From positions 124,001-188,000 of the forward strand of contig NZ_JAAKEG010000005.1 in NCBI RefSeq assembly GCF_011039075.1: a DNA stretch of 64,000 nt, written 5' to 3'. The position numbers were made by a program, and so were the translations under genes. This document shows positions 1-64,000 of the stretch, piece by piece. This DNA comes from Adlercreutzia sp. ZJ304. Its GTDB lineage: Bacteria > Actinomycetota > Coriobacteriia > Coriobacteriales > Eggerthellaceae. Every line of letters starts with the position of its first letter. Within the stretch, counting starts at the first letter, position 1. The notes beneath the pieces were generated by a model, which ran no database searches, had not been told where the DNA came from, and saw only the letters and a list, made by a program, of their open reading frames with translations.

Positions 1-75
1 AATATAGGTGTACATAAAACTATTGATATCGCCCGTTAACGAAACAAGAAAGCTACTTACGCTTGCCGTATCCAT
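1..75 (-). CDS. N-terminal fragment of a membrane protein, possibly an AGCS-type amino acid carrier
   Basis: An open frame starts at the ATG complementary to 73-75 and runs off the left edge after 25 codons. A GGGAG Shine-Dalgarno-like run lies about 7 bases upstream. The peptide begins MDTASVSSFLVSLTGDINSF and continues with Met, Tyr, Thr, Tyr, Ile. This resembles the start of sodium:alanine/glycine symporters (AGCS family), which open with a short amphipathic segment followed by a '...N.F.Y.YI' stretch. That match is from memory only and rests on 25 residues. The gene is divergent from the response regulator at 369. Confidence 0.35.
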   Translation of the reverse strand, partial: MDTASVSSFLVSLTGDINSFMYTYI

Positions 76-159
76 TGCGACACTCCCTCTCTGTAAAGCT
101 GCCGCCTTTCTGTCGCCTCCATAAGCGTTTAGTTGAAGATGGCTTCTCCAAAGTAAGAA

Positions 160-182
160 TGAGAATGTAAATTACATTCTCA
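160..182. promoter_or_regulatory. perfect 11-bp inverted repeat, probable operator
   Basis: The arm TGAGAATGTAA is followed by one base and then its exact complement. It lies in the divergent region between the cut-off carrier gene and the two-component system, about 85 bases upstream of the carrier start. No T-run follows, so it reads as a dimeric repressor site rather than a terminator. The binding protein is unknown. It does not match the Fur, LexA or DtxR consensus exactly. Confidence 0.45.
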
Positions 183-303
183 AGCAGCCCAAATACAGCA
201 CAGCCAAGATTTCCTATTTGATAAAAAGCTGTTATTACCTTTTAACCAAGATGTTGGCAAAATTGCCCAAGAACGATAACGATGCCATAATGGCGCTTGC
301 TTT

Positions 304-321
304 TAATGAAAGTAATGAAAG
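304..321 (+). promoter_or_regulatory. tandem TAATGAAAG repeats upstream of the response regulator
   Basis: TAATGAAAG occurs twice with no gap, 48 bases upstream of the response-regulator start. The first unit contains TTAATGA, the same heptamer found at 2443-2449 upstream of the ABC transporter. The shared heptamer suggests binding by the OmpR-type regulator (autoregulation). This is inference from motif recurrence. Confidence 0.3.
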
Positions 322-368
322 CGCAAAATTCAGTGCGCCCTTTATTGTGTCATTTGTACTGTAGATGA

Positions 369-1130
369 ATGCGAGATATGGAAATGCCGCAAACAAACAG
401 AGTACGACGCGTACTTATTGTTGAAGATGATAAAGATTTAGCCAAGATAATAAAACGTTTCTTAGAAGCAAATGAATTTTGCGTACATGCGGCTGTAAGT
501 GCCGAAGCAGCCTACGAACTGCTAGAAAGCAAAACGTTTGACTGTTTGGTAGTAGACGTGAATTTACCGGGCGACGATGGATTTACCCTATGCAGACAAC
601 TGCGCCGCAAAAGCGGTGTACCCTTGCTGTTCGTTTCGGCACGCATTGAAGCAGATGCCCGCATAAAAGCGTTAGAAGAAGGGGGAGATGTATACCTTCC
701 AAAACCATTTAGCCTAAAAGAGTTATTAGCTCAGATAAAAGCGCTTATGAGGCGCAATAGCGGCACCATGACTGGAGGCAGCAGCCGAAATAGGTCTACC
801 GAGCCAGAGGCGCCGATAACAATAGGTCCATTCACGCTTGATATTTCAAGTGGTCGGATACTTAAAAATGGCATTCAAGTTGAACTGTCGCCCAAAGAAT
901 TTGCGCTTGCCGCATTTTTGATGGGTAACTGCAATAAAGCCTTTTCAAAAGAAGCCCTGTTAAGCGAGATATGGGGAGCATTCTGCAGCGTAGAGGCACA
1001 AACTGTGGCGGTGCATATAAGCTGGCTGCGCGCCAAACTAGAAGACGATCCCGCCAACCCCGTTTTCTTTAAGACTGTCCGCGGAAAGGGCTATCTATTT
1101 GACGCACCAAAGGAAACAGATTCGCAATGA
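369..1130 (+). CDS. OmpR/PhoB-family response regulator
   Basis: This 253-residue protein is the DNA-binding half of a two-component system. The receiver domain (about residues 14-130) has the acidic pair in LIVEDD, the phosphoacceptor Asp63 in VVDVNLPG, and the conserved Lys in LPKPFSL. A winged helix (about 150-247) carries the usual LSPKEFALAAFL and VRGKGYLF segments. The usual GADDY before the lysine is GGDVY here. The start has a second in-frame Met at residue 4 that could also be used. Its stop overlaps the kinase start by 4 bases (ATGA), so the two are translationally coupled. The ABC transporter downstream is the likely target. Confidence 0.93.
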   Translation: MRDMEMPQTNRVRRVLIVEDDKDLAKIIKRFLEANEFCVHAAVSAEAAYELLESKTFDCLVVDVNLPGDDGFTLCRQLRRKSGVPLLFVSARIEADARIKALEEGGDVYLPKPFSLKELLAQIKALMRRNSGTMTGGSSRNRSTEPEAPITIGPFTLDISSGRILKNGIQVELSPKEFALAAFLMGNCNKAFSKEALLSEIWGAFCSVEAQTVAVHISWLRAKLEDDPANPVFFKTVRGKGYLFDAPKETDSQ

Positions 1131-2347
1131 CAAACGAGAGCAATAGAATACAAAAGCGACTTATTGCGTATACGACAATTGCGATTGCTGCCATAGTTGC
1201 AATCGCAATATGCGCTGCAGCGTTTTGTATAGGCGATTCCGGTTCAAATAAATTGCGCGAAGAAATTTTGCATTTGAACGAGGCGCGCACCAGCTTACTA
1301 GACACAAATGCCGCAGGAAATGATGCAGGTAAAAGCGAAGCGGGCGAAAGCGCAATAGCAAGTATCGAATTGGCTGACGATGCCCTTGCATCCACGCAAG
1401 ATATCCTACGCAGCGCTGCCTCTGAACAAGATTTTCGCATACTCGCAGCAATTCTAACCTTATCCGCTGCATCAATTGTCGCCGTGTTAGTCCTGTCTTT
1501 ATATATGTATTTCAGCGTTATTCGCCCTTTTATACGCTTGGAAGATTTCGCGGGGCAAGTAGCAAATGGAAATTTAGATGCGCCTCTTGCATATGAGCGC
1601 TCTAATCCGTTTGGACGCTTCGCGTGGGCGTTCGATCATCTACGTGCAGAATTGAAGCGCTCGCGCGAAAAGGAACAAGCTGCTGCACTTGCCTACAAAA
1701 CAGCATTAGCATCGCTTTCGCACGATTTGCGCACCCCACTTGCATCGCTTCGTACTTATGCCGAAGCGCTAGAACTTCAGTTAGACCAAACTCCCGAAGA
1801 GCGCCTAGCCTACGAACGCATAATAATGTCAAAATGCGATGAAGCTGCAGAGCTTGTAGAAGATTTGTTGGTACACGCGCTAGCCGACATGGATCGCATA
1901 GATGTAACATGCACGGCAACACCCGTTGCTCCCATTCTGCACCAGTGCGCAAGCAACTTTGCCGAAGCCGTACACGTTACGTGCGTGCGTGCCGATCAAG
2001 CCACACTAAACATAGATTCCAAGCGACTAAAACAAGTAGTAGATAATTTACTAGTAAACGCTGCGAAATACGCCACCGGGTCTGCTGTGGAAATTTCCGG
2101 CATGCTTAGCGCTGACGCTTACCGCATAACAGTGCGCGATTTTGGCACCGGTGCTGCCGCTGAAGATATCCCATTCCTTGCGCAGCGTTTCTATCGCGGC
2201 GCAAACGCAAAAGACAAAACTGGAGCAGGATTAGGTTTATTCATAGCCAACTACCTTATGAACCGCATGAACGGCACGATGCAGATTCAAAACGCCAATC
2301 CCGGACTATGTATAGTTTTGGAACTTCCTCTTCCACACGCCGAATAA
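1127..2347 (+). CDS. membrane sensor histidine kinase
   Basis: This 406-residue kinase is the partner of the overlapping response regulator. It has a first membrane helix at about residues 12-33, an extracytoplasmic segment of about 70 residues, a second helix at about 104-128, then a HAMP region. The phosphorylation site is His199 in SLSHDLRTPL. The N-box VDNLLVNAAKYA, the G1 box RDFGTG and the G2 box GAGLGLFIA follow in normal order. The signal is unknown. Coupling to a MacB/FtsX-type ABC system suggests sensing of an envelope-active compound such as an antimicrobial peptide, which is inference. Confidence 0.92.
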   Translation: MTNESNRIQKRLIAYTTIAIAAIVAIAICAAAFCIGDSGSNKLREEILHLNEARTSLLDTNAAGNDAGKSEAGESAIASIELADDALASTQDILRSAASEQDFRILAAILTLSAASIVAVLVLSLYMYFSVIRPFIRLEDFAGQVANGNLDAPLAYERSNPFGRFAWAFDHLRAELKRSREKEQAAALAYKTALASLSHDLRTPLASLRTYAEALELQLDQTPEERLAYERIIMSKCDEAAELVEDLLVHALADMDRIDVTCTATPVAPILHQCASNFAEAVHVTCVRADQATLNIDSKRLKQVVDNLLVNAAKYATGSAVEISGMLSADAYRITVRDFGTGAAAEDIPFLAQRFYRGANAKDKTGAGLGLFIANYLMNRMNGTMQIQNANPGLCIVLELPLPHAE

Positions 2348-2367
2348 TCTTGCACGCACTATTGGTA

Positions 2368-2423
2368 AAGTCGGAAAGGTTACGTTCAGAAGCTGCGCAA
2401 CCCTCACTCCATCTTTCCGATTT
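2368..2423. repeat. variable-stem, conserved-loop hairpin element, copy 1
   Basis: An 11-bp stem (AAGTCGGAAAG pairing with CTTTCCGATTT, one G-T pair) closes a loop of about 34 bases that contains TACGTTCAGAAGCTGCGCAA and ends in CTCACTCC. The same loop occurs at 34646-34705, 29373-29426 and 29495-29552 with different but self-complementary stems. It lies between the histidine kinase and the ABC transporter operon. Confidence 0.7.
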
Positions 2424-2442
2424 CGCGTATAGGGCGCATACC

Positions 2443-2460
2443 TTAATGACTTCTTAATAT
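2443..2460 (+). promoter_or_regulatory. direct heptamer repeat, likely response-regulator site
   Basis: TTAATGA, four bases, then TTAATAT forms the 11-bp-phased direct repeat typical of OmpR/PhoB-family regulators. It lies 50 bases upstream of the ABC ATPase start. The neighbouring response regulator is the natural candidate to bind it. Binding is inferred. Confidence 0.45.
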
Positions 2461-2510
2461 TACATTTCGTAAAGTAGCTTTCAGCACGGTTTAGAGAATG
2501 GAAAAATACA

Positions 2511-3290
2511 ATGAAACAAATTGCATTAGAAGCAGTTGACCTAGCCAAAAGCTACGTTGCCGACGGAGTGCAAACCCACGTATTAGGCAATATTAACCTG
2601 AAAATATATAAAGGCGATTTCACGTCTGTTATGGGACCAAGCGGCTCGGGAAAATCGACGCTTCTGTACTGTTTATCGGGCATGGATAAGCCTACCGCAG
2701 GAGATATGCTGTTTTGCGAAAAAAGTATTGTGCGCATGAAGGAACAAGAGCTTGCTAATTTGCGGGCACAGCACTTCGGGTTCGTTTTTCAGGCAGCAAA
2801 TTTGGTCAGCAATTTAACGCTTTTTGAAAACATAGCTGTACCCGGATACTTAAAAGAAGGTCGCACACCTAAAAAGACGCTAGAAGCAGTTGAAAACCTT
2901 ATAGAGCGCATGGGCTTACACGATGTGGCAAACCATCTTCCCAATCAGTCGTCGGGCGGACAGCAACAGCGATGCGCCGTGGCACGAGCGGTGGTAAACC
3001 AACCAGACATCGTATTTGCAGACGAACCCACAGGTGCACTGAATCGCGCCAATAGCTTGGAAGTGCTGGCGCTTTTAAGCGAAATAAACGCCACAGGTCA
3101 AACAATCGTTATGGTGACGCACGACATACGTAGCGCCATGCGCGGCAATCGCATACTTTACTTAGAAGATGGCGATGTGCGGGGCGAATTCAATCTGCCG
3201 CCATGGGATGCACAGCGCAGCAACGATATCTCGTATACGCGCGACCGCGAAGCGCAAGCAAACGCTTGGCTTTCGTCGCTTTCATGGTAA
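2511..3290 (+). CDS. ABC transporter ATP-binding protein, MacB/LolD type
   Basis: This 259-residue nucleotide-binding subunit has Walker A GPSGSGKST (about residues 42-50), the Q-loop in FGFVFQAAN, the signature SSGGQQQRCAVARA and Walker B FADEPTGALN. The family powers FtsX-like permeases that remodel or protect the envelope rather than import solutes. The permease begins 9 bases after the stop, so the two form an operon. It follows the two-component system with a 163-base gap holding a hairpin repeat and the heptamer repeat, so it is probably regulated by that system. Confidence 0.93.
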   Translation: MKQIALEAVDLAKSYVADGVQTHVLGNINLKIYKGDFTSVMGPSGSGKSTLLYCLSGMDKPTAGDMLFCEKSIVRMKEQELANLRAQHFGFVFQAANLVSNLTLFENIAVPGYLKEGRTPKKTLEAVENLIERMGLHDVANHLPNQSSGGQQQRCAVARAVVNQPDIVFADEPTGALNRANSLEVLALLSEINATGQTIVMVTHDIRSAMRGNRILYLEDGDVRGEFNLPPWDAQRSNDISYTRDREAQANAWLSSLSW

Positions 3291-3299
3291 GGGCACAAT

Positions 3300-5747
3300 A
3301 TGGAACCTCTGCGTACACTGGTATTAGCCGGGCTAAAGCGAGACAAGAAAACATTCATTGGCTTGGGAATTTTAGTAATGCTGGCTTCTTTCGCCCTTAC
3401 GTTTACATTATGTCTGTCCACCGACCTTACCACGCGGGAAACCGCCGCTCTACAAGAAGCGAATGCAGGAGACGCATTTGCCACAGACTTCCCTACCAAC
3501 TTAAACAGCCAAGCCATAGACGACATTAAAGCGCTTCCCGAAGTGGAAAGTGTTTTAGAAACGCCTACATTCTCTGTTACGGTGAACTTTGAAAATGCGC
3601 AGGGCAAAACTGTAGCCAACACAACGCAATCGTCTGAAATCTTCGAAGCATGGGGCACCGGAATTTCCTACAAAATGCTTGAAGACAATTTCGACACATA
3701 TAAAACAAACCCTACGCCTCCGCGCGCTGACGAAATTTATATCACCCCCGCCATACACATTCTTCAAAATGTGAATATAGGCGACTTCGCTGTGCTTACC
3801 ATAGGCGATAAACAGGTGCGCCTTAAAATTGCCGGGTATTTCGAAGATCCGCAAATGGGAACACCGTTTATGGACACCAATCGCTATTTGCTAGCAACGG
3901 AAACCTTCAATGCGCTGCACGCAGAAGTCAGCGACATATTCAACAGCGCCACCATCCGTGGCGAAAGCAGTATATTCGCGCGGGCGCACACCGCTTTCCC
4001 CTTAACCGAAATAAACGTATATATGACACCCGCCGCACAAGCAAGCGGACTTACTAGTCAAGATTTAACGCGCATCATAGGCGAAAACACCACTTGGGGC
4101 GCCAGCGCAACAAACCTGTTCTCTAGCCAGACTTTGGCGGGATACGCGCTTATGGTAGTAAATGTAGCAACAGCCATCCTTGGCGTTTTTGCGTGCCTTT
4201 TGTTTGCGATAGCGCTTGTAATATGCGTGCATTCGGTGTCTGCATCTATACGCGAGGGCTATGTGGACTGGGGAATTATTAAGGCGCTAGGCGTGCCGGC
4301 AAAAACTCTGCGGCGCACACTTGCGCTTCAATACATGATAGCTGCCTTGGCAGGAATGGTTATAGGGTTCGTAGTAGGAATAGCAATTGAGCCTTTTACA
4401 TGGTCGGCATTTATGCTGCTAACCGGGGTCCTTACCCAAAACGCCAGCTTCCCTAGCACCATCCTTATTTGTCTAGCAACTCTTATGGTGCTTATGATGG
4501 CTACCGTGTTTCTAAAAGCGCGCAAACTTTCGGTCATATCGCCGCTTTCTGCCCTGCGCAGCGGGCATGGAGATGTGCGATTTTCACCACGCGCTAATTG
4601 CGCAATTAACGGCTCGTGGCTTGAAGCTTCTTTGGCTTGGCGCGCTATTGTTGCGCAAAAACGCAGCTATATTGGTCTGGCGGCGTGTTCGCTTTTGCTG
4701 TGCGCATTCATCGCGCTAATATTTGGAATTGGCGGTGCCCTAAACACACAAGATGCCGTGTATAAAGCCTTTGGATTGTGGGAAAGCGATCTTTCTGTGT
4801 CGCTTGAAAACGACAATTTGTCTTTTGAAGATGTTAATTCAGCTATAGAAGAAGTTTGCCCGATAAAGCGTGTATGGGAAGAAGCTGTTACTATGATTAA
4901 CATAAATGGTGAAAGCCGTACATTTGTAGGGCTAACAGACATGAGCATATTTTCCGATGCTACTGTTGTATCTGGACGCAAACCCACACAAACAAACGAG
5001 GCGCTTGTCGGAATGAGTCTTGCCTCAGATATGGGGCTTAGCGTGGGCGACAAACTGATGCTGCCCGACAGCACCGGCGCTGAAAAGGAATATCTAGTTT
5101 CGGGTATTCTTTCTGCCATGCTAAATGCAGGATATGGAACTATCCTTACATACGAAGGACTAGAGCAGCTGGTTAGTATCGAAAAAGCCAATCGCGGAGA
5201 TTCGCGCCAATACCAATTAGTAGACCCAAACAAAACCGATGAAGTGCGCACCGCACTAGAAACGCGCTTTGGCGAAGATATAAGCTTAGAAGACACCGGT
5301 ATTTTCAGAGGTTCCACAAATATGGTAGCCCTAATCAGAAACTTATTCATAACTATGGGTTATGCCATGGCGGCTTTCGCGGGAGTATTAGCATGCGTAG
5401 CCGTAGCGCTAATTAGCAACCGCATGTTTACAAGCGAGAGAGGCGACCTAGGAATTTATCGAGCTTTAGGGTTTCGCGTGCGCGCGCTTCGTATTTCTTT
5501 TGCGCTGCGATTCCTAAGCATTGCACTAGCAGGGTCTGCGCTGGGAACAGCTATAACGGCACTCGGAGGCAGCTGGTTAGTTAGTAAACTATTCGGTTTA
5601 TTCGGCGTTGGGAATTTCGCAATTGCCCTTCCATGGTGGCAAGTCATACTTTTACCGCTTGCGCTTTCTCTGATTTTTACCATAAGTGCTTATGTATCAG
5701 GCAACGCCATACGCCAAGTAAACATCCGCAAATTGGTTGTCGAGTAA
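3300..5747 (+). CDS. ABC transporter permease with two FtsX domains
   Basis: This 815-residue membrane protein has a first helix at about residues 18-38, a large extracytoplasmic domain (about 40-270), three helices at about 275-400, a second membrane entry at about 455-480, another extracytoplasmic domain, and three C-terminal helices (about 690-805). This duplicated FtsX layout is typical of Bce-like and related detoxification permeases. It is the partner of the ATPase just upstream. Possible roles are resistance to antimicrobial peptides or lipoprotein handling. The sequence does not decide between them. Confidence 0.9.
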   Translation: MEPLRTLVLAGLKRDKKTFIGLGILVMLASFALTFTLCLSTDLTTRETAALQEANAGDAFATDFPTNLNSQAIDDIKALPEVESVLETPTFSVTVNFENAQGKTVANTTQSSEIFEAWGTGISYKMLEDNFDTYKTNPTPPRADEIYITPAIHILQNVNIGDFAVLTIGDKQVRLKIAGYFEDPQMGTPFMDTNRYLLATETFNALHAEVSDIFNSATIRGESSIFARAHTAFPLTEINVYMTPAAQASGLTSQDLTRIIGENTTWGASATNLFSSQTLAGYALMVVNVATAILGVFACLLFAIALVICVHSVSASIREGYVDWGIIKALGVPAKTLRRTLALQYMIAALAGMVIGFVVGIAIEPFTWSAFMLLTGVLTQNASFPSTILICLATLMVLMMATVFLKARKLSVISPLSALRSGHGDVRFSPRANCAINGSWLEASLAWRAIVAQKRSYIGLAACSLLLCAFIALIFGIGGALNTQDAVYKAFGLWESDLSVSLENDNLSFEDVNSAIEEVCPIKRVWEEAVTMININGESRTFVGLTDMSIFSDATVVSGRKPTQTNEALVGMSLASDMGLSVGDKLMLPDSTGAEKEYLVSGILSAMLNAGYGTILTYEGLEQLVSIEKANRGDSRQYQLVDPNKTDEVRTALETRFGEDISLEDTGIFRGSTNMVALIRNLFITMGYAMAAFAGVLACVAVALISNRMFTSERGDLGIYRALGFRVRALRISFALRFLSIALAGSALGTAITALGGSWLVSKLFGLFGVGNFAIALPWWQVILLPLALSLIFTISAYVSGNAIRQVNIRKLVVE

Positions 5748-5763
5748 TTTCATGGCACATATC

Positions 5764-5824
5764 ATCGGGGTTGCACCTCTATAAAAGTTGCAACCCCGAT
5801 GTAGAAGGATTAAATTTTCCTTCT
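5764..5824. terminator. double hairpin between convergent genes
   Basis: A 12-bp stem (ATCGGGGTTGCA with TGCAACCCCGAT, 5764-5800) is followed by a second hairpin AGAAGGA...TCCTTCT (5803-5824). They sit between the convergent permease and GlsB-type genes and probably stop transcription from both sides. Confidence 0.6.
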
Positions 5825-5828
5825 GCAT

Positions 5829-6080
5829 TTAAGTTGCACGCTTGGTAAAGATGCCCATAACGCCAAGAAACACCACAGAACCCAAAAGCGCCACTAAGAA
5901 CGACCACAGGTTGAATCCGGTAAAGCCCTCGGCTCCTATGAAACTCATAATGAAACCGCCGACTAAAGCGCCAATAATTCCTACAATAATATTGCGCAAC
6001 AGTCCGCCTTCGCTTTTCATAATAGCGCTTCCAGCCCAACCGGCTAAACCGCCGATGATAATCCAGACGATGATACTCAT
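5829..6080 (-). CDS. GlsB/YeaQ/YmgE-family small membrane protein
   Basis: This 83-residue protein consists of three hydrophobic segments with the family pattern IGGLAGWAGSAIMKSEGG, GIIGALVGGFIM and LLGSVVFLGV. The family (formerly 'transglycosylase-associated protein') is linked to general stress and acid tolerance, but its biochemical activity is not established. An AAAGGAG ribosome-binding site lies 8 bases upstream of the ATG. It is a monocistronic gene, convergent with the ABC permease. Confidence 0.88.
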   Translation of the reverse strand: MSIIVWIIIGGLAGWAGSAIMKSEGGLLRNIIVGIIGALVGGFIMSFIGAEGFTGFNLWSFLVALLGSVVFLGVMGIFTKRAT

Positions 6081-6260
6081 GATTCACTCCTTTCAATGTT
6101 CGCCAACAATACACTCAGCATAGAAGAGCAACGCTAGTTAAAGTTGCGCACAGCCCACCCGTAAACAGTCCGAAAGAAGCCTGTCATAGTTTCGTATTGC
6201 GTAGAAAGGCATTGCGCAGAAAGCGCAAAATTATTCCCATATCCAAAAAAGTTGACTCAA

Positions 6261-6404
6261 ATGGTCAAAACTTCCGACTTTCCATGGTAGAAAGCGCTAA
6301 ATCGCGTTGCGTAAGCCAAGGAATTCCCTGTTTGCCCAGTGTTCTCCACAATTCAGGTCAACCATGGGGCAGTTCAACCGTGGAAAGCTGGAAGTTTTGA
6401 CCAT
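6261..6404. repeat. MITE-like hairpin element, copy 1
   Basis: Arms of about 24 bases, ATGGTCAAAACTTCCGACTT... and ...AAGCTGGAAGTTTTGACCAT, enclose a variable middle with the 20-mer GTGGAGAACACTGGGCAAAC on the minus strand. Four more copies lie at 12817, 14393, 28961 and 49422. The rest of 6081-6563 holds no gene: upstream is the GlsB promoter region and downstream the leader of the dehydrogenase. Confidence 0.75.
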
Positions 6405-6563
6405 TTTTCCAAATTTTTATGCCATTTCTTCCAAATAGAAGTGCTAGAACAATCTATACCCATTGGCAAAGTGCTACAGCACATGACTGTTAGAAAATAC
6501 GCGCAACAATACGCAACAACACTTAAGATATAAGAGCGCAGTTGCAGGAATAAAGGAGGAGTT

Positions 6564-7523
6564 TTGCCCACTATCGTAGTTACCGATACCGATTTCGGCG
6601 ATTCAGAATTTGAACGCCAAATGATAGAGGCCGCGGGCATAACTTTCCGCGCATACAATGAACCGGATGGGCGCCACCCTACCCAAATAATCGAGCATCT
6701 ACGCAAAGCCGATGGAGCCATTACATCATACGGCGAATATTCCGCAGAGGTATTTGCCGCACTTCCGCAGCTGAAAGTTGTTAGCAAAACTGGCACCGGA
6801 ATAGACAACATAGACGTTATTGCCGCCACTAAAAACGGCACGCGAGTGTGCAATGTTCCATGCTACGGCACCGAAGTGGTATCTGACCACGCAATAGCAC
6901 TTGCCATGTGCGTGCTGCGTCGCATTAATGAAATAGATGCAGACATGCGCGCTGGCATATGGAATTTTCGTCGCCACCGCCCATTGGGGCAGGCGCATGG
7001 GCGCACATTCGGCGTGGTGGGCATGGGAAATATTGGACAAGCTGTAGCCCGCAAAGCACGCGGTCTTGGATTTAGCGTTATAGCGTGGGATAGATCGGGC
7101 ACGCCCAATTGCACATCGCCCGATGGATTTACCTACACTACGTTTGAAAATTTACTGCGCGAAAGCGATGTAGTTAGCTTCCACACAGCGTTGGCACCGC
7201 AAACACGTCACATGCTGAACGCGCAAAACATTGGCATTATGAAACCAGATGCAGTGGTGATAAACACCTCGCGCGGGGCAGTAATAGATACCGATGCGTT
7301 GGCAGAGGCGCTCTTTAACGATAAGTTGTGGGGCGCAGGTATAGACGTGTTTGAAGACGAGCCAGTAGACCCCGCATCGCCAATATGTCAAGCGCCGCAT
7401 ACAGTATTAACTTCACATGCCGCTTATTGGTCGGAAGAATCTGCCGTAGAACTGCGGCGCCGCTGCACTCAGAATGCCATCGACGTAGTGCTAGGGCGCA
7501 CTCCCGAAAACTGCGTGAACTAG
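6564..7523 (+). CDS. D-2-hydroxyacid dehydrogenase (CtBP/PGDH-like)
   Basis: This 319-residue NAD-dependent dehydrogenase of the D-isomer-specific family interconverts a 2-hydroxy acid and its 2-oxo acid. The exact substrate is unclear. The Rossmann motif VVGMGNIGQAVARKARGLG, catalytic Arg in NTSRGAVIDT, Glu in DVFEDEPVD and His in LTSHAAYW are all present. The start is TTG, chosen because a full AAAGGAGG ribosome-binding site (6552-6559) sits 4 bases before it. Its closest named relatives are C-terminal-binding-protein-type dehydrogenases and phosphoglycerate dehydrogenase without the ACT domain. It is convergent with tilS, with a shared tandem repeat at the ends. Confidence 0.88.
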   Translation: MPTIVVTDTDFGDSEFERQMIEAAGITFRAYNEPDGRHPTQIIEHLRKADGAITSYGEYSAEVFAALPQLKVVSKTGTGIDNIDVIAATKNGTRVCNVPCYGTEVVSDHAIALAMCVLRRINEIDADMRAGIWNFRRHRPLGQAHGRTFGVVGMGNIGQAVARKARGLGFSVIAWDRSGTPNCTSPDGFTYTTFENLLRESDVVSFHTALAPQTRHMLNAQNIGIMKPDAVVINTSRGAVIDTDALAEALFNDKLWGAGIDVFEDEPVDPASPICQAPHTVLTSHAAYWSEESAVELRRRCTQNAIDVVLGRTPENCVN

Positions 7524-7549
7524 GTAGCTAGGTAGCTAGGTAGCTAGCA
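7521..7549. repeat. 8-bp tandem repeat spanning two convergent stop codons
   Basis: The octamer TAGGTAGC recurs about 3.5 times (TAGGTAGCTAGGTAGCTAGG and on). It supplies the TAG stop of the dehydrogenase and the TAG stop of tilS on the other strand. A change in copy number would alter the spacing between the genes and could change either C-terminus. Confidence 0.7.
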
Positions 7550-8633
7550 AACCCTTTCGACGACGGCGATACTCAGCCATAGGCTCTACTAGCACCCCGC
7601 GCTTATTCGAACTTATAGCTAAGTTCCCCTGAATATTGGCAACATAGCCACTTTTTGGCTTGCCGTCGGAAAAAGCTGCCAATACTGCATCAACAGACGC
7701 AGTATCGATACGCTCGTCGGCACCCAACAACCGCTTCAGCAGCTTCACCACAACTCTGCGCTGAAGTGGCATGCGAACTTCGCCGAATACAGGCAACAAC
7801 TTAAAAAACGCACCACCTTCAACCATATCTACACGCTCTGCAATAATTTCGTCTGCCATAGCATCTAGCATATCGTCTTCATCGGCAATTAAATCCATCG
7901 TGCGCGTAAGAGTTTGCGGCATACTAGCGCTCCACTCCTTGGCTTGCGGCACAATCTTGTGACGCACATATGCCCGAAATCGGTCAGTATGCGCATTGGT
8001 GGCATCTTCGCGCCAAAGCGCACCGGCGGCATCTTCCATAACATCAAGCCCAGCATCCTTGCGCGCGCAAATATAGTCGCGCAGCTGTTCGCGCGTGCAA
8101 TTCAAAAGCGGACGCACAACCGGTCCGTTTTTGCGCTTCATACTTCGAAACCCACCGGGACCAGTGCCAACAATAGAGCGCATATAAAAATTCTCAATGC
8201 GATCATCTGCCGTATGCGCTGTTACAATGCGCCCCTCAGAAAGCGGAACGCATTCATGCAAACACATTGACGAAAGCGCCTCATTTGCAGCCGCATATCG
8301 CTCGCGCCGCGCCACAGCCTCTACGTTGTCGCCCGACCTAGCAGCCTCACCCGCCACGTCCACTTCGCACACAAATAGCGGAATATCCAAAAGCGCAGCC
8401 AGACCAGATACAAATTCCGCATCCTCATCTGAAGCACAACCGCGCAGTTTATGATTTACGTGCAGCATAGCCACAGGCCCTACCTTGCCCGCCGCACGCG
8501 CCGCCGCCATCAAATACGCCAGCGCCGTAGAATCGCTGCCGCCAGACACCATCAGCAAAACAGCAGAGTCGGCACAAAACAGCCCGTATTTCTCCGCAGT
8601 ACCGCACATTGTATGCATCAATTCATTATTCAT
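7536..8633 (-). CDS. tilS: tRNA(Ile)-lysidine synthetase
   Basis: This 365-residue enzyme converts cytidine 34 of tRNA-Ile(CAU) to lysidine using ATP and lysine, giving AUA decoding. The N-type ATP-pyrophosphatase P-loop VSGGSDSTALAYL (about residues 29-41) and the HTADDRIENFYMR segment are diagnostic. The start at 8633 (MNNELMHTM) is chosen because AGGAGG lies 4 bases upstream; a longer frame to 8708 would overlap the ferritin gene. In many genomes tilS precedes hpt and ftsH, but here it stands alone and is divergent from ferritin with 65 bases between them. Confidence 0.93.
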   Translation of the reverse strand: MNNELMHTMCGTAEKYGLFCADSAVLLMVSGGSDSTALAYLMAAARAAGKVGPVAMLHVNHKLRGCASDEDAEFVSGLAALLDIPLFVCEVDVAGEAARSGDNVEAVARRERYAAANEALSSMCLHECVPLSEGRIVTAHTADDRIENFYMRSIVGTGPGGFRSMKRKNGPVVRPLLNCTREQLRDYICARKDAGLDVMEDAAGALWREDATNAHTDRFRAYVRHKIVPQAKEWSASMPQTLTRTMDLIADEDDMLDAMADEIIAERVDMVEGGAFFKLLPVFGEVRMPLQRRVVVKLLKRLLGADERIDTASVDAVLAAFSDGKPKSGYVANIQGNLAISSNKRGVLVEPMAEYRRRRKGLLAT

Positions 8634-8698
8634 AATGCCTCCTAGGTGGTATTCTAATATGTAACACAACCAAGCGATCAAATAGAAGGGAATATCGA

Positions 8699-9214
8699 AT
8701 GGATGCAAAAGTTTACGAACTAATTAACGACCAAATTAACAAAGAACTGTACTCGGCTTATCTGTACATGTCTTTTGCCGATTATTACGAAGATGCTGGA
8801 CTGAACGGCTATGCGAACTTTTATATGGTTCAGGCTCAGGAAGAGCGCGACCATGCGCTTATTTTCCGCAAGTATTTGATAGAAAACGACCAAGTGCCGA
8901 AGCTGGGAGCCATCGCTCAGCCAGACAAAACTTTCACCGACTACATGGGTCCGCTAAAGGCAGCGCTTGAGCACGAGCAGTATGTCACCAGCCTTATTAA
9001 TGACATTTATGCTGCAGCTGAAGAAGTAAAAGATTACCGCGCAATGCAGTTCTTGAAGTGGTTTATTGATGAGCAGATGGAAGAAGAAGACACCGCCCGC
9101 GATATGATTACCAAAATGGAACTATTCGGCGAAGATAAGCACTCGCTGTTCGAGCTGAACCAAGAGTATGCCGGTCGCGCATATAGCGTTCCCAGCCCTC
9201 TGGCTGCCGAGTAA
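8699..9214 (+). CDS. ftnA: bacterial non-heme ferritin
   Basis: This 171-residue four-helix iron-storage protein should assemble into a 24-mer that oxidises Fe(II) and stores it as mineral. The ferroxidase residues are visible in NKELYSAYLY, QEERDHA, LEHEQ and DEQMEEED. The length is normal for the family. An AGAAGGGA site precedes the ATG. It is followed by a clear terminator, so it is monocistronic. The symbol ftnA is by family; ftn is equally used. Confidence 0.94.
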   Translation: MDAKVYELINDQINKELYSAYLYMSFADYYEDAGLNGYANFYMVQAQEERDHALIFRKYLIENDQVPKLGAIAQPDKTFTDYMGPLKAALEHEQYVTSLINDIYAAAEEVKDYRAMQFLKWFIDEQMEEEDTARDMITKMELFGEDKHSLFELNQEYAGRAYSVPSPLAAE

Positions 9215-9235
9215 ATTATTAAACGTTGAATATAT

Positions 9236-9263
9236 GAAGACCGTCTCTTGGCGGTCTTTTTTA
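9236..9263 (+). terminator. rho-independent terminator of ferritin
   Basis: GAAGACCG-TCTCTTGG-CGGTCTTTTTT forms an AAGACCG/CGGTCTT stem followed by a T-run, 22 bases after the ferritin stop. Confidence 0.85.
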
Positions 9264-9442
9264 ATGCATAAAAGCAGTATTACGGTAGAATTACAACCTA
9301 AAAAACGCAATGCAACTGGCGCAACTACTGGTAGCTGAGCTTATTGCAAACCAAAATCGCTAGAATTCGATAGACGATTGATCTAGGCTCTTTCGAATGC
9401 AACCACAAACGCCAGCTCGGTACCAAAGTACGAAAGGCTTTT

Positions 9443-12400
9443 ATGCTTCAACTTAAGAATATCCGCAAGTCCTACACCACAGGTGATTTCACACAAGTAG
9501 CACTAGATAATGTATCAATCAATTTCCGCGATAATGAATTCGCTGCCATACTTGGACCAAGCGGTTCGGGCAAAACAACTTTACTGAACATAATTGGTGG
9601 ACTAGACCACTACGACTCTGGCGATCTGATAATAGATGGTATATCCACAAAGAACTATAAAGATCGCGATTGGGACACTTTCCGCAACAACCGCATCGGT
9701 TTCGTATTCCAAAGTTACAACCTTATTCCGCACCAAACCGTGCTTGCAAATGTGGAACTGGCACTGACTCTTTCCGGCGTAGGTCGCGAAGAGCGACGCA
9801 ATCGCGCAATAGATGCACTGAAGCGCGTAGGATTAGGCGACCACGTTCACAAAAAGCCAAGTCAGCTATCCGGCGGTCAAATGCAACGTGTCGCCATAGC
9901 GCGCGCACTAATAAACGATCCGGAAATATTGCTAGCCGACGAACCTACCGGTGCGCTAGACAGCAAAACCAGCATCCAGATTATGGATTTGCTAACAGAA
10001 ATAGCGAATGACCGCCTAGTAATTATGGTTACGCATAATCCGGAATTGGCTGACACATACGCAACGCGCATCGTTAATTTAGCCGACGGGCACATTCTTG
10101 CCGATACCGACCCATACGCCCCAACAACAGATGAACTAGCCAGCCTAGCCGCGAAGAAGCCGCGCCGCACATCTATGAGTTTCTTAACGGCACTTTCGCT
10201 TTCTTTCAACAACCTTATGACCAAAAAGGGCCGCACAATAATGACGGCTTTCGCGGGAAGCATTGGCATTATTGGAATTGCTGCCATTCTTGCATTGGCG
10301 AACGGCGTAAACAACTACATAACCAGCGTAGAGGAAGAAACCTTGTCATCTTATCCGTTGCAAATTACAAGCACCGGTTTCGATATGACATCAATGATGG
10401 TATCTAGCATGGGTATGGTCAACGAAGAGACGAATGAAGATTCTAAAAGCACAAATGGCGACGATACGGTGGTGCACGAAGCCAACGTAATGAACAGAAT
10501 GTTTGAAAGTGTAGGATCGAACGATCTGGCATCGCTAAAAGAATTTCTAGACAGCGGCGAAAGCAACATATATGAATTTGCCAACGATGTGGAATACAAG
10601 TACAACGTAACACCACAAATCTATTTGGCAGATACCGAAAATGGCGTACAGCAGGTTAACCCTGACACTACATTCTCTTCAATGGGCATGGGCTCTAGCA
10701 TGTATACAAATAACATGATGTCAACCATGATGAGCACCGATATGTTTGCTCAAATGATGGGCACTATGGATATGGCTAAAGAAAGCTATGACGTAAAGGC
10801 TGGTCATTGGCCCGAAAAATACAATGAATGCGTGCTTGTGCTTACCGAAAACGGCAGCGTAAGCGACTTTTTGCTGTACATACTGGGTCTGCGCGATCAT
10901 GCCGTGCTAGACGAGATGGTGCGCGCATTCATGAACGAAGAAGAAGTTGTGACCGAGGTAAACGACAATGCCGTATTTACCTATAGCGACTTCCTGAACT
11001 TGAAATTAAAGCTAGTTTGCTCAGCCGACTACTATCAGTATGACGAAGAATTTGGTGTCTGGATAGACAAATCAGACGATGACGAATATGTAAAAGGCCT
11101 TATAGAAAACGGCGAAAATTTGGTTATATCGGGCATTGTGCAACCTAAAAATGGTGCCACTTCAGCCATGCTAAACTCTGGCGGAATTTACTACACACCA
11201 GATTTAACTAAGCATTTGATAGAACAAGCTGGTGAAACGCAGATAGTAAAAGACCAATTGGCAGAGCCAAATACCGATGTGTTTAACGGCAAATTGTTTA
11301 CGGAAGAAGACGAAAAAAGTTCCGATTTCGATATGAGCAATTTATTCAAGGTGAACACAGGTGCGCTGCAAGCGGCATTCAAGTTTGATGAAAGCAAGAT
11401 GAAGCTAGATTTGAGCGACCTTGATGTTAATTTTGATTCGTCCAGCTTGCCGCAACCTAATATTGACTTTAGCCAGATGGGTTCGCAGATGCCCGGCGAT
11501 AGCGGCGGCGACAGCGGTAGCGGCGGCGGCAGCAGTAATGGCGGCAGTAATGGCGAAAACGCTGACATGGATATGTCGGGGATGCAAATTAACCAAGAAG
11601 TTGCTGCAAAAATGGTTAGCGATCTTATGGCAGACTTCCAAAACCAACTAACCACACTACCCGGCACCACCATGCCAGAAAAAGTGCAGGCATATATGGC
11701 AAGCGACAGCGCTAAAGTCATAATTTCTGACGCGATGGCAAATGGTCTAATTGACACCAGCGCCATGCAGCAGCAACAGCTTGAACAGCAAGCCGCCATG
11801 CAAGAGTATCTTAATAATTACATGACACAGTACATGACCGAAGTTATGAGTGCGCTTTCCGCGCAAATGCGTACAGCGATGACCACCGCTATGACCCGAG
11901 CAATGAACCAGCTGTCCGAGGGAATGTCGCAGGCTATGAGCATAGATGCTGAAGCTTTCAAAGACGCCTTCGAATTCAACATGACCGACGAAGAACTTAC
12001 AGAACTAATAACGTCGATGATGAGCGGCACCGAAGCTTCATTCGATAATAATTTGGCAAAATTGAACTACGCACAAATTGATAATCCTTACGAAATAGAC
12101 ATTTTTGCCAAAGATTTCGAAGCTAAGCAGGGCATTATAGACATACTAGATTCTTATAACGATCGCATGAATGAAAGCGGTCAGGAATCGAAAGCAATAA
12201 CCTATACCGACATTGTGGGCGCATTAATGAGCTCGGTAACTACCATCATAGATATGATTAGCTATGTGCTTATAGCGTTTGTGTCTATCAGTCTTATTGT
12301 TAGCTCAATAATGATAGGAGTTATAACCTACATAAGCGTGCTTGAGCGCAAAAAAGAAATTGGTATACTGCGCGCAATTGGCGCAAGCAAAGGCAACATA

Positions 12401-12658
12401 AGCCAAGTATTCAATGCCGAAACTGTTATAGAGGGGCTTATTGCGGGCGTGCTTGGAGTGGGTATAACTGCGCTTTGTTGTATACCGATAAGCGCCCTTG
12501 TGTATACGCTATTTGATGTTCCAAATGTAGCCAGCCTACCATGGCAAGCCGCTTTCATTTTGGTAATAATAAGCGTTGCGCTTACATTTATAGCAGGTCT
12601 AATTCCTGCCAGCAGCGCCAGTCGGAAAGACCCGGTAGAGGCGCTGCGTTCGGAATAA
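9443..12658 (+). CDS. fused ABC ATPase-FtsX permease (MacB-like) with a very large extracytoplasmic domain
   Basis: This 1071-residue protein starts with an ABC ATPase domain (about residues 1-225: Walker A GPSGSGKTT, signature LSGGQMQRVAIARAL, Walker B LLADEPTGALD). A membrane helix follows at about 268-290, then roughly 640 extracytoplasmic residues, then three helices (about 940-965, 990-1020, 1035-1060). This is the MacB topology, but MacB's periplasmic domain is far shorter. The extra part is rich in Met, Gln and Gly: a Gly-Ser linker near residues 685-710 is followed by a predicted amphipathic helical stretch with many MxxQM-like motifs. There is no outer-membrane partner, as expected for a Gram-positive cell. 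The substrate is unknown; export or envelope-stress work is likely. Confidence 0.88.
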   Translation: MLQLKNIRKSYTTGDFTQVALDNVSINFRDNEFAAILGPSGSGKTTLLNIIGGLDHYDSGDLIIDGISTKNYKDRDWDTFRNNRIGFVFQSYNLIPHQTVLANVELALTLSGVGREERRNRAIDALKRVGLGDHVHKKPSQLSGGQMQRVAIARALINDPEILLADEPTGALDSKTSIQIMDLLTEIANDRLVIMVTHNPELADTYATRIVNLADGHILADTDPYAPTTDELASLAAKKPRRTSMSFLTALSLSFNNLMTKKGRTIMTAFAGSIGIIGIAAILALANGVNNYITSVEEETLSSYPLQITSTGFDMTSMMVSSMGMVNEETNEDSKSTNGDDTVVHEANVMNRMFESVGSNDLASLKEFLDSGESNIYEFANDVEYKYNVTPQIYLADTENGVQQVNPDTTFSSMGMGSSMYTNNMMSTMMSTDMFAQMMGTMDMAKESYDVKAGHWPEKYNECVLVLTENGSVSDFLLYILGLRDHAVLDEMVRAFMNEEEVVTEVNDNAVFTYSDFLNLKLKLVCSADYYQYDEEFGVWIDKSDDDEYVKGLIENGENLVISGIVQPKNGATSAMLNSGGIYYTPDLTKHLIEQAGETQIVKDQLAEPNTDVFNGKLFTEEDEKSSDFDMSNLFKVNTGALQAAFKFDESKMKLDLSDLDVNFDSSSLPQPNIDFSQMGSQMPGDSGGDSGSGGGSSNGGSNGENADMDMSGMQINQEVAAKMVSDLMADFQNQLTTLPGTTMPEKVQAYMASDSAKVIISDAMANGLIDTSAMQQQQLEQQAAMQEYLNNYMTQYMTEVMSALSAQMRTAMTTAMTRAMNQLSEGMSQAMSIDAEAFKDAFEFNMTDEELTELITSMMSGTEASFDNNLAKLNYAQIDNPYEIDIFAKDFEAKQGIIDILDSYNDRMNESGQESKAITYTDIVGALMSSVTTIIDMISYVLIAFVSISLIVSSIMIGVITYISVLERKKEIGILRAIGASKGNISQVFNAETVIEGLIAGVLGVGITALCCIPISALVYTLFDVPNVASLPWQAAFILVIISVALTFIAGLIPASSASRKDPVEALRSE

Positions 12659-12662
12659 AGTT

Positions 12663-12707
12663 GGCGCGATAGTGGCGCGATAGTGGTGCGATAGTGGTGC
12701 GATCAGT
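12663..12707. repeat. 11-bp tandem repeat
   Basis: GGCGCGATAGT occurs twice, then GGTGCGATAGT and a degenerate fourth unit, immediately after the stop of the fused ABC gene. The 12659-13327 interval holds no protein gene; it carries this repeat, a hairpin element, a surface-gene tail fragment and the conserved rpn leader. Confidence 0.6.
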
Positions 12708-12816
12708 GTCGATCGATGACGCGATCGGCATTTGGTGCGATTCTTTGGCACGCTGCTCTTTAGTACGATTGGCTACAGGCTTGGACTACAGGCCTTGGGA
12801 AGTTTTTTGCAGAAAA

Positions 12817-12961
12817 ATGGTCAAAACTTCCGACTTTCCACGGTCGGATTGCCATGAAGGCAGCTTGAATTGTGGAGAACACTGGGCAAACAGCATTTGG
12901 TAGTGCATCTCTAGGGGCTATTTTGTGCTTTTCACAGTGGAAAGCTGGAAGTTTTGACCAT
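12817..12961. repeat. MITE-like hairpin element, copy 2
   Basis: The same terminal arms as copy 1 (TGGTCAAAACTTCC / GGAAGTTTTGACCA), with the conserved 20-mer GTGGAGAACACTGGGCAAAC on the plus strand. AAAAA precedes and TTTTT follows the arms, so an RNA from either strand would resemble a terminator. Confidence 0.75.
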
Positions 12962-12994
12962 TTTTGTAACTTTTTTGAACTAGGAAGCTTCAAC

Positions 12995-13024
12995 CTACTT
13001 TGCATTTGTATTTCTGCGGCGGTA
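12995..13024 (-). pseudogene. 3' tail fragment of a LAKTG-type surface gene
   Basis: The minus strand reads YRRRNTNAK followed by TAG, identical to the last ten codons of the surface protein gene at 14581-17820. No coding frame extends upstream beyond this tail. The same tail fragment is found on the other rpn module at 28898-28927. Confidence 0.6.
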
Positions 13025-13029
13025 AGGGG

Positions 13030-13327
13030 GCAGTTACTTTGAGAAGTTGCCAAAATCGGGCGACAAGTAACTTCTCAGTAACTTCTCGACTAACAAAAGC
13101 TGCAAAGTTTGTATAGTAGATAACTCCCGACACATTTCTGCAAGATTTGCACTCATTAAAAGTTGCAACTATGGGGATTTGAGATATCAATAGGTGTTGC
13201 AAACAGTTGGTTTTGACATGAAATCTGTATGTCACTTGATATCGCATTTTTGATACACAGATATAAGGTTTGCAATCTAGTCTTGATTAGAAGATTTATA
13301 AGTCTTCTAGAGAAAGAAAAGACAAAC
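13030..13327 (+). other. conserved structured leader of rpn copy A
   Basis: About 300 bases upstream of the nuclease gene are shared with the leader of the second copy (28606-28897, minus strand). Two interleaved complementary pairs are visible: GATATCAA (13183) with TTGATATC (13236), and TTGCAAAC (13197) with GTTTGCAA (13268). Their order 1-2-1'-2' would allow a pseudoknot. A short hairpin TAGAAGA...TCTTCTA lies just before the ribosome-binding site. It could be an RNA regulator or simply part of the mobile module. Confidence 0.5.
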
Positions 13328-14215
13328 ATGGATGAGCAAGCTACTGTTTCTATTACTAATCAATTTATGTTCAATCGCGTAATGATTCAAAAAGATATAT
13401 GTAAAGACTTTCTAGAGTGTGTATTAGGTAAGCAAATTGATGACCTAATCTATAAAAACGCAGAACAAGCAATAGAACCTAGACTAGATTTTAAGAGTGT
13501 TCGACTTGATTTGTTTGCTAAAACAAAAAATGAAGTTTTTGATATAGAACTACAGATTCAACAAAGAGCAGATATCGCTAGGAGATATAGATATTATCAA
13601 GCATCTATTGATACTACATCGCTTGATAAAGGAGCAGACTACGATAAGCTACCCACAAGCTATATTATCTTTGTTTGCAATCATGACCCTTTCAAAGCAG
13701 GACTTCCTGTATATACGATAGAGAGAGTATGTATTGAGAATAATAGTATTCCTATAAAAGATGATTCTCACTGGATTGCGCTTAACTGTAAGGATTATAA
13801 GAAGATAAAAGATAAGCATCTACTTTCTTTTATGGAGTATGTCTTCACTGGTAAAATAGATAAACAAGACAAACTAGTTAAATCTATTGCTAGTGCAGTA
13901 GATAGAGCCAATGAAGATAGAGAGTGGGTGAATAAGGTGTTTTCTGTAAGTACAATAGGAGAAGATTGGGAGCGAGAAGTACGTATAGCCCGCAGAGCTG
14001 CTCTAAAAGAGGGAGAAGAACGAGGGCTAGAGCGTGGGCTGGAACGCGGAATCTTGCAAGGACGAGTTGAAGGCTTACAACAAGGGCGTGCGGAAGCCGC
14101 ACGCTACGACTCTCTTATCAAACACCTATTTGCCGCTGGACGCGAAGCTGACGTTCTTAAAGCCTCTAAAGACCCAGCCTATCGCGAGCAGCTTTTTGCT
14201 GAGTTCGGCATTTAA
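13328..14215 (+). CDS. Rpn-family PD-(D/E)XK nuclease, copy A
   Basis: This 295-residue protein belongs to the Rpn/YhgA-like group ('PD-(D/E)XK nuclease family transposase'). Family members are DNA endonucleases tied to recombination and phage defence. The catalytic core is visible as Asp in SVRLDLFAKT and the E-x-Q motif in FDIELQIQQ (about residues 55-75). The C-terminal part has charged ERGLERGLERG repeats and then a short tail ending EQLFAEFGI. The ATG at 13328 is chosen because it matches the start of copy B and follows a purine-rich AGAGAAAGAAAAG run. It is clearly more AT-rich than neighbouring housekeeping genes, which suggests transfer. Copy B at 27763-28605 is almost identical for the first 220 residues. 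Confidence 0.85.
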   Translation: MDEQATVSITNQFMFNRVMIQKDICKDFLECVLGKQIDDLIYKNAEQAIEPRLDFKSVRLDLFAKTKNEVFDIELQIQQRADIARRYRYYQASIDTTSLDKGADYDKLPTSYIIFVCNHDPFKAGLPVYTIERVCIENNSIPIKDDSHWIALNCKDYKKIKDKHLLSFMEYVFTGKIDKQDKLVKSIASAVDRANEDREWVNKVFSVSTIGEDWEREVRIARRAALKEGEERGLERGLERGILQGRVEGLQQGRAEAARYDSLIKHLFAAGREADVLKASKDPAYREQLFAEFGI

Positions 14216-14308
14216 TATACAACTAAAAGCAATTCGTAAATTCAGGCTTTAGTGCCTATTCTTTTGAAAACTCCATCCCGGATATAGCGTGTCAAAGAGT
14301 GTGCCATT

Positions 14309-14612
14309 AGGTGCAATCCTTTGGCACGCTGCTCTTTAGTACGATTGTCTACAGACTTGGACTACAGACCTTGGGAAGTTTTTTGCAGAAAAATGGTCAA
14401 AACTTCCAGCTTTCCATGGTCATAGCGCCACATAGCCAGCTTGAATTGTGGAGAACACTGGGCAAACAGAAAATTCGACACCTTTTTGATGCCTTAGTAG
14501 GCACAATCTCGCATTCAGAACCATGGAAAGTCGGAAGTTTTGACCACTTTTCTAACTTTTTTGAACTAGGACGCTTCAACCTACTTTGCATTTGTATTTC
14601 TGCGGCGGTAAA
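14309..14612. repeat. right member of the direct repeat flanking rpn module A
   Basis: This matches 12730-13024 in the same orientation, with differences spread along it. It includes hairpin copy 3 and the real 3' end of the surface gene. The rest of the 14216-14580 gap holds a short unique stretch with a GTGCCA...TGGCAC hairpin and no gene. Confidence 0.65.
14393..14547. repeat. MITE-like hairpin element, copy 3
   Basis: The arms ATGGTCAAAACTTCCAGC... and ...GTCGGAAGTTTTGACCA flank the conserved 20-mer GTGGAGAACACTGGGCAAAC. It lies 34 bases downstream of the stop of the surface protein gene, where it could serve as that gene's terminator. Confidence 0.75.
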
Positions 14613-17600
14613 GCAAAACTGCAGTAGCGCTTGCAAGTGCAGCTATACCAACTAGACCTGTAGCAATAGGCGCATTTAGATCTCCTGTTTTGGCAAGAGA
14701 CTGCAGGCGGTGAACCCCTCTTGGTGCTTTAGAGCTTACAGGTCCAAAGGTTATAACTACGTCGTGGTTTTTATCAATGTTAGATATGGTGTATGAACTA
14801 CCTGTTGTAACAGGTATATTTACTCCGTTGTCTTCAATAGATACAACTCTATATCCTGTCTCTATTGTGTAGTTTACAGAGTAGCTAGCACCCGCTTTTA
14901 CTTGTACAGATAGCGTTTCATCTGTATTGGACGTACCTGATATCATGCCACCTTTTCCTTTAGCTTTAGCGGTTATAGTGTATGTATCGTTTGTAGGGTG
15001 TGCAGGGTTTGGGCTAGCACCCTTAGGAGCAAACTTTACATCCACCTCTATTAGGTCTGTTGCACGAGACTTTAAGTAATCGGATGTAATTACATATACT
15101 TTGTCGTCTGCTCCTGCCCGAGATGCAGCATATGCTTTTTCTATACCAAGAAGGCTAGATAAACTACGCTTGCTATTTATAGCTTGCGACCGCATCTTAT
15201 AAGAAGCATCTCTTTGCTTGGTGTTTCTGTTTTGCACTTCTTCAGCAGCCGCTATATCTGCATCAGTTGCCGCCTTTAACGTACTAATGTCTATTTCTTG
15301 CCCGTCAATTTTCAAAGATACAAGTTTACTTCCGCTTTCCGGTTGTATGACTATAGGCAAATCGTTCTTTTGCTTCCATTGGAACTTGCCACTTGGAACA
15401 ACTGTACCTTTACCCTCTAAGCTTGTTTCTGTATCAATGTCTGTCTCAACTTTGATGTCCATATCTTTTGCGGGAGTAAACTCACCGGATATGGTATGTG
15501 TATCTTGCGGACTATGAAAGACAATCGAGCCTGTAATTGGATCTAGCGTAAAGCTATCACCGGGCATGCCTGTGTCTTTGTCTATAAATGCGTACTCCCC
15601 TGTAGTTGCATCGTATGTAATGCCTGCTTGCGCCATTGCCGCCGGGTCATCTTTTATCTCGTATTCATCATCTAGAATAACTGTGCCATCAACTACAACT
15701 TTATCTAGCACTTCATGTGCGTCCCCCGAATCGAAGTAGCTGTTTTCATCTTTGTTGCTGGGCTTTACAGTAGCTGTCTCATCAGGACCAATTGGCTTTG
15801 CGTCATCTGGAGGTGTTGGCTTGCCTGGCTTTTTGAACGCGAAGCTAACGATTGTGTCTTTTTGTACATTTGTAATGGTAAGGGTGTTTTCCTTAGTTAC
15901 CCAACTAGTTACATCTGTTTGAGGCGTACCGGCACCATAAGAAAGAATGGCGCTATCTAGCACATAGTCGTCCTTAGGCTCTATAACAAGCACTACCTCG
16001 TTTCCTTTAGCAACATGTACTGAAGATACCCACTGTGTGTTTGTTTGCCCAAAACCAACACGGGCATGCTCTGTATTGTAGCTAGCAGATACTGTGAAGT
16101 ATTTTGTAGGCTCGCCTGAACCAAATGCAAAGCTAACCGCTATTGTCATGTCTTTGTTAAAAGAGGGAATAGTGTAGGTGTCACCTTCTACCTTAAACTC
16201 TTCATTGTTTATGGTGACACAATCAACCTTACAGCCCTGTGCCGGCGCAAAGTACAGTGTTAGGGGCTTGTTTTCCTCTAAAGTGTATGAACCGTATTGT
16301 TTGCCAACCTCAAATACAAGCGTTTTTCCTGCCTCTACCCTAGTTGCAGGAATCTTTTCTCCTACATAAGTATCTCCATGAGGAACATCTCCTAAAGCTG
16401 CACCTGACGTAAGTGTTAGCGTGGAAGCCTCTCCTGTATCTGCTTGTTTAAACTCAACACTAAATACAACTCTAGATGCCCTGCCATCCTCGTTGAAGTT
16501 GCTTGGGAAAGTATATGAATTGCCACTATATGTGCCATATGGGGCAGGAGCATCTGTATCACTTGCATGCGGAATTACATACTCTGTGCCGCTCACGATT
16601 AGCGACACTTTGTCCACTGCATATCCAGAATATGCCTCAAATAAAAACTCTGGACAAGAACCATATGCAAAAGTTGCACCCTCTGTATCAATTTGTCCGC
16701 CTGCACTTGCACGCGTCTCTACACTAAATGCACGCTTTTCATCTTCTGGGGGAAGCACTTTGGAAAGTGCGAAAGAGCCTATCTCGCCTGTAGTGTTTGT
16801 GCCTGTAAGTTTGAATGTAATTCCCTCTTCTGTAATTGATACATCTGTAATGCCTAGGCTTGCTGCTGTATCTTTGTCAGCTAGAGTTATAACATTCCAC
16901 TTGCCCTTAGCATCTAGCGCCATCAATCGATAATCAGCAACAGAAGCTGCATCAAAGCCCGCAAGAGATGAAGTGTTTAGCTTAACTAGTATGTCTTGTT
17001 TGTAGGCATCGTGTCCCGCATCGATTCCTGTAAGTGCTACCTGCCATACGCCCTCTATGCTAAGTTTTCCGTTTGCTGCACTTTCAAATGCAGCATATAC
17101 AGGAGATGTTTTATCCATAGTGCTGCTAGCTAGTACAGCTCCCCTATAGATTGCACCTGTAACACCTGTGTCTGTGTCCACCCCATCAATTTCAGCTGTT
17201 GGACCACCCGCTACCATCCAAGTGTAGTTTTTGCCTTCAATATCGTCATAGAAAGGACCTACTCTATAGCCTTCCTCGCGCACAACAATAAAGGGCTTAT
17301 CTTCGTTTTGTTTTGCAATGTTTCCAGAGCTGTCTTTTACCTCTAGCCAATACCAATAGGTTTTGCCTTCCTCTAAGTTGTCGTTTTGAGGAAAGTGTTT
17401 GCATGTGGCAGTGTTTGTGTCGCTATTAAATGTGATGGTGTCACTAGATGAAGATACAACTTTGCTTGTCGCATAAGCAGCGCTATAGTCTGCACTTTCT
17501 AGTGCTTGCGCCACCCTCCAAGTTGCACTTAAACCACTTGCATCTTCACTACTTATACCCACCACATACATCTCAATTGCACTGCCTGATGTATATTCTT

Positions 17601-17820
17601 TCTCAAACATAGAAAACTGTGGGTCTGCTATAGAAAAGCCATCTTTTTGCCCTATTAGATAGATACTGCTTTCGAATTGTCCGGAAGTGTCAAAGTCTTT
17701 GTCTTCATAGTGTATTTTTGTATCCGCAAAGGCTGATGCAAAAGACAGCGACACAATAAGAGCTACTGCCAAAAGACATGCAATTAGCTTATCTATATAT
17801 GTGCGAATAGTGCTTCCCAT
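14581..17820 (-). CDS. large sortase-anchored surface protein (LAKTG type)
   Basis: This 1079-residue secreted protein has a signal peptide (about residues 1-32, ending SFASAFA). A beta-rich body follows, with at least three related modules beginning like ASAGGQIDTEGATFAYGS, each followed by a hydrophobic-aromatic pattern ('bacterial repeat' type). The C-terminus has the sorting signal SLAKTGD, a hydrophobic helix and the positive tail YRRRNTNAK. LAKTG is a known LPXTG variant in Coriobacteriia. It is the last gene of a minus-strand surface cluster and starts 29 bases after the upstream gene. Its tail codons recur as isolated fragments at both rpn modules. The binding target is unknown. Confidence 0.85.
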   Translation of the reverse strand: MGSTIRTYIDKLIACLLAVALIVSLSFASAFADTKIHYEDKDFDTSGQFESSIYLIGQKDGFSIADPQFSMFEKEYTSGSAIEMYVVGISSEDASGLSATWRVAQALESADYSAAYATSKVVSSSSDTITFNSDTNTATCKHFPQNDNLEEGKTYWYWLEVKDSSGNIAKQNEDKPFIVVREEGYRVGPFYDDIEGKNYTWMVAGGPTAEIDGVDTDTGVTGAIYRGAVLASSTMDKTSPVYAAFESAANGKLSIEGVWQVALTGIDAGHDAYKQDILVKLNTSSLAGFDAASVADYRLMALDAKGKWNVITLADKDTAASLGITDVSITEEGITFKLTGTNTTGEIGSFALSKVLPPEDEKRAFSVETRASAGGQIDTEGATFAYGSCPEFLFEAYSGYAVDKVSLIVSGTEYVIPHASDTDAPAPYGTYSGNSYTFPSNFNEDGRASRVVFSVEFKQADTGEASTLTLTSGAALGDVPHGDTYVGEKIPATRVEAGKTLVFEVGKQYGSYTLEENKPLTLYFAPAQGCKVDCVTINNEEFKVEGDTYTIPSFNKDMTIAVSFAFGSGEPTKYFTVSASYNTEHARVGFGQTNTQWVSSVHVAKGNEVVLVIEPKDDYVLDSAILSYGAGTPQTDVTSWVTKENTLTITNVQKDTIVSFAFKKPGKPTPPDDAKPIGPDETATVKPSNKDENSYFDSGDAHEVLDKVVVDGTVILDDEYEIKDDPAAMAQAGITYDATTGEYAFIDKDTGMPGDSFTLDPITGSIVFHSPQDTHTISGEFTPAKDMDIKVETDIDTETSLEGKGTVVPSGKFQWKQKNDLPIVIQPESGSKLVSLKIDGQEIDISTLKAATDADIAAAEEVQNRNTKQRDASYKMRSQAINSKRSLSSLLGIEKAYAASRAGADDKVYVITSDYLKSRATDLIEVDVKFAPKGASPNPAHPTNDTYTITAKAKGKGGMISGTSNTDETLSVQVKAGASYSVNYTIETGYRVVSIEDNGVNIPVTTGSSYTISNIDKNHDVVITFGPVSSKAPRGVHRLQSLAKTGDLNAPIATGLVGIAALASATAVLLYRRRNTNAK

Positions 17821-17849
17821 GGCTTAATCCTTTATCCCTTTATGTGCCC

Positions 17850-18488
17850 TTAATTTAGAACCTTTATGTTTACTTTTGCTCCAGCTTGCCCTATTTCTTC
17901 TTCTGTTTCTGGATCAAGTGCGTGGAATAGTGCTGTGCAATCGTAGGTACCTGCAGGAAGGTCGACATCTAAGGTATCGTTTTGAATGTGATGATTTGGC
18001 TCTATAATGCCCGATTTGTATATGACTTCCCCTGTATCATCGCGCGTAATATCTACCTGCATTAGATATCTGTTTCCCGGAACATTTTCTATTCGAAGCG
18101 GTCCCTCAGATGCGCCGTCTTTAAACTCAGTTTCACTAGCGATAGATATGTTGAACATGCCCTCTTCTACTTTGCGGTCAAGCTCGGCTCGTATCTCTTC
18201 TTCCGACTTGCCTTCAATCTGCCCTATGAGTGCATTTGTATCACGCGTACTAGGCTGTTGGTCGCTCCACCAGAAATATCCAAACACACATGCTGCAACA
18301 ATAGCTAGTACTGCTATAACAATAGCGATATAGAAAGCAGCTCCGCGTTTGCGCTTGTTTTTAGACGCGGAATTGTTTGCAGGATTTGCCTGCGCACTTG
18401 TTTGCGGGTTTGTATAAGAGCCATTGTCTATACCGCTATTGATATGCATTTGTGCATTGTTTTGTGTATTTGGGTTATCCTGTGTCAT
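17850..18488 (-). CDS. membrane-anchored protein of an unnamed surface family, paralog 1
   Basis: This 212-residue protein has an Asn/Gln/Pro-rich cytoplasmic start, a basic stretch KNKRKRG, one membrane helix (about residues 50-75) and an extracellular domain of about 130 residues. That domain contains the motifs EEGMFNISIAS, IENVPGN, MQVDIT-DDTGE and GQAGAKVNIKVLN. The start at 18488 is preferred because AAAAAGGAC lies just upstream. It is paralogous to the protein at 19508-20092. I recognise the pattern as a recurrent uncharacterised family in gut and oral Gram-positives but know of no function. Its place between secreted proteins suggests a membrane anchor or assembly factor for them. Confidence 0.75.
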   Translation of the reverse strand: MTQDNPNTQNNAQMHINSGIDNGSYTNPQTSAQANPANNSASKNKRKRGAAFYIAIVIAVLAIVAACVFGYFWWSDQQPSTRDTNALIGQIEGKSEEEIRAELDRKVEEGMFNISIASETEFKDGASEGPLRIENVPGNRYLMQVDITRDDTGEVIYKSGIIEPNHHIQNDTLDVDLPAGTYDCTALFHALDPETEEEIGQAGAKVNIKVLN

Positions 18489-18514
18489 GTCTGTCCTTTT
18501 TAGGGTAGATGGGT

Positions 18515-18573
18515 GGAGCCGCCGCTCCATCAAGGTTTGGCGGCTCCCCGAGGTATAAGACGTTACGTCTTAT
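18515..18573. terminator. two hairpins between surface genes
   Basis: GGAGCCGCC pairs with GGCGGCTCC (18515-18547). A second perfect palindrome, ATAAGACGT-T-ACGTCTTAT (18555-18573), lies beside it. They lie in the minus-strand transcript between the small secreted protein and the anchored paralog. They could act as an attenuator that lowers expression of the genes behind them. Confidence 0.5.
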
Positions 18574-18600
18574 TAGTTGCTTTTTGGTACCTACGCCCGA

Positions 18601-19239
18601 TTAAGCATTATCGATGATCGATATGGTGTAAGTTAGGGTTACTGCATGTGTTGAGTTGACAGCGTCAAAACCTTTTTTATTAGTGCCGTCATAGAGTTCC
18701 TGGCTAGGTACTGCTACGCCAGACATATTAAGATTCAAAGTTTCCCCAGCAGCAATATCGAAAAGACCCTCAGTAAGAGTAACTGTAGGATCTTTCAAAG
18801 TGATAGATGTGCTCATAGCATCAGTCTTCATAGCCAGATATATCTGAGAATTAGTCTCGGGGTATTTTGAAGGAGTCGCAGGAACAGTCAGGGTGTTATC
18901 AGCTAGCTCAAACTTAGCGGCTGCTACTGGCGCAACAGATTCAATCTTTACCGCCGCTGTTCCGCTATTTGTGATGGCATATTTAGAAGCGCTAGGAGCA
19001 ATCAAATTGCCACCTTTTTGTGCTACAGAAAGCGGAAGGTCTACAGGAACCGTAACACTAATCTGACCTTCAGTTGTTGGTGCAGCGATACCATTTACAA
19101 GAACCTTTGTATTAGCATTATTGATAGTGTTCGTACCTTCATAGTCTGGCGGTGTTACTGCAGCGAACGCAGGCATAGCACAACCCAGCGCCAGCGTGGT
19201 AGACAGTGCAACTGCTCCAAATAACTTACTTGTCTTCAT
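18601..19239 (-). CDS. small secreted protein of the surface cluster
   Basis: This 212-residue protein has a signal peptide cut near residue 27 (MPAFAA). The mature part is Thr/Ala/Val-rich, beta-predicted and lacks a sorting signal. The segment ISVTVPVDLPLSVAQKGG followed by 'SKYAITNSGTAAVKIESV' has a counterpart in the protein at 23616-25406 (ISLTVPIVVTFGG, then SFRNAGKSAVMITKIT). The two therefore probably share a domain of a type seen in camelysin-like or WxL-like surface proteins. It has its own long leader (19240-19507) and following hairpins, so it may be the most highly expressed member, possibly a subunit of a surface fibre. Confidence 0.75.
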   Translation of the reverse strand: MKTSKLFGAVALSTTLALGCAMPAFAAVTPPDYEGTNTINNANTKVLVNGIAAPTTEGQISVTVPVDLPLSVAQKGGNLIAPSASKYAITNSGTAAVKIESVAPVAAAKFELADNTLTVPATPSKYPETNSQIYLAMKTDAMSTSITLKDPTVTLTEGLFDIAAGETLNLNMSGVAVPSQELYDGTNKKGFDAVNSTHAVTLTYTISIIDNA

Positions 19240-19324
19240 GGTCTTTCCTCCTTGTTTTGTTCATGACCATTTCTTAACTTTTTTATATCCAAGGGCTCCC
19301 ATGCCCTTTGATACCTTGATGTCC

Positions 19325-19443
19325 GTTAAGGGAGATGCCGGAATGCTCAGTCGCTCTGCAGTCTTCGCTCGGCAGAAATGTTCACAGAACATTTCTATTC
19401 GCTGCCAAACTCGCTTTGTGAGCAAACCGATATCTCCCTTAAC
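19325..19443. repeat. long imperfect cruciform
   Basis: GTTAAGGGAGAT at the left end pairs with ATCTCCCTTAAC at the right end. Inside, AGAAATGTTC pairs with GAACATTTCT around three bases. It lies just beside the parS-like site in the gap between two surface genes. It may fold as RNA in the leader of the small secreted protein. Confidence 0.55.
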
Positions 19444-19472
19444 TACCTTGCCTTTCTTGCTGTTCTTAAAAA

Positions 19473-19488
19473 TGTTTCACGTGAAACA
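19473..19488. promoter_or_regulatory. parS-like ParB-binding site
   Basis: TGTTTCACGTGAAACA is a perfect 16-bp palindrome identical to the canonical bacterial parS sequence bound by ParB/Spo0J. The palindrome extends with flanking A and T bases. It is the only copy I find in the window, and it sits in an intergenic gap of the surface cluster. No parA or parB is in view. Chromosomal parS sites cluster near oriC in most bacteria. Confidence 0.85.
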
Positions 19489-19507
19489 TTTTTTGCATGA
19501 GTGGTTC

Positions 19508-20092
19508 CTAGTTCAGTACGTTCAGTGTTACTTTTGCTGCAGCTTGTCCCACTTCTTCTAAAGTGTCTTGATCTATCGCGTGGAAAGTTGCTGTAGCTTG
19601 GTAAGTTCCTGCATCTAAATCTTTAGAAAGCGCTATATCTTTGATGTAGGAATCGGGCTTTAGTCCACCTGATTCATAGACTTTCTCGCCAGTGTCATCT
19701 AGCGTTATGTCTACCTGCATCACATATGGGTTGCCGGGCACGTTTTCAATGTACGCAGTACCGGGTGCCGCGCCGTCTTCAAACTCAATCACAGAAGCAA
19801 TGGAAATGTTGAACATGCCCTCTTCTACTTTGCGGTTAAGCTCTTCTTGTATTTCTTCTTCTGTTTTGTATGGGGCTTGACCAATTATGGAATTAGCATC
19901 GTAGAAGTTATCTTTGCTGCAAAACGCTAAACAAAGAGCAACTATTATTCCTATTGCAACCACAAGCGCAACCAAAACAATAACAATTGTTTTGCCAGTG
20001 TTAGATTTCTTTTGCTGCTGTACTGGCATTTGCATGTTTGGCTTTTTAGCTTGCTGCTTAGGCGGCTTCATATGAACTTTGTTGTCTTGCAT
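19508..20092 (-). CDS. membrane-anchored protein of an unnamed surface family, paralog 2
   Basis: This 194-residue protein has a Lys/Gln/Pro-rich cytoplasmic start, one membrane helix (about residues 35-57) and an extracellular domain closely similar to the paralog at 17850-18488. The shared motifs are NRKVEEGMFNISIAS, FEDGA, IENVPGN, MQVDIT-DDTGE and VTLNVLN. The start follows a GGCAAACG/AAAGG-like leader. The two paralogs each follow a larger secreted protein in the cluster. That suggests they are paired with different partners or mark a duplicated operon unit. Function is unknown. Confidence 0.75.
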   Translation of the reverse strand: MQDNKVHMKPPKQQAKKPNMQMPVQQQKKSNTGKTIVIVLVALVVAIGIIVALCLAFCSKDNFYDANSIIGQAPYKTEEEIQEELNRKVEEGMFNISIASVIEFEDGAAPGTAYIENVPGNPYVMQVDITLDDTGEKVYESGGLKPDSYIKDIALSKDLDAGTYQATATFHAIDQDTLEEVGQAAAKVTLNVLN

Positions 20093-20131
20093 CGTTTGCC
20101 TTTCTTTTCTCTTGCGTTCCCGATAACTTCT

Positions 20132-23100
20132 TTATTCAGAAGGTGCCACGCACCAGCGAATTGTTGCTAATGGTTTATCGCCTGTGTTGTAAGTGCCATC
20201 TGTTGGTTCGCCAAACTCAGCCTTCCATGCATCAGCGCCCTGCCAGCTAGCTCCGTTAGACATAAGCGACAGCGACCAATACTTCGTAGCGTCTTTTCCA
20301 AGAGATCCAACTAATAATTTGTAGTTGGGTGTGGAAGGTTCGTTATACAGAAGCGGCAATGCACTTTTTACTCCAGAGTCGTTAAAGCTGAAATATGCTT
20401 TGTCGCGATTAGCTTCATCATTGAACAACCACGAACCCGTTTCCCCAGCTAGAGCATAGGCGCTAAAGTCAATGGGCACTACAGTTTCTGATTTAACCTC
20501 TAGCGATACAGGAATCGAATTGCCTGTTTCTATATTGAAGGCAAGAGACTTATCTGTTGGAATTGTGCACTTCAGGCGAAGTGTCCAGACCGCATAAAGG
20601 GAAACTTCTGCGCCTTCTTGGTCGGCTAGGGCACCTACTGTGGCTCCTGCACCATATTCTGCTGTGGTAGCGCCTTTAGTCTTAGACCAGCCAGCAAGAA
20701 TATAGCCTTCCTTTTTGCAGTTTTCGTTCTCTTCGTTATAAAGCGTTACTTGACCTGCGCCACTTGTTACCGTCTGAGTAGTAAGCTGCGTGTCCCCATC
20801 AAAGTATTTGATTGTGTATGTGTAGCCATTTGGCTCGTAGTAAAGGTTAAATACGTTTTGTGTCGCATCTACTCCAATAGTTAGTGTTTCAGGAGTACCG
20901 CTAACAAAGTTGTATCCATCTATTTCTGCCTTAACACTGTCAAGGGTAATAGTCGTGCCATACTCTGCCGATTCGGTTTTAGATTCTTTGACAGATGTAA
21001 GCGGATTGCTGTCTATTAAGTAGTAATTAACCGTGTAGTTATAGCTTGCTTTTGCACAAGTTGCCGTAATGGTAATGTCTTCTGTTGTGCCTGTAGGAAT
21101 TGTGGCTGTATAAGTATTGTTTTCGCCTTTGGCAATTCTCACGTTATTGTTCGTGCAAGACCAAGTTACTTTAGTAATATCGTATCCCGTGCTAGCCTCA
21201 ACCGTTAAAGTAACTGATTGCGAATCGTTTTCACTGTAGGTATAGCTAGTAGGGTTAGCTGTAAGTGTTTGTACGCCTTCCCCGGCTTTTATATTAACGG
21301 TGTATGTGTTGGCGCGCCATTCAGCTGTAAATGTATTAGTTGAAGAGTCGCACGTCCATTTGGAAAGCGTATATCCAGTGCGTGTAGGTTCGGGAAGCGT
21401 AACGTTTGCTCTAACAACCATCGTGTAGTTTTCGCCAGATTTTGTCCAACCCGCGGGGGCGGATGCAAACGATCCGCCAGCAAGAGCCATGGTGATTGTT
21501 GTTCCAGTATCAACTGCAACAGTTTGTGTGCCAACATCGCCTGACTTATAAGTTACGTTGAATTGCTGCACCCACTGAGCAGTAAATGTAGTGTTTGATA
21601 GTGCCCAACCACCAAACCTGTAACCTATACGAGTAGGTGTTGGCATCTCAATTGAGCCGTCCGTTACATGGCGTGTGTAATTAGAGCCAGATTGAGTCCA
21701 GCCAGTAGTTATGGCTGTGCCACCTTCTAGCTTCATGGTTATCTCTGTGTTGTAATCAAATGTGGCAGATGTGGTATTGCCCGACGTGTCAACATACGAA
21801 ACGCTATATTTATTGATAGTCCAGTGAGCATAGTAGGTTGTATTTGTAGGTGGCAAAGGTTCACTGTTGTTGTTTACCTTATAACCACTAGTGTCTTTAG
21901 TAGTCCACCAACCATCAAAAGTGTAGCCAGTCTTTGTTGGGTTCGGCGTTGGGCAGAACACACTAGATGTAGATGAATAAGTTTGCGTTGTATTGCCTAC
22001 AGTGGTTCCACCTTGAGAATCCCATGTTAAGGTTATGGTGTTGGCTGTCCAGTGAGCATACAGGGTTTGGTTTGAGGTAATAGTTACTTTCGTTGAACTA
22101 GTTACTTGCGTGCCACCAGAAGCGTCCGTGTACCAACCTGCAAATGTGTAGCCCGCGCGAGTTGGAGTTGGAAGATCCTCATAAGTTGAATCGTATGTAA
22201 CAGTTTTCGTTGTAGGGCTAACACTACCGCCATTAGCATTGAATGTAACGGTATATGTGTTGGCATCATATTGGGCATACCAAGTTGTATTTGCACTTAC
22301 TGCTGTAAGAGGTGGAAGTATACCTGATGCTGCCTTTTGAGTGCCAGCGGTAGCTGCATCATACCAACCCTTAAATGAATATCCTGTAGCAGCAGTTGCC
22401 TTCGGGAAAGTTGAGGCGGTGTATTTCGTACCTGTGCAAGCCGCATCAGAATACCAACCTTTTCCACTCCATAGATATACCTTAGTCGGACTAACAGATG
22501 AACCACCATTGTCTGCATTGGCATTTAGTGTGACTGTATAGACTACCTTGTCATATTGGGCATACCAAGTTGTATTTGCACTTACTGCTGTAAGAGGTGG
22601 AAGTATACCTGATGCTGCCTTTTGAGTGCCAGCGGTAGCTGCATCATACCAACCCTTAAATGAATATCCTGTAGCAGCAGTTGCCTTCGGGAAAGTTGAG
22701 GCGGTGTATTTCGTACCTGTGCAAGCCGCATCAGAATACCAACCTTTTCCACTCCATAGATATACCTTAGTCGGACTAACAGATGAACCACCATTGTCTG
22801 CATTGGCATTTAGTGTGACTGTATAGACTACCTTTGCCCAAATTGCATAATAAGTAGCATTTGTTGTGCCAACGTTTATAGATGTTGAACCTGAAGTGGC
22901 GTTTTTATTCGTGCTCCAGCCTACAAACTTATAACCTGTCTGAGCCGTTGGGACAGTTGAGCCGTTATAACCTGTTACTGCTGCATCCCATGCATGACTA
23001 GATGTTTTTGCTGCTTTGTCTGTTGTGGTGCTACCCCAGTAGCCTCCGTTAGGATCCCATGTTACTGTCACTTTTGAGCCATCGGTTACACGGATGCCGA

Positions 23101-23446
23101 GAGTTGTTGTAGCCGTAGTAGACGTTGTTGCAGAAGGATTGCTAGTGGTGTTATTCATATCCTTCTGACCATCGGTTATGCGAATACCAAGTGTTGTTGA
23201 GGCAGTAGTAGACGTTGTAGCAGACGGATTACTAGCAGTATTGTTCATGTCCTTTTGTCCGTCTGTTACGCGAATGCCAAGTATTGTTGTAGCGGTACTG
23301 CCCGTAACAGGATTGGCGGCATAGGCGCTCTGCGGCACAACAGCCGATATGGCAGATACAAGAAGCGTGCATGCAAGAGTTATGGCAAGAATCAAAGCAA
23401 GCCAAATGCGTGTATGCGTGCTTTTTCTATTTAGCTTATCTTGCAT
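20132..23446 (-). CDS. large secreted protein with InlB-type (Flg_new) repeats
   Basis: This 1104-residue protein has a signal peptide (about residues 1-43). Three near-identical 30-residue repeats containing LGIRVTDGQKDMNN follow, then a chain of Listeria-Bacteroides (InlB B-repeat, Flg_new) modules recognisable by 'F.GWY..A..GT...' and 'T.YAQW/TWYAQYD'. Two of the modules are identical at the DNA level (see the 284-bp repeat). The C-terminal 130 residues are different and end APSE without a sorting motif or membrane helix. Attachment must therefore be non-covalent or through a partner such as the membrane-anchored protein encoded next. Such repeats are common in adhesins. Confidence 0.82.
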   Translation of the reverse strand: MQDKLNRKSTHTRIWLALILAITLACTLLVSAISAVVPQSAYAANPVTGSTATTILGIRVTDGQKDMNNTASNPSATTSTTASTTLGIRITDGQKDMNNTTSNPSATTSTTATTTLGIRVTDGSKVTVTWDPNGGYWGSTTTDKAAKTSSHAWDAAVTGYNGSTVPTAQTGYKFVGWSTNKNATSGSTSINVGTTNATYYAIWAKVVYTVTLNANADNGGSSVSPTKVYLWSGKGWYSDAACTGTKYTASTFPKATAATGYSFKGWYDAATAGTQKAASGILPPLTAVSANTTWYAQYDKVVYTVTLNANADNGGSSVSPTKVYLWSGKGWYSDAACTGTKYTASTFPKATAATGYSFKGWYDAATAGTQKAASGILPPLTAVSANTTWYAQYDANTYTVTFNANGGSVSPTTKTVTYDSTYEDLPTPTRAGYTFAGWYTDASGGTQVTSSTKVTITSNQTLYAHWTANTITLTWDSQGGTTVGNTTQTYSSTSSVFCPTPNPTKTGYTFDGWWTTKDTSGYKVNNNSEPLPPTNTTYYAHWTINKYSVSYVDTSGNTTSATFDYNTEITMKLEGGTAITTGWTQSGSNYTRHVTDGSIEMPTPTRIGYRFGGWALSNTTFTAQWVQQFNVTYKSGDVGTQTVAVDTGTTITMALAGGSFASAPAGWTKSGENYTMVVRANVTLPEPTRTGYTLSKWTCDSSTNTFTAEWRANTYTVNIKAGEGVQTLTANPTSYTYSENDSQSVTLTVEASTGYDITKVTWSCTNNNVRIAKGENNTYTATIPTGTTEDITITATCAKASYNYTVNYYLIDSNPLTSVKESKTESAEYGTTITLDSVKAEIDGYNFVSGTPETLTIGVDATQNVFNLYYEPNGYTYTIKYFDGDTQLTTQTVTSGAGQVTLYNEENENCKKEGYILAGWSKTKGATTAEYGAGATVGALADQEGAEVSLYAVWTLRLKCTIPTDKSLAFNIETGNSIPVSLEVKSETVVPIDFSAYALAGETGSWLFNDEANRDKAYFSFNDSGVKSALPLLYNEPSTPNYKLLVGSLGKDATKYWSLSLMSNGASWQGADAWKAEFGEPTDGTYNTGDKPLATIRWCVAPSE
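22266..22834. repeat. perfect tandem repeat of about 284 bp inside the InlB-repeat gene
   Basis: 22266-22549 and 22551-22834 read as identical, with a 285-base period that keeps the frame (95 codons). Perfect identity within a fast-evolving repeat gene indicates recent duplication, and the unit could expand or contract. Confidence 0.85.
23080..23300. repeat. 90-bp coding repeats at the N-terminus of the InlB-repeat gene
   Basis: The three LGIR(V/I)TDG units are spaced 30 codons apart. They differ by a few substitutions, unlike the perfect 284-bp repeat. They form a Ser/Thr/Asn-rich stretch just after the signal peptide. Confidence 0.7.
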
Positions 23447-23615
23447 TGTGAAAAACGCTCCTTATATATAACGGCTGTCTAGTTGCCACACAATTTAATT
23501 ATCTAAAATTCAAATAAATAGCTCGATACGAACAGAAGTACTAGAAATATCAATTAAATGCTGCGCAGAATTAAACGAAGCATTCAGCCCCTCAAAAAAA
23601 TGGTAGACCCAAAGA

Positions 23616-25406
23616 TCATAAGCAGAAACAAGGAGCTACGCCGTAGAGAGTGCTAGCGCTAAGTTGAGTGCTTGGATTACCATACGTATAAACACCGCTA
23701 AAACAATATCCCCCGAACCGACTAACCGAACGGAAATACCACGCACAAGCACTCTCATTAAAGTTTTTTACAAGATACGATTTTTGAAGCTCAGCCCGAT
23801 CGGTAGTGTCAGAAGAACCCAAATCATAATCAAACAAAAGATTGCTATAATATTCATATTGATAGCCTTCATTGTAAACCCAAAGTCTAGGATTAGAATC
23901 AGTATAGTAGTCCGTCGATGATACTTCATTTGAACTAACAAGAAAAAATTTATCTTGAGAAATTGCAACATATGGACTATTGGAACTATAAGTCGGTCCA
24001 TATTCTTTATTAACAGTAGCAACAACTTTTTTGATATCCGCTGGAGCATAGCCGTATATCGCTCCACTATTCATGCTTGCTCTAAGCGGCATTGCGCCCC
24101 AACCATTAGAACAATCACTAGAACTGTTCATTTTAGCTTTTGCAACTAATGCGTCTGATTGGAAAGTCAGACCTGCTTTGCCTGAGCCATCTGATAGGTT
24201 GTCATGCAATATACCTATAATGTTAGTCTTGATTGCTTTATTAGTTAGGGCATTAGCACCTGTTTCAGTATTGTTCCAATATGTTTTACATTCATAGCCT
24301 CGATATCTATACACAAAACCTGCATACATGCCATAGTAGAGAGAGTTCTTACCATTTTTGGATATGTCTTGTGCATGACCTTTTACATCATCGGCATTGT
24401 AAACTTGCCCTGTTACAGAATCCTTGAGATAGAAGCCGTTAGTGGCATTGAGAGTAGGCACAGTTGTGCCATAACTGCCAGCGGGTGCATAAGTGGTAAT
24501 TGTGTAAGTAACTCTAGATAGAGGATATACAGTCTGACCTTTGTCAGCTTTAGCGGGTTTTACTTTTGCATTGGCATTAGGAACGTCATAGCTATTGGTT
24601 AAATTTAAGCGATAGGTGCAATCAAGAGTACTATCGGCACCTATAGTAAAAGTGTCGCCAAAGACTCTATAACTAGCATTAAATAATCCGCCATCATAAC
24701 TCCCGTCCTTGTATTTCATATTGAGAGCCTTTTCGGGCTGTCCTGTGGGATAGAGACTATAGAGGGTTTGATTCTCAAGAGTAGTATTGTTTCCGGACAA
24801 AGAACTGCCTGCTTCTGTTAACACTTCTTTTACTTTGCCTGATGCGTATTCAGCAGTAGTTATCTTAGTTATCATTACAGCACTTTTGCCAGCATTTCTG
24901 AAAGATGTAGGAGCTTCTATGCAGGGAAGAGGGTTTGATACATCATAGCCTGATGCGCCACCAAAGGTTACAACAATAGGCACTGTAAGACTGATAGAAG
25001 TATTTGCTGCCATCGTTTGTATTCTGTCTTCTGTATCTTCGCCTTCCATTAGGCTTTCACCACATGCAGGACATACGAACTTTACTTCGTATACATTTTC
25101 ATCATCAGCTGATACTTCATTTCCTTCTTCATCAAGATATTTGCATGCATCATTTATCTGACATGCAAAGAAAGACTCACCGCAGCTTTTGCATGTAGTT
25201 AGGTCTTGTTCGCTGTTGCCATCTGTACCATCACAGCTGTCTGTATGATGCGGGTTAGCATTGTTGTTTTCCGCTACATCTACAGTTCCGTTAGCTTTGC
25301 TGATTGGAAGCTCTTCTGCAAATGCCATACCCGGACCCATGGTAAGTGCAAGTGCAAACGCAAGAAATATCGATGTGATTTTTGTCCTTTTCCTAATCGT
25401 TGTCAT
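23616..25406 (-). CDS. secreted protein with zinc-ribbon-like segment and DUF6273-type C-terminus
   Basis: This 596-residue protein has a signal peptide (about residues 1-30, GMAFAEE). A Cys-rich stretch follows with CKSCGESFFAC and CPACGES, which looks like a secreted zinc ribbon. Next comes a beta domain starting SLTVPIVVTFGG, related to the small secreted protein. The last 150 residues have the pattern KFFLVSSNEVSS, ...ACAWYFRSVSRFG... and GVAPCFCL. That is the signature I associate with DUF6273, a lectin-like/FGE-like fold often seen in gut bacterial surface proteins. No sorting signal is visible. It is probably part of the same surface assembly as its neighbours. Confidence 0.72.
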   Translation of the reverse strand: MTTIRKRTKITSIFLAFALALTMGPGMAFAEELPISKANGTVDVAENNNANPHHTDSCDGTDGNSEQDLTTCKSCGESFFACQINDACKYLDEEGNEVSADDENVYEVKFVCPACGESLMEGEDTEDRIQTMAANTSISLTVPIVVTFGGASGYDVSNPLPCIEAPTSFRNAGKSAVMITKITTAEYASGKVKEVLTEAGSSLSGNNTTLENQTLYSLYPTGQPEKALNMKYKDGSYDGGLFNASYRVFGDTFTIGADSTLDCTYRLNLTNSYDVPNANAKVKPAKADKGQTVYPLSRVTYTITTYAPAGSYGTTVPTLNATNGFYLKDSVTGQVYNADDVKGHAQDISKNGKNSLYYGMYAGFVYRYRGYECKTYWNNTETGANALTNKAIKTNIIGILHDNLSDGSGKAGLTFQSDALVAKAKMNSSSDCSNGWGAMPLRASMNSGAIYGYAPADIKKVVATVNKEYGPTYSSNSPYVAISQDKFFLVSSNEVSSTDYYTDSNPRLWVYNEGYQYEYYSNLLFDYDLGSSDTTDRAELQKSYLVKNFNESACAWYFRSVSRFGGYCFSGVYTYGNPSTQLSASTLYGVAPCFCL

Positions 25407-25482
25407 GGTCGTGTCCTCTTTCCCCCTGCTAGGTGGTATTGCCTATATATCTATTTGGTTTTGCTTTGCTTGATTGTGTGAT

Positions 25483-27336
25483 TTAGCTAAGGTGTGCTGT
25501 TCCGCTTATTACTCCTGCAGCTGCACTTTCATCAATTGGCAGCGTTATAGTTACCTCTACCTTTGATGAGCCGGGTTGTTTACATATAACAGTGTTTGTG
25601 GATGTATCTATACTTATGGCTGAGCCATACGAATATGTTGCTTTCGATTTACCGGGAGTAAGCAGGTAGCCATCTTCTCCATATAGGTTGGCTTCATCTC
25701 CTACTTGTAGGTTTGCTACATCGGCTGATAGCTTTACACCGTATGGAAGTAGGTGGTTGTTAGCTACAGGTGTTCCTATGTTCCACTTGTAGTTTTCACT
25801 TTCGATGTATGGAGTATAGATTTCTGTATTAGTTGTACCAACTAGTGCATCAGGGCTTATGTCTTGTACATCTCCCATTGCTACTATGGTTGTGTTGTTT
25901 AGGTTAGCTAGAGCACCTGATGCAATTGCTTGTATGCTTTTTGGAAGCACGAGGATGGTTGATGCTGTGCCTTTAAATGCAGCCTCATCTATTGTTGTTG
26001 TGCCTTCACTTATACCTATTGAGTTTAGATTGGTGCAGTTTTCAAAAGCATGCTTGCCTATTGTTGTAACGCTTTCAGGAATGCTTATGGCTACTAGGTT
26101 TTCACTGTTTGCAAAGCCTTCATCTGCTATGGCAGATACACTGTATTCTGTGCCATCCAGTGCCGCGCTTGCAGGAATGCTTATAGCTGCTGGCATACCT
26201 TCGCCTGTCCACCCAACAGATAGCGTATTGTCGGGCAAAAGGGTGTATGCAAATTCGCCTGTTGGCTGCTGATTGACGCTATCTTGCGGTTTTGCAGGGC
26301 TTACCGGGATTGTTGGGCTTACCGGGCTTTCAGTACTAGTAATAACACCCGGCGCTGCTACAATGGTTGTAAGGTCTGCCGTATATATGCAATTGTTCCG
26401 CACGGCAAAAGAATCGTTTTCGGTGCTCCCTTGAAAAGAAATGACAGAAAGCTTGGTGCATCGGGAAAGTACGCAAGCAGGGACAGATGTCAAAGATTCA
26501 GGGAGCACCATCGATTCCTTACCCTGCGGGACCAAGATAAGGCTAGTTTTGTCGGCGCTGTAAATTGCGCCATCGTAGCTGGCGTAAGTTGCGTTGTTTG
26601 GCGCAATGTTTACTGCCTTTGCATTTGGGAAAAGCTGAAAAAATGTTGGATCTATTTGCGCGACCGTTGCCGGAATGGTTATGGTTTCCACATTTGCGGC
26701 TAGGTTTTCTTCGCTAAACAGATTTTCTGTATAAGGGTTGCAGTTTTCGGGTTTATTAGGGACGTTAATTTCAGTTACTGTATATAGCTTGCCGCCGTTG
26801 GCAACTTGTTCGGGTATTTCAATGCTGAGCGCAGGCTTGTTGGGCACAGGCTTGCTTTCGGGAGTGCCTGTGGCAATGTCTGCGGCAACATTTGTGGCAG
26901 CGCCAGTAGCAATGCCTGCAGCGATATCTGCTGTAACACCTATAAGCGACACGGCTGCTTCATCTTCCGCATTAATTGCGTATACAAGCCCATTGCTTTC
27001 TATAGTGCCTTCTGTAGGCATAGCCGTGGCACTTTCGTTGCCACCTAACGATGCGGTGCTTTTGTCGGCAGCGCTGCTAGGTGCGTTCAGGCGCACATCT
27101 TCGCTGACATGATTAGCACTTGAGGCGTTTTCCGCTAAAGCGGACGACTGATTTTCGCCGTTTTCCGCAGCATAAGCCAGCCCAGCTGACGGGCACATAG
27201 CTACAGCCAATGTAAGCGACAAGAAAGCAGACACCGATTTGGTGGGAAATTTTGATAAGCCCACAGCCTTCGGGCTTGCGCCCGGCTTGGTGCGTGTGGC
27301 TGTTTCGCACACAAAGTTCTGCAATGCTGTTTGCAT
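25483..27336 (-). CDS. secreted leucine-rich-repeat (BspA-like) surface protein
   Basis: This 617-residue protein has a long basic start and a hydrophobic signal segment at about residues 33-56 (SLTLAVAMCPSAGLAYAA). An Ala/Ser-rich stretch follows, then LRR_5 repeats such as ISIPESVTTIGKHAFENCTN and GTTTIDEAAFKGTAST. The C-terminal 90 residues look like an Ig-like Big_2 domain (SADVANLQVGDEANLYG... CKQPGSSKVEVT). BspA-type repeats mediate binding to host or bacterial surfaces. It is the first gene of the minus-strand surface cluster. The weak GGGGCATAGGG site before the ATG makes the start uncertain. Confidence 0.8.
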   Translation of the reverse strand: MQTALQNFVCETATRTKPGASPKAVGLSKFPTKSVSAFLSLTLAVAMCPSAGLAYAAENGENQSSALAENASSANHVSEDVRLNAPSSAADKSTASLGGNESATAMPTEGTIESNGLVYAINAEDEAAVSLIGVTADIAAGIATGAATNVAADIATGTPESKPVPNKPALSIEIPEQVANGGKLYTVTEINVPNKPENCNPYTENLFSEENLAANVETITIPATVAQIDPTFFQLFPNAKAVNIAPNNATYASYDGAIYSADKTSLILVPQGKESMVLPESLTSVPACVLSRCTKLSVISFQGSTENDSFAVRNNCIYTADLTTIVAAPGVITSTESPVSPTIPVSPAKPQDSVNQQPTGEFAYTLLPDNTLSVGWTGEGMPAAISIPASAALDGTEYSVSAIADEGFANSENLVAISIPESVTTIGKHAFENCTNLNSIGISEGTTTIDEAAFKGTASTILVLPKSIQAIASGALANLNNTTIVAMGDVQDISPDALVGTTNTEIYTPYIESENYKWNIGTPVANNHLLPYGVKLSADVANLQVGDEANLYGEDGYLLTPGKSKATYSYGSAISIDTSTNTVICKQPGSSKVEVTITLPIDESAAAGVISGTAHLS

Positions 27337-27418
27337 CCCTATGCCCCTGTTCGACTTTGGTGCGACAACTTAAGTCGAATGCGGAACACGAATGCAACAA
27401 CTAAAGAGCGATTCATAA

Positions 27419-27590
27419 TGAAGGGCATCCAACTTCAGTTGTCACACCAAAAGCAGCCACTTATTGTTAAGCTAAATAGTCACAATCAGGGCAAAGGATG
27501 CCCTTCACAATAACTATTAAACCTAACAATAATTACTGAGGAAACGTAAGAGACGTGCCCCGGCTGCTTATTGCTTTTGATGTGACGAGG
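27419..27590. repeat. interleaved inverted repeats in the leader of the surface cluster
   Basis: TGAAGGGCATCC (27419-27430) pairs with GGATGCCCTTCA (27497-27508). A second set, GTCACACCAAAAGCAGCC and GGCTGC...GCTTTTGATGTGAC, overlaps it and extends to about 27585. The two sets exclude each other in part, as in an RNA switch or attenuator upstream of the BspA-like gene. The remainder of 27337-27762 shows no gene. Confidence 0.5.
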
Positions 27591-27762
27591 TCACTATAAC
27601 ACGCCGTTTCATTTGCGGAAAGGCTTCCACATAAATTCAACAAACGCAATTTTTTGAGGGGTGAGATACGTCGCAACTCAACGGTTGATTGGTTTGCGGT
27701 TGATTGCAAAATCCAAGGAAATGCCCACGTCCCTGAATTGACGAATTGCTTTTAATTGTGCA

Positions 27763-28605
27763 TTAAATGCCAAACTCAGCAAAAAGCTGTTCGCGATAGG
27801 TTGGGTCTTCGGATGCCTTGAATAGGTCGTTTTCACGCTTTTTAGAGAGAAGTAACTTTGTGAGTTCTGCATAACGCATTTCAGCTTCAGCTCGCCCACG
27901 TTCTAGTCCTCGTTCTTCTCCCTCTTTTAGAGCAGCTTTGCGGGCTATACGTACTTCTCGCTCCCAATCTTCTCCTATTGTACTTACAGAAAACACCTTA
28001 TTCACCCACTCTCTATCTTTATTGGCTTTATCTACTGCACTAGCAATAGATTTAACTAGTTTGTCTTGTTTATCTATTTTACCAGTGAAGACATACTCCA
28101 TAAAAGAAAGTAGATGCTTATCTTTTGTCTTTGCATAGTCTTTGCAGTTAAGAGCAATCCAGTGAGAATCATCTTTTATAGGAATACTATTATTCTCAAT
28201 ACATACTCTCTCTATCGTATATACAGGAAGTCCTGCTTTGAAAGGGTCATGATTGCAAACAAAGATAATATAGCTTGTGGGTAGATCTTCGTATTCATCA
28301 CCCTTGTTAAGAGAAGCTGTATCAATAGATGCTTGATAGTATCTATATCTCCTAGCGATATCTGCTCTTTGTTGAATTTGTAGCTCTATATCAAAAACTT
28401 CATGTTTTGTTTTAGCAAATAGATCAAGTCGAACACTCTTAAAATCTAGTCTAGGTTCTATTGCTTGTTCAGCGTTTTTATAGATTAGGTCATCAATTTG
28501 TTTACCTAATACACACTCTAGAAAGTCCTTACATATATCTTTTTGAATCATTACGCGATTGAACATAAATTGATTAGTAATAGAAACAGTAGCTTGCTCA
28601 TCCAT
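27763..28605 (-). CDS. Rpn-family PD-(D/E)XK nuclease, copy B
   Basis: This 280-residue protein is nearly identical to copy A through about residue 225, including Asp in SVRLDLFAKT and E-x-Q in FDIELQIQQ. It then diverges. The ERGLERG repeat is shorter and is followed by RAEAEMRYAELTKLLLSKK, before the shared end YREQLFAEFGI. The Met in AEAEMRYAEL could be an internal start for a short C-terminal product. Known Rpn genes of enterobacteria make such intragenic inhibitors, but here it is only a possibility. Orientation is opposite to copy A, so the two form a long inverted repeat around the surface cluster. Confidence 0.85.
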   Translation of the reverse strand: MDEQATVSITNQFMFNRVMIQKDICKDFLECVLGKQIDDLIYKNAEQAIEPRLDFKSVRLDLFAKTKHEVFDIELQIQQRADIARRYRYYQASIDTASLNKGDEYEDLPTSYIIFVCNHDPFKAGLPVYTIERVCIENNSIPIKDDSHWIALNCKDYAKTKDKHLLSFMEYVFTGKIDKQDKLVKSIASAVDKANKDREWVNKVFSVSTIGEDWEREVRIARKAALKEGEERGLERGRAEAEMRYAELTKLLLSKKRENDLFKASEDPTYREQLFAEFGI

Positions 28606-28897
28606 GTTTGTCTATTCTTTCTCTAGAAGACTTATAAATCTTCTAATCAAGACTAGATAGCAAACCTTATATCTGTGTATCAAAAATGCGATATCAAGTG
28701 ACATACAAACCTTGGCACAAAACCAACTGTTTGCAACACCTATTGACATCACAAATCCCCATAGTTGCAACTTTTAATGAGTGTAAATCTTGCAGAAATG
28801 TGTCGGGAGTTATCTACTATACAAACTTTGCAGTGTTGCGAGTTGGGAAGTTGCGTGTCGTCCGGTTTTGGTAACTTCTCGACTTAACTGCAACCCT
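28606..28897 (-). other. conserved structured leader of rpn copy B
   Basis: This is the minus-strand equivalent of 13030-13327. The first pair of the possible pseudoknot is kept with a wobble change (GATGTCAA, 28743-28750, with TTGATATC, 28690-28697). The second pair starts from TTGCAAAC (28729-28736) and keeps six of eight pairs. The region next to the tail fragment diverges most. Confidence 0.45.
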
Positions 28898-28927
28898 TAC
28901 CGCCGCAGAAATACAAATGCAAAGTAG
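28898..28927 (+). pseudogene. 3' tail fragment of a LAKTG-type surface gene (rpn B side)
   Basis: The plus strand reads YRRRNTNAK and TAG, the same last ten codons as the surface gene at 14581-17820 and the fragment at 12995-13024. No upstream coding part is present. Confidence 0.6.
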
Positions 28928-28960
28928 GTTGAAGCTTCCTAGTTCAAAAAAGTTACAAAA

Positions 28961-29105
28961 ATGGTCAAAACTTCCAGCTTTCCACTGTGAAAAGCACAAA
29001 ATAGCCCCTAGAGATGCACTACCAAATGCTGTTTGCCCAGTGTTCTCCACAATTCAAGCCAGCCATACGACAATCCGACCATGGAAAGCTGGAAGTTTTG
29101 ACCAT
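28961..29105. repeat. MITE-like hairpin element, copy 4
   Basis: Both arms are of the CTTCCAGCTTTCC type and match perfectly, unlike the other copies, which mix two arm types. The conserved 20-mer is on the minus strand. It occupies the same place relative to rpn B as copy 2 does to rpn A. Confidence 0.75.
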
Positions 29106-29179
29106 TTTTGTAAGTTTATTTCTCTCGCCACGTATTTGAAACTCTGCAACTTAACGAGATTGATTGCAGTCGCAATATG

Positions 29180-29346
29180 GACATACACAGTCTTAATATG
29201 GGCGGGTGTTCAGGGGGTATGAAAGGATGAAAGGCACCTCGGTATGACATACACAATCTTAATCTGAACGGGTGCTCAGGGTCAGTGTTGCTGGTTTTAT
29301 TTCTTTGTAGGACATACACAATCTTGGTCTGGACGAATGTTCAGGG
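29180..29346. repeat. three degenerate 36-bp repeats with 29-30 bp spacing
   Basis: Units at 29180-29215, 29246-29281 and 29311-29346 begin GACATACACA and end TCAGGG. The two gaps (30 and 29 bases) share no sequence. Units differ at five or six positions, almost all transitions. An inverted partial unit (GTTCAGATTAAG) follows the third. The geometry is CRISPR-like, but there are no cas genes and the repeats are too diverged. The 28606-29561 gap holds no protein gene. Confidence 0.55.
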
Positions 29347-29372
29347 GTGTTCAGATTAAGAATTCAATTAAC

Positions 29373-29426
29373 ATACTGAAGAGCGGAGTGAAGGCTGCGC
29401 AGTTTCCAAACGTAGCTCTTCAGTAT
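29373..29426. repeat. variable-stem, conserved-loop hairpin element, copy 2
   Basis: The stem ATACTGAAGAGC / GCTCTTCAGTAT closes a 30-base loop that, on the minus strand, begins TACGTTTGGAAACTGCGCAG and ends CCTTCACTCC. Confidence 0.7.
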
Positions 29427-29430
29427 TGGC

Positions 29431-29502
29431 GAAATCGGAATAAAGGCTGCACAGCTGCAAAATCGCGAAATCAGAATAAAAACTACACAGCTGCAAAATC
29501 GG
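29431..29502. repeat. two 36-bp tandem units between hairpin elements
   Basis: 29431-29466 and 29467-29502 both run GAAATC(G/A)GAATAAA...CACAGCTGCAAAATCG. They differ by four G-to-A changes and one G/C change. They look like degenerate halves of the neighbouring hairpin elements, since GGCTGC and the following stretch are shared. Confidence 0.55.
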
Positions 29503-29552
29503 GAAAGCGGAGTGAGGGCTGCGAAGCTCCCGAACGTAGCTTTCCCGATTTT
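29495..29552. repeat. variable-stem, conserved-loop hairpin element, copy 3
   Basis: The stem AAAATCGGGAAAGC / GCTTTCCCGATTTT closes a loop related to that of copies 1, 2 and 4 (GGAGTGAGGGCTGCGAAGC on the plus strand). It ends 9 bases before the porB stop and may terminate the por operon. Confidence 0.7.
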
Positions 29553-29561
29553 GAACGAACT

Positions 29562-30524
29562 CTACTCAATAGGGCTAGTGGCGTTTTTGCTGCCTTCTAC
29601 GCGACCCTCTAAATATGCCCAGTACGCATCTACATCGGCTTTCATTTCTTCCAAAATGTGAGCATTCTCGGGCTTGAATAAATGCTTAAAGCGACCCTGA
29701 GGCTTCAAGAAATCTTCCAGAGGCTTTACGTTCTTCTCCTTTACAGGAGTCAGCTTCCACACGCCATTCTCAACCTCAAATAAGGGCCAGAATTTCGTAT
29801 CAACAGCCAAGCGGCAAATTATAGCCGTCTGATCGCTGCCAATACGCCATCCGCGCGGACACGGCGAAAGAATATTCAAAAATGCCGGTCCATCAACCGA
29901 AAACGCCTTCTCTGCCTTCGCCACCAAGTCTTTCCAGTGACCTACAGTTGACTGTCCAACATAAGGTACACCATGTGCGGCTATTACAGAAGTAAGGTCT
30001 TTGCGAACCTGCGGCTTGCCCTGCCCTACTTTGCCAACCTCAGATGTGGTTGCCCAAGCACCTTTCGGCGTAGCAGAGCTGCGCTGAATACCGGTATTCA
30101 TATATGCGCCATTGTCGTAGCAAACATATACCATGTCATGACCGCGCTCCATAGCACCCGACAGGCTTTGTAAACCGATATCGTAAGTGCCACCGTCGCC
30201 GCCAAACGCTACAAACTTAAACTTCTTATCAGCAGGTATCTTTCCGGCGCGCTGCATACCCTTAAACGCAGCCTCTACGCCAGAAACGGTAGCGGCAGCA
30301 TTTTCAAAAGCGTTGTGCACAAACGGCACTTCCCACGCATCGTAAGGATAAATTGTTGTAGAAACTTCCAAACAACCGGTAGCACAGCCTACAACCGGCT
30401 GGCAATCGTCCGGCACACCCATAAGTACCTGACGCACAGCCATCGAAGCACCGCAACCGCCGCACAAACGATGACCCGGAGCCAAGCTTTCTGGCTTATG
30501 CGTTAATTCCTTTATGCTAGCCAT
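29562..30524 (-). CDS. porB: 2-oxoacid (pyruvate):ferredoxin oxidoreductase, beta subunit
   Basis: This 320-residue thiamine-diphosphate-binding subunit of the four-subunit enzyme decarboxylates pyruvate, or a related 2-oxoacid, to an acyl-CoA with reduction of ferredoxin. The Cys ligands in LCGGCGASMAV and the TPP motif FGGDGGTYDIG...YDNGAYMNTG are clear. The start overlaps the porA stop by one base (TAATG). It is the last gene of porC-porD-porA-porB. The substrate could be another 2-oxoacid, because Por and Vor/Kor subunits are alike. Confidence 0.9.
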   Translation of the reverse strand: MASIKELTHKPESLAPGHRLCGGCGASMAVRQVLMGVPDDCQPVVGCATGCLEVSTTIYPYDAWEVPFVHNAFENAAATVSGVEAAFKGMQRAGKIPADKKFKFVAFGGDGGTYDIGLQSLSGAMERGHDMVYVCYDNGAYMNTGIQRSSATPKGAWATTSEVGKVGQGKPQVRKDLTSVIAAHGVPYVGQSTVGHWKDLVAKAEKAFSVDGPAFLNILSPCPRGWRIGSDQTAIICRLAVDTKFWPLFEVENGVWKLTPVKEKNVKPLEDFLKPQGRFKHLFKPENAHILEEMKADVDAYWAYLEGRVEGSKNATSPIE

Positions 30525-31729
30525 TAGTTCTGCGCTCCTTCCGCATTCTGCATGCCTAAGTAGCTAAGACCACCTGTCGCAAGCGTGCCCGCAGCCAGTT
30601 TTTCCAGATCGGCGAATACTTCGCCAACCAGTTCGTTGGTTAAGTCGTTTCCGCCCAAACCGAAGATGTAATTGTGCATAGCCACGTTGCAGCCAGCCGT
30701 ATAAAGAGCACTCATAACATCAACTGCAAGCGGTCCATACTGTCCGCCAATAGAATCTGAACGGTCCATTATTGCTACAGCCTTAGCGCCCTTGCACGCT
30801 TCTACTATCTGCTTCGCCGGGAACGGACGATAAACGCGCGGGCGAACAACGCCCACTTTTTTGCCTTCGGCGCGAAGTTGGCGCGCTATGTGGCGCACAT
30901 TGCCAGCAGCACTACCGAGAACAACAACAACATACTCGGCATCTTCGCATTCCCAAGCGTCTACCAAATCGAACGGGCGACCGCACTTGTCAGCCCATGC
31001 CTTGCCCACGCGCTCGATAATAGGCAGCGAAGCCTGATTTGCACGACGCAGCATTAAGCGGCTTTTCATGTACGAATCGCCATTGGCAAACATGCCAGCA
31101 CCAATTGGATCGACGCTTGTAAGAAGCCCGTTTGCAGGCTGATAATTCCCCACAAATTCCGCCACAGTTTCATCGTCTTCCATAACGCAACGCTCCATAG
31201 CGTGACTGGTTATGAAGCCGTCTAGCGTAGTCATAACTGGCAGCTGCACATCTGGATTTTCCGCAATGGGGAAACTTATAACTGTGTTGTCGTAAGCTTC
31301 CTGAGCAGTTTCGGCGAAAAGAAGAATCCAGCCTGTGTCGCGCGCGCCCATAACGTCGGAATGATCGCCGTGAATGTTGATGGGAGCAGAAAGCGCGCGG
31401 TTCGCATTTGCCATAACGATAGGCAAGCGCATGCCCGCAGCAATGAACAGTTCTTCCCACATAAGCGCTAAGCCTTGGCTGGCAGTAGCGGTAGCTACAC
31501 GCGCACCAGCGGCAGCCGCGCCTACGCAAGCGCTCATAGCGGAGTGTTCGCTTTCCACAGTAACAAACTCGGTATTAACCATTCCGTTTGCTACGTACTT
31601 CGCGTAATTTTCCACTATGGTTGTCTGTGGAGTGATGGGATATGCCGCCATTACATCCGGGTCAGCCTGACGCATAGCCTCAGCAACCATCTGATTGCCA
31701 GTGGCTGAAAACGGCTTAGTAGTAGTCAT
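30524..31729 (-). CDS. porA: 2-oxoacid (pyruvate):ferredoxin oxidoreductase, alpha subunit
   Basis: This 401-residue subunit carries the YPITPQTTIVE motif near residue 35 and the TVESEHSAMSACVGAAAAGAR stretch typical of domain I. A GHDHSDVMGARD-like segment (HGDHSDVMGARDTGW) marks the pyruvate-binding region. A C-terminal transketolase-C-like domain contains VVVLGSAAGN and VGVVRPRVYRPFP. It follows porD without a gap. It acts in the cytoplasm with the other three subunits. Confidence 0.92.
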   Translation of the reverse strand: MTTTKPFSATGNQMVAEAMRQADPDVMAAYPITPQTTIVENYAKYVANGMVNTEFVTVESEHSAMSACVGAAAAGARVATATASQGLALMWEELFIAAGMRLPIVMANANRALSAPINIHGDHSDVMGARDTGWILLFAETAQEAYDNTVISFPIAENPDVQLPVMTTLDGFITSHAMERCVMEDDETVAEFVGNYQPANGLLTSVDPIGAGMFANGDSYMKSRLMLRRANQASLPIIERVGKAWADKCGRPFDLVDAWECEDAEYVVVVLGSAAGNVRHIARQLRAEGKKVGVVRPRVYRPFPAKQIVEACKGAKAVAIMDRSDSIGGQYGPLAVDVMSALYTAGCNVAMHNYIFGLGGNDLTNELVGEVFADLEKLAAGTLATGGLSYLGMQNAEGAQN

Positions 31730-32044
31730 TTATGCCACCTCCGCTTCGTCTTCGCGTATAAATTCCAGCGCACCGAAGCGGCATTCATGCACGCAAACAC
31801 CGCATCCCTTGCAATGGTCGTAATCGATGCCGGTCATTTTCTCATCTTTCACCACAATAGATGAATCGGGGCAAACCACCCAACACATCATGCAGTTAGT
31901 ACACGCATTTTCATCCCACACGGGGCGCATTGAACGCCAACCGCCCGTGATGTATTCCTTCGATGTTCCGGCTTGGCAGATATAGCCCTTGGGGAAATCC
32001 TCGGGTGCCCAGTCTTCAAACGTTGCTAAATCTGGCATTTTCAT
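31730..32044 (-). CDS. porD: 2-oxoacid:ferredoxin oxidoreductase, delta (2x4Fe-4S) subunit
   Basis: This 104-residue ferredoxin-like subunit passes electrons from the TPP site to external ferredoxin. Two CxxCxxCxxxC motifs are visible: CTNCMMCWVVCP and CKGCGVCVHEC. Start and stop are tightly coupled: the start overlaps the porC stop by 4 bases and the stop abuts the porA ATG. Confidence 0.92.
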   Translation of the reverse strand: MKMPDLATFEDWAPEDFPKGYICQAGTSKEYITGGWRSMRPVWDENACTNCMMCWVVCPDSSIVVKDEKMTGIDYDHCKGCGVCVHECRFGALEFIREDEAEVA

Positions 32045-32616
32045 GCGGAGTGCACCTCCTCATATGCACGATCAACCGATGACAGATTCGCATCGATCAT
32101 TTCCTGCGAGAATTTCTTGCCAAAAGTTTCCTTCAGGCGCTCTTTGACTAAATCAACTGGAACAACGCCTGTAACCTTCGACAATGCACCCACGATGGGT
32201 GTATTCGGAATATCACGCTTTATTGTGTCTATAGCAATACCGGAGGCATCTACTACCGCCACGCTTACGCTTGGAGCTACACCCAACTTTGCACGCGCAT
32301 CCGCAGCGCTCATTTCGGTATTTAGAATAACCGAACCGTTTTCCTTGATGCCTTCCACAACATCCACCGCATCAAGCAGGGTGTCGTCAAGCACCACTAC
32401 TATATCGGGGTTAACTATTGTGTTGTGTACTTCAATAGGCGCATCGCTTACACGTGTGTACGCCTTCAGTGGAGCACCTGTACGCTCGGGACCATATTCC
32501 GGCATTGCCTGAATGTAGGCTCCCTGCAGCAATGCCGTGTCAGCCACCAGCTTCGCAGCCGTTACCGCACCTTGACCGGCTCGCGCATGCCACCGAATTT
32601 CAGTAAGTTCTGACAT
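32041..32616 (-). CDS. porC: 2-oxoacid:ferredoxin oxidoreductase, gamma subunit
   Basis: This 191-residue subunit starts with EIRWHARAGQGAVTAAKLVA, the family signature, followed by YGPERTGAP. It is the first gene of the operon, with a GAGAGGAG ribosome-binding site just upstream. The promoter must lie in the 367-base divergent region before the peptide-binding protein gene. Confidence 0.92.
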   Translation of the reverse strand: MSELTEIRWHARAGQGAVTAAKLVADTALLQGAYIQAMPEYGPERTGAPLKAYTRVSDAPIEVHNTIVNPDIVVVLDDTLLDAVDVVEGIKENGSVILNTEMSAADARAKLGVAPSVSVAVVDASGIAIDTIKRDIPNTPIVGALSKVTGVVPVDLVKERLKETFGKKFSQEMIDANLSSVDRAYEEVHSA

Positions 32617-32983
32617 TCCACTCCTCTCAGTCGGGATGTCCTAATAATGAGTCGATAATAGCAAGCAGCCAGCCACCCGTAGCTTAGCTGCTGTGCAGGC
32701 GATTTGGAAAATTGGTAAGCGGAAAGCAACAAGCCACTCCCCGCCCGTGAACGGCTTTTAGTGCGACGAATGATTATGAAAATACATGTGCTGTTTTTTA
32801 TTGGATTAAGTCTATTAGTTGCGGAATGTTTATTCTGAAAATAGATTGTTTGGTACCAAATTGAAACCTATTTATCAACATTTTGGTCGCATTTTCACCG
32901 ATAATACTTGTTAATTGCGGTTACATTCGGAATTGTGCCGCAGTCGGGGAATCTTTTCCCTGCAGACCAAAAGGAGCAAACCT
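32617..32983. other. divergent promoter region between porC and the peptide-binding protein
   Basis: There is no coding frame with a ribosome-binding site. The porC side is GC-rich, while the right half (32770-32960) is AT-rich with several TTGTTT/TATTAT-like stretches. No clear riboswitch or terminator was recognised. Confidence 0.5.
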
Positions 32984-34564
32984 ATGGAACAGCCCAAACT
33001 GACACGCCGTGGATTCCTTGCTGGCACCGCCGCTACGGGCGCAGTTGCCGCACTTGCAATGAGCGGCTGCAGCAGCCCAAGCAGTTCATCCAGCGCAGGA
33101 TCGGCATCTAGTACCGCAGCTTCAACAATTTACGCTGCACCTGCATACACGTCTACAAACGTGAACCCTATCGGCAATAGCTCGGCTTTAATGCTTGCTG
33201 CCACTTGGCATGTTTTTGAAGGTCTTTACGATCTAGACCTGCATGACTACACCACACACGCCGCCTTGGCTGATGGCGATCCCGTAAAGGTTTCTGATAC
33301 GGAATACGAAGTAACACTTCGCGCCGGTGCTAAGTACTCTGACGGCACCGATGTAGTTGCAGCCGACGTTGTAAATGCTTTTGAGCAGAACATGGCAAAC
33401 GACACATATGGCGCCTTCCTTTCATTTATTGACGGCGTTGCCGCTAAGGATGACAAAACCGTCACCTTTACTTTGAAGTACCCCTTCGAAACTCTGTTGA
33501 AGGGCCGTCTCGCAGTAGTTAAGGTCTTCCCGGCAAGCCTGACCGAGAACGATTTGAAGACTATGCCTATCGGCTCTGGTCCTTGGAAGTATGAAAGTGT
33601 TGACGGCAACGAGGGTGGTCATATCATCTTCAAGCCCAACGAAAACTACAATGGTCAATATCCTGCCACCTGCGAAGAGATGGACTGGAACGTATTGGTA
33701 GACAATACCTCTCGTACCACCGCTCTGACCGACGGAAGCGTTCAGGTTATTGAAAGCGTACCGGCTGCCAATGCTGACCAAGTTGTAGGCGCTGGCGCTA
33801 CTGTTGATGATGTTCCCGGCTTTGCGCTGGCATTCCTCATGTTCAATACCAAGAAGGCACCGTTCAACGACAAGCGCGTTCGTCAGGCTTTCTTCTATGC
33901 AATCGATATGGACAAGCTAATCGCCAACCAGTTAGCAGGTCATGCTGCACCGGCTACCAGCTTCCTACCCGAAAGCTATGCTAACTACCATCGCGCAAGC
34001 ACCGTATTTACATACGACACCAACAAGGCAAAGAGCCTGTTGGCAGAAGCTGGCGCTGAGGGCCTAAGCGTAGAGCTGCTAACGAACACCAACTGGGTGT
34101 ATGACTTAGCTCCGCAAATCAAGGAAGACTTGGAAGCCGCTGGTGTAAGCGTAACCATCAAAGACTTCACTAACGACTGGGCAAGCCTTGCTCCGTCCGC
34201 ATCAGAGCTTCCTTACGACGTAATGCTAACTCCGGGCGATCCGTCTTGCTTCGGCAACGACCCCGACCTACTAATGACTTGGTGGTATGGCGACAACGTA
34301 TGGACCGAAGGTCGCAGCTGCTGGAAAGGCACCGAAGGCTGGACACAGCTTCAAGATCTTATGCAGCAGGCTCGCGAAGAGGCTGACGCAACCAAGCAGC
34401 AAGAGATTTGGAACCAATGCTTCGATCTTATCGCTGACGAAGCTCCAATCTACCCGCTGTTCCACAAAGAGGTTAGCACCGGTTACTATGCTGAAAAGCT
34501 GGAGGACTTTGCTCCTATCAGCACCACCGGTTTGGTGTTCTTGGGCACCACCCCGCTTCAGTAA
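32984..34564 (+). CDS. oligopeptide ABC transporter substrate-binding lipoprotein (SBP family 5)
   Basis: This 526-residue extracellular binding protein starts at 32984 with AAGGAG 7 bases before the ATG. The start is a twin-arginine signal, LTRRGFLAG, with a lipobox LAMSGC, so it is likely a Tat-exported lipoprotein. A Ser-rich linker follows, then a family-5 solute-binding fold (ANAFEQN-like VVNAFEQNMAND, FKPNENYNGQYP, FNTKKAPFNDKRVRQAFFYAID). It probably delivers peptides to the Opp permease encoded on the minus strand at 35.8-39.9 kb. A terminator follows immediately. Confidence 0.9.
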   Translation: MEQPKLTRRGFLAGTAATGAVAALAMSGCSSPSSSSSAGSASSTAASTIYAAPAYTSTNVNPIGNSSALMLAATWHVFEGLYDLDLHDYTTHAALADGDPVKVSDTEYEVTLRAGAKYSDGTDVVAADVVNAFEQNMANDTYGAFLSFIDGVAAKDDKTVTFTLKYPFETLLKGRLAVVKVFPASLTENDLKTMPIGSGPWKYESVDGNEGGHIIFKPNENYNGQYPATCEEMDWNVLVDNTSRTTALTDGSVQVIESVPAANADQVVGAGATVDDVPGFALAFLMFNTKKAPFNDKRVRQAFFYAIDMDKLIANQLAGHAAPATSFLPESYANYHRASTVFTYDTNKAKSLLAEAGAEGLSVELLTNTNWVYDLAPQIKEDLEAAGVSVTIKDFTNDWASLAPSASELPYDVMLTPGDPSCFGNDPDLLMTWWYGDNVWTEGRSCWKGTEGWTQLQDLMQQAREEADATKQQEIWNQCFDLIADEAPIYPLFHKEVSTGYYAEKLEDFAPISTTGLVFLGTTPLQ

Positions 34565-34578
34565 GCAAACCTTACACA

Positions 34579-34615
34579 GCAAAAAAGAAAGCTCGCTTCG
34601 GCGGGCTTTCTTTTT
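34579..34615 (+). terminator. rho-independent terminator
   Basis: AAAGAAAGCTCGC-TTC-GGCGGGCTTTCTTTTT forms a GC-containing stem followed by T5 just after the substrate-binding protein gene. Confidence 0.85.
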
Positions 34616-34645
34616 ATTTCATCACATTAATAAGTTATCGAATAA

Positions 34646-34705
34646 TGAAGTCGGAAAGGCTACGTTCAGAAGCTGCGCAGCCTTCACTCCGCCTTTCCGA
34701 CTTCA
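34646..34705. repeat. variable-stem, conserved-loop hairpin element, copy 4
   Basis: The 15-bp stem TGAAGTCGGAAAGGC / GCCTTTCCGACTTCA closes the loop TACGTTCAGAAGCTGCGCAG...CCTTCACTCC. The loop is nearly identical to the one at 2368-2423, although the flanks are unrelated. It lies between convergent genes. Confidence 0.75.
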
Positions 34706-34779
34706 TGTTATCAAGAGGCTTCATTGATGCCACAGGTCGTTCGTAAAGCTGTGACAGCCGTGAAGGCTGCCGCAACAAA

Positions 34780-35742
34780 CTAATCCCAAGCTTGGCGCAT
34801 TAAAGAGTTTTTAGGTATTACCCCGTTTGCGCGCAGTACACGCACAATAGCGCGCACATCGTCTCCTTGAAGTGCAGCTACCGGTTCGCGCATCTGATTC
34901 GTTTCAAAAACACCCATCTGCCAAAGTGCAGTCTTAAAAGCGCCCACACCAGCGCCAAAACCAACCGTAGCCTTAACCTTGCGCGTCATCATCATAAGGC
35001 GCGCCAAATGGTCTTGCAGTTCGGAAACGCGGTTCCAATCTCCCGCTTTAGCCGCATTCCACATTTCTACATAACCTGAAGGATCTATATTCGCCAGTCC
35101 GGGCACACTTCCATCGGCACCGCCCAAAAGAGCACCATCAACACACACCTCGTGCCCAGTAAGCAACTGCAACGGATGCCCAGCGTCTTCATTTTCTATC
35201 ATCAGCCAACGGAATTGCACATCGTTGCCAGAAGAATCTTTTACGCCCTGTATAACCCCATCGTTTCCAAGACGCATCAGCATATCGGGGTCAAGTTTCG
35301 TATGTACACTTACCGGCAAGTCGTAAGCAAACAAAGGTAGGTCTGTGTGCTCGCGTATAGCGCGGAAGTGGCGCTCAGTTTCAATAGGACCACCCAGCGC
35401 ATAGAACGGTGCTGTAGCTACCAGCGCATCCACACCTTTATGTTGAGACACATGCTTCGCCTGATCGATAACGCGCATGGTTTCCATGTCAATTATGCCA
35501 ACCAATACCGGCACGCGACCATCTACAATAGACAAAGCCACTTGCAAAACATGGTCGCGCTCTTCATTTGTCAAAAACGCAACCTCGCCGCTAGAGCCCA
35601 AGAAGAATAAACCGTGAACCCCAGCATCTATCATGCGGTTTATGCTTTTCTCAAACGAGACTACATCAACCGTTCGGTCGCCTTTCAGCGGAATTATGAC
35701 TGGAGGTATAACACCACTGAATTTCGAGAGATCTTCCATCAT
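34780..35742 (-). CDS. DHDPS/N-acetylneuraminate lyase-family aldolase
   Basis: This 320-residue TIM-barrel class I aldolase has the Schiff-base Lys in VKDSSGND and the family N-terminus SGVIPPVIIPLKGD...INRMIDAGVHGLFFLGSSGE. The usual tyrosine site reads FAYDLP. It could act in lysine synthesis, sialic acid or sugar-acid cleavage, or as an amino-acid-related aldolase; the sequence does not decide. nagB lies a few kb away and could hint at amino-sugar use. A hairpin separates it from the opp genes. Two adjacent Met codons make the start ambiguous by one residue. Confidence 0.85.
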   Translation of the reverse strand: MMEDLSKFSGVIPPVIIPLKGDRTVDVVSFEKSINRMIDAGVHGLFFLGSSGEVAFLTNEERDHVLQVALSIVDGRVPVLVGIIDMETMRVIDQAKHVSQHKGVDALVATAPFYALGGPIETERHFRAIREHTDLPLFAYDLPVSVHTKLDPDMLMRLGNDGVIQGVKDSSGNDVQFRWLMIENEDAGHPLQLLTGHEVCVDGALLGGADGSVPGLANIDPSGYVEMWNAAKAGDWNRVSELQDHLARLMMMTRKVKATVGFGAGVGAFKTALWQMGVFETNQMREPVAALQGDDVRAIVRVLRANGVIPKNSLMRQAWD

Positions 35743-35796
35743 TGCCCTTTCATGTTAGATAGCACAAATAATGCGTGAAGCATTATAAGCATATTC

Positions 35797-35822
35797 AGGA
35801 AAGCCCCCTAAAGGGGGCTTCC
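35797..35822. terminator. hairpin between the opp genes and the aldolase gene
   Basis: GAAAGCCCCCT-AA-AGGGGGCTTC forms a strong 10-bp GC-rich stem immediately downstream of the OppF-type gene stop. It probably ends the opp transcript. Confidence 0.75.
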
Positions 35823-35830
35823 TAATTTAA

Positions 35831-36844
35831 TTATTTTCCTAAGTCTGGATGCAAAAGTGAGGGTGCGGCTCCCAAAAGCAATCGCGTGTAATCGTCTTGC
35901 GGATTATTAAATACCTGCTCTGCCGTTCCTTCTTCTACCGCACGTCCGGCATTCATAACTATTATTCTGTCGGATATATAGCGAACTGTTTGAATGTCGT
36001 GGCTAATGAAAACCATAGCCAAATTCAGTTCCTTTTTCAAATCCATCAACAGATTCAAAATTTGCGCACGAACCGACACGTCAAGCGCACTAGTGGGTTC
36101 ATCAGCAATAATGGCGTCCGGCTTCAAAGATAGAGCACGCGCAATAGCCACACGCTGGCGCTGACCACCAGACAATTGCCCGGGCAGCGCATCAAGTGCA
36201 CTTTCCGGCAGACCCACCATGCCGATAAGTTCATGCACACGGCGCTCACGCTCTTCCGTCGTGCCAACCTTATGAACAATCATGGGATCCATAAGTTGGT
36301 CGTGAACACTCATGCGGGCATTCAACGCAGTAGCAGGGTCTTGGAATACAACAGATATAACTCGCCCGATAATACGACGATCAGCTGCGGTGCGGTGCGT
36401 TACATCCTTGCCTTTGAAATAAACTTTGCCAGATGTGGGCGATTGTAAACCACACATAACATTCGCAGTTGTAGATTTCCCGCAACCAGATTCGCCTACA
36501 ATACCTATGGTTTCACCGGGCCATAGCTTCAGTGTAAGACCGCGCACAGCCTGCACCATATTCGGATGCAACAAACTACCAGTGCGCGTCTTAAAAGTTA
36601 CCTTGATATCGTCTAGGAAAATAATCGGATCTGTACCCGCGAATTTTTTCTCTAGCGCTTCTTCAGCCGCCAAACTTTCAGGCGTTTCACATGTAGAGTC
36701 GCTATCTACGCCACATGCTTCAGCTTCTTCAGCTAAAGCCGTCTCAACATGCTCAACATCTTTACGCACAACAGCTTTCTCAAATGCCAGTGCACCCGAG
36801 CCCGACTCTACTCTTACATCTACCGGAGTTTTCTGATCGCTCAT
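35831..36844 (-). CDS. oppF: oligopeptide ABC transporter ATP-binding protein (OppF/DppF type)
   Basis: This 337-residue ATPase has a variable acidic N-terminal extension of about 70 residues, then Walker A GIVGESGCGKST, signature LSGGQRQRVAIARAL and Walker B IIADEPTSALDVS. The C-terminal oligopeptide-transporter tail (NNPQDDYTRLLLGAAPS) identifies the Opp/Dpp class. Its start overlaps the stop of the fused permease-ATPase gene by 4 bases. It pairs with the ATPase half of that fusion to energise peptide import. Confidence 0.9.
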   Translation of the reverse strand: MSDQKTPVDVRVESGSGALAFEKAVVRKDVEHVETALAEEAEACGVDSDSTCETPESLAAEEALEKKFAGTDPIIFLDDIKVTFKTRTGSLLHPNMVQAVRGLTLKLWPGETIGIVGESGCGKSTTANVMCGLQSPTSGKVYFKGKDVTHRTAADRRIIGRVISVVFQDPATALNARMSVHDQLMDPMIVHKVGTTEERERRVHELIGMVGLPESALDALPGQLSGGQRQRVAIARALSLKPDAIIADEPTSALDVSVRAQILNLLMDLKKELNLAMVFISHDIQTVRYISDRIIVMNAGRAVEEGTAEQVFNNPQDDYTRLLLGAAPSLLHPDLGK

Positions 36845-38952
36845 ACTATCGGCCCTCCTGGAACATACGGTTCTATGCCAAGCCTATTAAGTTCGCTGTC
36901 GGGCAGCTCAGCGTAGTAATGATCGGTATCTTTGTATCTCTTAAGCATCGGACGTATAGGCGATACTTTGTCCGGATGGCTAGAGCGCGGCGTGAAGCGG
37001 TCGCCAACAGGGAAGTCTTTCGGACTAGGCACGCTGCCGGGCACTTGATGCAGCCTGTCTCCACCGGCTTCAATTGAAAGAACACTACCAAGCAAACCAC
37101 GAGTGTATTCATGGATTGGGTTGGTAAGAATGTCAACAACCGGACCCTGCTCTACAACTTGACCTGCGTACATAACAGTAATGGAGTTTGCAACCTCTGC
37201 AACAAGCGCTAAATCGTGGCTTACAAACACCATAGCAAAGCCAAGTTCTTTCTGAAGTCTGTTCAGAAGATCGACTACCTGTTTTTGCACTGTAACGTCT
37301 AGTGCAGTAGTTGGCTCGTCGGCAATAATTACTTTCGGATCGCGCGTTAGCGCCATAGCAATTAGAACGCGCTGGCGCTGACCACCGGAAAGTTCGTGCG
37401 GATACGAATCGAGTGTACGTTTCGGATCTAAACCTACAAGTTCTAACAAATCTTCAGCGGTTCTGGTGCCACCGCGCTTGGTTAGCTGCTTCATTTGCGA
37501 CTTAATAAGCATGCTAGGATTCAGAGATGACAATGCATCCTGATAAATCATGGCAATTTCACGACCGCGCAACTGATTCATCTCGCGGTCATTAAGCGCA
37601 AGCAAATTCTGACCGTTATACAAAATCTCGCCTGTAATTTGAGCGCGCGTATCAAGCAATCCCATAATTGCCAGACTGGTAATAGATTTGCCGCAACCAG
37701 ATTCACCCACAAGACCCATGGTCTGACGCGGACGAACAACAAAACTAATGTTGTCTACAACATTCACATCACCATGGCGTGGGAATCGAATACAAAGATT
37801 CTTAACCTCAAGAATAGGCGGAACATCGGTCTTTGCTGTAAAGCGATCGGTGCGCTTGCCTTCAATTGCACGCAACTCGGAAAGTCTAGCCTCCAGCATT
37901 TCAGCCTGAGCAGCGTAAGCCAGTTTAGGATCGGCAACCATGCGGTCAGCTTCGCGGTTAGCGCTAAGCTTGTCATCGCCAGCAGCCACAGGCGCCTTCG
38001 CAGGCGCAGCCATAGCATCGGTAATACCTTCGCTGAATATATTCAAGCAAAGTACGGTAATCATAATTGCCAAGCCCGGGAACAACGCTTGCCACCAGCG
38101 CCCAGCCAAAACACCATCGCGCGCATCAGCCAAAATGTTACCCCACGTAGGAGTAGGTTCAGGAATGCCCGCACTGATAAACGACAGCGATGCCTCAAAC
38201 ACAATGGCATCTGCCACCAAAACAATTGTAAATACCAAAACCGGTGCAATACAGTTACGTATAACGTGCTTTACTAAAATCCAATTGGCACGTGCACCCG
38301 ACACTATTACCGCACGTACATAATCTTGATTGTATTCACTCATCACATTCGCACGCACAATTCTGGCAATTTGTGGAATGTAGAGAAAACCTATAGCGAA
38401 TATAAGCGATGGCACCGAATTACCGAACACGATAACAAAAGTAGCTGCCAATGCGATACCCGGAAAGCTCATAACGATATCGAGAATACGCATGATAAGA
38501 TTCGAAAGCCAGCCGCGCACAACAGCTGCAAGCGAACCAATTATGCTGCCGAATATCAGCGCAAATGCCGTAGCGCCAAGACCGATAACCAATGAATAGC
38601 GTCCGCCATACATCATACGAGACAAAACGTCGCGCCCTTTATCATCGGTGCCGAACAAGTGCGCGGCATCGGGTGCCTGACGTGCAACTGTTATCTCGTA
38701 TGGACTATACGGAGCTAAGAAATTAGCGAACACGGCAATTAGAACAATAAGAATAAGTATTACAAGAGCGATACGCGAAGATACAGGCATATTCTTCCAG
38801 CGGCGGAAGCGCACCTTACCTTCCAATTTCTCTGTAGTTTTTTCGCGAAGCTTAGGTGGCTTCACATCTAAAGCAGGACTGCTACCTGTTGGCGTTATGC
38901 CGGTCATATCGGTCCCGCTACCGGGGGTTTTCAGATTTTTTTCATCAGTCAT
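36841..38952 (-). CDS. fused oligopeptide permease-ATPase (OppC + OppD)
   Basis: This 703-residue protein joins two normally separate Opp components. Residues about 60-320 form a BPD-type permease (GTDDKGRDVLSRMMYGGRYS, five to six helices, EASLSFISAGIPEPTPTWG). A linker of about 50 residues follows. The ATPase starts near residue 372 with Walker A LVGESGCGKS, signature ELSGGQRQRVLIAMAL and Walker B IIADEPTTALDVT, and the Opp C-terminal domain is present (PYVPGG end). Both halves look intact, and no in-frame ribosome-binding site stands at the junction. It lies 3 bases after the OppB gene. Confidence 0.9.
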   Translation of the reverse strand: MTDEKNLKTPGSGTDMTGITPTGSSPALDVKPPKLREKTTEKLEGKVRFRRWKNMPVSSRIALVILILIVLIAVFANFLAPYSPYEITVARQAPDAAHLFGTDDKGRDVLSRMMYGGRYSLVIGLGATAFALIFGSIIGSLAAVVRGWLSNLIMRILDIVMSFPGIALAATFVIVFGNSVPSLIFAIGFLYIPQIARIVRANVMSEYNQDYVRAVIVSGARANWILVKHVIRNCIAPVLVFTIVLVADAIVFEASLSFISAGIPEPTPTWGNILADARDGVLAGRWWQALFPGLAIMITVLCLNIFSEGITDAMAAPAKAPVAAGDDKLSANREADRMVADPKLAYAAQAEMLEARLSELRAIEGKRTDRFTAKTDVPPILEVKNLCIRFPRHGDVNVVDNISFVVRPRQTMGLVGESGCGKSITSLAIMGLLDTRAQITGEILYNGQNLLALNDREMNQLRGREIAMIYQDALSSLNPSMLIKSQMKQLTKRGGTRTAEDLLELVGLDPKRTLDSYPHELSGGQRQRVLIAMALTRDPKVIIADEPTTALDVTVQKQVVDLLNRLQKELGFAMVFVSHDLALVAEVANSITVMYAGQVVEQGPVVDILTNPIHEYTRGLLGSVLSIEAGGDRLHQVPGSVPSPKDFPVGDRFTPRSSHPDKVSPIRPMLKRYKDTDHYYAELPDSELNRLGIEPYVPGGPIV

Positions 38953-38955
38953 GAT

Positions 38956-39903
38956 CTACACCGTCCTTATGCGCGGGTCAATCAGGATGTAGAGCATGTC
39001 AACAATAATGTTGATTATGATGAAGGCCACAGCAACCGTAAGCACAACACCCTGTACTAAATATAGATAATTCGACTGAATACCGGACACAATAGCCATA
39101 CCCATGCCCGGCAGGTTAAAAATAACCTCGATGATAACTGCGCCACCGATAAGATAACCAATGCGCAAACCTAGAACCGTAACAGGTGTTATAAGTGCGT
39201 TGCGAAGCACGTTGCGCGCCACAACAACACTCTTAGGTATGCCAGCGCCAAGAGCTGTACGCACATAGTCTTTATCAAGTTCTTCAACCATAGATGTTCT
39301 TACAACGCGCGTAAGTTGACCTGCAACAGGCACGCCAAGAGAAATGGCTGGCAAAAGCATTCGCGTGAACCACCCACTTGGGTCGGTAAATAAATCTGGC
39401 AGACGACCGGATGCAGGAAGTATGCCTTGGAATGCCAAAATAAGCAGTACGGCTAACCAGAAAGACGGCGTAGCAATACATGCAATAGATAAAACACGGA
39501 TGATTTGATCGGGCCATTTGTCGCGATATAGCGCCGAAACAACGCCTAGGATAACGGCAACAACAACGCCAAAAATCAAGCCCATAAAAGTAAGCTGCAA
39601 CGTAACAGGCAAAGCTTCCATTACACGGTCGGTGACTGACATGCGCGATGCACCATAAGTTCCAAGATCGCCATGCAAAAGACCTATCAGGAAATTGCCA
39701 TATTGCACAATGATTGGATCGTTCAGACCCATTTCCTCGCGATAAGCTTCTGCTTGCGCCACCGTGGCATTCTCGCCTAGAACCGAATAAGCTGGATCAA
39801 TGGGTGACAGCGACATAATGAAAAACACGAGGATAGTAACGCCCAAGATCATAATAGGTAACCAAAGAAGGCGATTTCCTATTAAACGAAGAAGGTTGTT
39901 CAC
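38956..39903 (-). CDS. oppB: oligopeptide ABC transporter permease (OppB/DppB type)
   Basis: This 315-residue inner-membrane permease starts with GTG (at 39903) and an N-terminal helix (about residues 10-30), followed by the loop SPIDPAYSVLGENAT and further helices. The EAA-loop region GAGIPKSVVVARNVLRNALI is clear. It is first in the oppB-oppCD-oppF operon. The promoter presumably lies in the 159-base gap to nagB. Confidence 0.92.
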   Translation of the reverse strand: MNNLLRLIGNRLLWLPIMILGVTILVFFIMSLSPIDPAYSVLGENATVAQAEAYREEMGLNDPIIVQYGNFLIGLLHGDLGTYGASRMSVTDRVMEALPVTLQLTFMGLIFGVVVAVILGVVSALYRDKWPDQIIRVLSIACIATPSFWLAVLLILAFQGILPASGRLPDLFTDPSGWFTRMLLPAISLGVPVAGQLTRVVRTSMVEELDKDYVRTALGAGIPKSVVVARNVLRNALITPVTVLGLRIGYLIGGAVIIEVIFNLPGMGMAIVSGIQSNYLYLVQGVVLTVAVAFIIINIIVDMLYILIDPRIRTV

Positions 39904-40062
39904 ATCAGTCCCCTAACCTTCGATTTGCCTATAGAGTTAAGTGTAACCTATTTGAAACATTCACAGGACGCTAACCTGATTCAAAGCTATGCATTTTTCT
40001 GAGAAATGCTCAAATAGGCAAGCATAATTACATCAATTGCAATTTTGCTTGCCCATGCATAA

Positions 40063-40788
40063 CTACAGCGCAGAAGCGGCAGCTTTATCTAGCACTATCG
40101 TGCAATTAGGATGCAGTTGCAGCACAGAAGCTGGAACCTGCGGACGAACAGGACCGCTGAATGCAAGCGCCACAGTTTCCGCCTTATCTTCGCCACTTAC
40201 CACCACAAGCACCTCGCGCGCACCCATTATGGTGCCAATACCCATTGTGTATGCTTGGCGCGGAACTTGATCGGCATTGTCAAACAGACGGCTGTTAGCT
40301 TGAATGGTTGTTTCTGTTAAATCTACTATATGCGTACCTACGGGAAATTCATCGGCGGGCTCGTTAAAACCAATGTGACCGTTATGACCAAGCCCCAACA
40401 ATTGCAGTTCTATTCCGCCAGCGCTTGCAATGGCTTCATCGTAAGGCTTGCATACCGCCGCAGCATCCGGATTCGAACCGTCGGGAACGTGGGTACGCGC
40501 TTTGTCAATATTCACATGGTCAAATAAATTTGTATTCATAAAGTAACGATAGCTTTGATCGTTTTCGGGCTGAAGCCCAACATATTCATCTAAGTTAAAA
40601 GTGGTTACATCTGAGAAATCTACTTTGCCTGCCTTGCAGTCGGCTACAAGGTTTTCATAGGTGCCAATAGGAGTAGAACCAGTAGCCAGTCCAAGTACGC
40701 ATTTTGGCTGCTTGCGCACTTTCTCGGCGATAATGTCCGCAGCTATACGGCTCATCTTTTCGTAATCGTCTGCAATAATAATGTTCAT
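40063..40788 (-). CDS. nagB: glucosamine-6-phosphate deaminase
   Basis: This 241-residue enzyme converts glucosamine 6-phosphate to fructose 6-phosphate and ammonia. The motifs VLGLATGSTPIGTYENLV, FNLDEYVGL and GLGHNGHIGFNEP are diagnostic. The start at 40788 (MNIIIADD) is preferred because GGAGGTG lies 5 bases upstream; a longer frame would run into the preceding gene. It is downstream of the GT-C-like membrane protein. No nagA is visible here, so its catabolic partner must be elsewhere. Confidence 0.93.
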   Translation of the reverse strand: MNIIIADDYEKMSRIAADIIAEKVRKQPKCVLGLATGSTPIGTYENLVADCKAGKVDFSDVTTFNLDEYVGLQPENDQSYRYFMNTNLFDHVNIDKARTHVPDGSNPDAAAVCKPYDEAIASAGGIELQLLGLGHNGHIGFNEPADEFPVGTHIVDLTETTIQANSRLFDNADQVPRQAYTMGIGTIMGAREVLVVVSGEDKAETVALAFSGPVRPQVPASVLQLHPNCTIVLDKAAASAL

Positions 40789-40847
40789 TTGGCACCTCCG
40801 ATGTGCTGATCTATAAGACGCCCGCCAACCCGCCGACTCGCTAAATG

Positions 40848-43094
40848 TTAGGTCCAGAACAAAAACGTCTCTAATAATTCTTGGTACGCCCAAGGATACA
40901 CATCAGAATACCATCCGGTTTCGGGCACAAAGCACAGCAGTAAGCTATATGTGACACTAATAGCCGCCAACGCCAACAAAACGCACGTTATAATGCTGCG
41001 CATTTTAACGCCACCAATAGGAGCTGTGGGCAGTTGCTCGGCGCCTATAGATTTCGGATATAAACGGCTAGGCAGCGGATTGTCGGTAATATTCTCATTC
41101 ACGATAAAGACCAGCAGCACTACAGCAGCTAAAAGCATGAAACTAAAATCGGCATAATAGCGCTGCAGAATACCAGCCATTTGCGCATCGACCAGCGCTA
41201 TAACTACAGCCGACACTAGCAAAGTTATTATGACCCCTGTAATGGTGTTGGTAGAGCGCTGGGCATTTCGCAGGCGCACAATTGGCGCGGCAAAAAACAG
41301 CATCCACAGCACAGGCAGGCAGGCAAACACGCCGCCAAATGTAACTTCTTTAATGGTTTGCCCCATGTAAGTGGTGGCGAATTCTGCCGGCTGAATAAAG
41401 GGGAATACACCGCAAACATTCGGCGGTTGTAAGAAATAGCTGAAGAACGCCGGAGCAAAACGACCAAGTACCCAACCGCGTTTCGTCATATCGTTCATGG
41501 TTAGGTTGTAGTTCGCACCAAAATCGGTGAAGCTGCCGAAGCGTGCGTAGTTGTACCACATAATTCCAGCTGCCACCACAACATAGGGAAGCAGCAAGCA
41601 CGCCACTTCGCGCATTCCATCGCGCGTAAGAATGCGACGCTGGCGAATATAGATGCGCCAAAACAGCGGAATAGCCAAAAGCGACAGCAATAAAAATTGC
41701 GGACGGCATCCGGCTACAAGTGCCATACATAAAGACCCAATTGCGAAATTCAAACAGCGCCGGCTGGATTCGCGCGCACGAATCCAGAAGTATAGGCCCC
41801 ACACTGAAAACGCCATAGCGCATGCTATTGGCAGCGAATAGAAAGTGGGGAATTTCACCAAATAAAGTATTCCGCAACAAAATACAAGCGGTATTTGTAC
41901 AAGCAGGTAAATGCCTAAACTTACGCGCTTGAAGTGGTAGCGCGCGAAGCGATCTAACATGGCAGAGCAACCCAGCACAAACGCCACAACAGCAATTAGT
42001 ACACCAATTGCTGTTGGAAAACTTTGCCCAGTTAAAACATAGAACGGCAAGTAGAAAAGCAGCGCCGGCACCACGCCGAAATACACGTAGTAATGCCCCT
42101 CGTAATAAGCCACGTCAAACAGATACGGATCGCCCGTTTCCTTCTGCGCTTCGTCGCGTGCGCCTTTATCATACGGGTCTTCCATATCTTGCAACCACTG
42201 AGGCGGCTCTTCCTCTAAGTAGAGTTTGCCCTGCGTAAAGCTTTTCGCCAGCTCTGAATATTGCTGGGCGTTATCGCCGCCCACCTCGTATGTGTTTACA
42301 ATTGAATGACCATCCCATTCACCTTGGTTGTAATTCGCAGTAGCAATACCCACTAAATTAGAACCATAGAATAAAAGGGCAGTAATTATTGCTGCCTCTA
42401 TCACATTGGCCGCAATGATGCCTGCCTTCGAGCGCCTCGGATGCTCAACTATTCGCAGCCGATATATAGCGCTTTTCGGTCTGAACATAAATGCAAGTAG
42501 AAGAACCCCTAAAACGATGATGAAGCGTACACCATTAAATATAAACGGATGATGCGCGTTCAGCACAACAGTGTTCAAGCGCAGCGGATACTGCACGTCT
42601 TCGCCAACAATTTCTATTTTTAAGTTGTCTACAAGACCATTCGTGCTTAGGTTTATATATTTGCTTTGCAGCGAATTTGTAGCCACATTAACCACAGGCA
42701 CACCCACCGTGTATTCCGTGCTGTCAAAATACGTTATGTGCGCTGTGTCGGTAAATTGAATTTTCAACGGCACATTTTGAGCAGGCTGCCAACTTGCAAA
42801 GTCGATAAAAATGTTATGTATCTCGGTGTTGAGGTTTGTAAATTCCAGCTGATTGTTGGCGGCAGTAATGCGGAAAGTTTCGTCGGCAGTTTCGGTTAAC
42901 TGTATGCGCGACTTTAGGTTAATCGGCGAATAGCCCGCCGACGCAAAGTAGTTGAAATTGAAGACGAAAACTTCCAGCGCTAAGGCTATGCATACTAATA
43001 TGCCAACCCACTTGGCAATATGGGTAATAACACGTTTATTCGGCGTAATTGTACGCCGGAAGAAATACGCGATATTCTCCCAAATTGACGGCAT
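40848..43094 (-). CDS. large polytopic membrane protein, GT-C glycosyltransferase-like
   Basis: This 748-residue protein has one N-terminal helix (about residues 27-50), then an extracytoplasmic beta-rich domain (about 55-175). About 12 further helices follow. A loop after helix 3 contains acidic pairs (GGDNAQQYSELAKSFTQGKL and EEEPPQWLQDMEDPYDKGARD), as expected for GT-C enzymes that use polyprenyl-linked sugars. A role in cell-wall glycan or protein glycosylation is likely but unproved. It is encoded just before nagB with 59 bases between and may be co-transcribed. Confidence 0.7.
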   Translation of the reverse strand: MPSIWENIAYFFRRTITPNKRVITHIAKWVGILVCIALALEVFVFNFNYFASAGYSPINLKSRIQLTETADETFRITAANNQLEFTNLNTEIHNIFIDFASWQPAQNVPLKIQFTDTAHITYFDSTEYTVGVPVVNVATNSLQSKYINLSTNGLVDNLKIEIVGEDVQYPLRLNTVVLNAHHPFIFNGVRFIIVLGVLLLAFMFRPKSAIYRLRIVEHPRRSKAGIIAANVIEAAIITALLFYGSNLVGIATANYNQGEWDGHSIVNTYEVGGDNAQQYSELAKSFTQGKLYLEEEPPQWLQDMEDPYDKGARDEAQKETGDPYLFDVAYYEGHYYVYFGVVPALLFYLPFYVLTGQSFPTAIGVLIAVVAFVLGCSAMLDRFARYHFKRVSLGIYLLVQIPLVFCCGILYLVKFPTFYSLPIACAMAFSVWGLYFWIRARESSRRCLNFAIGSLCMALVAGCRPQFLLLSLLAIPLFWRIYIRQRRILTRDGMREVACLLLPYVVVAAGIMWYNYARFGSFTDFGANYNLTMNDMTKRGWVLGRFAPAFFSYFLQPPNVCGVFPFIQPAEFATTYMGQTIKEVTFGGVFACLPVLWMLFFAAPIVRLRNAQRSTNTITGVIITLLVSAVVIALVDAQMAGILQRYYADFSFMLLAAVVLLVFIVNENITDNPLPSRLYPKSIGAEQLPTAPIGGVKMRSIITCVLLALAAISVTYSLLLCFVPETGWYSDVYPWAYQELLETFLFWT

Positions 43095-43157
43095 GCAATG
43101 ATTATATAAGAGAAAAGCTGACTAGAGCATTGCGGTCGGCGTATGAAGATACAAGTT

Positions 43158-43225
43158 GCCCCTCTAGTGTCTTGAGTGCAGCCGCAATAAACATATTTGG
43201 GAAGCAATCAAGCAACTAGAGGGGC
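43158..43225. repeat. hairpin with 11-bp stem and long loop
   Basis: GCCCCTCTAGT pairs with ACTAGAGGGGC across about 46 bases containing GAGTGCAGCCGC. It lies between adk and the GT-C-like gene. It resembles the hairpin families elsewhere in layout, but the loop sequence differs. Confidence 0.45.
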
Positions 43226-43264
43226 TATGTGTACTCTAATTTACGCTAACAATGCCAGCAGAAT

Positions 43265-43891
43265 TTACTTCAAAACAGATTTCACGTCGACGAACACCAC
43301 TTCAGGATCGCGATCGCCATCTATTGTCACCAGTAAATCGCAGCCACGATAGTAATCGATCAGAGGGCTTGTAGATTTCTCGTAAACTTCCAAGCGGTTA
43401 CGTACTGTGGTTTCGTTATCGTCGTCACGCTGGTACATTTCGCCACCGCACTTCTTGCAAGTGTCGCCATCGGCAGCGGTGCCAATAGCGCCGCATTCGC
43501 GACACATACGGCGGCTAGTAAGCCGACCAACTATAATTTCCGGGTCAACATCTATAAGCAGCGCAGCATCAAGCGGACGACCCAGTTCTGAAAGCATGGT
43601 ATCAAGCGCAACGGCTTGCGTAGTAGTGCGGGGGAAACCGTCTAGGATAACTCCCTTTGCAGTATCGGGCTGCTGAATGCGTTCGCGCATCAGGTCGATT
43701 ATTAGTTCATCGGGAACCAGATCGCCTGCATCCATGAACGCCTTGGCCTTCATGCCGAGTTCAGTTTGGTCCTTCACGGCTTGACGCAAAATATCGCCGG
43801 TAGAGATATGGCAAAGCCCTTCTTCAGATACAAGCTTAGCCGCCTGAGTTCCCTTTCCAGCCCCCGGCGCCCCCAGAAGCACTATATTCAT
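43265..43891 (-). CDS. adk: adenylate kinase with zinc-binding LID
   Basis: This 208-residue enzyme interconverts ATP + AMP and 2 ADP. The P-loop LGAPGAGKGTQAAKL, GFPRTTTQA and the LID with four cysteines (CRECG...CKKCG) are present, so it is a zinc-type long-LID enzyme. In most bacteria adk follows secY in the spc ribosomal operon. Here it is alone, consistent with the broken ribosomal gene order nearby. An AGGAC-type ribosome-binding site precedes the ATG. Confidence 0.94.
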   Translation of the reverse strand: MNIVLLGAPGAGKGTQAAKLVSEEGLCHISTGDILRQAVKDQTELGMKAKAFMDAGDLVPDELIIDLMRERIQQPDTAKGVILDGFPRTTTQAVALDTMLSELGRPLDAALLIDVDPEIIVGRLTSRRMCRECGAIGTAADGDTCKKCGGEMYQRDDDNETTVRNRLEVYEKSTSPLIDYYRGCDLLVTIDGDRDPEVVFVDVKSVLK

Positions 43892-43993
43892 CTTACAAGT
43901 CCTTTCACATACGGAAAACGTACCTAATCATTCTAACAAAGCCACATGCTTATAAACCGTATTCGTTACATGAAAACCAAATGCAGCCCATCG

Positions 43994-44024
43994 TTGGCAA
44001 ATTTTGGCGAAGTTTGGCATTGGC
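43994..44024. promoter_or_regulatory. helically phased TTGGC repeats
   Basis: TTGGC occurs at 43994, 44004, 44014 and 44020, the first three exactly 10 bases apart. They lie in the divergent gap between adk and the truncated regulator gene. This suggests cooperative protein binding on one face of the helix, or is a chance low-complexity run. Confidence 0.3.
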
Positions 44025-44172
44025 ATTTAGCGAAGGTCTACAGATGTTTGTTTGAAATTCTGTAAGTTATGAAAGTGTCCAACGCAATTCAACCGACACG
44101 CTGCGCTTCAACCGATTAAAATATAAATTAGCTAGTAAAAATCTTTATAGACCCGGCGCTCAAGGAGAAATA

Positions 44173-44769
44173 TTGGGACACGCTCCTACACCTTCGCATC
44201 CCCTACCGCGCACAAGCGGAATAACGCTGCAAATGATTTTAGACGGTCTGAAACGGTGCGGTTATCAGATAGAATTTTCCCCGGCACAAAACCGCAGAGG
44301 AATAACACGCATTGCGGCATATGCTGGTCCGTCGCACGAAGTGCACTTCGTGCCGCCTTTTGCCACCGAAGCAAATTCGGTGCTGCGAATATTTACGCTT
44401 GAAGAAGCAATGTCGCATAAAGATTTATGTGAGGCGCCTTCTATCGTATTTTTGGAAAACGACGAATGCGTGCCTTCCGGTTCGCTAGCTAATGCAGCCT
44501 TTGTGAAAAGCGTCAACCGCGCAGGCGCATCATTCAACACACTAGTTGTAGATATTTCAAATTACCTGTTCTCTATTGGCGAGTTTATATCAAGTATGTC
44601 AGAAGTGGTTCGCGCCGCCGGATCGTTCCAAGAGTTAGTAGATATAGCTGAAAACTTTTTTGGATATTTCGCAAATGTAACCGACGCAAACAACGTATTG
44701 ATAGCCCACACAAAAAATATTGCCCCTAACGATTTATGGAAAGAATCGTATCAACTGGAGGATTGCTAG
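44173..44769 (+). pseudogene. N-terminal part of a PucR-like regulator, truncated
   Basis: The frame has a good AAGGAG site before a TTG start and encodes 198 residues. It resembles the N-terminal half of the PucR/CdaR-like regulators common in Coriobacteriia: SGITLQMILDGLKRCGYQI, then a GAF-like start GSFQELVDIAENFFGYFANV-TDANNVLIAHTKNI. It stops at residue 198, before any C-terminal helix-turn-helix. The next 100 bases lead straight into the end of the LysR gene. I infer loss of the 3' half, so it is probably non-functional as a DNA-binding protein. Confidence 0.5.
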
Positions 44770-44868
44770 CCCGCTGTAAGAAATGTTCGAATTATCGCAC
44801 CCTAACTGTCATTTCCGACAGTAGACCCGAAAGGAAAAAGCGAAGCGATGCCCGCATAGCCAGCAAGG

Positions 44869-45777
44869 CTACAAAACGCCTCTTTCTGATATTACATCAC
44901 GCAATAAAGTTACCAAGTCCATCATCACATCCGATTCCGCACGGCGCTTCCAAACCGCCACAACATCGAAATGTTTTGGCGCTTCCTCTAATCTCAAAAA
45001 GGCAAAACGCTGATCAAAATCGGAATAATTACGCACATGGTCAAATAAGACAGTAACGTAACGCCCGCTGCTTATAAGCATAAACAAACTCCAAATATCA
45101 TTGGCGGACTGCACCAACGTTATTTTGTCGCGAATAGGCGCTATTAAGTTTTCTATTATGGGTGCTTCGCGAATCATAAACGACGGTGACGAAAAGATAA
45201 TTTTCTCGCCTATCAAATCTTTCAAATGTACGCTTTCGCGCGAAGCCAACCTGTGATCTTTCGGCACTATTACAGCAATATGGTCGCGGTAGAGTTTTTC
45301 CACATGATATATCGTAGTGGGAAATTTGATGTATTCAGTTGTAATAACCATGTCTAGGCTATCGTCTTCCAGCCCAGAAAATGTACCGTCTATTTCTTGC
45401 GTATGGAACTCCAAATTAATGCAGCTATGAGATTCCATAAAACGGCTAACTACTTCAGGCAAAAATGCCGACACAGCACCCGCTAGATACCCTACTGTAA
45501 TATTGCGATTTATGCCAGCATTGAATCGATTTAGAGCTACTATACCCTCGTTATAGTCGTTTACTACACGTTGAGCATACTCTATGAATATAGAACCTGC
45601 ATCGGTTAGTTCCACATTGTTTCTATCGCGCAGAAACAACGCCACACCAAGATCTTGTTCCAGCGCTGATATATGCTTACTGATAGCAGATTGAGTCGTG
45701 TATAGCTGAATCGCAGTTTGTGTAAAACTGTGATTTTGCGCCAACACTATCATTTCTCTAAGATGGGAAATCTGCAT
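44869..45777 (-). CDS. LysR-family transcriptional regulator
   Basis: This 302-residue regulator has an N-terminal winged helix-turn-helix (residues 1-60, HNHSFTQTAIQLYTTQSAIS-type: TQTAIQLYTTQSAISKHISA) and a LysR substrate-binding domain (about 90-290, starting ITVGYLAGAVSAFLPEV). It lies just downstream of the zinc-ribbon gene and the molybdoenzyme module on the same strand, so it probably controls that module in response to its substrate. Confidence 0.88.
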   Translation of the reverse strand: MQISHLREMIVLAQNHSFTQTAIQLYTTQSAISKHISALEQDLGVALFLRDRNNVELTDAGSIFIEYAQRVVNDYNEGIVALNRFNAGINRNITVGYLAGAVSAFLPEVVSRFMESHSCINLEFHTQEIDGTFSGLEDDSLDMVITTEYIKFPTTIYHVEKLYRDHIAVIVPKDHRLASRESVHLKDLIGEKIIFSSPSFMIREAPIIENLIAPIRDKITLVQSANDIWSLFMLISSGRYVTVLFDHVRNYSDFDQRFAFLRLEEAPKHFDVVAVWKRRAESDVMMDLVTLLRDVISERGVL

Positions 45778-45797
45778 GGATAGATTATATATCTATT

Positions 45798-45986
45798 TTA
45801 AAGGGCTGACTGCTTATCCGAACTAGAAACTTGAATAGGCTTAGGTAATTCAAGACCGCATTGTGAACATTTATCAGCACCTTCTTCATTTTGAAAGCCA
45901 CAGCGGAAGCATACCGGTGTTATTTCTAACTTGCGGGGCTCTCCGCGGCATTTTCCACACCCAACACAAGCGTACCCACACGACAT
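45798..45986 (-). CDS. small zinc-ribbon protein (molybdoenzyme locus 1)
   Basis: This 62-residue protein starts at 45986, where AAAGGATG lies 6 bases upstream. It contains CVGCGKC and then two CxxC knuckles, CFRCGFQN and CSQCGLELP, which could hold one or two zinc ions. A close relative lies at 58087-58257 at the second molybdoenzyme locus, with the same layout: C-x2-CGKC, C-x2-C, an Asn/Ala spacer and C-x2-CG-x2-LP. Its function is unknown; a metallochaperone, regulator or electron-carrier helper is possible. Confidence 0.75.
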   Translation of the reverse strand: MSCGYACVGCGKCRGEPRKLEITPVCFRCGFQNEEGADKCSQCGLELPKPIQVSSSDKQSAL

Positions 45987-46076
45987 AGCACATCCTTTCT
46001 TGTATTTGCGTCCATGCTCGCAAGTTGCCGCCTTCAGGAAAGGGCTAGGGAATGCACACCTACAAGCTAGATGCAA

Positions 46077-46111
46077 TAAGGTGGTCAGCAGCTATACCGC
46101 TGACCACCTTA
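46077..46111 (-). terminator. hairpin after the molybdoenzyme-ferredoxin genes
   Basis: A 13-bp perfect stem, TAAGGTGGTCAGC / GCTGACCACCTTA, has a nine-base loop and lies between the 4Fe-4S gene and the zinc-ribbon gene. It probably ends or attenuates the molybdoenzyme transcript. Confidence 0.65.
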
Positions 46112-46162
46112 GCCCGCATGGCGCTGCAATCTCAAAAACAGCAACACCCATAGAAGCTCGGG

Positions 46163-46501
46163 TTAACCTTGATTATGGAATAGCACCTGCTTCTTTTTAG
46201 CAGACAGCTTCGATTGCAACTCCTCAATAGGACCCACTTCCAAACAACGCGCTTGGCAGTGATGCATGCATGTAGGCAATTTCCCCTGCGCTATGCGCTC
46301 TACGCAAAAGTTGCATTGATCGGTAGGAATTGGCATGTTTATAAGCACCCATTTCCTATCGCCATATTGATAAGGCCCCACTTCTGTAACTTTTATTCCA
46401 AACTGGTCGGGCGGCAAATTGTGCTCCATCTGGCATGCAGTTTCGCATGTATGGCAGCCGGTACACCAGTCATAATCTATCAACATTCCGTAATCAGCCA
46501 T
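46163..46501 (-). CDS. 4Fe-4S electron-transfer subunit of molybdoenzyme 1
   Basis: This 112-residue ferredoxin-like protein has CTGCHTCETAC near the start, CNFC in the middle, and CMHHCQARC. This is a shortened DmsB/NrfC-type pattern (typical members are near 200 residues). It would hold at least two clusters and pass electrons to the catalytic subunit encoded 2 bases upstream. There is no signal peptide, so it is cytoplasmic. It is clearly paralogous to the protein at 63617-63958. Confidence 0.88.
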   Translation of the reverse strand: MADYGMLIDYDWCTGCHTCETACQMEHNLPPDQFGIKVTEVGPYQYGDRKWVLINMPIPTDQCNFCVERIAQGKLPTCMHHCQARCLEVGPIEELQSKLSAKKKQVLFHNQG

Positions 46502-46503
46502 GG

Positions 46504-48753
46504 CTAGTTTTCCTCCTGCACCTTGTATACCTTACACAGCATCGATTTATAGTTTGCGCCGAATCCAGATTTGCCGGGAAGGTAGGAATTGAGCAGTTTG
46601 TTCACATTTAGGTCAAGCATGCCGAATAAACCATCTTTTTCCTCGCCCGGGGCTTCAGGGAACCACCAGCCATGGTCTGACATCAGCACTCTTTCATCTA
46701 TTATGTTTGTAGTTTCAACTACACGCTTACACCTGCCGCGATCGTTCTCTAACCAAACCCATTCGCCATTTTTGATGCCCAATTTATCGGCAGCTTTGGG
46801 GTTCATCTGCACGATAGGCCATGGACGCTTAGCACGCAGATGCGGCACTTGCCTGTGCTCAGAGTGGAACATGAACCAATTGCGTGCGCCGGTAGTAAGC
46901 ACAAACGGATACTTCTCATAAAGATCTGGTGTAGAAACGGGGCTTTCAGTTGGCTCTTCAAAATAAGGTACAGGACTTAAACCAGCTTTGTTATAGAAAG
47001 TGGACCATAATTCCAAACGCCCTGTAGTGGTATTGAAACCGACCTGCCCGTCTGAACGAAGCATACCTTTTTCATAGCGCTTGTACTCGAATGGAATGTA
47101 GGCTGGCGCAACTTCCTGCAATTCTTCAAATGTATAGCCTGTGCACTCTATAACATAAGAGAACATTTCATCCACATCAGCCCACGGCCATGCCTCTGGA
47201 TTAAAACGCTTGCCCAACTCTAGGTTAATCTGCATGTCAGATTTTGCCTCGCCCACTTGGCAAACTTTATTGATAGTTTCACCGCGCTGAGCACCGTCGC
47301 CCACGCGAATGCCATCGCGTTCAGCATAAGTACAAGCCGGTAGGAATACATCGGCTAGCGCCATAGCAGTAGGCGTCATAAACATATCAACCACTACAAT
47401 GAAATCTAGTGTGCGCCATGCTTTTATTGAACGCTCGGGGTCGGGTGCGGTACAAGTTAGGAAATTAGTGGTTTGCAACCATGCGCCATGTAACTTATAC
47501 GGCTGCCCAGTTTCTAGCGTTTTCATAACCTCGTCGGAAGAAGCCACTTGGAAGCCAAAACGCAGTAGCGCATACTTATCCAAACCGATGCGGTGCTCAT
47601 TCATTTCATCAGTTACCAGCTCGCCTCCGAAACCACCAGAGTACGCGAGTATTTCAGGGGGAACTATCATGCAGCCGGGCTTATCGCAGTAGCCACATAT
47701 TTGCCACAATGCGCCGATTGCCTGCGCGGCAGGTAGCGATTCTTTGGTGGTATCAACGGCAAGACCCCACTGCATTATGCCGCTGTTAGCGTTAGCCCAC
47801 GCACGAGCAGCATCGCGAATTATGTCAGATGCAATCCATGTTATTTCAGATGCACGATCGAGCGGATATTCGGCAGCGGCAGCAGCCAATTCATCAAAGC
47901 CATAACACCAGCGCTCAACAAATTCGTGGTCGTACAAATCTTCACTAATAATTACATTTAGCATACCTAGCGCCAGCGCCGCATCGGTGCCGGGGCGTAT
48001 CTGCAGCCAATATTCAGCCTTGTACGCAAGCCATGTAAGGCGCGGATCAACCACAATTAGCTTGGCGCCGCGCTTCATAACGTCAACCATCCAATGTCCG
48101 TAAAAACCATCAGAATTCGCTATCAGAGGATTATTGCCCCATACCATTATGTAGTCAGGGCACTCCCAATTAGGATTATCGTAGCGATCGGGGAATTGCT
48201 GAGCGAAATCGCCCACCCAGAAGTTACCAGTGGTAGCAGCGCACCCTGCTACGCGCGGCAAATAGCACGCCATACCCGACATGTTAAACATGTAGTTCGG
48301 AGAACCAAACGACCACGCCAAGCGCGTTATCCATGCAGCAATGTCGCGTCCAGTTCCCTGCACGAACGGTATAGCCCATGGACCGTACTTTTCCTTAATT
48401 TCAGTAAACTTTTCATATATCAGATCGTAAGCTTCATCCCAGCTTATTTCTGTCCAAGCATCCTTACCACGATCTTCGGGATTGCGTTTCATGGGCTTCA
48501 AAATACGGCTAGGGTTATAAACCACTTCGGTTAGCGCCAAGCAGCGATTACATAAACGCCCTTGGTTATACGGATTCTCTGGGTCGCCTTCTACCTTCAC
48601 TAGTTTGCCTTCGTCATCGGTATACAGCAGTACGCCGCAACCGATATGACAACCCGGTCCAGACCACGCACTACCACGTGTTACATGCAGACCGTTTTCG
48701 TCATACCGATAAGGCTTTTCATGAGGTACCAGATGATACTTAGGTTTATCCAT
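46504..48753 (-). CDS. molybdopterin (bis-MGD) oxidoreductase, DMSO reductase family
   Basis: This 749-residue catalytic subunit has no Tat signal, so it is probably cytoplasmic. Cys35, Cys39, Cys68 and Cys71 form an unusual 4Fe-4S site; the usual CxxCxxxC lacks its first Cys. GRLCNRCLALTEVVYNP, the KLIVVDPRLTWLAY segment and the C-terminal molybdopterin-guanine-dinucleotide domain (VLTTGARNWFMFHSEHRQVP) are present. The layout (small 4Fe-4S partner, no membrane anchor, dedicated LysR) fits the acetylene hydratase/transhydroxylase/catechol dehydroxylase branch known in Eggerthella and Gordonibacter. The substrate cannot be read from sequence. Confidence 0.88.
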   Translation of the reverse strand: MDKPKYHLVPHEKPYRYDENGLHVTRGSAWSGPGCHIGCGVLLYTDDEGKLVKVEGDPENPYNQGRLCNRCLALTEVVYNPSRILKPMKRNPEDRGKDAWTEISWDEAYDLIYEKFTEIKEKYGPWAIPFVQGTGRDIAAWITRLAWSFGSPNYMFNMSGMACYLPRVAGCAATTGNFWVGDFAQQFPDRYDNPNWECPDYIMVWGNNPLIANSDGFYGHWMVDVMKRGAKLIVVDPRLTWLAYKAEYWLQIRPGTDAALALGMLNVIISEDLYDHEFVERWCYGFDELAAAAAEYPLDRASEITWIASDIIRDAARAWANANSGIMQWGLAVDTTKESLPAAQAIGALWQICGYCDKPGCMIVPPEILAYSGGFGGELVTDEMNEHRIGLDKYALLRFGFQVASSDEVMKTLETGQPYKLHGAWLQTTNFLTCTAPDPERSIKAWRTLDFIVVVDMFMTPTAMALADVFLPACTYAERDGIRVGDGAQRGETINKVCQVGEAKSDMQINLELGKRFNPEAWPWADVDEMFSYVIECTGYTFEELQEVAPAYIPFEYKRYEKGMLRSDGQVGFNTTTGRLELWSTFYNKAGLSPVPYFEEPTESPVSTPDLYEKYPFVLTTGARNWFMFHSEHRQVPHLRAKRPWPIVQMNPKAADKLGIKNGEWVWLENDRGRCKRVVETTNIIDERVLMSDHGWWFPEAPGEEKDGLFGMLDLNVNKLLNSYLPGKSGFGANYKSMLCKVYKVQEEN

Positions 48754-49132
48754 CCTATTCTCTCCCTCTCTCTTTGCTTGCCTTTTGATACTTCAAAATA
48801 CAGAGACGCTTGCTTGTCTCTGCAAACACCGCAGTTAGATGCCCGCCAAGAGATGCAATGCCTCGTCAGATGCTGGTGCCGCACTCCAACAACTAAATAA
48901 ACTAATTATCAGTTCAGGAAATGGATGTAGCTTTTGCATTAAGAGCATGAAAGATGATGAAAAAATTAATGCAAGATTCCAAATTAGAATAATGCCTTTT
49001 CGGCATATAGGCAGAAAAGGGTGTAAAAATTCATGCTGTTTTCCCTGTTCAGATACCAAATAGATGCCTCTGAAGTCGATGCCACTCGACTTTCATATAG
49101 GCAAAAAGTGCGCCTAATTCTCACTTGATATG

Positions 49133-49179
49133 CCTGTCCATAACTGACTTTTTCCAAGAAAAAGTCAGTTATGGACAGG
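49133..49179. repeat. perfect 22-bp hairpin before the transposase fragment
   Basis: CCTGTCCATAACTGACTTTT... pairs fully with its complement around the three-base loop CAA. It is the strongest hairpin in the window and sits 9 bases upstream of the transposase start. Such structures in IS leaders often block read-through transcription or translation. Confidence 0.8.
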
Positions 49180-49187
49180 GGTGAGCT

Positions 49188-49421
49188 GTGTTTACTAGAA
49201 AATGTGCAATCTGTGGCGGCAAGATGAAGAAAAAAGGATTTACAAGCCGGAAGGCAGAGGTGGAGATGTAGCTTATGCGGAGGCTCTAGTGTTAGGAAAA
49301 ACGACACCTCCGCAAGATGGCTTAAAGTGTTTGTTGGATGGCTTTTGGGTAAACTCTCAACACCCCGGACGCTAGATTACGATTCAACTCATCCGTATAC
49401 TAGTTCAAAAAAGTTAGAAAA
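49188..49421 (+). pseudogene. N-terminal fragment of an IS1249-like transposase, frameshifted
   Basis: A GTG start at 49188 gives MFTRKCAICGGKMKKKGFTS. Removing one extra C at about 49248-49249 restores the frame to GRQRWRCSLCGGSSVRKN and then DTSARWLKVFVGWLLGK. This is the N-terminal zinc-ribbon and start of the IS1249-type transposase. The fragment ends at the MITE-like hairpin at 49422. Confidence 0.6.
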
Positions 49422-49576
49422 ATGGTCAAAACTTCCAGCTTTCCATGGTCATAGTGCCACATAGCTAACTTGAATTGTGGAGGACACTGGGCAAACAGGG
49501 TTCTTCAATTCTATTTTGATTCGTAATTGGCGTAATTTGGCATTATAGACTGTGGAAAGTCGGAAGTTTTGACCAT
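49422..49576. repeat. MITE-like hairpin element, copy 5
   Basis: The same arms and core as the other copies, with one change in the core 20-mer (GTGGAGGACACTGGGCAAAC). It replaces the middle of the broken transposase gene. Confidence 0.75.
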
Positions 49577-49590
49577 TTTTCGCCTAAAAA

Positions 49591-49675
49591 GTGACGAAGG
49601 CAACACACGGTCTGGTTTGGTCAGAGTTCCACAACAGCACTTCTTCCCCCCTTTGCGATGGATTGAGCATTACAC
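49591..49675 (+). pseudogene. C-terminal fragment of an IS1249-like transposase
   Basis: The reading frame gives GLVWSEFHNSTSSP, which resembles the conserved end (WSEFHNPT-like) of IS1249-type transposases. It runs into the right terminal inverted repeat. The central catalytic part is missing. Confidence 0.45.
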
Positions 49676-49775
49676 ACTTTTCTGCCTATATGCCTGAATT
49701 TGGCTATGCACTTCCCGCTATCGGGCGTACTAGGGACTTTCACCCATTAGAAACGTGCGCATGCTCGGCACACCA

Positions 49776-49812
49776 AGAAAAAGGCACCCTTTGCGGGGTG
49801 CCCTTCAAAAAA
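49776..49812 (-). terminator. rho-independent terminator directly after rplW
   Basis: On the minus strand the sequence reads GGGCACCC-CGCAAA-GGGTGCC followed by TTTTT, 19 bases after the rplW stop. It ends the ribosomal transcript before rplB, which would normally come next. Confidence 0.85.
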
Positions 49813-49830
49813 CCGCTATTTAACTTCGGA

Positions 49831-50118
49831 TTAGCTAGCGAAAATTGATATCTCATCGCCTTCAGCAAGTGTAACCATAGCCTTCTTCCATGTGCGAGTT
49901 AAACCCGTCTGATAGCGCACGCGCTTCGGCTTTGGCTTCACATTCAAAGTATTTACCTTTGTCACCTTAACATCAAAGATAGCCTCTACAGCATTGCGAA
50001 TCTCTATCTTGTTAGCATCTTTCGCCACTTCGAACGTATAAACGTTATTTTCTATAACGTCATAGCTGTGCTCCGAGATGATAGGACGAATGATGATCTC
50101 TCTAGGATCACGTTGCAT
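49831..50118 (-). CDS. rplW: 50S ribosomal protein L23
   Basis: This 95-residue protein binds 23S rRNA at the exit tunnel and docks SRP and trigger factor. The start RDPREIIIRPIISEHSYD and the end GFTR-like TGLTRTWKKAMVTL are typical. Its start overlaps the rplD stop by one base. It is the last gene of the block here; L2 (rplB) does not follow. Confidence 0.95.
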   Translation of the reverse strand: MQRDPREIIIRPIISEHSYDVIENNVYTFEVAKDANKIEIRNAVEAIFDVKVTKVNTLNVKPKPKRVRYQTGLTRTWKKAMVTLAEGDEISIFAS

Positions 50119-50744
50119 TATGCAAGCACCTCCTCGATGTATTTCAGGCAGCTGTCCACGATAACCAGCTTCTTGTTATCTAGGATTTCATACGTATTAA
50201 TGTCGTTTACCGGCAGAATGTCTACCGAAGAAATGTTGCGGAAAGACAGGAACGTTTCCACATCTTCATTTTCAATAACAAGCGTAATGCGCTGATTATC
50301 AATACCTAGCGCTTTCAGAGCCGCTATGGCATCTTTTGTGCGCGGCTTTTCAAAATCGAAAGGCTTAACAAGAATTATCTCGCCGTCTGCCAACTTCGCA
50401 GAAAGTGCACTACGCATTGCTAGCTTGATTTCTTTCTTGTTCACCTTCTGATGATAGCTACGGCTGTGCGGACCAAAGACCACGCCGCCACCGCGCCATT
50501 GAGGTGCGCGAATAGTACCTTGACGCGCGCGACCAGTACCCTTTTGGCGCCACGGCTTCTTGCCGCCACCGCTAACATATCTACGAGTCTTAGTGTTAGC
50601 CGTACCCTGTCGCCAATCGGCTTGTTGCGCCTTTACGGTGCGATGCATAACGTGCATGTTGGGCTGAATGCCGAATATGGCATCGCTAAGATCGGCTTTG
50701 CCAGCCGCCTTGCCCTGTGCATCCTTTATCTCAAGTGTTGCCAT
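50118..50744 (-). CDS. rplD: 50S ribosomal protein L4
   Basis: This 208-residue protein has the GGGKKPWRQKGTGRARQGTI and RSYHQKVNKKE loops that line the exit tunnel. Known in other bacteria to autoregulate the S10 operon; no such leader was recognised here. Confidence 0.96.
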   Translation of the reverse strand: MATLEIKDAQGKAAGKADLSDAIFGIQPNMHVMHRTVKAQQADWRQGTANTKTRRYVSGGGKKPWRQKGTGRARQGTIRAPQWRGGGVVFGPHSRSYHQKVNKKEIKLAMRSALSAKLADGEIILVKPFDFEKPRTKDAIAALKALGIDNQRITLVIENEDVETFLSFRNISSVDILPVNDINTYEILDNKKLVIVDSCLKYIEEVLA

Positions 50745-50753
50745 TTTTGCTCC

Positions 50754-51392
50754 TTACAGATTTAGCGACTTGGCGACGCGCACGCGTACAATGCCGTTTT
50801 TGCCGCCGGGAACCGCGCCCTTCACCAAAATCAGATTCTGGTCCTCATCGATACGCATAACGTCTAGGTTTAATACAGTAACCGTGTCGCAACCCATGTG
50901 TCCCGGAAGACGCACGCCTTTAAACACACGCGAAGGCGTTGCGCACTGACCAACAGAACCGGGAGCGCGATGGAAGTGTGCACCGTGACCGCCCGGGCCG
51001 CCGCCAAAACCGTAACGCTTAATAACGCCCGCGAAACCTTTACCCTTGCTAGTGCCGGTAACATCAACTTTCTCAATTTCATTGAAAGCTGCTACTGTCT
51101 GCTCGTCTCCTACCTTGTAGTCGGCAGCATTTTCTACGCGAATTTCACGCAGATAGCGCTTAGGCTCGGCACCTTGCTTTTCAAAGTGACCCTTCATGGG
51201 CTTGTTCACCTTCTGCGGCTTTATATAGCCAAAGCCCACCTGTACGGCGTTATAACCGTCAGTTTCAGGGGTCTTCACCTGACATACCGTGTTAGGCTCA
51301 GCTTTAATAACTGTAACGGGCACCAGCACGTCGTCTTCGGTGTAAATCTGGGTCATACCCAGCTTCTTGCCGTAAATTTCTTTCATAGTCAT
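50754..51392 (-). CDS. rplC: 50S ribosomal protein L3
   Basis: This 212-residue protein begins GKKLGMTQIYTEDD and contains the long loop GFAGVIKRYGFGGGPGGHGA near the peptidyl transferase centre. Two Met codons at the start (MTM) leave the exact N-terminus open by two residues. Confidence 0.96.
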   Translation of the reverse strand: MTMKEIYGKKLGMTQIYTEDDVLVPVTVIKAEPNTVCQVKTPETDGYNAVQVGFGYIKPQKVNKPMKGHFEKQGAEPKRYLREIRVENAADYKVGDEQTVAAFNEIEKVDVTGTSKGKGFAGVIKRYGFGGGPGGHGAHFHRAPGSVGQCATPSRVFKGVRLPGHMGCDTVTVLNLDVMRIDEDQNLILVKGAVPGGKNGIVRVRVAKSLNL

Positions 51393-51402
51393 GCTGCGCC
51401 TC

Positions 51403-51711
51403 CTACAGCTTTATCTCGATGTCGACGCCAGCCGGAAGATCGAGACGCATCAGCGAGTCCACAGTGTTCGGGGTGGGCTCCAAGATGTCGATCAGACGCT
51501 TATGAGTGCGCATTTCGAACTGCTCACGCGAATCCTTATCCACATGAGGCGAGCGAATAACGCAATACATATTACGCTCAGTCGGCAGCGGAATTGGTCC
51601 GGAAATCTTTGCACCGGTCTTCTGGGCCGTATCCACGATTAGTTTCGTGGACTGGTCTACGATTTCATGATCGTAGCCCTTCAGGCGGATGCGAATCTTT
51701 TGATTAGCCAC
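51403..51711 (-). CDS. rpsJ: 30S ribosomal protein S10
   Basis: This 102-residue protein starts with GTG and has the typical [20 protein letters not shown] and [11 protein letters not shown] segments. GAAGGAG lies upstream. It follows fusA directly; tuf, usually between them, is absent. Confidence 0.96.
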
Positions 51712-51734
51712 TTGATATTCTCCTTCCAGCTGCC

Positions 51735-53852
51735 TTAGGCGTTGCCGCCGGCCTTGCTGATTATTTCTGTTGCAACGTTCTTTGGAACCGGCTCGTAAGA
51801 GTCGAATTGCATGGTGTAAACCGCGCGACCCTGTGTACCGGAGCGCAAGTCGGTCGCATAGCCAAACATCTGCGACAGCGGAACTTTCGCGCTGATAACA
51901 GTTGCGTTTCCGCGCTGTTCTTGACCCTGAATGATGCCACGACGGCTAGGAATATCGCCCATAACGAAGCCGGTGTATTCCTCGGGCGTTTCGACTTCTA
52001 CAGCCATGACAGGCTCTAGAATTACAGGGTCAGATTTCTTCAAAGCATCTTTGATAGCCATACTACCTGCTACCTTAAATGCCGCTTCAGACGAGTCAAC
52101 TTCATGGAAGCTGCCGTCAATAAGCTCAACCTTTATATCTTCCACAGGATATCCAGCTAAAACGCCAGAATTCAGCGCCTCTTGAATACCCTTGTCAACC
52201 GCAGGAATGAATTCTTTCGGAATAACGCCGCCAACAATCTTGTTCTCGAATTCATAGCCCTTGCCAGCCTCTTGCGGATACATGTTGATAATCGCATGAC
52301 CGTACTGACCATGACCACCAGACTGACGAACAAACTTGCCTTCTGCGTTCATTACCTCGTGTCCCGGGCGCTCGCGATAAGCAACCTGAGGCTTGCCAAC
52401 ATTTGCCTCTACCTTGAATTCGCGCAGCAGGCGGTCGATGATGATTTCCAAATGCAACTCGCCCATGCCGGCAATAATGGTCTGCCCAGTTTCGTGGTTA
52501 GTAGACACGCGGAATGTCGGGTCTTCCTCAGCCAGCTTCTGAAGCGCAATAGCCATCTTGTCTTGCTCGGCTTTTGTCTTCGGCTCAACCGCAATATCAA
52601 TTACCGGATCGGCAAATTCCATGCTCTCAAGAATAATCGGATGAGCTTCATCGCAAAGGGTGTCGCCCGTAGAAGTATCCTTCAAACCAACTACAGCCAC
52701 AATGTCGCCCGCAGAGCACTTATCAACATCAATCTGCTGGTTGGAGTGCATTTGAAGCAAACGACCGATGCGCTCTTTCTTGTCTTTGACGGCATTGAGC
52801 ACATAGCTGCCCTTGTCAAGCGAACCAGAATAGCAGCGCAGATAAGTTAGTTTGCCCACATAGGGGTCGGTCATAATCTTAAACGCTAAGCTGCTAAACG
52901 GTGCTTTCGGATCAGCCGGACGATCTTCCTCGGCATCGGTCTTCGGATTTACACCGGTAATAGCAGGAATATCAACAGGGCTAGGCAGGTAATCAACTAC
53001 AGCGTCGAGCATTTCCTGAACGCCCTTGTTCTTATAAGCGCTACCCACAAATACGGGGTTCAACTTACAAGCAATAACGCCCTTACGAATTGCCGCCTTG
53101 AATTCCTCGACCGTGATCTCTTCTTCCATCAGAACTTTTTCCATCAGGTCGTCGTCGCAATCGGCGGCAGCCTCAAGAAGTTCTTGGCGATACAGCTCGG
53201 CATCTTCCTTGAATTCAGCGGGAATTTCGTCCATTGCCTCAGGATATGTCATGCCTTTATCGTCTGCCTTGAAGTCCCAAGCAGTCATGGTAACTAAGTC
53301 CACAACGCCCCAGAACTGGTCTTCAGCACCCATAGGCAGCTGAGCTGCATATGCCGGCGCATCTAAACGATCGCGCATTGTCTGAATGGCGTGGAAATAA
53401 TCGGCACCAACGCGGTCATACTTGTTGATGAAAGCGATGCGAGGCACACCATAACGCTCAGCCTGTCGCCAAACAGTTTCAGACTGCGGTTGTACACCAG
53501 CCACAGCGTCAAACACAGCAACAGTTCCGTCAAGCACGCGCAGCGAACGCTCTACTTCGGCAGTAAAGTCAACGTGGCCTGGCGTGTCTATAATTTGGAA
53601 ACGATATTCCTTGCCATCCTCTTCACCGCGAGGATATTTCCAATAGCAAGTAGTTGCAGCAGAAGTAATGGTAACGCCGCGCTCCTGCTCTTGAACCATC
53701 CAGTCCATAGTGGCGGCACCATCGTGCACTTCGCCAATCTTGTGGGTTTTACCCGTGTAATAAAGAATACGCTCGGTAGTGGTAGTCTTGCCCGCATCAA
53801 TGTGAGCCATAATACCGAAGTTGCGCGTATCTTTTAGTTCCAATTTAGCCAT
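51735..53852 (-). CDS. fusA: elongation factor G
   Basis: This 705-residue translational GTPase has G1 [29 protein letters not shown] and a G4 reading NKYD where many bacteria have NKMD. Domains II-V follow, with the domain IV loop [10 protein letters not shown]. It drives translocation on the ribosome. It lies 14 bases from rpsG and 23 bases from rpsJ in one operon. Confidence 0.97.
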
Positions 53853-53866
53853 ATGAGTTCCCCTGA

Positions 53867-54337
53867 CTAGAATCGGTAATGCGAGAAGGCGCGGTTCGCC
53901 TCAGCCATCTTATACATGTCTTCGCGCTTCTTCACGGCAGCGCCGGTGTTGTTAGAAGCGTCAATAATCTCGCTTGCTAGGCGCTCTTTCATGGTGTGCT
54001 CTTTACGAGAGCGCGAGTAATCTACAATCCAGCGAATGGCTAGCGTAGTAGCACGCCTAGAGTTCACTTCCATTGGCACCTGATAGGTTGCGCCACCAAC
54101 ACGCTTCGGCTTGCACTCAAGTGTTGGACGTACATTGTCCATAGCTTTCTTGAAGACAGACAGCGGATCTTCGCCAGTCTTTTCCTCTACCAAATCGAAA
54201 GCACCATAAACAATGCGCTCAGCAAGAGACTTCTTGCCGTCAAGCATTATTTTGTTGGTAAGTTGCGTAACCAAACGATTGTTAAATTTTGGATCCGGCT
54301 GAATTTCGCGCCGGGATGCTGCTGCACGACGTGGCAT
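53867..54337 (-). CDS. rpsG: 30S ribosomal protein S7
   Basis: This 156-residue protein has the usual N-terminus [19 protein letters not shown] and the [19 protein letters not shown] segment. An AAAAGGAG ribosome-binding site precedes it. Confidence 0.97.
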
Positions 54338-54423
54338 GCGTTTCTCCTTTTCTTCTGCGCGCTTCGGGCGAGTTATCTTGTCCTCGCCATTAGGCTTGTA
54401 AGCCCGCGCGACTTAACGACTTG

Positions 54424-54795
54424 TTATTTGGGGCGCTTAGCGCCATAGCGGCTGCGAGCCTGCATACGGTTGTCCACCGGAGCGCAGTCGAGCGCGGCAC
54501 GAATGACCTTGTAACGCACACCGGGCAGGTCTTTAACACGACCGCCGCGGATAAGTACCATTGAGTGCTCTTGCAGGTTATGACCAATACCGGGAATATA
54601 GGCCGTCACCTCCATGCCGTTAACTAGACGCACACGGCAAACCTTACGCAACGCAGAATTCGGCTTTTTGGGGGTAGTGGTGAACACACGGGTGCACACC
54701 CCACGCTTCTGCGGATTGCTCTGGAGAGCAGGGGTCTTCTTCTTGTCTACCTGCTTTTTGCGGCCCTTACGGACTAGCTGATTAATTGTTGGCAA
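54424..54795 (-). CDS. rpsL: 30S ribosomal protein S12
   Basis: This 123-residue decoding-centre protein starts with TTG (at 54795), 7 bases after AAGGAAG. The conserved lysines in [12 protein letters not shown] and [11 protein letters not shown] are the wild-type residues whose replacement gives streptomycin resistance in other bacteria. It is the first gene of the block. Confidence 0.97.
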
Positions 54796-54886
54796 TTTTA
54801 TCTTCCTTTTCTGCCTTAAAGGTTTTACTAATTTATTTCCGCATTGATATGCGAAAAATATGCGCCTTATTCAGGCGCGACGTTGC

Positions 54887-54915
54887 ATATTAGACATATA
54901 TTCCCAGTGTGTCAA
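54887..54915 (-). promoter_or_regulatory. strong sigma-70-type promoter of the rpsL block
   Basis: On the minus strand TTGACA (54915-54910), a 17-base spacer and TAATAT (54892-54887) form a near-consensus vegetative promoter. Between it and rpsL lies GCGCC-TTATTCA-GGCGC, a short hairpin in the leader. Confidence 0.85.
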
Positions 54916-54987
54916 ACGCCACGGAGCCGGGAGTGTCTATGTTCTCAATCAGGTATCATTTGAATGCGGAAGATGATAGCGAAACTT

Positions 54988-56112
54988 CTACTCAACTGCC
55001 TCTTTAATAAGCGCTTCCACTAAACGAGCCGAGTCTTCCAAATCTTGAACGTAAATGTATTCATCCACAGAATGAAAGTTTGTCATACCTATACCAAGCG
55101 TTATGGCGCAAGCGCCGCATCGCCCAAGTATATTCGCATCAGCGCCACCACCTGTACGATGCATATTAGGCTGCAAGCCGCACGAATGCATGGCGCGCTT
55201 CAGCATATCTATAATAGGATCAGTTTCCGCAAAAACTATTTCGGGATAATCTAGTGTCCAGTCAACTTCTGCGCTGCCGCCGTGACGCGCAGCAGCTTCC
55301 ATCAAAGCGGCTTCCATAGCGTTGCGCAAAGTTTCGGCACGCTCTGGGAAAATAGAGCGACATTCGCCCTCTACAATACATGTATCGGGAACTATATTCA
55401 CAGCTACGCCACCCTTAACAACGCCGACGTTTGCTGTAGTAGCGTCATCTAACCGTCCAAGCGGCATCTGCGCTATAGCTTCAGCTGCTATGCGAATAGC
55501 CGACACTCCTGCCTCAGGCTCTACGCCAGCATGCGCCGCCTTACCGCTTATGCGAGCACGCATTGTGTAATGGTTCGGCGCTTCGGCAATTATTGTGCCC
55601 GGAGCACCGTCGGCATCTAACACAAAGCATGGCACATTGTTGCTAAATACATCTGTTGCTAAAGCAGATGCGCCCACCAAGCTCTGCTCTTCGCAAGTGG
55701 TAAGCAATATTGTTATGTCAGGTCTGGGATCAGCCGCTTCTATAGATGAACGCACACCTTCCAAAATGGCTGCCACGCCCGCCTTGTCATCGGCTGACAA
55801 AATAGTTTCACCAGCCGATCTGTAAATGTCGCCCTTTTCGTCTGATTCTCGCACAACTTCTATACCAGCGCAGGGCAGCACGGTATCCATGTGGGCGCAA
55901 AATGCCACATGCCCGCGCGCCGTACCCGGCAAATGTGCAATTAAATTGCCTGTATCAGACCCGGTTTGCTCAGCAGAACCATCAATTTCCACCTGAAAAC
56001 CGCAGTCGCGCAGCTTGCTTGCACATAATGCCGCCATTTTCGCCTCATGGTATGACGGGCTTTCCACCCCAACCAACTCTAAAAACGTACTATGCAGTCT
56101 ATCTACGTTCAT
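54988..56112 (-). CDS. M20-family metallopeptidase (PepT-like)
   Basis: This 374-residue zinc exopeptidase starts ESPSYHEAKM. It has the metal ligands in CAHMDTVLPC, SADDKAGVAAILEG, TCEEQSLVGA and a closing GIGMTNFHSVDE. The dimerisation domain (HYTMRARISGKAAHAGVEPE) lies between. Family members cleave di/tripeptides or deacylate amino acids. Together with the Opp transporter it fits peptide catabolism. It lies 29 bases after the pyrophosphatase gene, so co-transcription is likely. Confidence 0.88.
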   Translation of the reverse strand: MNVDRLHSTFLELVGVESPSYHEAKMAALCASKLRDCGFQVEIDGSAEQTGSDTGNLIAHLPGTARGHVAFCAHMDTVLPCAGIEVVRESDEKGDIYRSAGETILSADDKAGVAAILEGVRSSIEAADPRPDITILLTTCEEQSLVGASALATDVFSNNVPCFVLDADGAPGTIIAEAPNHYTMRARISGKAAHAGVEPEAGVSAIRIAAEAIAQMPLGRLDDATTANVGVVKGGVAVNIVPDTCIVEGECRSIFPERAETLRNAMEAALMEAAARHGGSAEVDWTLDYPEIVFAETDPIIDMLKRAMHSCGLQPNMHRTGGGADANILGRCGACAITLGIGMTNFHSVDEYIYVQDLEDSARLVEALIKEAVE

Positions 56113-56141
56113 CGTCTGCCTTCGAATTGATAGATCTGAGC

Positions 56142-57500
56142 TTAGTTCAAAATGCGCGCAGCAACCTGCTTTTTACGCGAAAGAATACCCGGCATCCAAT
56201 TGCCGCCTTCACTTTCACATTCTATACCGAAGGCACGCTCGGCAATACGAGTGTTGCCCTCAACAAGGAACTGACTACCTTCTGCCATTATGTCAGTCAC
56301 CATTAACAGCACCATCGTATACGCACGATCGTCAATTAATTTGCGCATGTATTCGCGCATTTCAGCTTCGCGCTCCATAACTCCCGACAAATTCACCGTT
56401 TCATGCTGCGCGATTAGTAACGTATCGTCGCCCATTTGGAACTCTTTGCTATCGGTGCAAACCAAGTCTTCCACCGGCATATCATCTTCGCCACCGCGCT
56501 GACGGAACACCTCTAACCCAAATTCCACAGGGTCGCACCCAATTATGTTGGCTAAGAAATCTACCTGTTCGCGATCAATATCGGTTGCTGTGGGCGACTT
56601 CAATATTACAGTGTCGGTCATTATTGCCGACAAAAGCACTTCAGCTATGGCGGGCGGAATTGCAATACCATGCTGGCGGAATTGCATAGTAACTATTGTT
56701 GCGGTGCTGCCAAGTGGTAAGTTGATGAACTGAATTGGATTCGCCGTAGATACATCTGCTATACGATGATGATCCACTACCTCCATCACGTCGGCATCTT
56801 CAATACCGGGTGCCGCTTGCAGCGTTTCGTTGTGATCTACCAAAATAACGCGACGCTTCGCTGCGCCAGCCACATCGCTGCGCGTCATTATGCCAATTGC
56901 GCTGCCGGCATCATCTAAAATTATGCCTTCGCGAAGTTCGCTTGCCATCAAGTCTTCCGTGGCTTCTTTCAAAAGCCCCTCTTCATCAAGCTCTAATACA
57001 TTTGTTGCCATCAATTCGCCCACGCGCTGATTCAAAGAATCGATTAGCGACGAGGCAACAGCCATACTGGATGAGGGGTCATCATCTTGCAAAGCATCGG
57101 TAGCCGAAATATAACGCTCGGCAATAGCGCGAGTAGAAATAAGCCCCATGAATTTACCCGCGTCGTCCGTTACGGCAAGCGATCGTATATTGTACTTTTT
57201 CAGCAAGCGCCCTGCTTCTAGCATAGGCGCATCAACCGATATGGTTATAGGATCGCGCGTCATAACATCGCTCACACGCAGATACACATGCGTTATTACG
57301 CGCGGCGCTTCCAAGCCATTCTTTGCCAGTACCCACTCGCTTTCGGGCGGCATTTGCCCCAACCGTGCCGGAATATATTCCACATCGGTTTGCCCATTGC
57401 GTTTTGCCAGTTCATTTTTTAGGTAAGCATACGCTACAGCAGAGCTTATTGAATCGTTATCGGGGTTGCGATGCCCTACTACGATGATAGATTTCACCAT
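56142..57500 (-). CDS. ppaC: family II manganese-dependent inorganic pyrophosphatase with CBS domains
   Basis: This 452-residue enzyme hydrolyses pyrophosphate to phosphate. DHH motifs GHRNPDNDSISSA and VVDHHRIADV and the C-terminal SRKKQV are diagnostic. Between residues about 65 and 240 are two CBS modules, which in this subfamily bind AMP/ADP and inhibit or activate the enzyme. The length fits the form with CBS but without DRTGG. The start at 57500 follows GGAGGAACA; a five-residue longer start is less likely. Confidence 0.9.
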   Translation of the reverse strand: MVKSIIVVGHRNPDNDSISSAVAYAYLKNELAKRNGQTDVEYIPARLGQMPPESEWVLAKNGLEAPRVITHVYLRVSDVMTRDPITISVDAPMLEAGRLLKKYNIRSLAVTDDAGKFMGLISTRAIAERYISATDALQDDDPSSSMAVASSLIDSLNQRVGELMATNVLELDEEGLLKEATEDLMASELREGIILDDAGSAIGIMTRSDVAGAAKRRVILVDHNETLQAAPGIEDADVMEVVDHHRIADVSTANPIQFINLPLGSTATIVTMQFRQHGIAIPPAIAEVLLSAIMTDTVILKSPTATDIDREQVDFLANIIGCDPVEFGLEVFRQRGGEDDMPVEDLVCTDSKEFQMGDDTLLIAQHETVNLSGVMEREAEMREYMRKLIDDRAYTMVLLMVTDIMAEGSQFLVEGNTRIAERAFGIECESEGGNWMPGILSRKKQVAARILN

Positions 57501-57685
57501 TGTTCCTCCAAACATACACAGCAGCCATTATATAAACTATCAAACATCATGAATGCATCCATCGGCTGAGCGGCAAACACTTATAAGTAGCGAATACCTA
57601 CATTTCATATGAAGTGCATACTACAAGGGCTAATTGATGCGCGATAATAGGGACGCTTTAAGAAACGTTGAAAGGAAGCACTAAA

Positions 57686-57928
57686 ATGACAGCGCCTATT
57701 CTTTACTATTGGGCTCCGTGTTCCACATGTTCGGTAGTAACCGCTTTTGCCGACGAACATCAAATAGAACTAGATAAGCGCGATGTAGAGCAAGAAATTC
57801 CCTACCAAGAATTATTGGCTTTGGGTGGAGATGCAAACCTGATTCCTTATTTATACGACAACGAACAGCTTATCCAAGGAAACGACGCAGTAATAGATTA
57901 TTTAACTCAGAATTACCTGAATAAATAG
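57686..57928 (+). CDS. glutaredoxin/GST-N-like thioredoxin-fold protein
   Basis: This 80-residue protein begins APILYYWAPCSTCSVVTAFAD, with a CxxC redox motif after the first strand, then ELDKRDVEQE and IPYLYDNEQLIQGNDAVIDYL as in glutaredoxins and the N-terminal domain of glutathione transferases. AAAGGAAG precedes the ATG. It is a likely dithiol reductant of unknown partner. It is monocistronic, with a hairpin behind it. Confidence 0.8.
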   Translation: MTAPILYYWAPCSTCSVVTAFADEHQIELDKRDVEQEIPYQELLALGGDANLIPYLYDNEQLIQGNDAVIDYLTQNYLNK

Positions 57929-58005
57929 GCGCACCGACACCAAGTGTGATTATTTAAAATAATCGAATATCTTTCAGGCGTAACTAATCAATACCCAGAT
58001 ACACA

Positions 58006-58045
58006 CACTTCTAATTTATACACAACTGTGCATAAATTAGAAGTG
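58006..58045. terminator. long bidirectional hairpin
   Basis: CACTTCTAATTTAT pairs with ATAAATTAGAAGTG, with a further CACA/TGTG pair in the loop. It lies between the convergent thioredoxin-fold and zinc-ribbon genes. Confidence 0.7.
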
Positions 58046-58086
58046 CCCGCGGCTAGATTCCTTTAATACAGCTGTCGCGAGCGCAC

Positions 58087-58257
58087 TTACTTATCTTTGC
58101 GAACACACCCAGGAGCCGCAGGCAGATCAAACCCACACTTTATACACGCCGAAGCATCTTTGGCATTTTTAGTCTTACAGTTAGGGCATATACCCTCTTC
58201 AAGAAACGGCTTCGACTTCCCAATACACTTGCCGCACTTTACGCAAAACATACACAT
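58087..58257 (-). CDS. small zinc-ribbon protein (molybdoenzyme locus 2)
   Basis: This 56-residue protein starts at 58257 behind AAAAGG and reads MCMFCVKCGKCIGKSKPF..., then CPNCKTKN and CIKCGFDLP. It has eight cysteines in CxxC-type spacing, plus one near the end. It shares the layout of the 62-residue protein at 45798-45986. It begins 12 bases after the stop of the large LuxR-type gene, so it is probably in that operon. It is too small for routine gene finders. Function is unknown. Confidence 0.7.
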   Translation of the reverse strand: MCMFCVKCGKCIGKSKPFLEEGICPNCKTKNAKDASACIKCGFDLPAAPGCVRKDK

Positions 58258-58269
58258 TTTCAAGCCTTT

Positions 58270-61029
58270 TCAACTCATGCCAAGTATTTTGGAACCTTTT
58301 TTTACAGCATCTACACGCTTATGAACACCCATTTTTCTATATATAGAATTCACATGGCTTTTTGCTGTACTAAGAGATATTCCTAATTTATTAGCAATAT
58401 CTGGGGTCGACATTGACTCGCACAACATTTTCAATACTTCCATTTCACGCAAACTTAACGAATTGTCGACGCAAGCATCTGGCTGACACCAATATGGGAT
58501 TTCCTCAACGTCATCCCATACCTTATGACCCAAAACTACTAAATTCTTCACATATCCACTTAGTTCATCCGGCAACAAATCGGTTGATTCTTCAACAAGA
58601 GCAAGCAACCACGGACCCCAGTCAATGACACTTCTAGCAAATCCCGCCCTCTCAGCCTTAACAAGCGCATTCAACATATTGATATAGGCTTGCTTGCTAT
58701 CTCCAATACGCGCATAAGCCCACGCCTTCAATAAAAAGAAATCTATCCTAAAAACAGGAAGATTTAAGACCCTGTCATCAGGCAAATATTTATATAAATA
58801 ATCCAATAGCTGACGAGGTTTATCATGCGCTAAAAACACAAAAGTTTTCGGAATTAACATAAGCTTATCAGACAGAAGGTTTCCGCGACTGCTTTTAAGA
58901 GCTTGCGCTTCCGACCAAGCATCTAGCATATCTATCTGACCAATAAAAAGCCAATGCTTTGCCCGAGAATACGACACTTGCTCTGACAAGAACGGAACCT
59001 CTAAATGACTGCGCAATAAATCTTTCGTTATCTTGTAACAAATAGATGCCATATCGTTGCAGCCTTCAGCTTTATAGCAATTAGATAATTCTAGAAAAAA
59101 GTCAGGTGCCTGAAGCCATCCCGTAAAATTCTCCATTTGCTGTGCTATAAAATTTTGGCGATCATCAAATACATTGTCGCTGCCTTCCAAAATACCCCAC
59201 TCGCGACGTAAAAACATCAGGGAGAATTCCAGAAATATAACCCCATCCCCCGGCGAATGAACACTGTCGGCATATCTTAAGCCGTCTAACAAAACCCTCT
59301 CCGCCTCGTATATACAGCCAATATTCGCCAAAGTTCTAGCTAATTCATTCGTAGAAGCAAGCCTTTCTTCAACCATATGAAATCTTTGCGCCTTATTCAG
59401 CGACTCACGAAGCCAAAATATGGCCTCATCACTGCGACCTAAAGCCATATTGCAGCGTGCAGACAATATCATCAAGAACCCATCTATATCATTGCGTGAT
59501 CCCTCTCCTATGCTGATGGCGCTCTCGAATTCAAAAATAGCAATTTCGTATTCCTTATTATCGTAAGCAAAAAGACACCGAATTATATGTTCGTATTTTT
59601 CATCCCAATCAGATAGCACATCTTGACTAGAAAAGAACTGTTCAACATCGCCAATATCTTTAATTAGCCTATCGAGCTCATCGCTTCCACCTAAATGAAA
59701 CAAAATAATTATAAGAAGAGTGAGCGCTTTAGGATGCTTGTATAGATGCAGACGAGGAATGCTGATTAAAGGATCAACTAATTCAGACGAAAAAGAAGCC
59801 CTTATGTCACTTATACAATATTTTTCCTCGACAATATCAAGATATTTATCGTACATCTCCGCTGCAAATAAATGTGGAAGTGCCAAAGCGCCATATCCGT
59901 TACTTTCAAACCAATCGGCAGCCCTAGCATGAATGCGCTGCGATTTCTCACGTGAGTGATTTGTGTCAGCGAATCTTTTGCGCAGATAATCTCGGAAAAG
60001 GGGATGTATCCTAAACCATCCGCCAACTGTATTTATGCTATATACAAATAGTTCCTTATTCTCCAATTTGTATAGAATATCTGCACTGTCACTACGTTCT
60101 AACACGTAATCACAAAGCTCTGCTCTTATCTCGGTTAAAAGCGAAATTTCTGTAAGAAATTCCCACATCGGAGTTTCCATTTCACCCATGACTTCATCTT
60201 CGAGAAATTGAAATATTGAAGAATTGTCAATCATAGTTACATCTATAGATCTGGCTATATTGCCTATGCTGTCTTCACTCGACATTCCCAATACCTTGAC
60301 AGCAGTAACCCATCCATGAGTGATCTGTTGAATACTCCATACTTTTCCAGTTAAAATCTCTGGTCCGCTTTGTACCTTCAGTAATTCGCTAGTTTCCGCA
60401 TAGTTAAAAGCAAGATCGTCTTTATCGATAACCAGCGCTTCGCCGCGCATAAGCATATGAGAAATTGAAAAGGGGATTCTCTCTCTAGTTGCTATAACAA
60501 GGCGCATTCCAGCAGGCATGTAGTCAAATAGCTGTCTAAGCATTGAGTGTATCGTATGGTTTTTTATCACATGTAAGTTATCTAGAAATATAGTAAACGG
60601 ATCTTTTATGAATGCCATCTGATTTATAAGAGGAACTAACCAACCAAATTGAGAGCTTTCATCAAATTCTTCATCTTTCCAATGCGGCTTATCTAGCCAT
60701 GAAAAATCTTGTGTTGGGTCTATACGCTTCAGCGCTTCAACAAAGCAGAACCAGAAATTGAATCCGTTATCATATTCATCAAGATGTATCCAGACTGTCT
60801 TATGACTCATTTCCTGTAATGTTAAATATGCTTCTGTCATTAAAACTGTTTTGCCATATCCAGCAGGAGCTACAATTGAAACAACGCGAATGTCTAGGTC
60901 TACAACCTTTTTTATTAGCCTTGTTCTTTCTACAATATTAGATGATGCCTTAGGAGGAAACAGTTTGAGAGATACTATGGGGCGGCTCTCGCTAGAATCA
61001 AAACCAGAAAAGTTATCCGTCTCTTGCAT
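58270..61029 (-). CDS. large LuxR-family regulator with MalT-like ATPase (STAND/LAL type)
   Basis: This 919-residue regulator has an N-terminal P-loop ATPase (Walker A VAPAGYGKTVLMTEA, about residues 56-70; Walker B TIFLDNLH). A long helical middle part of the tetratricopeptide type follows, and the C-terminus is a LuxR helix-turn-helix: LSLREMEVLKMLCESMSTPD, then IANKLGISLSTAKSHVNSIY. Such proteins switch on genes when ATP and an inducer bind. It is divergent from the smaller LuxR gene with 53 bases between. With the MFS transporter and second molybdoenzyme nearby, it is the likely substrate sensor of that locus. Confidence 0.88.
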   Translation of the reverse strand: MQETDNFSGFDSSESRPIVSLKLFPPKASSNIVERTRLIKKVVDLDIRVVSIVAPAGYGKTVLMTEAYLTLQEMSHKTVWIHLDEYDNGFNFWFCFVEALKRIDPTQDFSWLDKPHWKDEEFDESSQFGWLVPLINQMAFIKDPFTIFLDNLHVIKNHTIHSMLRQLFDYMPAGMRLVIATRERIPFSISHMLMRGEALVIDKDDLAFNYAETSELLKVQSGPEILTGKVWSIQQITHGWVTAVKVLGMSSEDSIGNIARSIDVTMIDNSSIFQFLEDEVMGEMETPMWEFLTEISLLTEIRAELCDYVLERSDSADILYKLENKELFVYSINTVGGWFRIHPLFRDYLRKRFADTNHSREKSQRIHARAADWFESNGYGALALPHLFAAEMYDKYLDIVEEKYCISDIRASFSSELVDPLISIPRLHLYKHPKALTLLIIILFHLGGSDELDRLIKDIGDVEQFFSSQDVLSDWDEKYEHIIRCLFAYDNKEYEIAIFEFESAISIGEGSRNDIDGFLMILSARCNMALGRSDEAIFWLRESLNKAQRFHMVEERLASTNELARTLANIGCIYEAERVLLDGLRYADSVHSPGDGVIFLEFSLMFLRREWGILEGSDNVFDDRQNFIAQQMENFTGWLQAPDFFLELSNCYKAEGCNDMASICYKITKDLLRSHLEVPFLSEQVSYSRAKHWLFIGQIDMLDAWSEAQALKSSRGNLLSDKLMLIPKTFVFLAHDKPRQLLDYLYKYLPDDRVLNLPVFRIDFFLLKAWAYARIGDSKQAYINMLNALVKAERAGFARSVIDWGPWLLALVEESTDLLPDELSGYVKNLVVLGHKVWDDVEEIPYWCQPDACVDNSLSLREMEVLKMLCESMSTPDIANKLGISLSTAKSHVNSIYRKMGVHKRVDAVKKGSKILGMS

Positions 61030-61082
61030 ATGACCTCGAATCAGTTAAAAATGATATAAACCGCGATTCTTTTAGGGATGCT

Positions 61083-62153
61083 ATGGACAATACACAACGA
61101 TACGATAGCTATATGTTACCTTCAACAAAAGTGCAAAAACAACCAAAAACTGCTTTTTCACTTACACGTAATGCACAGATATCTTCAGTTGTGTCTGCAC
61201 TAAAAAGTAAATCACATTTCGTACTGATACAAGCATGTATCGGATCTGGCAAAAGCACTCTTTTAAATCAGATAGATGAAACCTTAACACGTAAGAATCT
61301 CAACATATCTTGGCTTCGTCTCGATCCGTACGATTCTTCTAACTCGTTGCGTATGTATCTGAATTCTTTACCCGCAAAAACCATACTTATTATTGACGAC
61401 ATACATTCCTTAAGCTCAAAGTCATTTGAAACATGCATTGAGCCATTCATGAATAGTCCAATGCGTCCTGCACTAGTTGTAACAGCTCAAACCAATTGCC
61501 AATTTACGCAAGCATATGCTAATCGTTGTTCAATGCACCTAGACGATAGTGACCTATTTTTCTCAAAAGACGAGATTCGTAAACTAGAAGCTAAATATCT
61601 AAAATATCCAAGACAAGACATTTCCGATATTCTTTTCGATTTATTCTACGGTTGGCCGCTTCCTACATGCATGATTTTCAGAACAATAGCAAATTCCACT
61701 CATCCATCTAAACTTGCACACGACTTAGCAAACACATTCATTGCTCTTAATAACTTTTTACTCAAAGATAGCATGCAAACATCCAATTATCTTCACCCTT
61801 ATGCAGCTTCAGCTTTACGCTCTATAAACAGCATTGCCACTAAAGTAAAATATGGAGCTATACCATGCCCCATAGCACTTTTAACTATGTCCTCTTTCTC
61901 TACACAACCCTTAGAAGAGCTTATTTCACCATCTAGCAACCATACTTTCAAAACCACCGAAGTTGTATTAAGCCAAAAAGAATTGGAAGTACTACGCCAC
62001 GCATCAAATGCAATGAGTGTTAAACAAATAGCCTCCGTCATGTTCGTATCCGAACAAACAGTTCGCACTCATCTTAAAAACAGCTATCACAAACTTAATG
62101 CACATAGCAAAAAAGAAGCTATAGAGCAGGCTATAATACGTAACCTGCTCTAA
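61083..62153 (+). CDS. small LuxR-family ATPase regulator lacking the helical sensor region
   Basis: This 356-residue protein has Walker A QACIGSGKSTLLNQ (about residues 50-63), Walker B TILIIDDIHSL, and a LuxR helix-turn-helix at the end (SQKELEVLRHASNAMSVKQI, then ASVMFVSEQTVRTHLKNSYH). Compared with MalT-type proteins it lacks the several-hundred-residue TPR-like sensor. It may bind ATP but sense another way, or act as a partner or antagonist of the large regulator encoded divergently. Confidence 0.82.
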   Translation: MDNTQRYDSYMLPSTKVQKQPKTAFSLTRNAQISSVVSALKSKSHFVLIQACIGSGKSTLLNQIDETLTRKNLNISWLRLDPYDSSNSLRMYLNSLPAKTILIIDDIHSLSSKSFETCIEPFMNSPMRPALVVTAQTNCQFTQAYANRCSMHLDDSDLFFSKDEIRKLEAKYLKYPRQDISDILFDLFYGWPLPTCMIFRTIANSTHPSKLAHDLANTFIALNNFLLKDSMQTSNYLHPYAASALRSINSIATKVKYGAIPCPIALLTMSSFSTQPLEELISPSSNHTFKTTEVVLSQKELEVLRHASNAMSVKQIASVMFVSEQTVRTHLKNSYHKLNAHSKKEAIEQAIIRNLL

Positions 62154-62222
62154 GGCATTTAACTTTCATTACAAAACAATCAATGCAAATCAAGAGTCTT
62201 TATCTAAGAAATACAGACTTCA

Positions 62223-63512
62223 TTAATTAACTTCAGTGTCATTAGCGGCAGATATAGTTTTGTCGCTATTTTTTGGCTTCAAGAAACATGCGAGCACTAT
62301 AGCTATCACACACATCGGAATAAGCAAGAAGTAGTTCGCATTAACCCAACCAACACTATCAAGCACTGCACCATATACAGGAGATCCAACAGCAGATCCC
62401 AAGTTTTGCATAAACTGCAATAATGCCATCGCCATCGTAGCGCCTAACGCTGTATTAGGGACAAGAGACGGAGCATATGGTCTTAACGATCCTGCGCCAA
62501 AACCATTAGCTATACCCATAACTATAATGAAAATCCACACTCCTACCATCATATCGTTGCCCGATCCAAAGGCAAACAGAAGTGCGATAATCCATAGCAC
62601 ATAGGTGAGTATCATCAGCTTATTCTTATGTTTATACGGAACGCGATCGAATATAACTCCACCCAAAGGAAGCGAAATAATACCTATAGCTGTCATGACA
62701 CTAGTTATACCGTTTGCAGCTTGAGGATCAAGCCCGCCCACCGATGAAAGAAATTGGTTATAAAACGAATTAACAACGCCCAACTGAATAAAGTTATAGA
62801 TGAAAAATACAACAGCCAATATCCATAGCTTACTATTCTTCAAATACTTCCAACCATCTTTCAAGCTAGCTTCTTCAGGGGGCGTATCGCTAGAGTATTC
62901 AGGCATCTTAAATACAAGCAGAAACAAAATCAGTGCAACAATATCGCAAACTATGCAGAACCAGTAAACACCTTGCCAGTCAGCTACAGTAGCTATCATT
63001 GGAGCAATATTGAACATAACAGTTATGCCAAGCGGAAACCATGATGCCCATATTCCCAACGCTGTCCCCCGTGTTTTTTCTGGAAACCATATAGAGACGC
63101 ATGCCGGAGCAACCACACCAACTAATCCAATACCCACGCCCTCTATCATGCGCCCAACAAGAACCATCCAATAATTATCACCAACAACACACACCAGCGT
63201 TCCAAGCATTAATGCTGCAACAGATATAACCATTGAAGCCTTCATACCAAATTTGCGAGTTATTATCGCTGCTGGAAAAGCTAAAATTACGCCGATTATA
63301 GCCAACGCACTCATCATTATGCCAAAGTAAAGACTGATATTTTCCGGTCCAAACTGCGGAATAATCAATTCGGGTATTATCCAGTTTTCAAGTGCAGGAA
63401 CTTTGAATTGTGCCATGGGAGCCATAAAACTGGCTATGTATACAACAACCAAAACCGCCCACGCACGTGCAGGTGTTTTCTGATTGGCGGATACAACTGC
63501 ATCATTAGTCAT
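62223..63512 (-). CDS. major facilitator superfamily transporter
   Basis: This 429-residue protein has 12 predicted helices. Motif-A-like ITRKFGMKASM lies after helix 2, and a central loop near residues 200-215 (YSSDTPPEEASLKDGWKYLK) separates the halves. It could import the substrate or export the product of the second molybdoenzyme. It lies 104 bases downstream of the 4Fe-4S gene on the same strand, with a hairpin between them. Confidence 0.88.
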   Translation of the reverse strand: MTNDAVVSANQKTPARAWAVLVVVYIASFMAPMAQFKVPALENWIIPELIIPQFGPENISLYFGIMMSALAIIGVILAFPAAIITRKFGMKASMVISVAALMLGTLVCVVGDNYWMVLVGRMIEGVGIGLVGVVAPACVSIWFPEKTRGTALGIWASWFPLGITVMFNIAPMIATVADWQGVYWFCIVCDIVALILFLLVFKMPEYSSDTPPEEASLKDGWKYLKNSKLWILAVVFFIYNFIQLGVVNSFYNQFLSSVGGLDPQAANGITSVMTAIGIISLPLGGVIFDRVPYKHKNKLMILTYVLWIIALLFAFGSGNDMMVGVWIFIIVMGIANGFGAGSLRPYAPSLVPNTALGATMAMALLQFMQNLGSAVGSPVYGAVLDSVGWVNANYFLLIPMCVIAIVLACFLKPKNSDKTISAANDTEVN

Positions 63513-63546
63513 AATATATCCTTATATCGAGACGAATATATTTTTC

Positions 63547-63576
63547 GGCGAGATCATTTCCTTTAATGATCTCGCC
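63547..63576. terminator. hairpin between the 4Fe-4S gene and the MFS gene
   Basis: GGCGAGATCATT pairs with AATGATCTCGCC around six bases. It lies in the minus-strand transcript after the 4Fe-4S gene. No T-run follows on that strand, so it may be an attenuator or RNA-stability hairpin rather than a full terminator. Confidence 0.5.
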
Positions 63577-63616
63577 TTCAATTCAGACAAGATTTATCAC
63601 CCTATACACGCTAAAG

Positions 63617-63958
63617 TTATTCAATCGTGTAGCAGACAACTTTCGTTTTTTCTTGCATGCTAGCTGCCAGTTCATCTATGTCGCCAAATTTCATAACATT
63701 AGCCTGACAGCTTTGTACGCAAATAGGCAATTTACCCATTTCGCGCCTTTCCGCACATCCACAACACTGGTCGGTTGGAATGGGAACATATGAATATTGC
63801 CAATGATTATCGCCGGGAACTATTTCCCAAGGACCTACTTCGCTTACAACAATTCCAAATTGGTCTTGCGGAAGATTATGTTCCATCCTACACGCCACAA
63901 CACAGGTTTTACATCCAGTGCAATATTCATAGTCAATGAATAGTCCTTTTCTTCCCAT
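63617..63958 (-). CDS. 4Fe-4S electron-transfer subunit of molybdoenzyme 2
   Basis: This 113-residue protein starts at 63958 (MGRKGLFIDYEY), one base after the stop of the upstream gene. It has CTGCKTCVVAC, CCGC and CVQSC motifs in the same order as the protein at 46163-46501, with the same VPIPTDQC segment. It is the electron partner of the molybdoenzyme whose end lies just upstream. Confidence 0.88.
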   Translation of the reverse strand: MGRKGLFIDYEYCTGCKTCVVACRMEHNLPQDQFGIVVSEVGPWEIVPGDNHWQYSYVPIPTDQCCGCAERREMGKLPICVQSCQANVMKFGDIDELAASMQEKTKVVCYTIE

Positions 63959-63959
63959 G

Positions 63960-64000
63960 CTATTCACCATCCTTTACCTTATATATCTTGCAGAACTGCG
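63960..64000 (-). CDS. C-terminal end of a second molybdopterin oxidoreductase (cut by the window)
   Basis: The minus strand reads QFCKIYKVKDGE and TAG. This matches the end of the first molybdoenzyme (LCKVYKVQEEN) and stands in the same place before its 4Fe-4S gene. Only 12 codons are visible, so the call rests on this tail and on gene order. Confidence 0.65.
   Translation of the reverse strand, partial: QFCKIYKVKDGE

Follow-up and report, generated by a model that had tools for sequence, protein, structure and literature searches.

A canonical chromosomal-type parS site in a surface-protein operon of an Adlercreutzia genome, and the spread of exact parS copies in part of the Eggerthellaceae

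The parS site is taught as an origin-proximal centromere, present in one to about twenty copies. What, then, is a perfect copy doing inside a surface-protein operon, in the gap between two of its genes? The window, by which we mean the whole 64,000-nucleotide stretch of DNA analysed, corresponds to positions 124001-188000 of contig C28 in a 33-contig assembly of 1,998,085 bases, from a genome near Adlercreutzia murintestinalis (Eggerthellaceae). A motif scan of these 64 kb placed the 16-mer TGTTTCACGTGAAACA, identical to the parS consensus, at 19473-19488, and no second match was present in the window with up to three mismatches allowed. By simple arithmetic, about 1.5e-5 exact sites are expected by chance per 64 kb, and shuffling the window gave on average 0.36 matches within three mismatches. 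Five A on the 5' side of the core and six T on its 3' side extend it to a 26-bp perfect palindrome. The sequence-only reading of this DNA had described an exact ParB-binding consensus with further palindromic flanks that chance was very unlikely to produce, and all three points were borne out. Pure chance as the source of parS was also rejected on a wider basis, as the backward control pattern had no exact match in any of the family and phylum genomes listed.

The features of the locus, in window coordinates, are as follows.

13100-14246, plus strand: left inverted repeat with a PDDEXK_2 gene (PF12784); 940-nt arms, 95% complementary, and 106-nt arms
14581-17820, minus strand: gene D, large operon protein of 1079 aa; 50% identity over 708 aa to its C5 counterpart
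17850-18533, minus strand: gene C, 227 aa, a gene A paralogue (repeat D3)
18601-19239, minus strand: gene B, 212 aa, ORF with a secreted-type N-terminus; relatives at C5, C12 and C29
19326-19443, minus strand: hairpin element, about 118 nt, in the A-B intergenic region; fold z-score -5.47, genomic copies
19468-19493, no strand: AAAAA-parS-TTTTT, the 26-bp perfect palindrome (sequence and fold)
19473-19488, no strand: parS core TGTTTCACGTGAAACA, exact match; 15 identical 16-mers at the genome's own oriC/parAB
19508-20092, minus strand: gene A, ORF of 194 aa; paralogues at C5, C12, C2 and C29 (two copies)
20132-23446, minus strand: gene X, 1104 aa, upstream of gene A; Listeria-Bacteroides repeats (Flg_new, PF09479, E 4.8e-46)
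27732-28833, minus strand: right inverted repeat with a PDDEXK_2 gene; the PDDEXK_2 proteins are 85% identical

The parS site thus lies between the two minus-strand genes A and B, 14 nt from the stop codon of gene A, and gene B is followed downstream by gene C and then by gene D. Read from its sequence, the gene A protein has a single N-terminal transmembrane stretch and a conserved outer part; neither gene A nor gene B gave a Pfam match. The hairpin element lies between parS and gene B, that is, upstream of B; none of 200 shuffles was equally stable, and at least seven distinct copies occur in this genome. An Rfam search of the window returned zero matches, the hairpin element included. Its core is fixed, while its outer arms are variable but mostly self-complementary. 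In an arm-swap test of seven copies, the outer arms scored a mean of 25.9 with their own partners versus 17.4 with those of other copies, the own partner being strictly best in three of the seven, tied in two and not best in two.

The inverted PDDEXK_2 (nuclease/transposase) repeats bracket the whole surface-protein cluster, with 13.9 kb between the arms. The segment between them could be invertible or an island, and, given these repeats, the cluster is possibly a mobile or rearranged island. Its G+C content (0.42-0.44) is slightly below that of most other parts of the window, and no tRNA was found in the window. Each end of contig C14 also carries a PDDEXK_2 piece matching the window's repeats. 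A dispersed repeat, up to about 300 bp long, occurs at 12729-13025, 14305-14611, 28897-29109, 49416 and 6409 and on other contigs, forming a direct repeat on both sides of the left PDDEXK_2 gene.

Across the genome, we found 26 exact parS copies, six places with one mismatch (those on C6 and C32 have matching sequence and may be one place) and two with two mismatches, against no exact match and two at up to two mismatches for the backward control. The copies are therefore many yet not random, and the crowd of random matches that the sequence-only reading had held against a real site did not appear. Fifteen of the 26 fall within 41 kb on C33 (9820-50717), alongside parA, parB and gyrA, one of them inside parB itself; the GC skew of C33 turns from minus to plus near 38-42 kb, which, with parAB and gyrA, gives our estimate of the origin. 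The other 11 are dispersed over C2, C5, C12, C14 (three), C28 (three) and C29 (two). The distances to the ends of contigs C33 and C28 put at least about 110 kb between the window parS and the skew flip, a lower bound in this 33-contig draft. The earlier suggestion that the origin-proximal domain includes the surface-protein cluster fits poorly with this distance, with the location on C28 and not C33, and with dispersed sites on many contigs. As a side observation, one origin-cluster parS lies within a palindrome of about 42 bp (L017:15350-15391, about 35350-35391 on C33).

The only ParB_N protein in this genome is the chromosomal one on C33, which carries ParB_N and HTH_ParB domains; no second was found. 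With the parS cluster beside its cognate chromosomal parB, the genome has the arrangement of a chromosomal ParABS system, and the chromosomal parS sites of B. subtilis, S. coelicolor and C. glutamicum share the same 16-bp core and likewise have cognate parAB by a dense origin cluster. The window core is exact and identical to those of the chromosomal cluster, which supports its identity as a canonical chromosomal parS. We consider it probable that the window parS is a genuine secondary loading site for the genome's only ParB, away from the origin, and that it belongs to a set of exact parS sites, spread over the chromosome, that is typical of part of the Eggerthellaceae.

The site is not a peculiarity of this one operon copy. 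Gene A relatives with 63-70% identity to the window's gene A are found at C5, C12, C2 and C29 (twice), and downstream of each, ahead of gene B or the place of B, lies an exact parS, so that the gene A-parS junction is present at six loci, the window included. At C29, 8,320 bp separate the two copies, whose flanks are identical. The order and orientation of the hairpin element and parS vary between loci; at C12 the hairpin lies between A and parS. At the gene A end on C32 (5.4 kb), the hairpin element is present and the exact parS after it is absent, which makes six of seven A loci with parS, the seven being those found through the hairpin search. Because the junction recurs at six loci, parS travels with the operon; it has a fixed place at the operon junction and was copied along with it. 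A rival reading is that the site is bound by ParB and yet a passenger, carried by the operon with no selected role at this place. Operon copies bear parS wherever they are located, and the C32 end shows the hairpin element without an exact parS after it, both as expected of a passenger. On the other hand, the 16-mer is exact in all six junction copies, a count to be read with the identical flanks of the C29 pair and the relatedness of all copies in mind. We regard the passenger reading as somewhat unlikely, though it is the strongest rival to a secondary loading site.

Counts in other genomes bear on how strictly the core is kept. Exact parS occurs in 125 of 138 Eggerthellaceae genomes, with at least 25 copies in 26 of them, at least 100 in 10 and a maximum of 148; genomes below 25 copies carry between 0 and 23. 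A draw of 396 genomes from the phylum included 13 Eggerthellaceae; the 383 outside the family reached a maximum of 21, in an 8.6-Mb genome, followed by 13. Per-species counts cover 13 of the 80 named ParB loci. Exact and one-mismatch copies numbered 109/4 in Eggerthella sinensis, 107/12 in Adlercreutzia faecimuris, 78/6 in Gordonibacter pamelaeae, 48/7 in Enteroscipio rubneri, 25/8 in Gordonibacter sp. Marseille-P2775, 26/6 in our genome and, less extremely, 41/16 in A. murintestinalis. Senegalimassilia anaerobia has 14 exact copies and Paraeggerthella hongkongensis 11, and A. hattorii, A. caecimuris, Berryella, Gordonibacter sp. Marseille-P4307 and Slackia exigua have two or three. The rarity of one-mismatch relative to exact copies argues that the core is far better preserved than neutral copying would leave it, and it is conserved despite unrelated flanks, also within reading frames. 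A quick, unfinished ParB tree gave 11 changes of expansion label, at least five of them forced by well-supported branches; since parS density near parB had defined the label, we draw no expansion history from this tree.

The fixed letters of the core also bear on a second rival, in which the palindrome is mainly a transcript hairpin between A and B (terminator, attenuator or mRNA end) and is a parS only incidentally, through the copying of a ready-made palindrome. The palindrome is indeed placed for this, 14 nt past the gene A stop, with a hairpin energy of -9.6 kcal/mol for the minus (gene) strand and -11.7 kcal/mol for the opposite one. The operon copies have A/T-paired flanks, three one-mismatch loci (C2 twice, and C6/C32 taken as one) alter only the centre and leave the stem intact, and 76 of 216 parB-locus cores of relatives, in the origin region, have at least five extra palindrome pairs versus 1.3% of swapped controls. 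However, a terminator has no need of fixed loop or stem letters, and yet one-mismatch copies are rare. The intrinsic-terminator scan of the window did not return the 26-bp palindrome, and although the hairpin folds, its T run is part of the stem, while the terminator pattern calls for a G+C-rich stem followed by a T run. Several parS copies, moreover, are located in reading frames. A mainly transcript-level role is thus, in our judgement, clearly unlikely.

The cores within genes occupy linkers. On C14, a single long ORF (L022:5605-8487) joins MurT and GatD domains and holds three exact parS in the linker between them; on C28, another (L023:8840-11659) joins an FAD-dependent protein to Sua5, with two exact parS in its linker. 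Together with the one in ParB, these six in-gene cores translate as VSRET. A rough codon model of E. lenta gave 10 VSRET and 6 FHVK in-gene cores, 42 of the 58 sites being non-coding or uncertain, and a reading-frame bias was therefore set aside as only a mild VSRET lean.

The last rival, already raised by the sequence-only reading, is a centromere of an integrated plasmid or conjugative element that came with the cluster; the bracketing PDDEXK_2 repeats and the slightly low G+C content would suit it, but it was rejected as highly improbable, because the sole ParB_N match of the genome is on C33, no parA or parB of its own lies nearby, the core is that of the chromosomal cluster, the same junction recurs on other contigs and the window holds no tRNA.

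For ParB of other bacteria, loading on parS in the CTP-bound state and subsequent sliding have been shown, and from this biochemistry we infer that loading on the exact window core is to be expected. As a secondary loading site, the 16-bp core would thus receive ParB-CTP dimers that slide into adjacent DNA, and a small secondary ParB patch would form over the surface-protein operon; the patch may recruit SMC and damp transcription nearby. With its A5/T5 flanks, the site also folds as a weak predicted hairpin where the gene A message ends. Part of PMC7022226 describes repression beside an intergenic parS in P. aeruginosa, and by analogy a local effect of the patch on expression is possible. According to a section of PMC7333895, P. 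aeruginosa and C. crescentus tolerate additional parS sites only in the roughly 600 kb around the native one, and a working parS far out would therefore be unusual.

How far out the copies reach can be followed in G406 (inferred E. lenta DSM 2243), a single contig of 3,632,260 bases with dnaA, dnaN, gyrB and gyrA at the record start. It has 130 exact parS; the matches listed give positions for 91 and are complete to 2.93 Mb. Of these, 76 fall on the arm between 0 and 1.8 Mb (36, 14, 9, 8, 0, 0, 5, 3, 1 and 0 per 200 kb); the copies thin away from the origin yet reach the terminus. By hand count, at least 51 of the 130 are more than 300 kb from the start and at least 18 more than 1 Mb. Skew samples are for the most part positive up to 1.83 Mb, with slightly negative exceptions at 0.98 Mb and at two points near the origin, and turn negative from 2.08 Mb on; this change places the parS at 1.836-1.844 and 2.094 Mb near the terminus. 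In Marseille-P2775, parB is at 2.6 of 3.95 Mb, and further parS are at 0.43, 0.52 and 0.98 Mb. The G. pamelaeae record is full of N, and its map order was left unused. G406 also has core pairs whose starts are 34-36 bp apart (e.g., 640497/640532, 1353736/1353770, 1456611/1456645 and 2229213/2229249), which look as if two sites have one inner flank in common.

By comparing flanks, which had played no part in the choice of sites, we found two classes of the same core, distinguished by GTNY at positions 4-7 outside it. This flank was seen in one of 216 exact cores of parB loci (15 expanded-clade records; E. sinensis 0/12, G. pamelaeae 0/14), whereas among dispersed cores it was present on one or both arms in 40/42 of E. 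lenta, 26/26 of E. sinensis and 40/49 of G. pamelaeae, samples drawn from 130, 109 and 78 copies, respectively. The difference (106/117 versus 1/216) has a Fisher p of about 6e-73, with sites that are not fully independent. Exactly one arm carries the flank in 89 of the 117, where 58 are expected under independent arms (p about 1e-8), which makes the dispersed site directional. Its form is TGTTTCACGTGAAACA-TYY-GTTCG, with a consensus that fades about 8 letters out; the extension was noted at L239-L257 and L266-L321, from the E. lenta-sized genome, G. pamelaeae and E. sinensis. Since it marks the dispersed sites of these three species and is absent at the parB region, the dispersed cores may answer to something besides ParB.

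Within 50 kb of dnaA in E. lenta, 4 of 12 cores have the GTNY flank. Among dispersed cores, it is found in 5/24 of A. murintestinalis and 4/10 of our genome (identical second C29 copy dropped), the latter four all in reading frames on C14 and C28. The window parS lacks the TYY-GTNY flank; its arms read TTTTTAAG and TTTTTTGC, A/T flanks like those of the genome's own origin cluster. The stronger arm in E. lenta is directed away from the origin in 28 of 46 sites (right 20/35, left 8/11), close to even, and we make no claim of a replication-oriented motif. A long mobile element carrying the dispersed cores is likewise unsupported, as the oriented flank consensus is lost about 8 letters from the core; the exception to such short shared flanks is the operon copies of our genome, which are paralogous.

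In the Noc/NBS system of B. subtilis, dispersed short palindromes along the chromosome are read by a ParB-family protein, and these NBS sites avoid the terminus. The parS copies of the Eggerthellaceae are also short palindromes dispersed along the chromosome. Unlike in Noc/NBS, however, the window core is parS and not NBS, our genome has no second ParB_N protein, and copies lie near the terminus of the E. lenta-sized chromosome. NBS, which Noc reads, differs from parS by two bases, as stated in a portion of PMC7333895. Reported parS numbers reach 20-23, near the origin, in the same portion, and range from 1 to 20 in an excerpt of PMC10197239, whereas Eggerthellaceae genomes have up to 148 exact copies, and those of an E. 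lenta-sized chromosome extend to the terminus. P. aeruginosa ParB has hundreds of bound places, of which the dispersed ones are heptanucleotide half-sites and the intergenic parS3 and parS4 repress their neighbours (PMC7022226, in part); the dispersed Eggerthellaceae sites are in contrast complete 16-bp sites, many with a one-sided flank. We found no account of parS in Coriobacteria or Eggerthellaceae in the open-access literature searched, the accessible part of PMC4255298 included, and within that literature the family-wide spread appears to be undescribed.

We tentatively propose, as an idea somewhat more apt to fail than to hold, that in part of the Eggerthellaceae parS has changed from a mark of the origin to a network along the whole chromosome. 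In at least Eggerthella and Gordonibacter, the dispersed members would form a separate, directional site of about 24 bp (parS core plus TYY-GTTCG) read by ParB and a second factor. The window site would be a member of the origin type, brought into a surface-protein operon whose expression a ParB patch could affect. If true, such a network could load ParB and SMC along the chromosome arms or perform nucleoid occlusion without Noc. Perfect copies that number up to 148 and reach the terminus, and two sequence classes of one core in a genome, contradict the taught picture of parS, and they do so in common gut bacteria. The cause of parS clustering at the origin is left open in part of PMC7333895; the Eggerthellaceae make this question testable in a culturable species, E. 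lenta. For the organism of the window, the site may mean a possible link between chromosome segregation and surface-protein expression.
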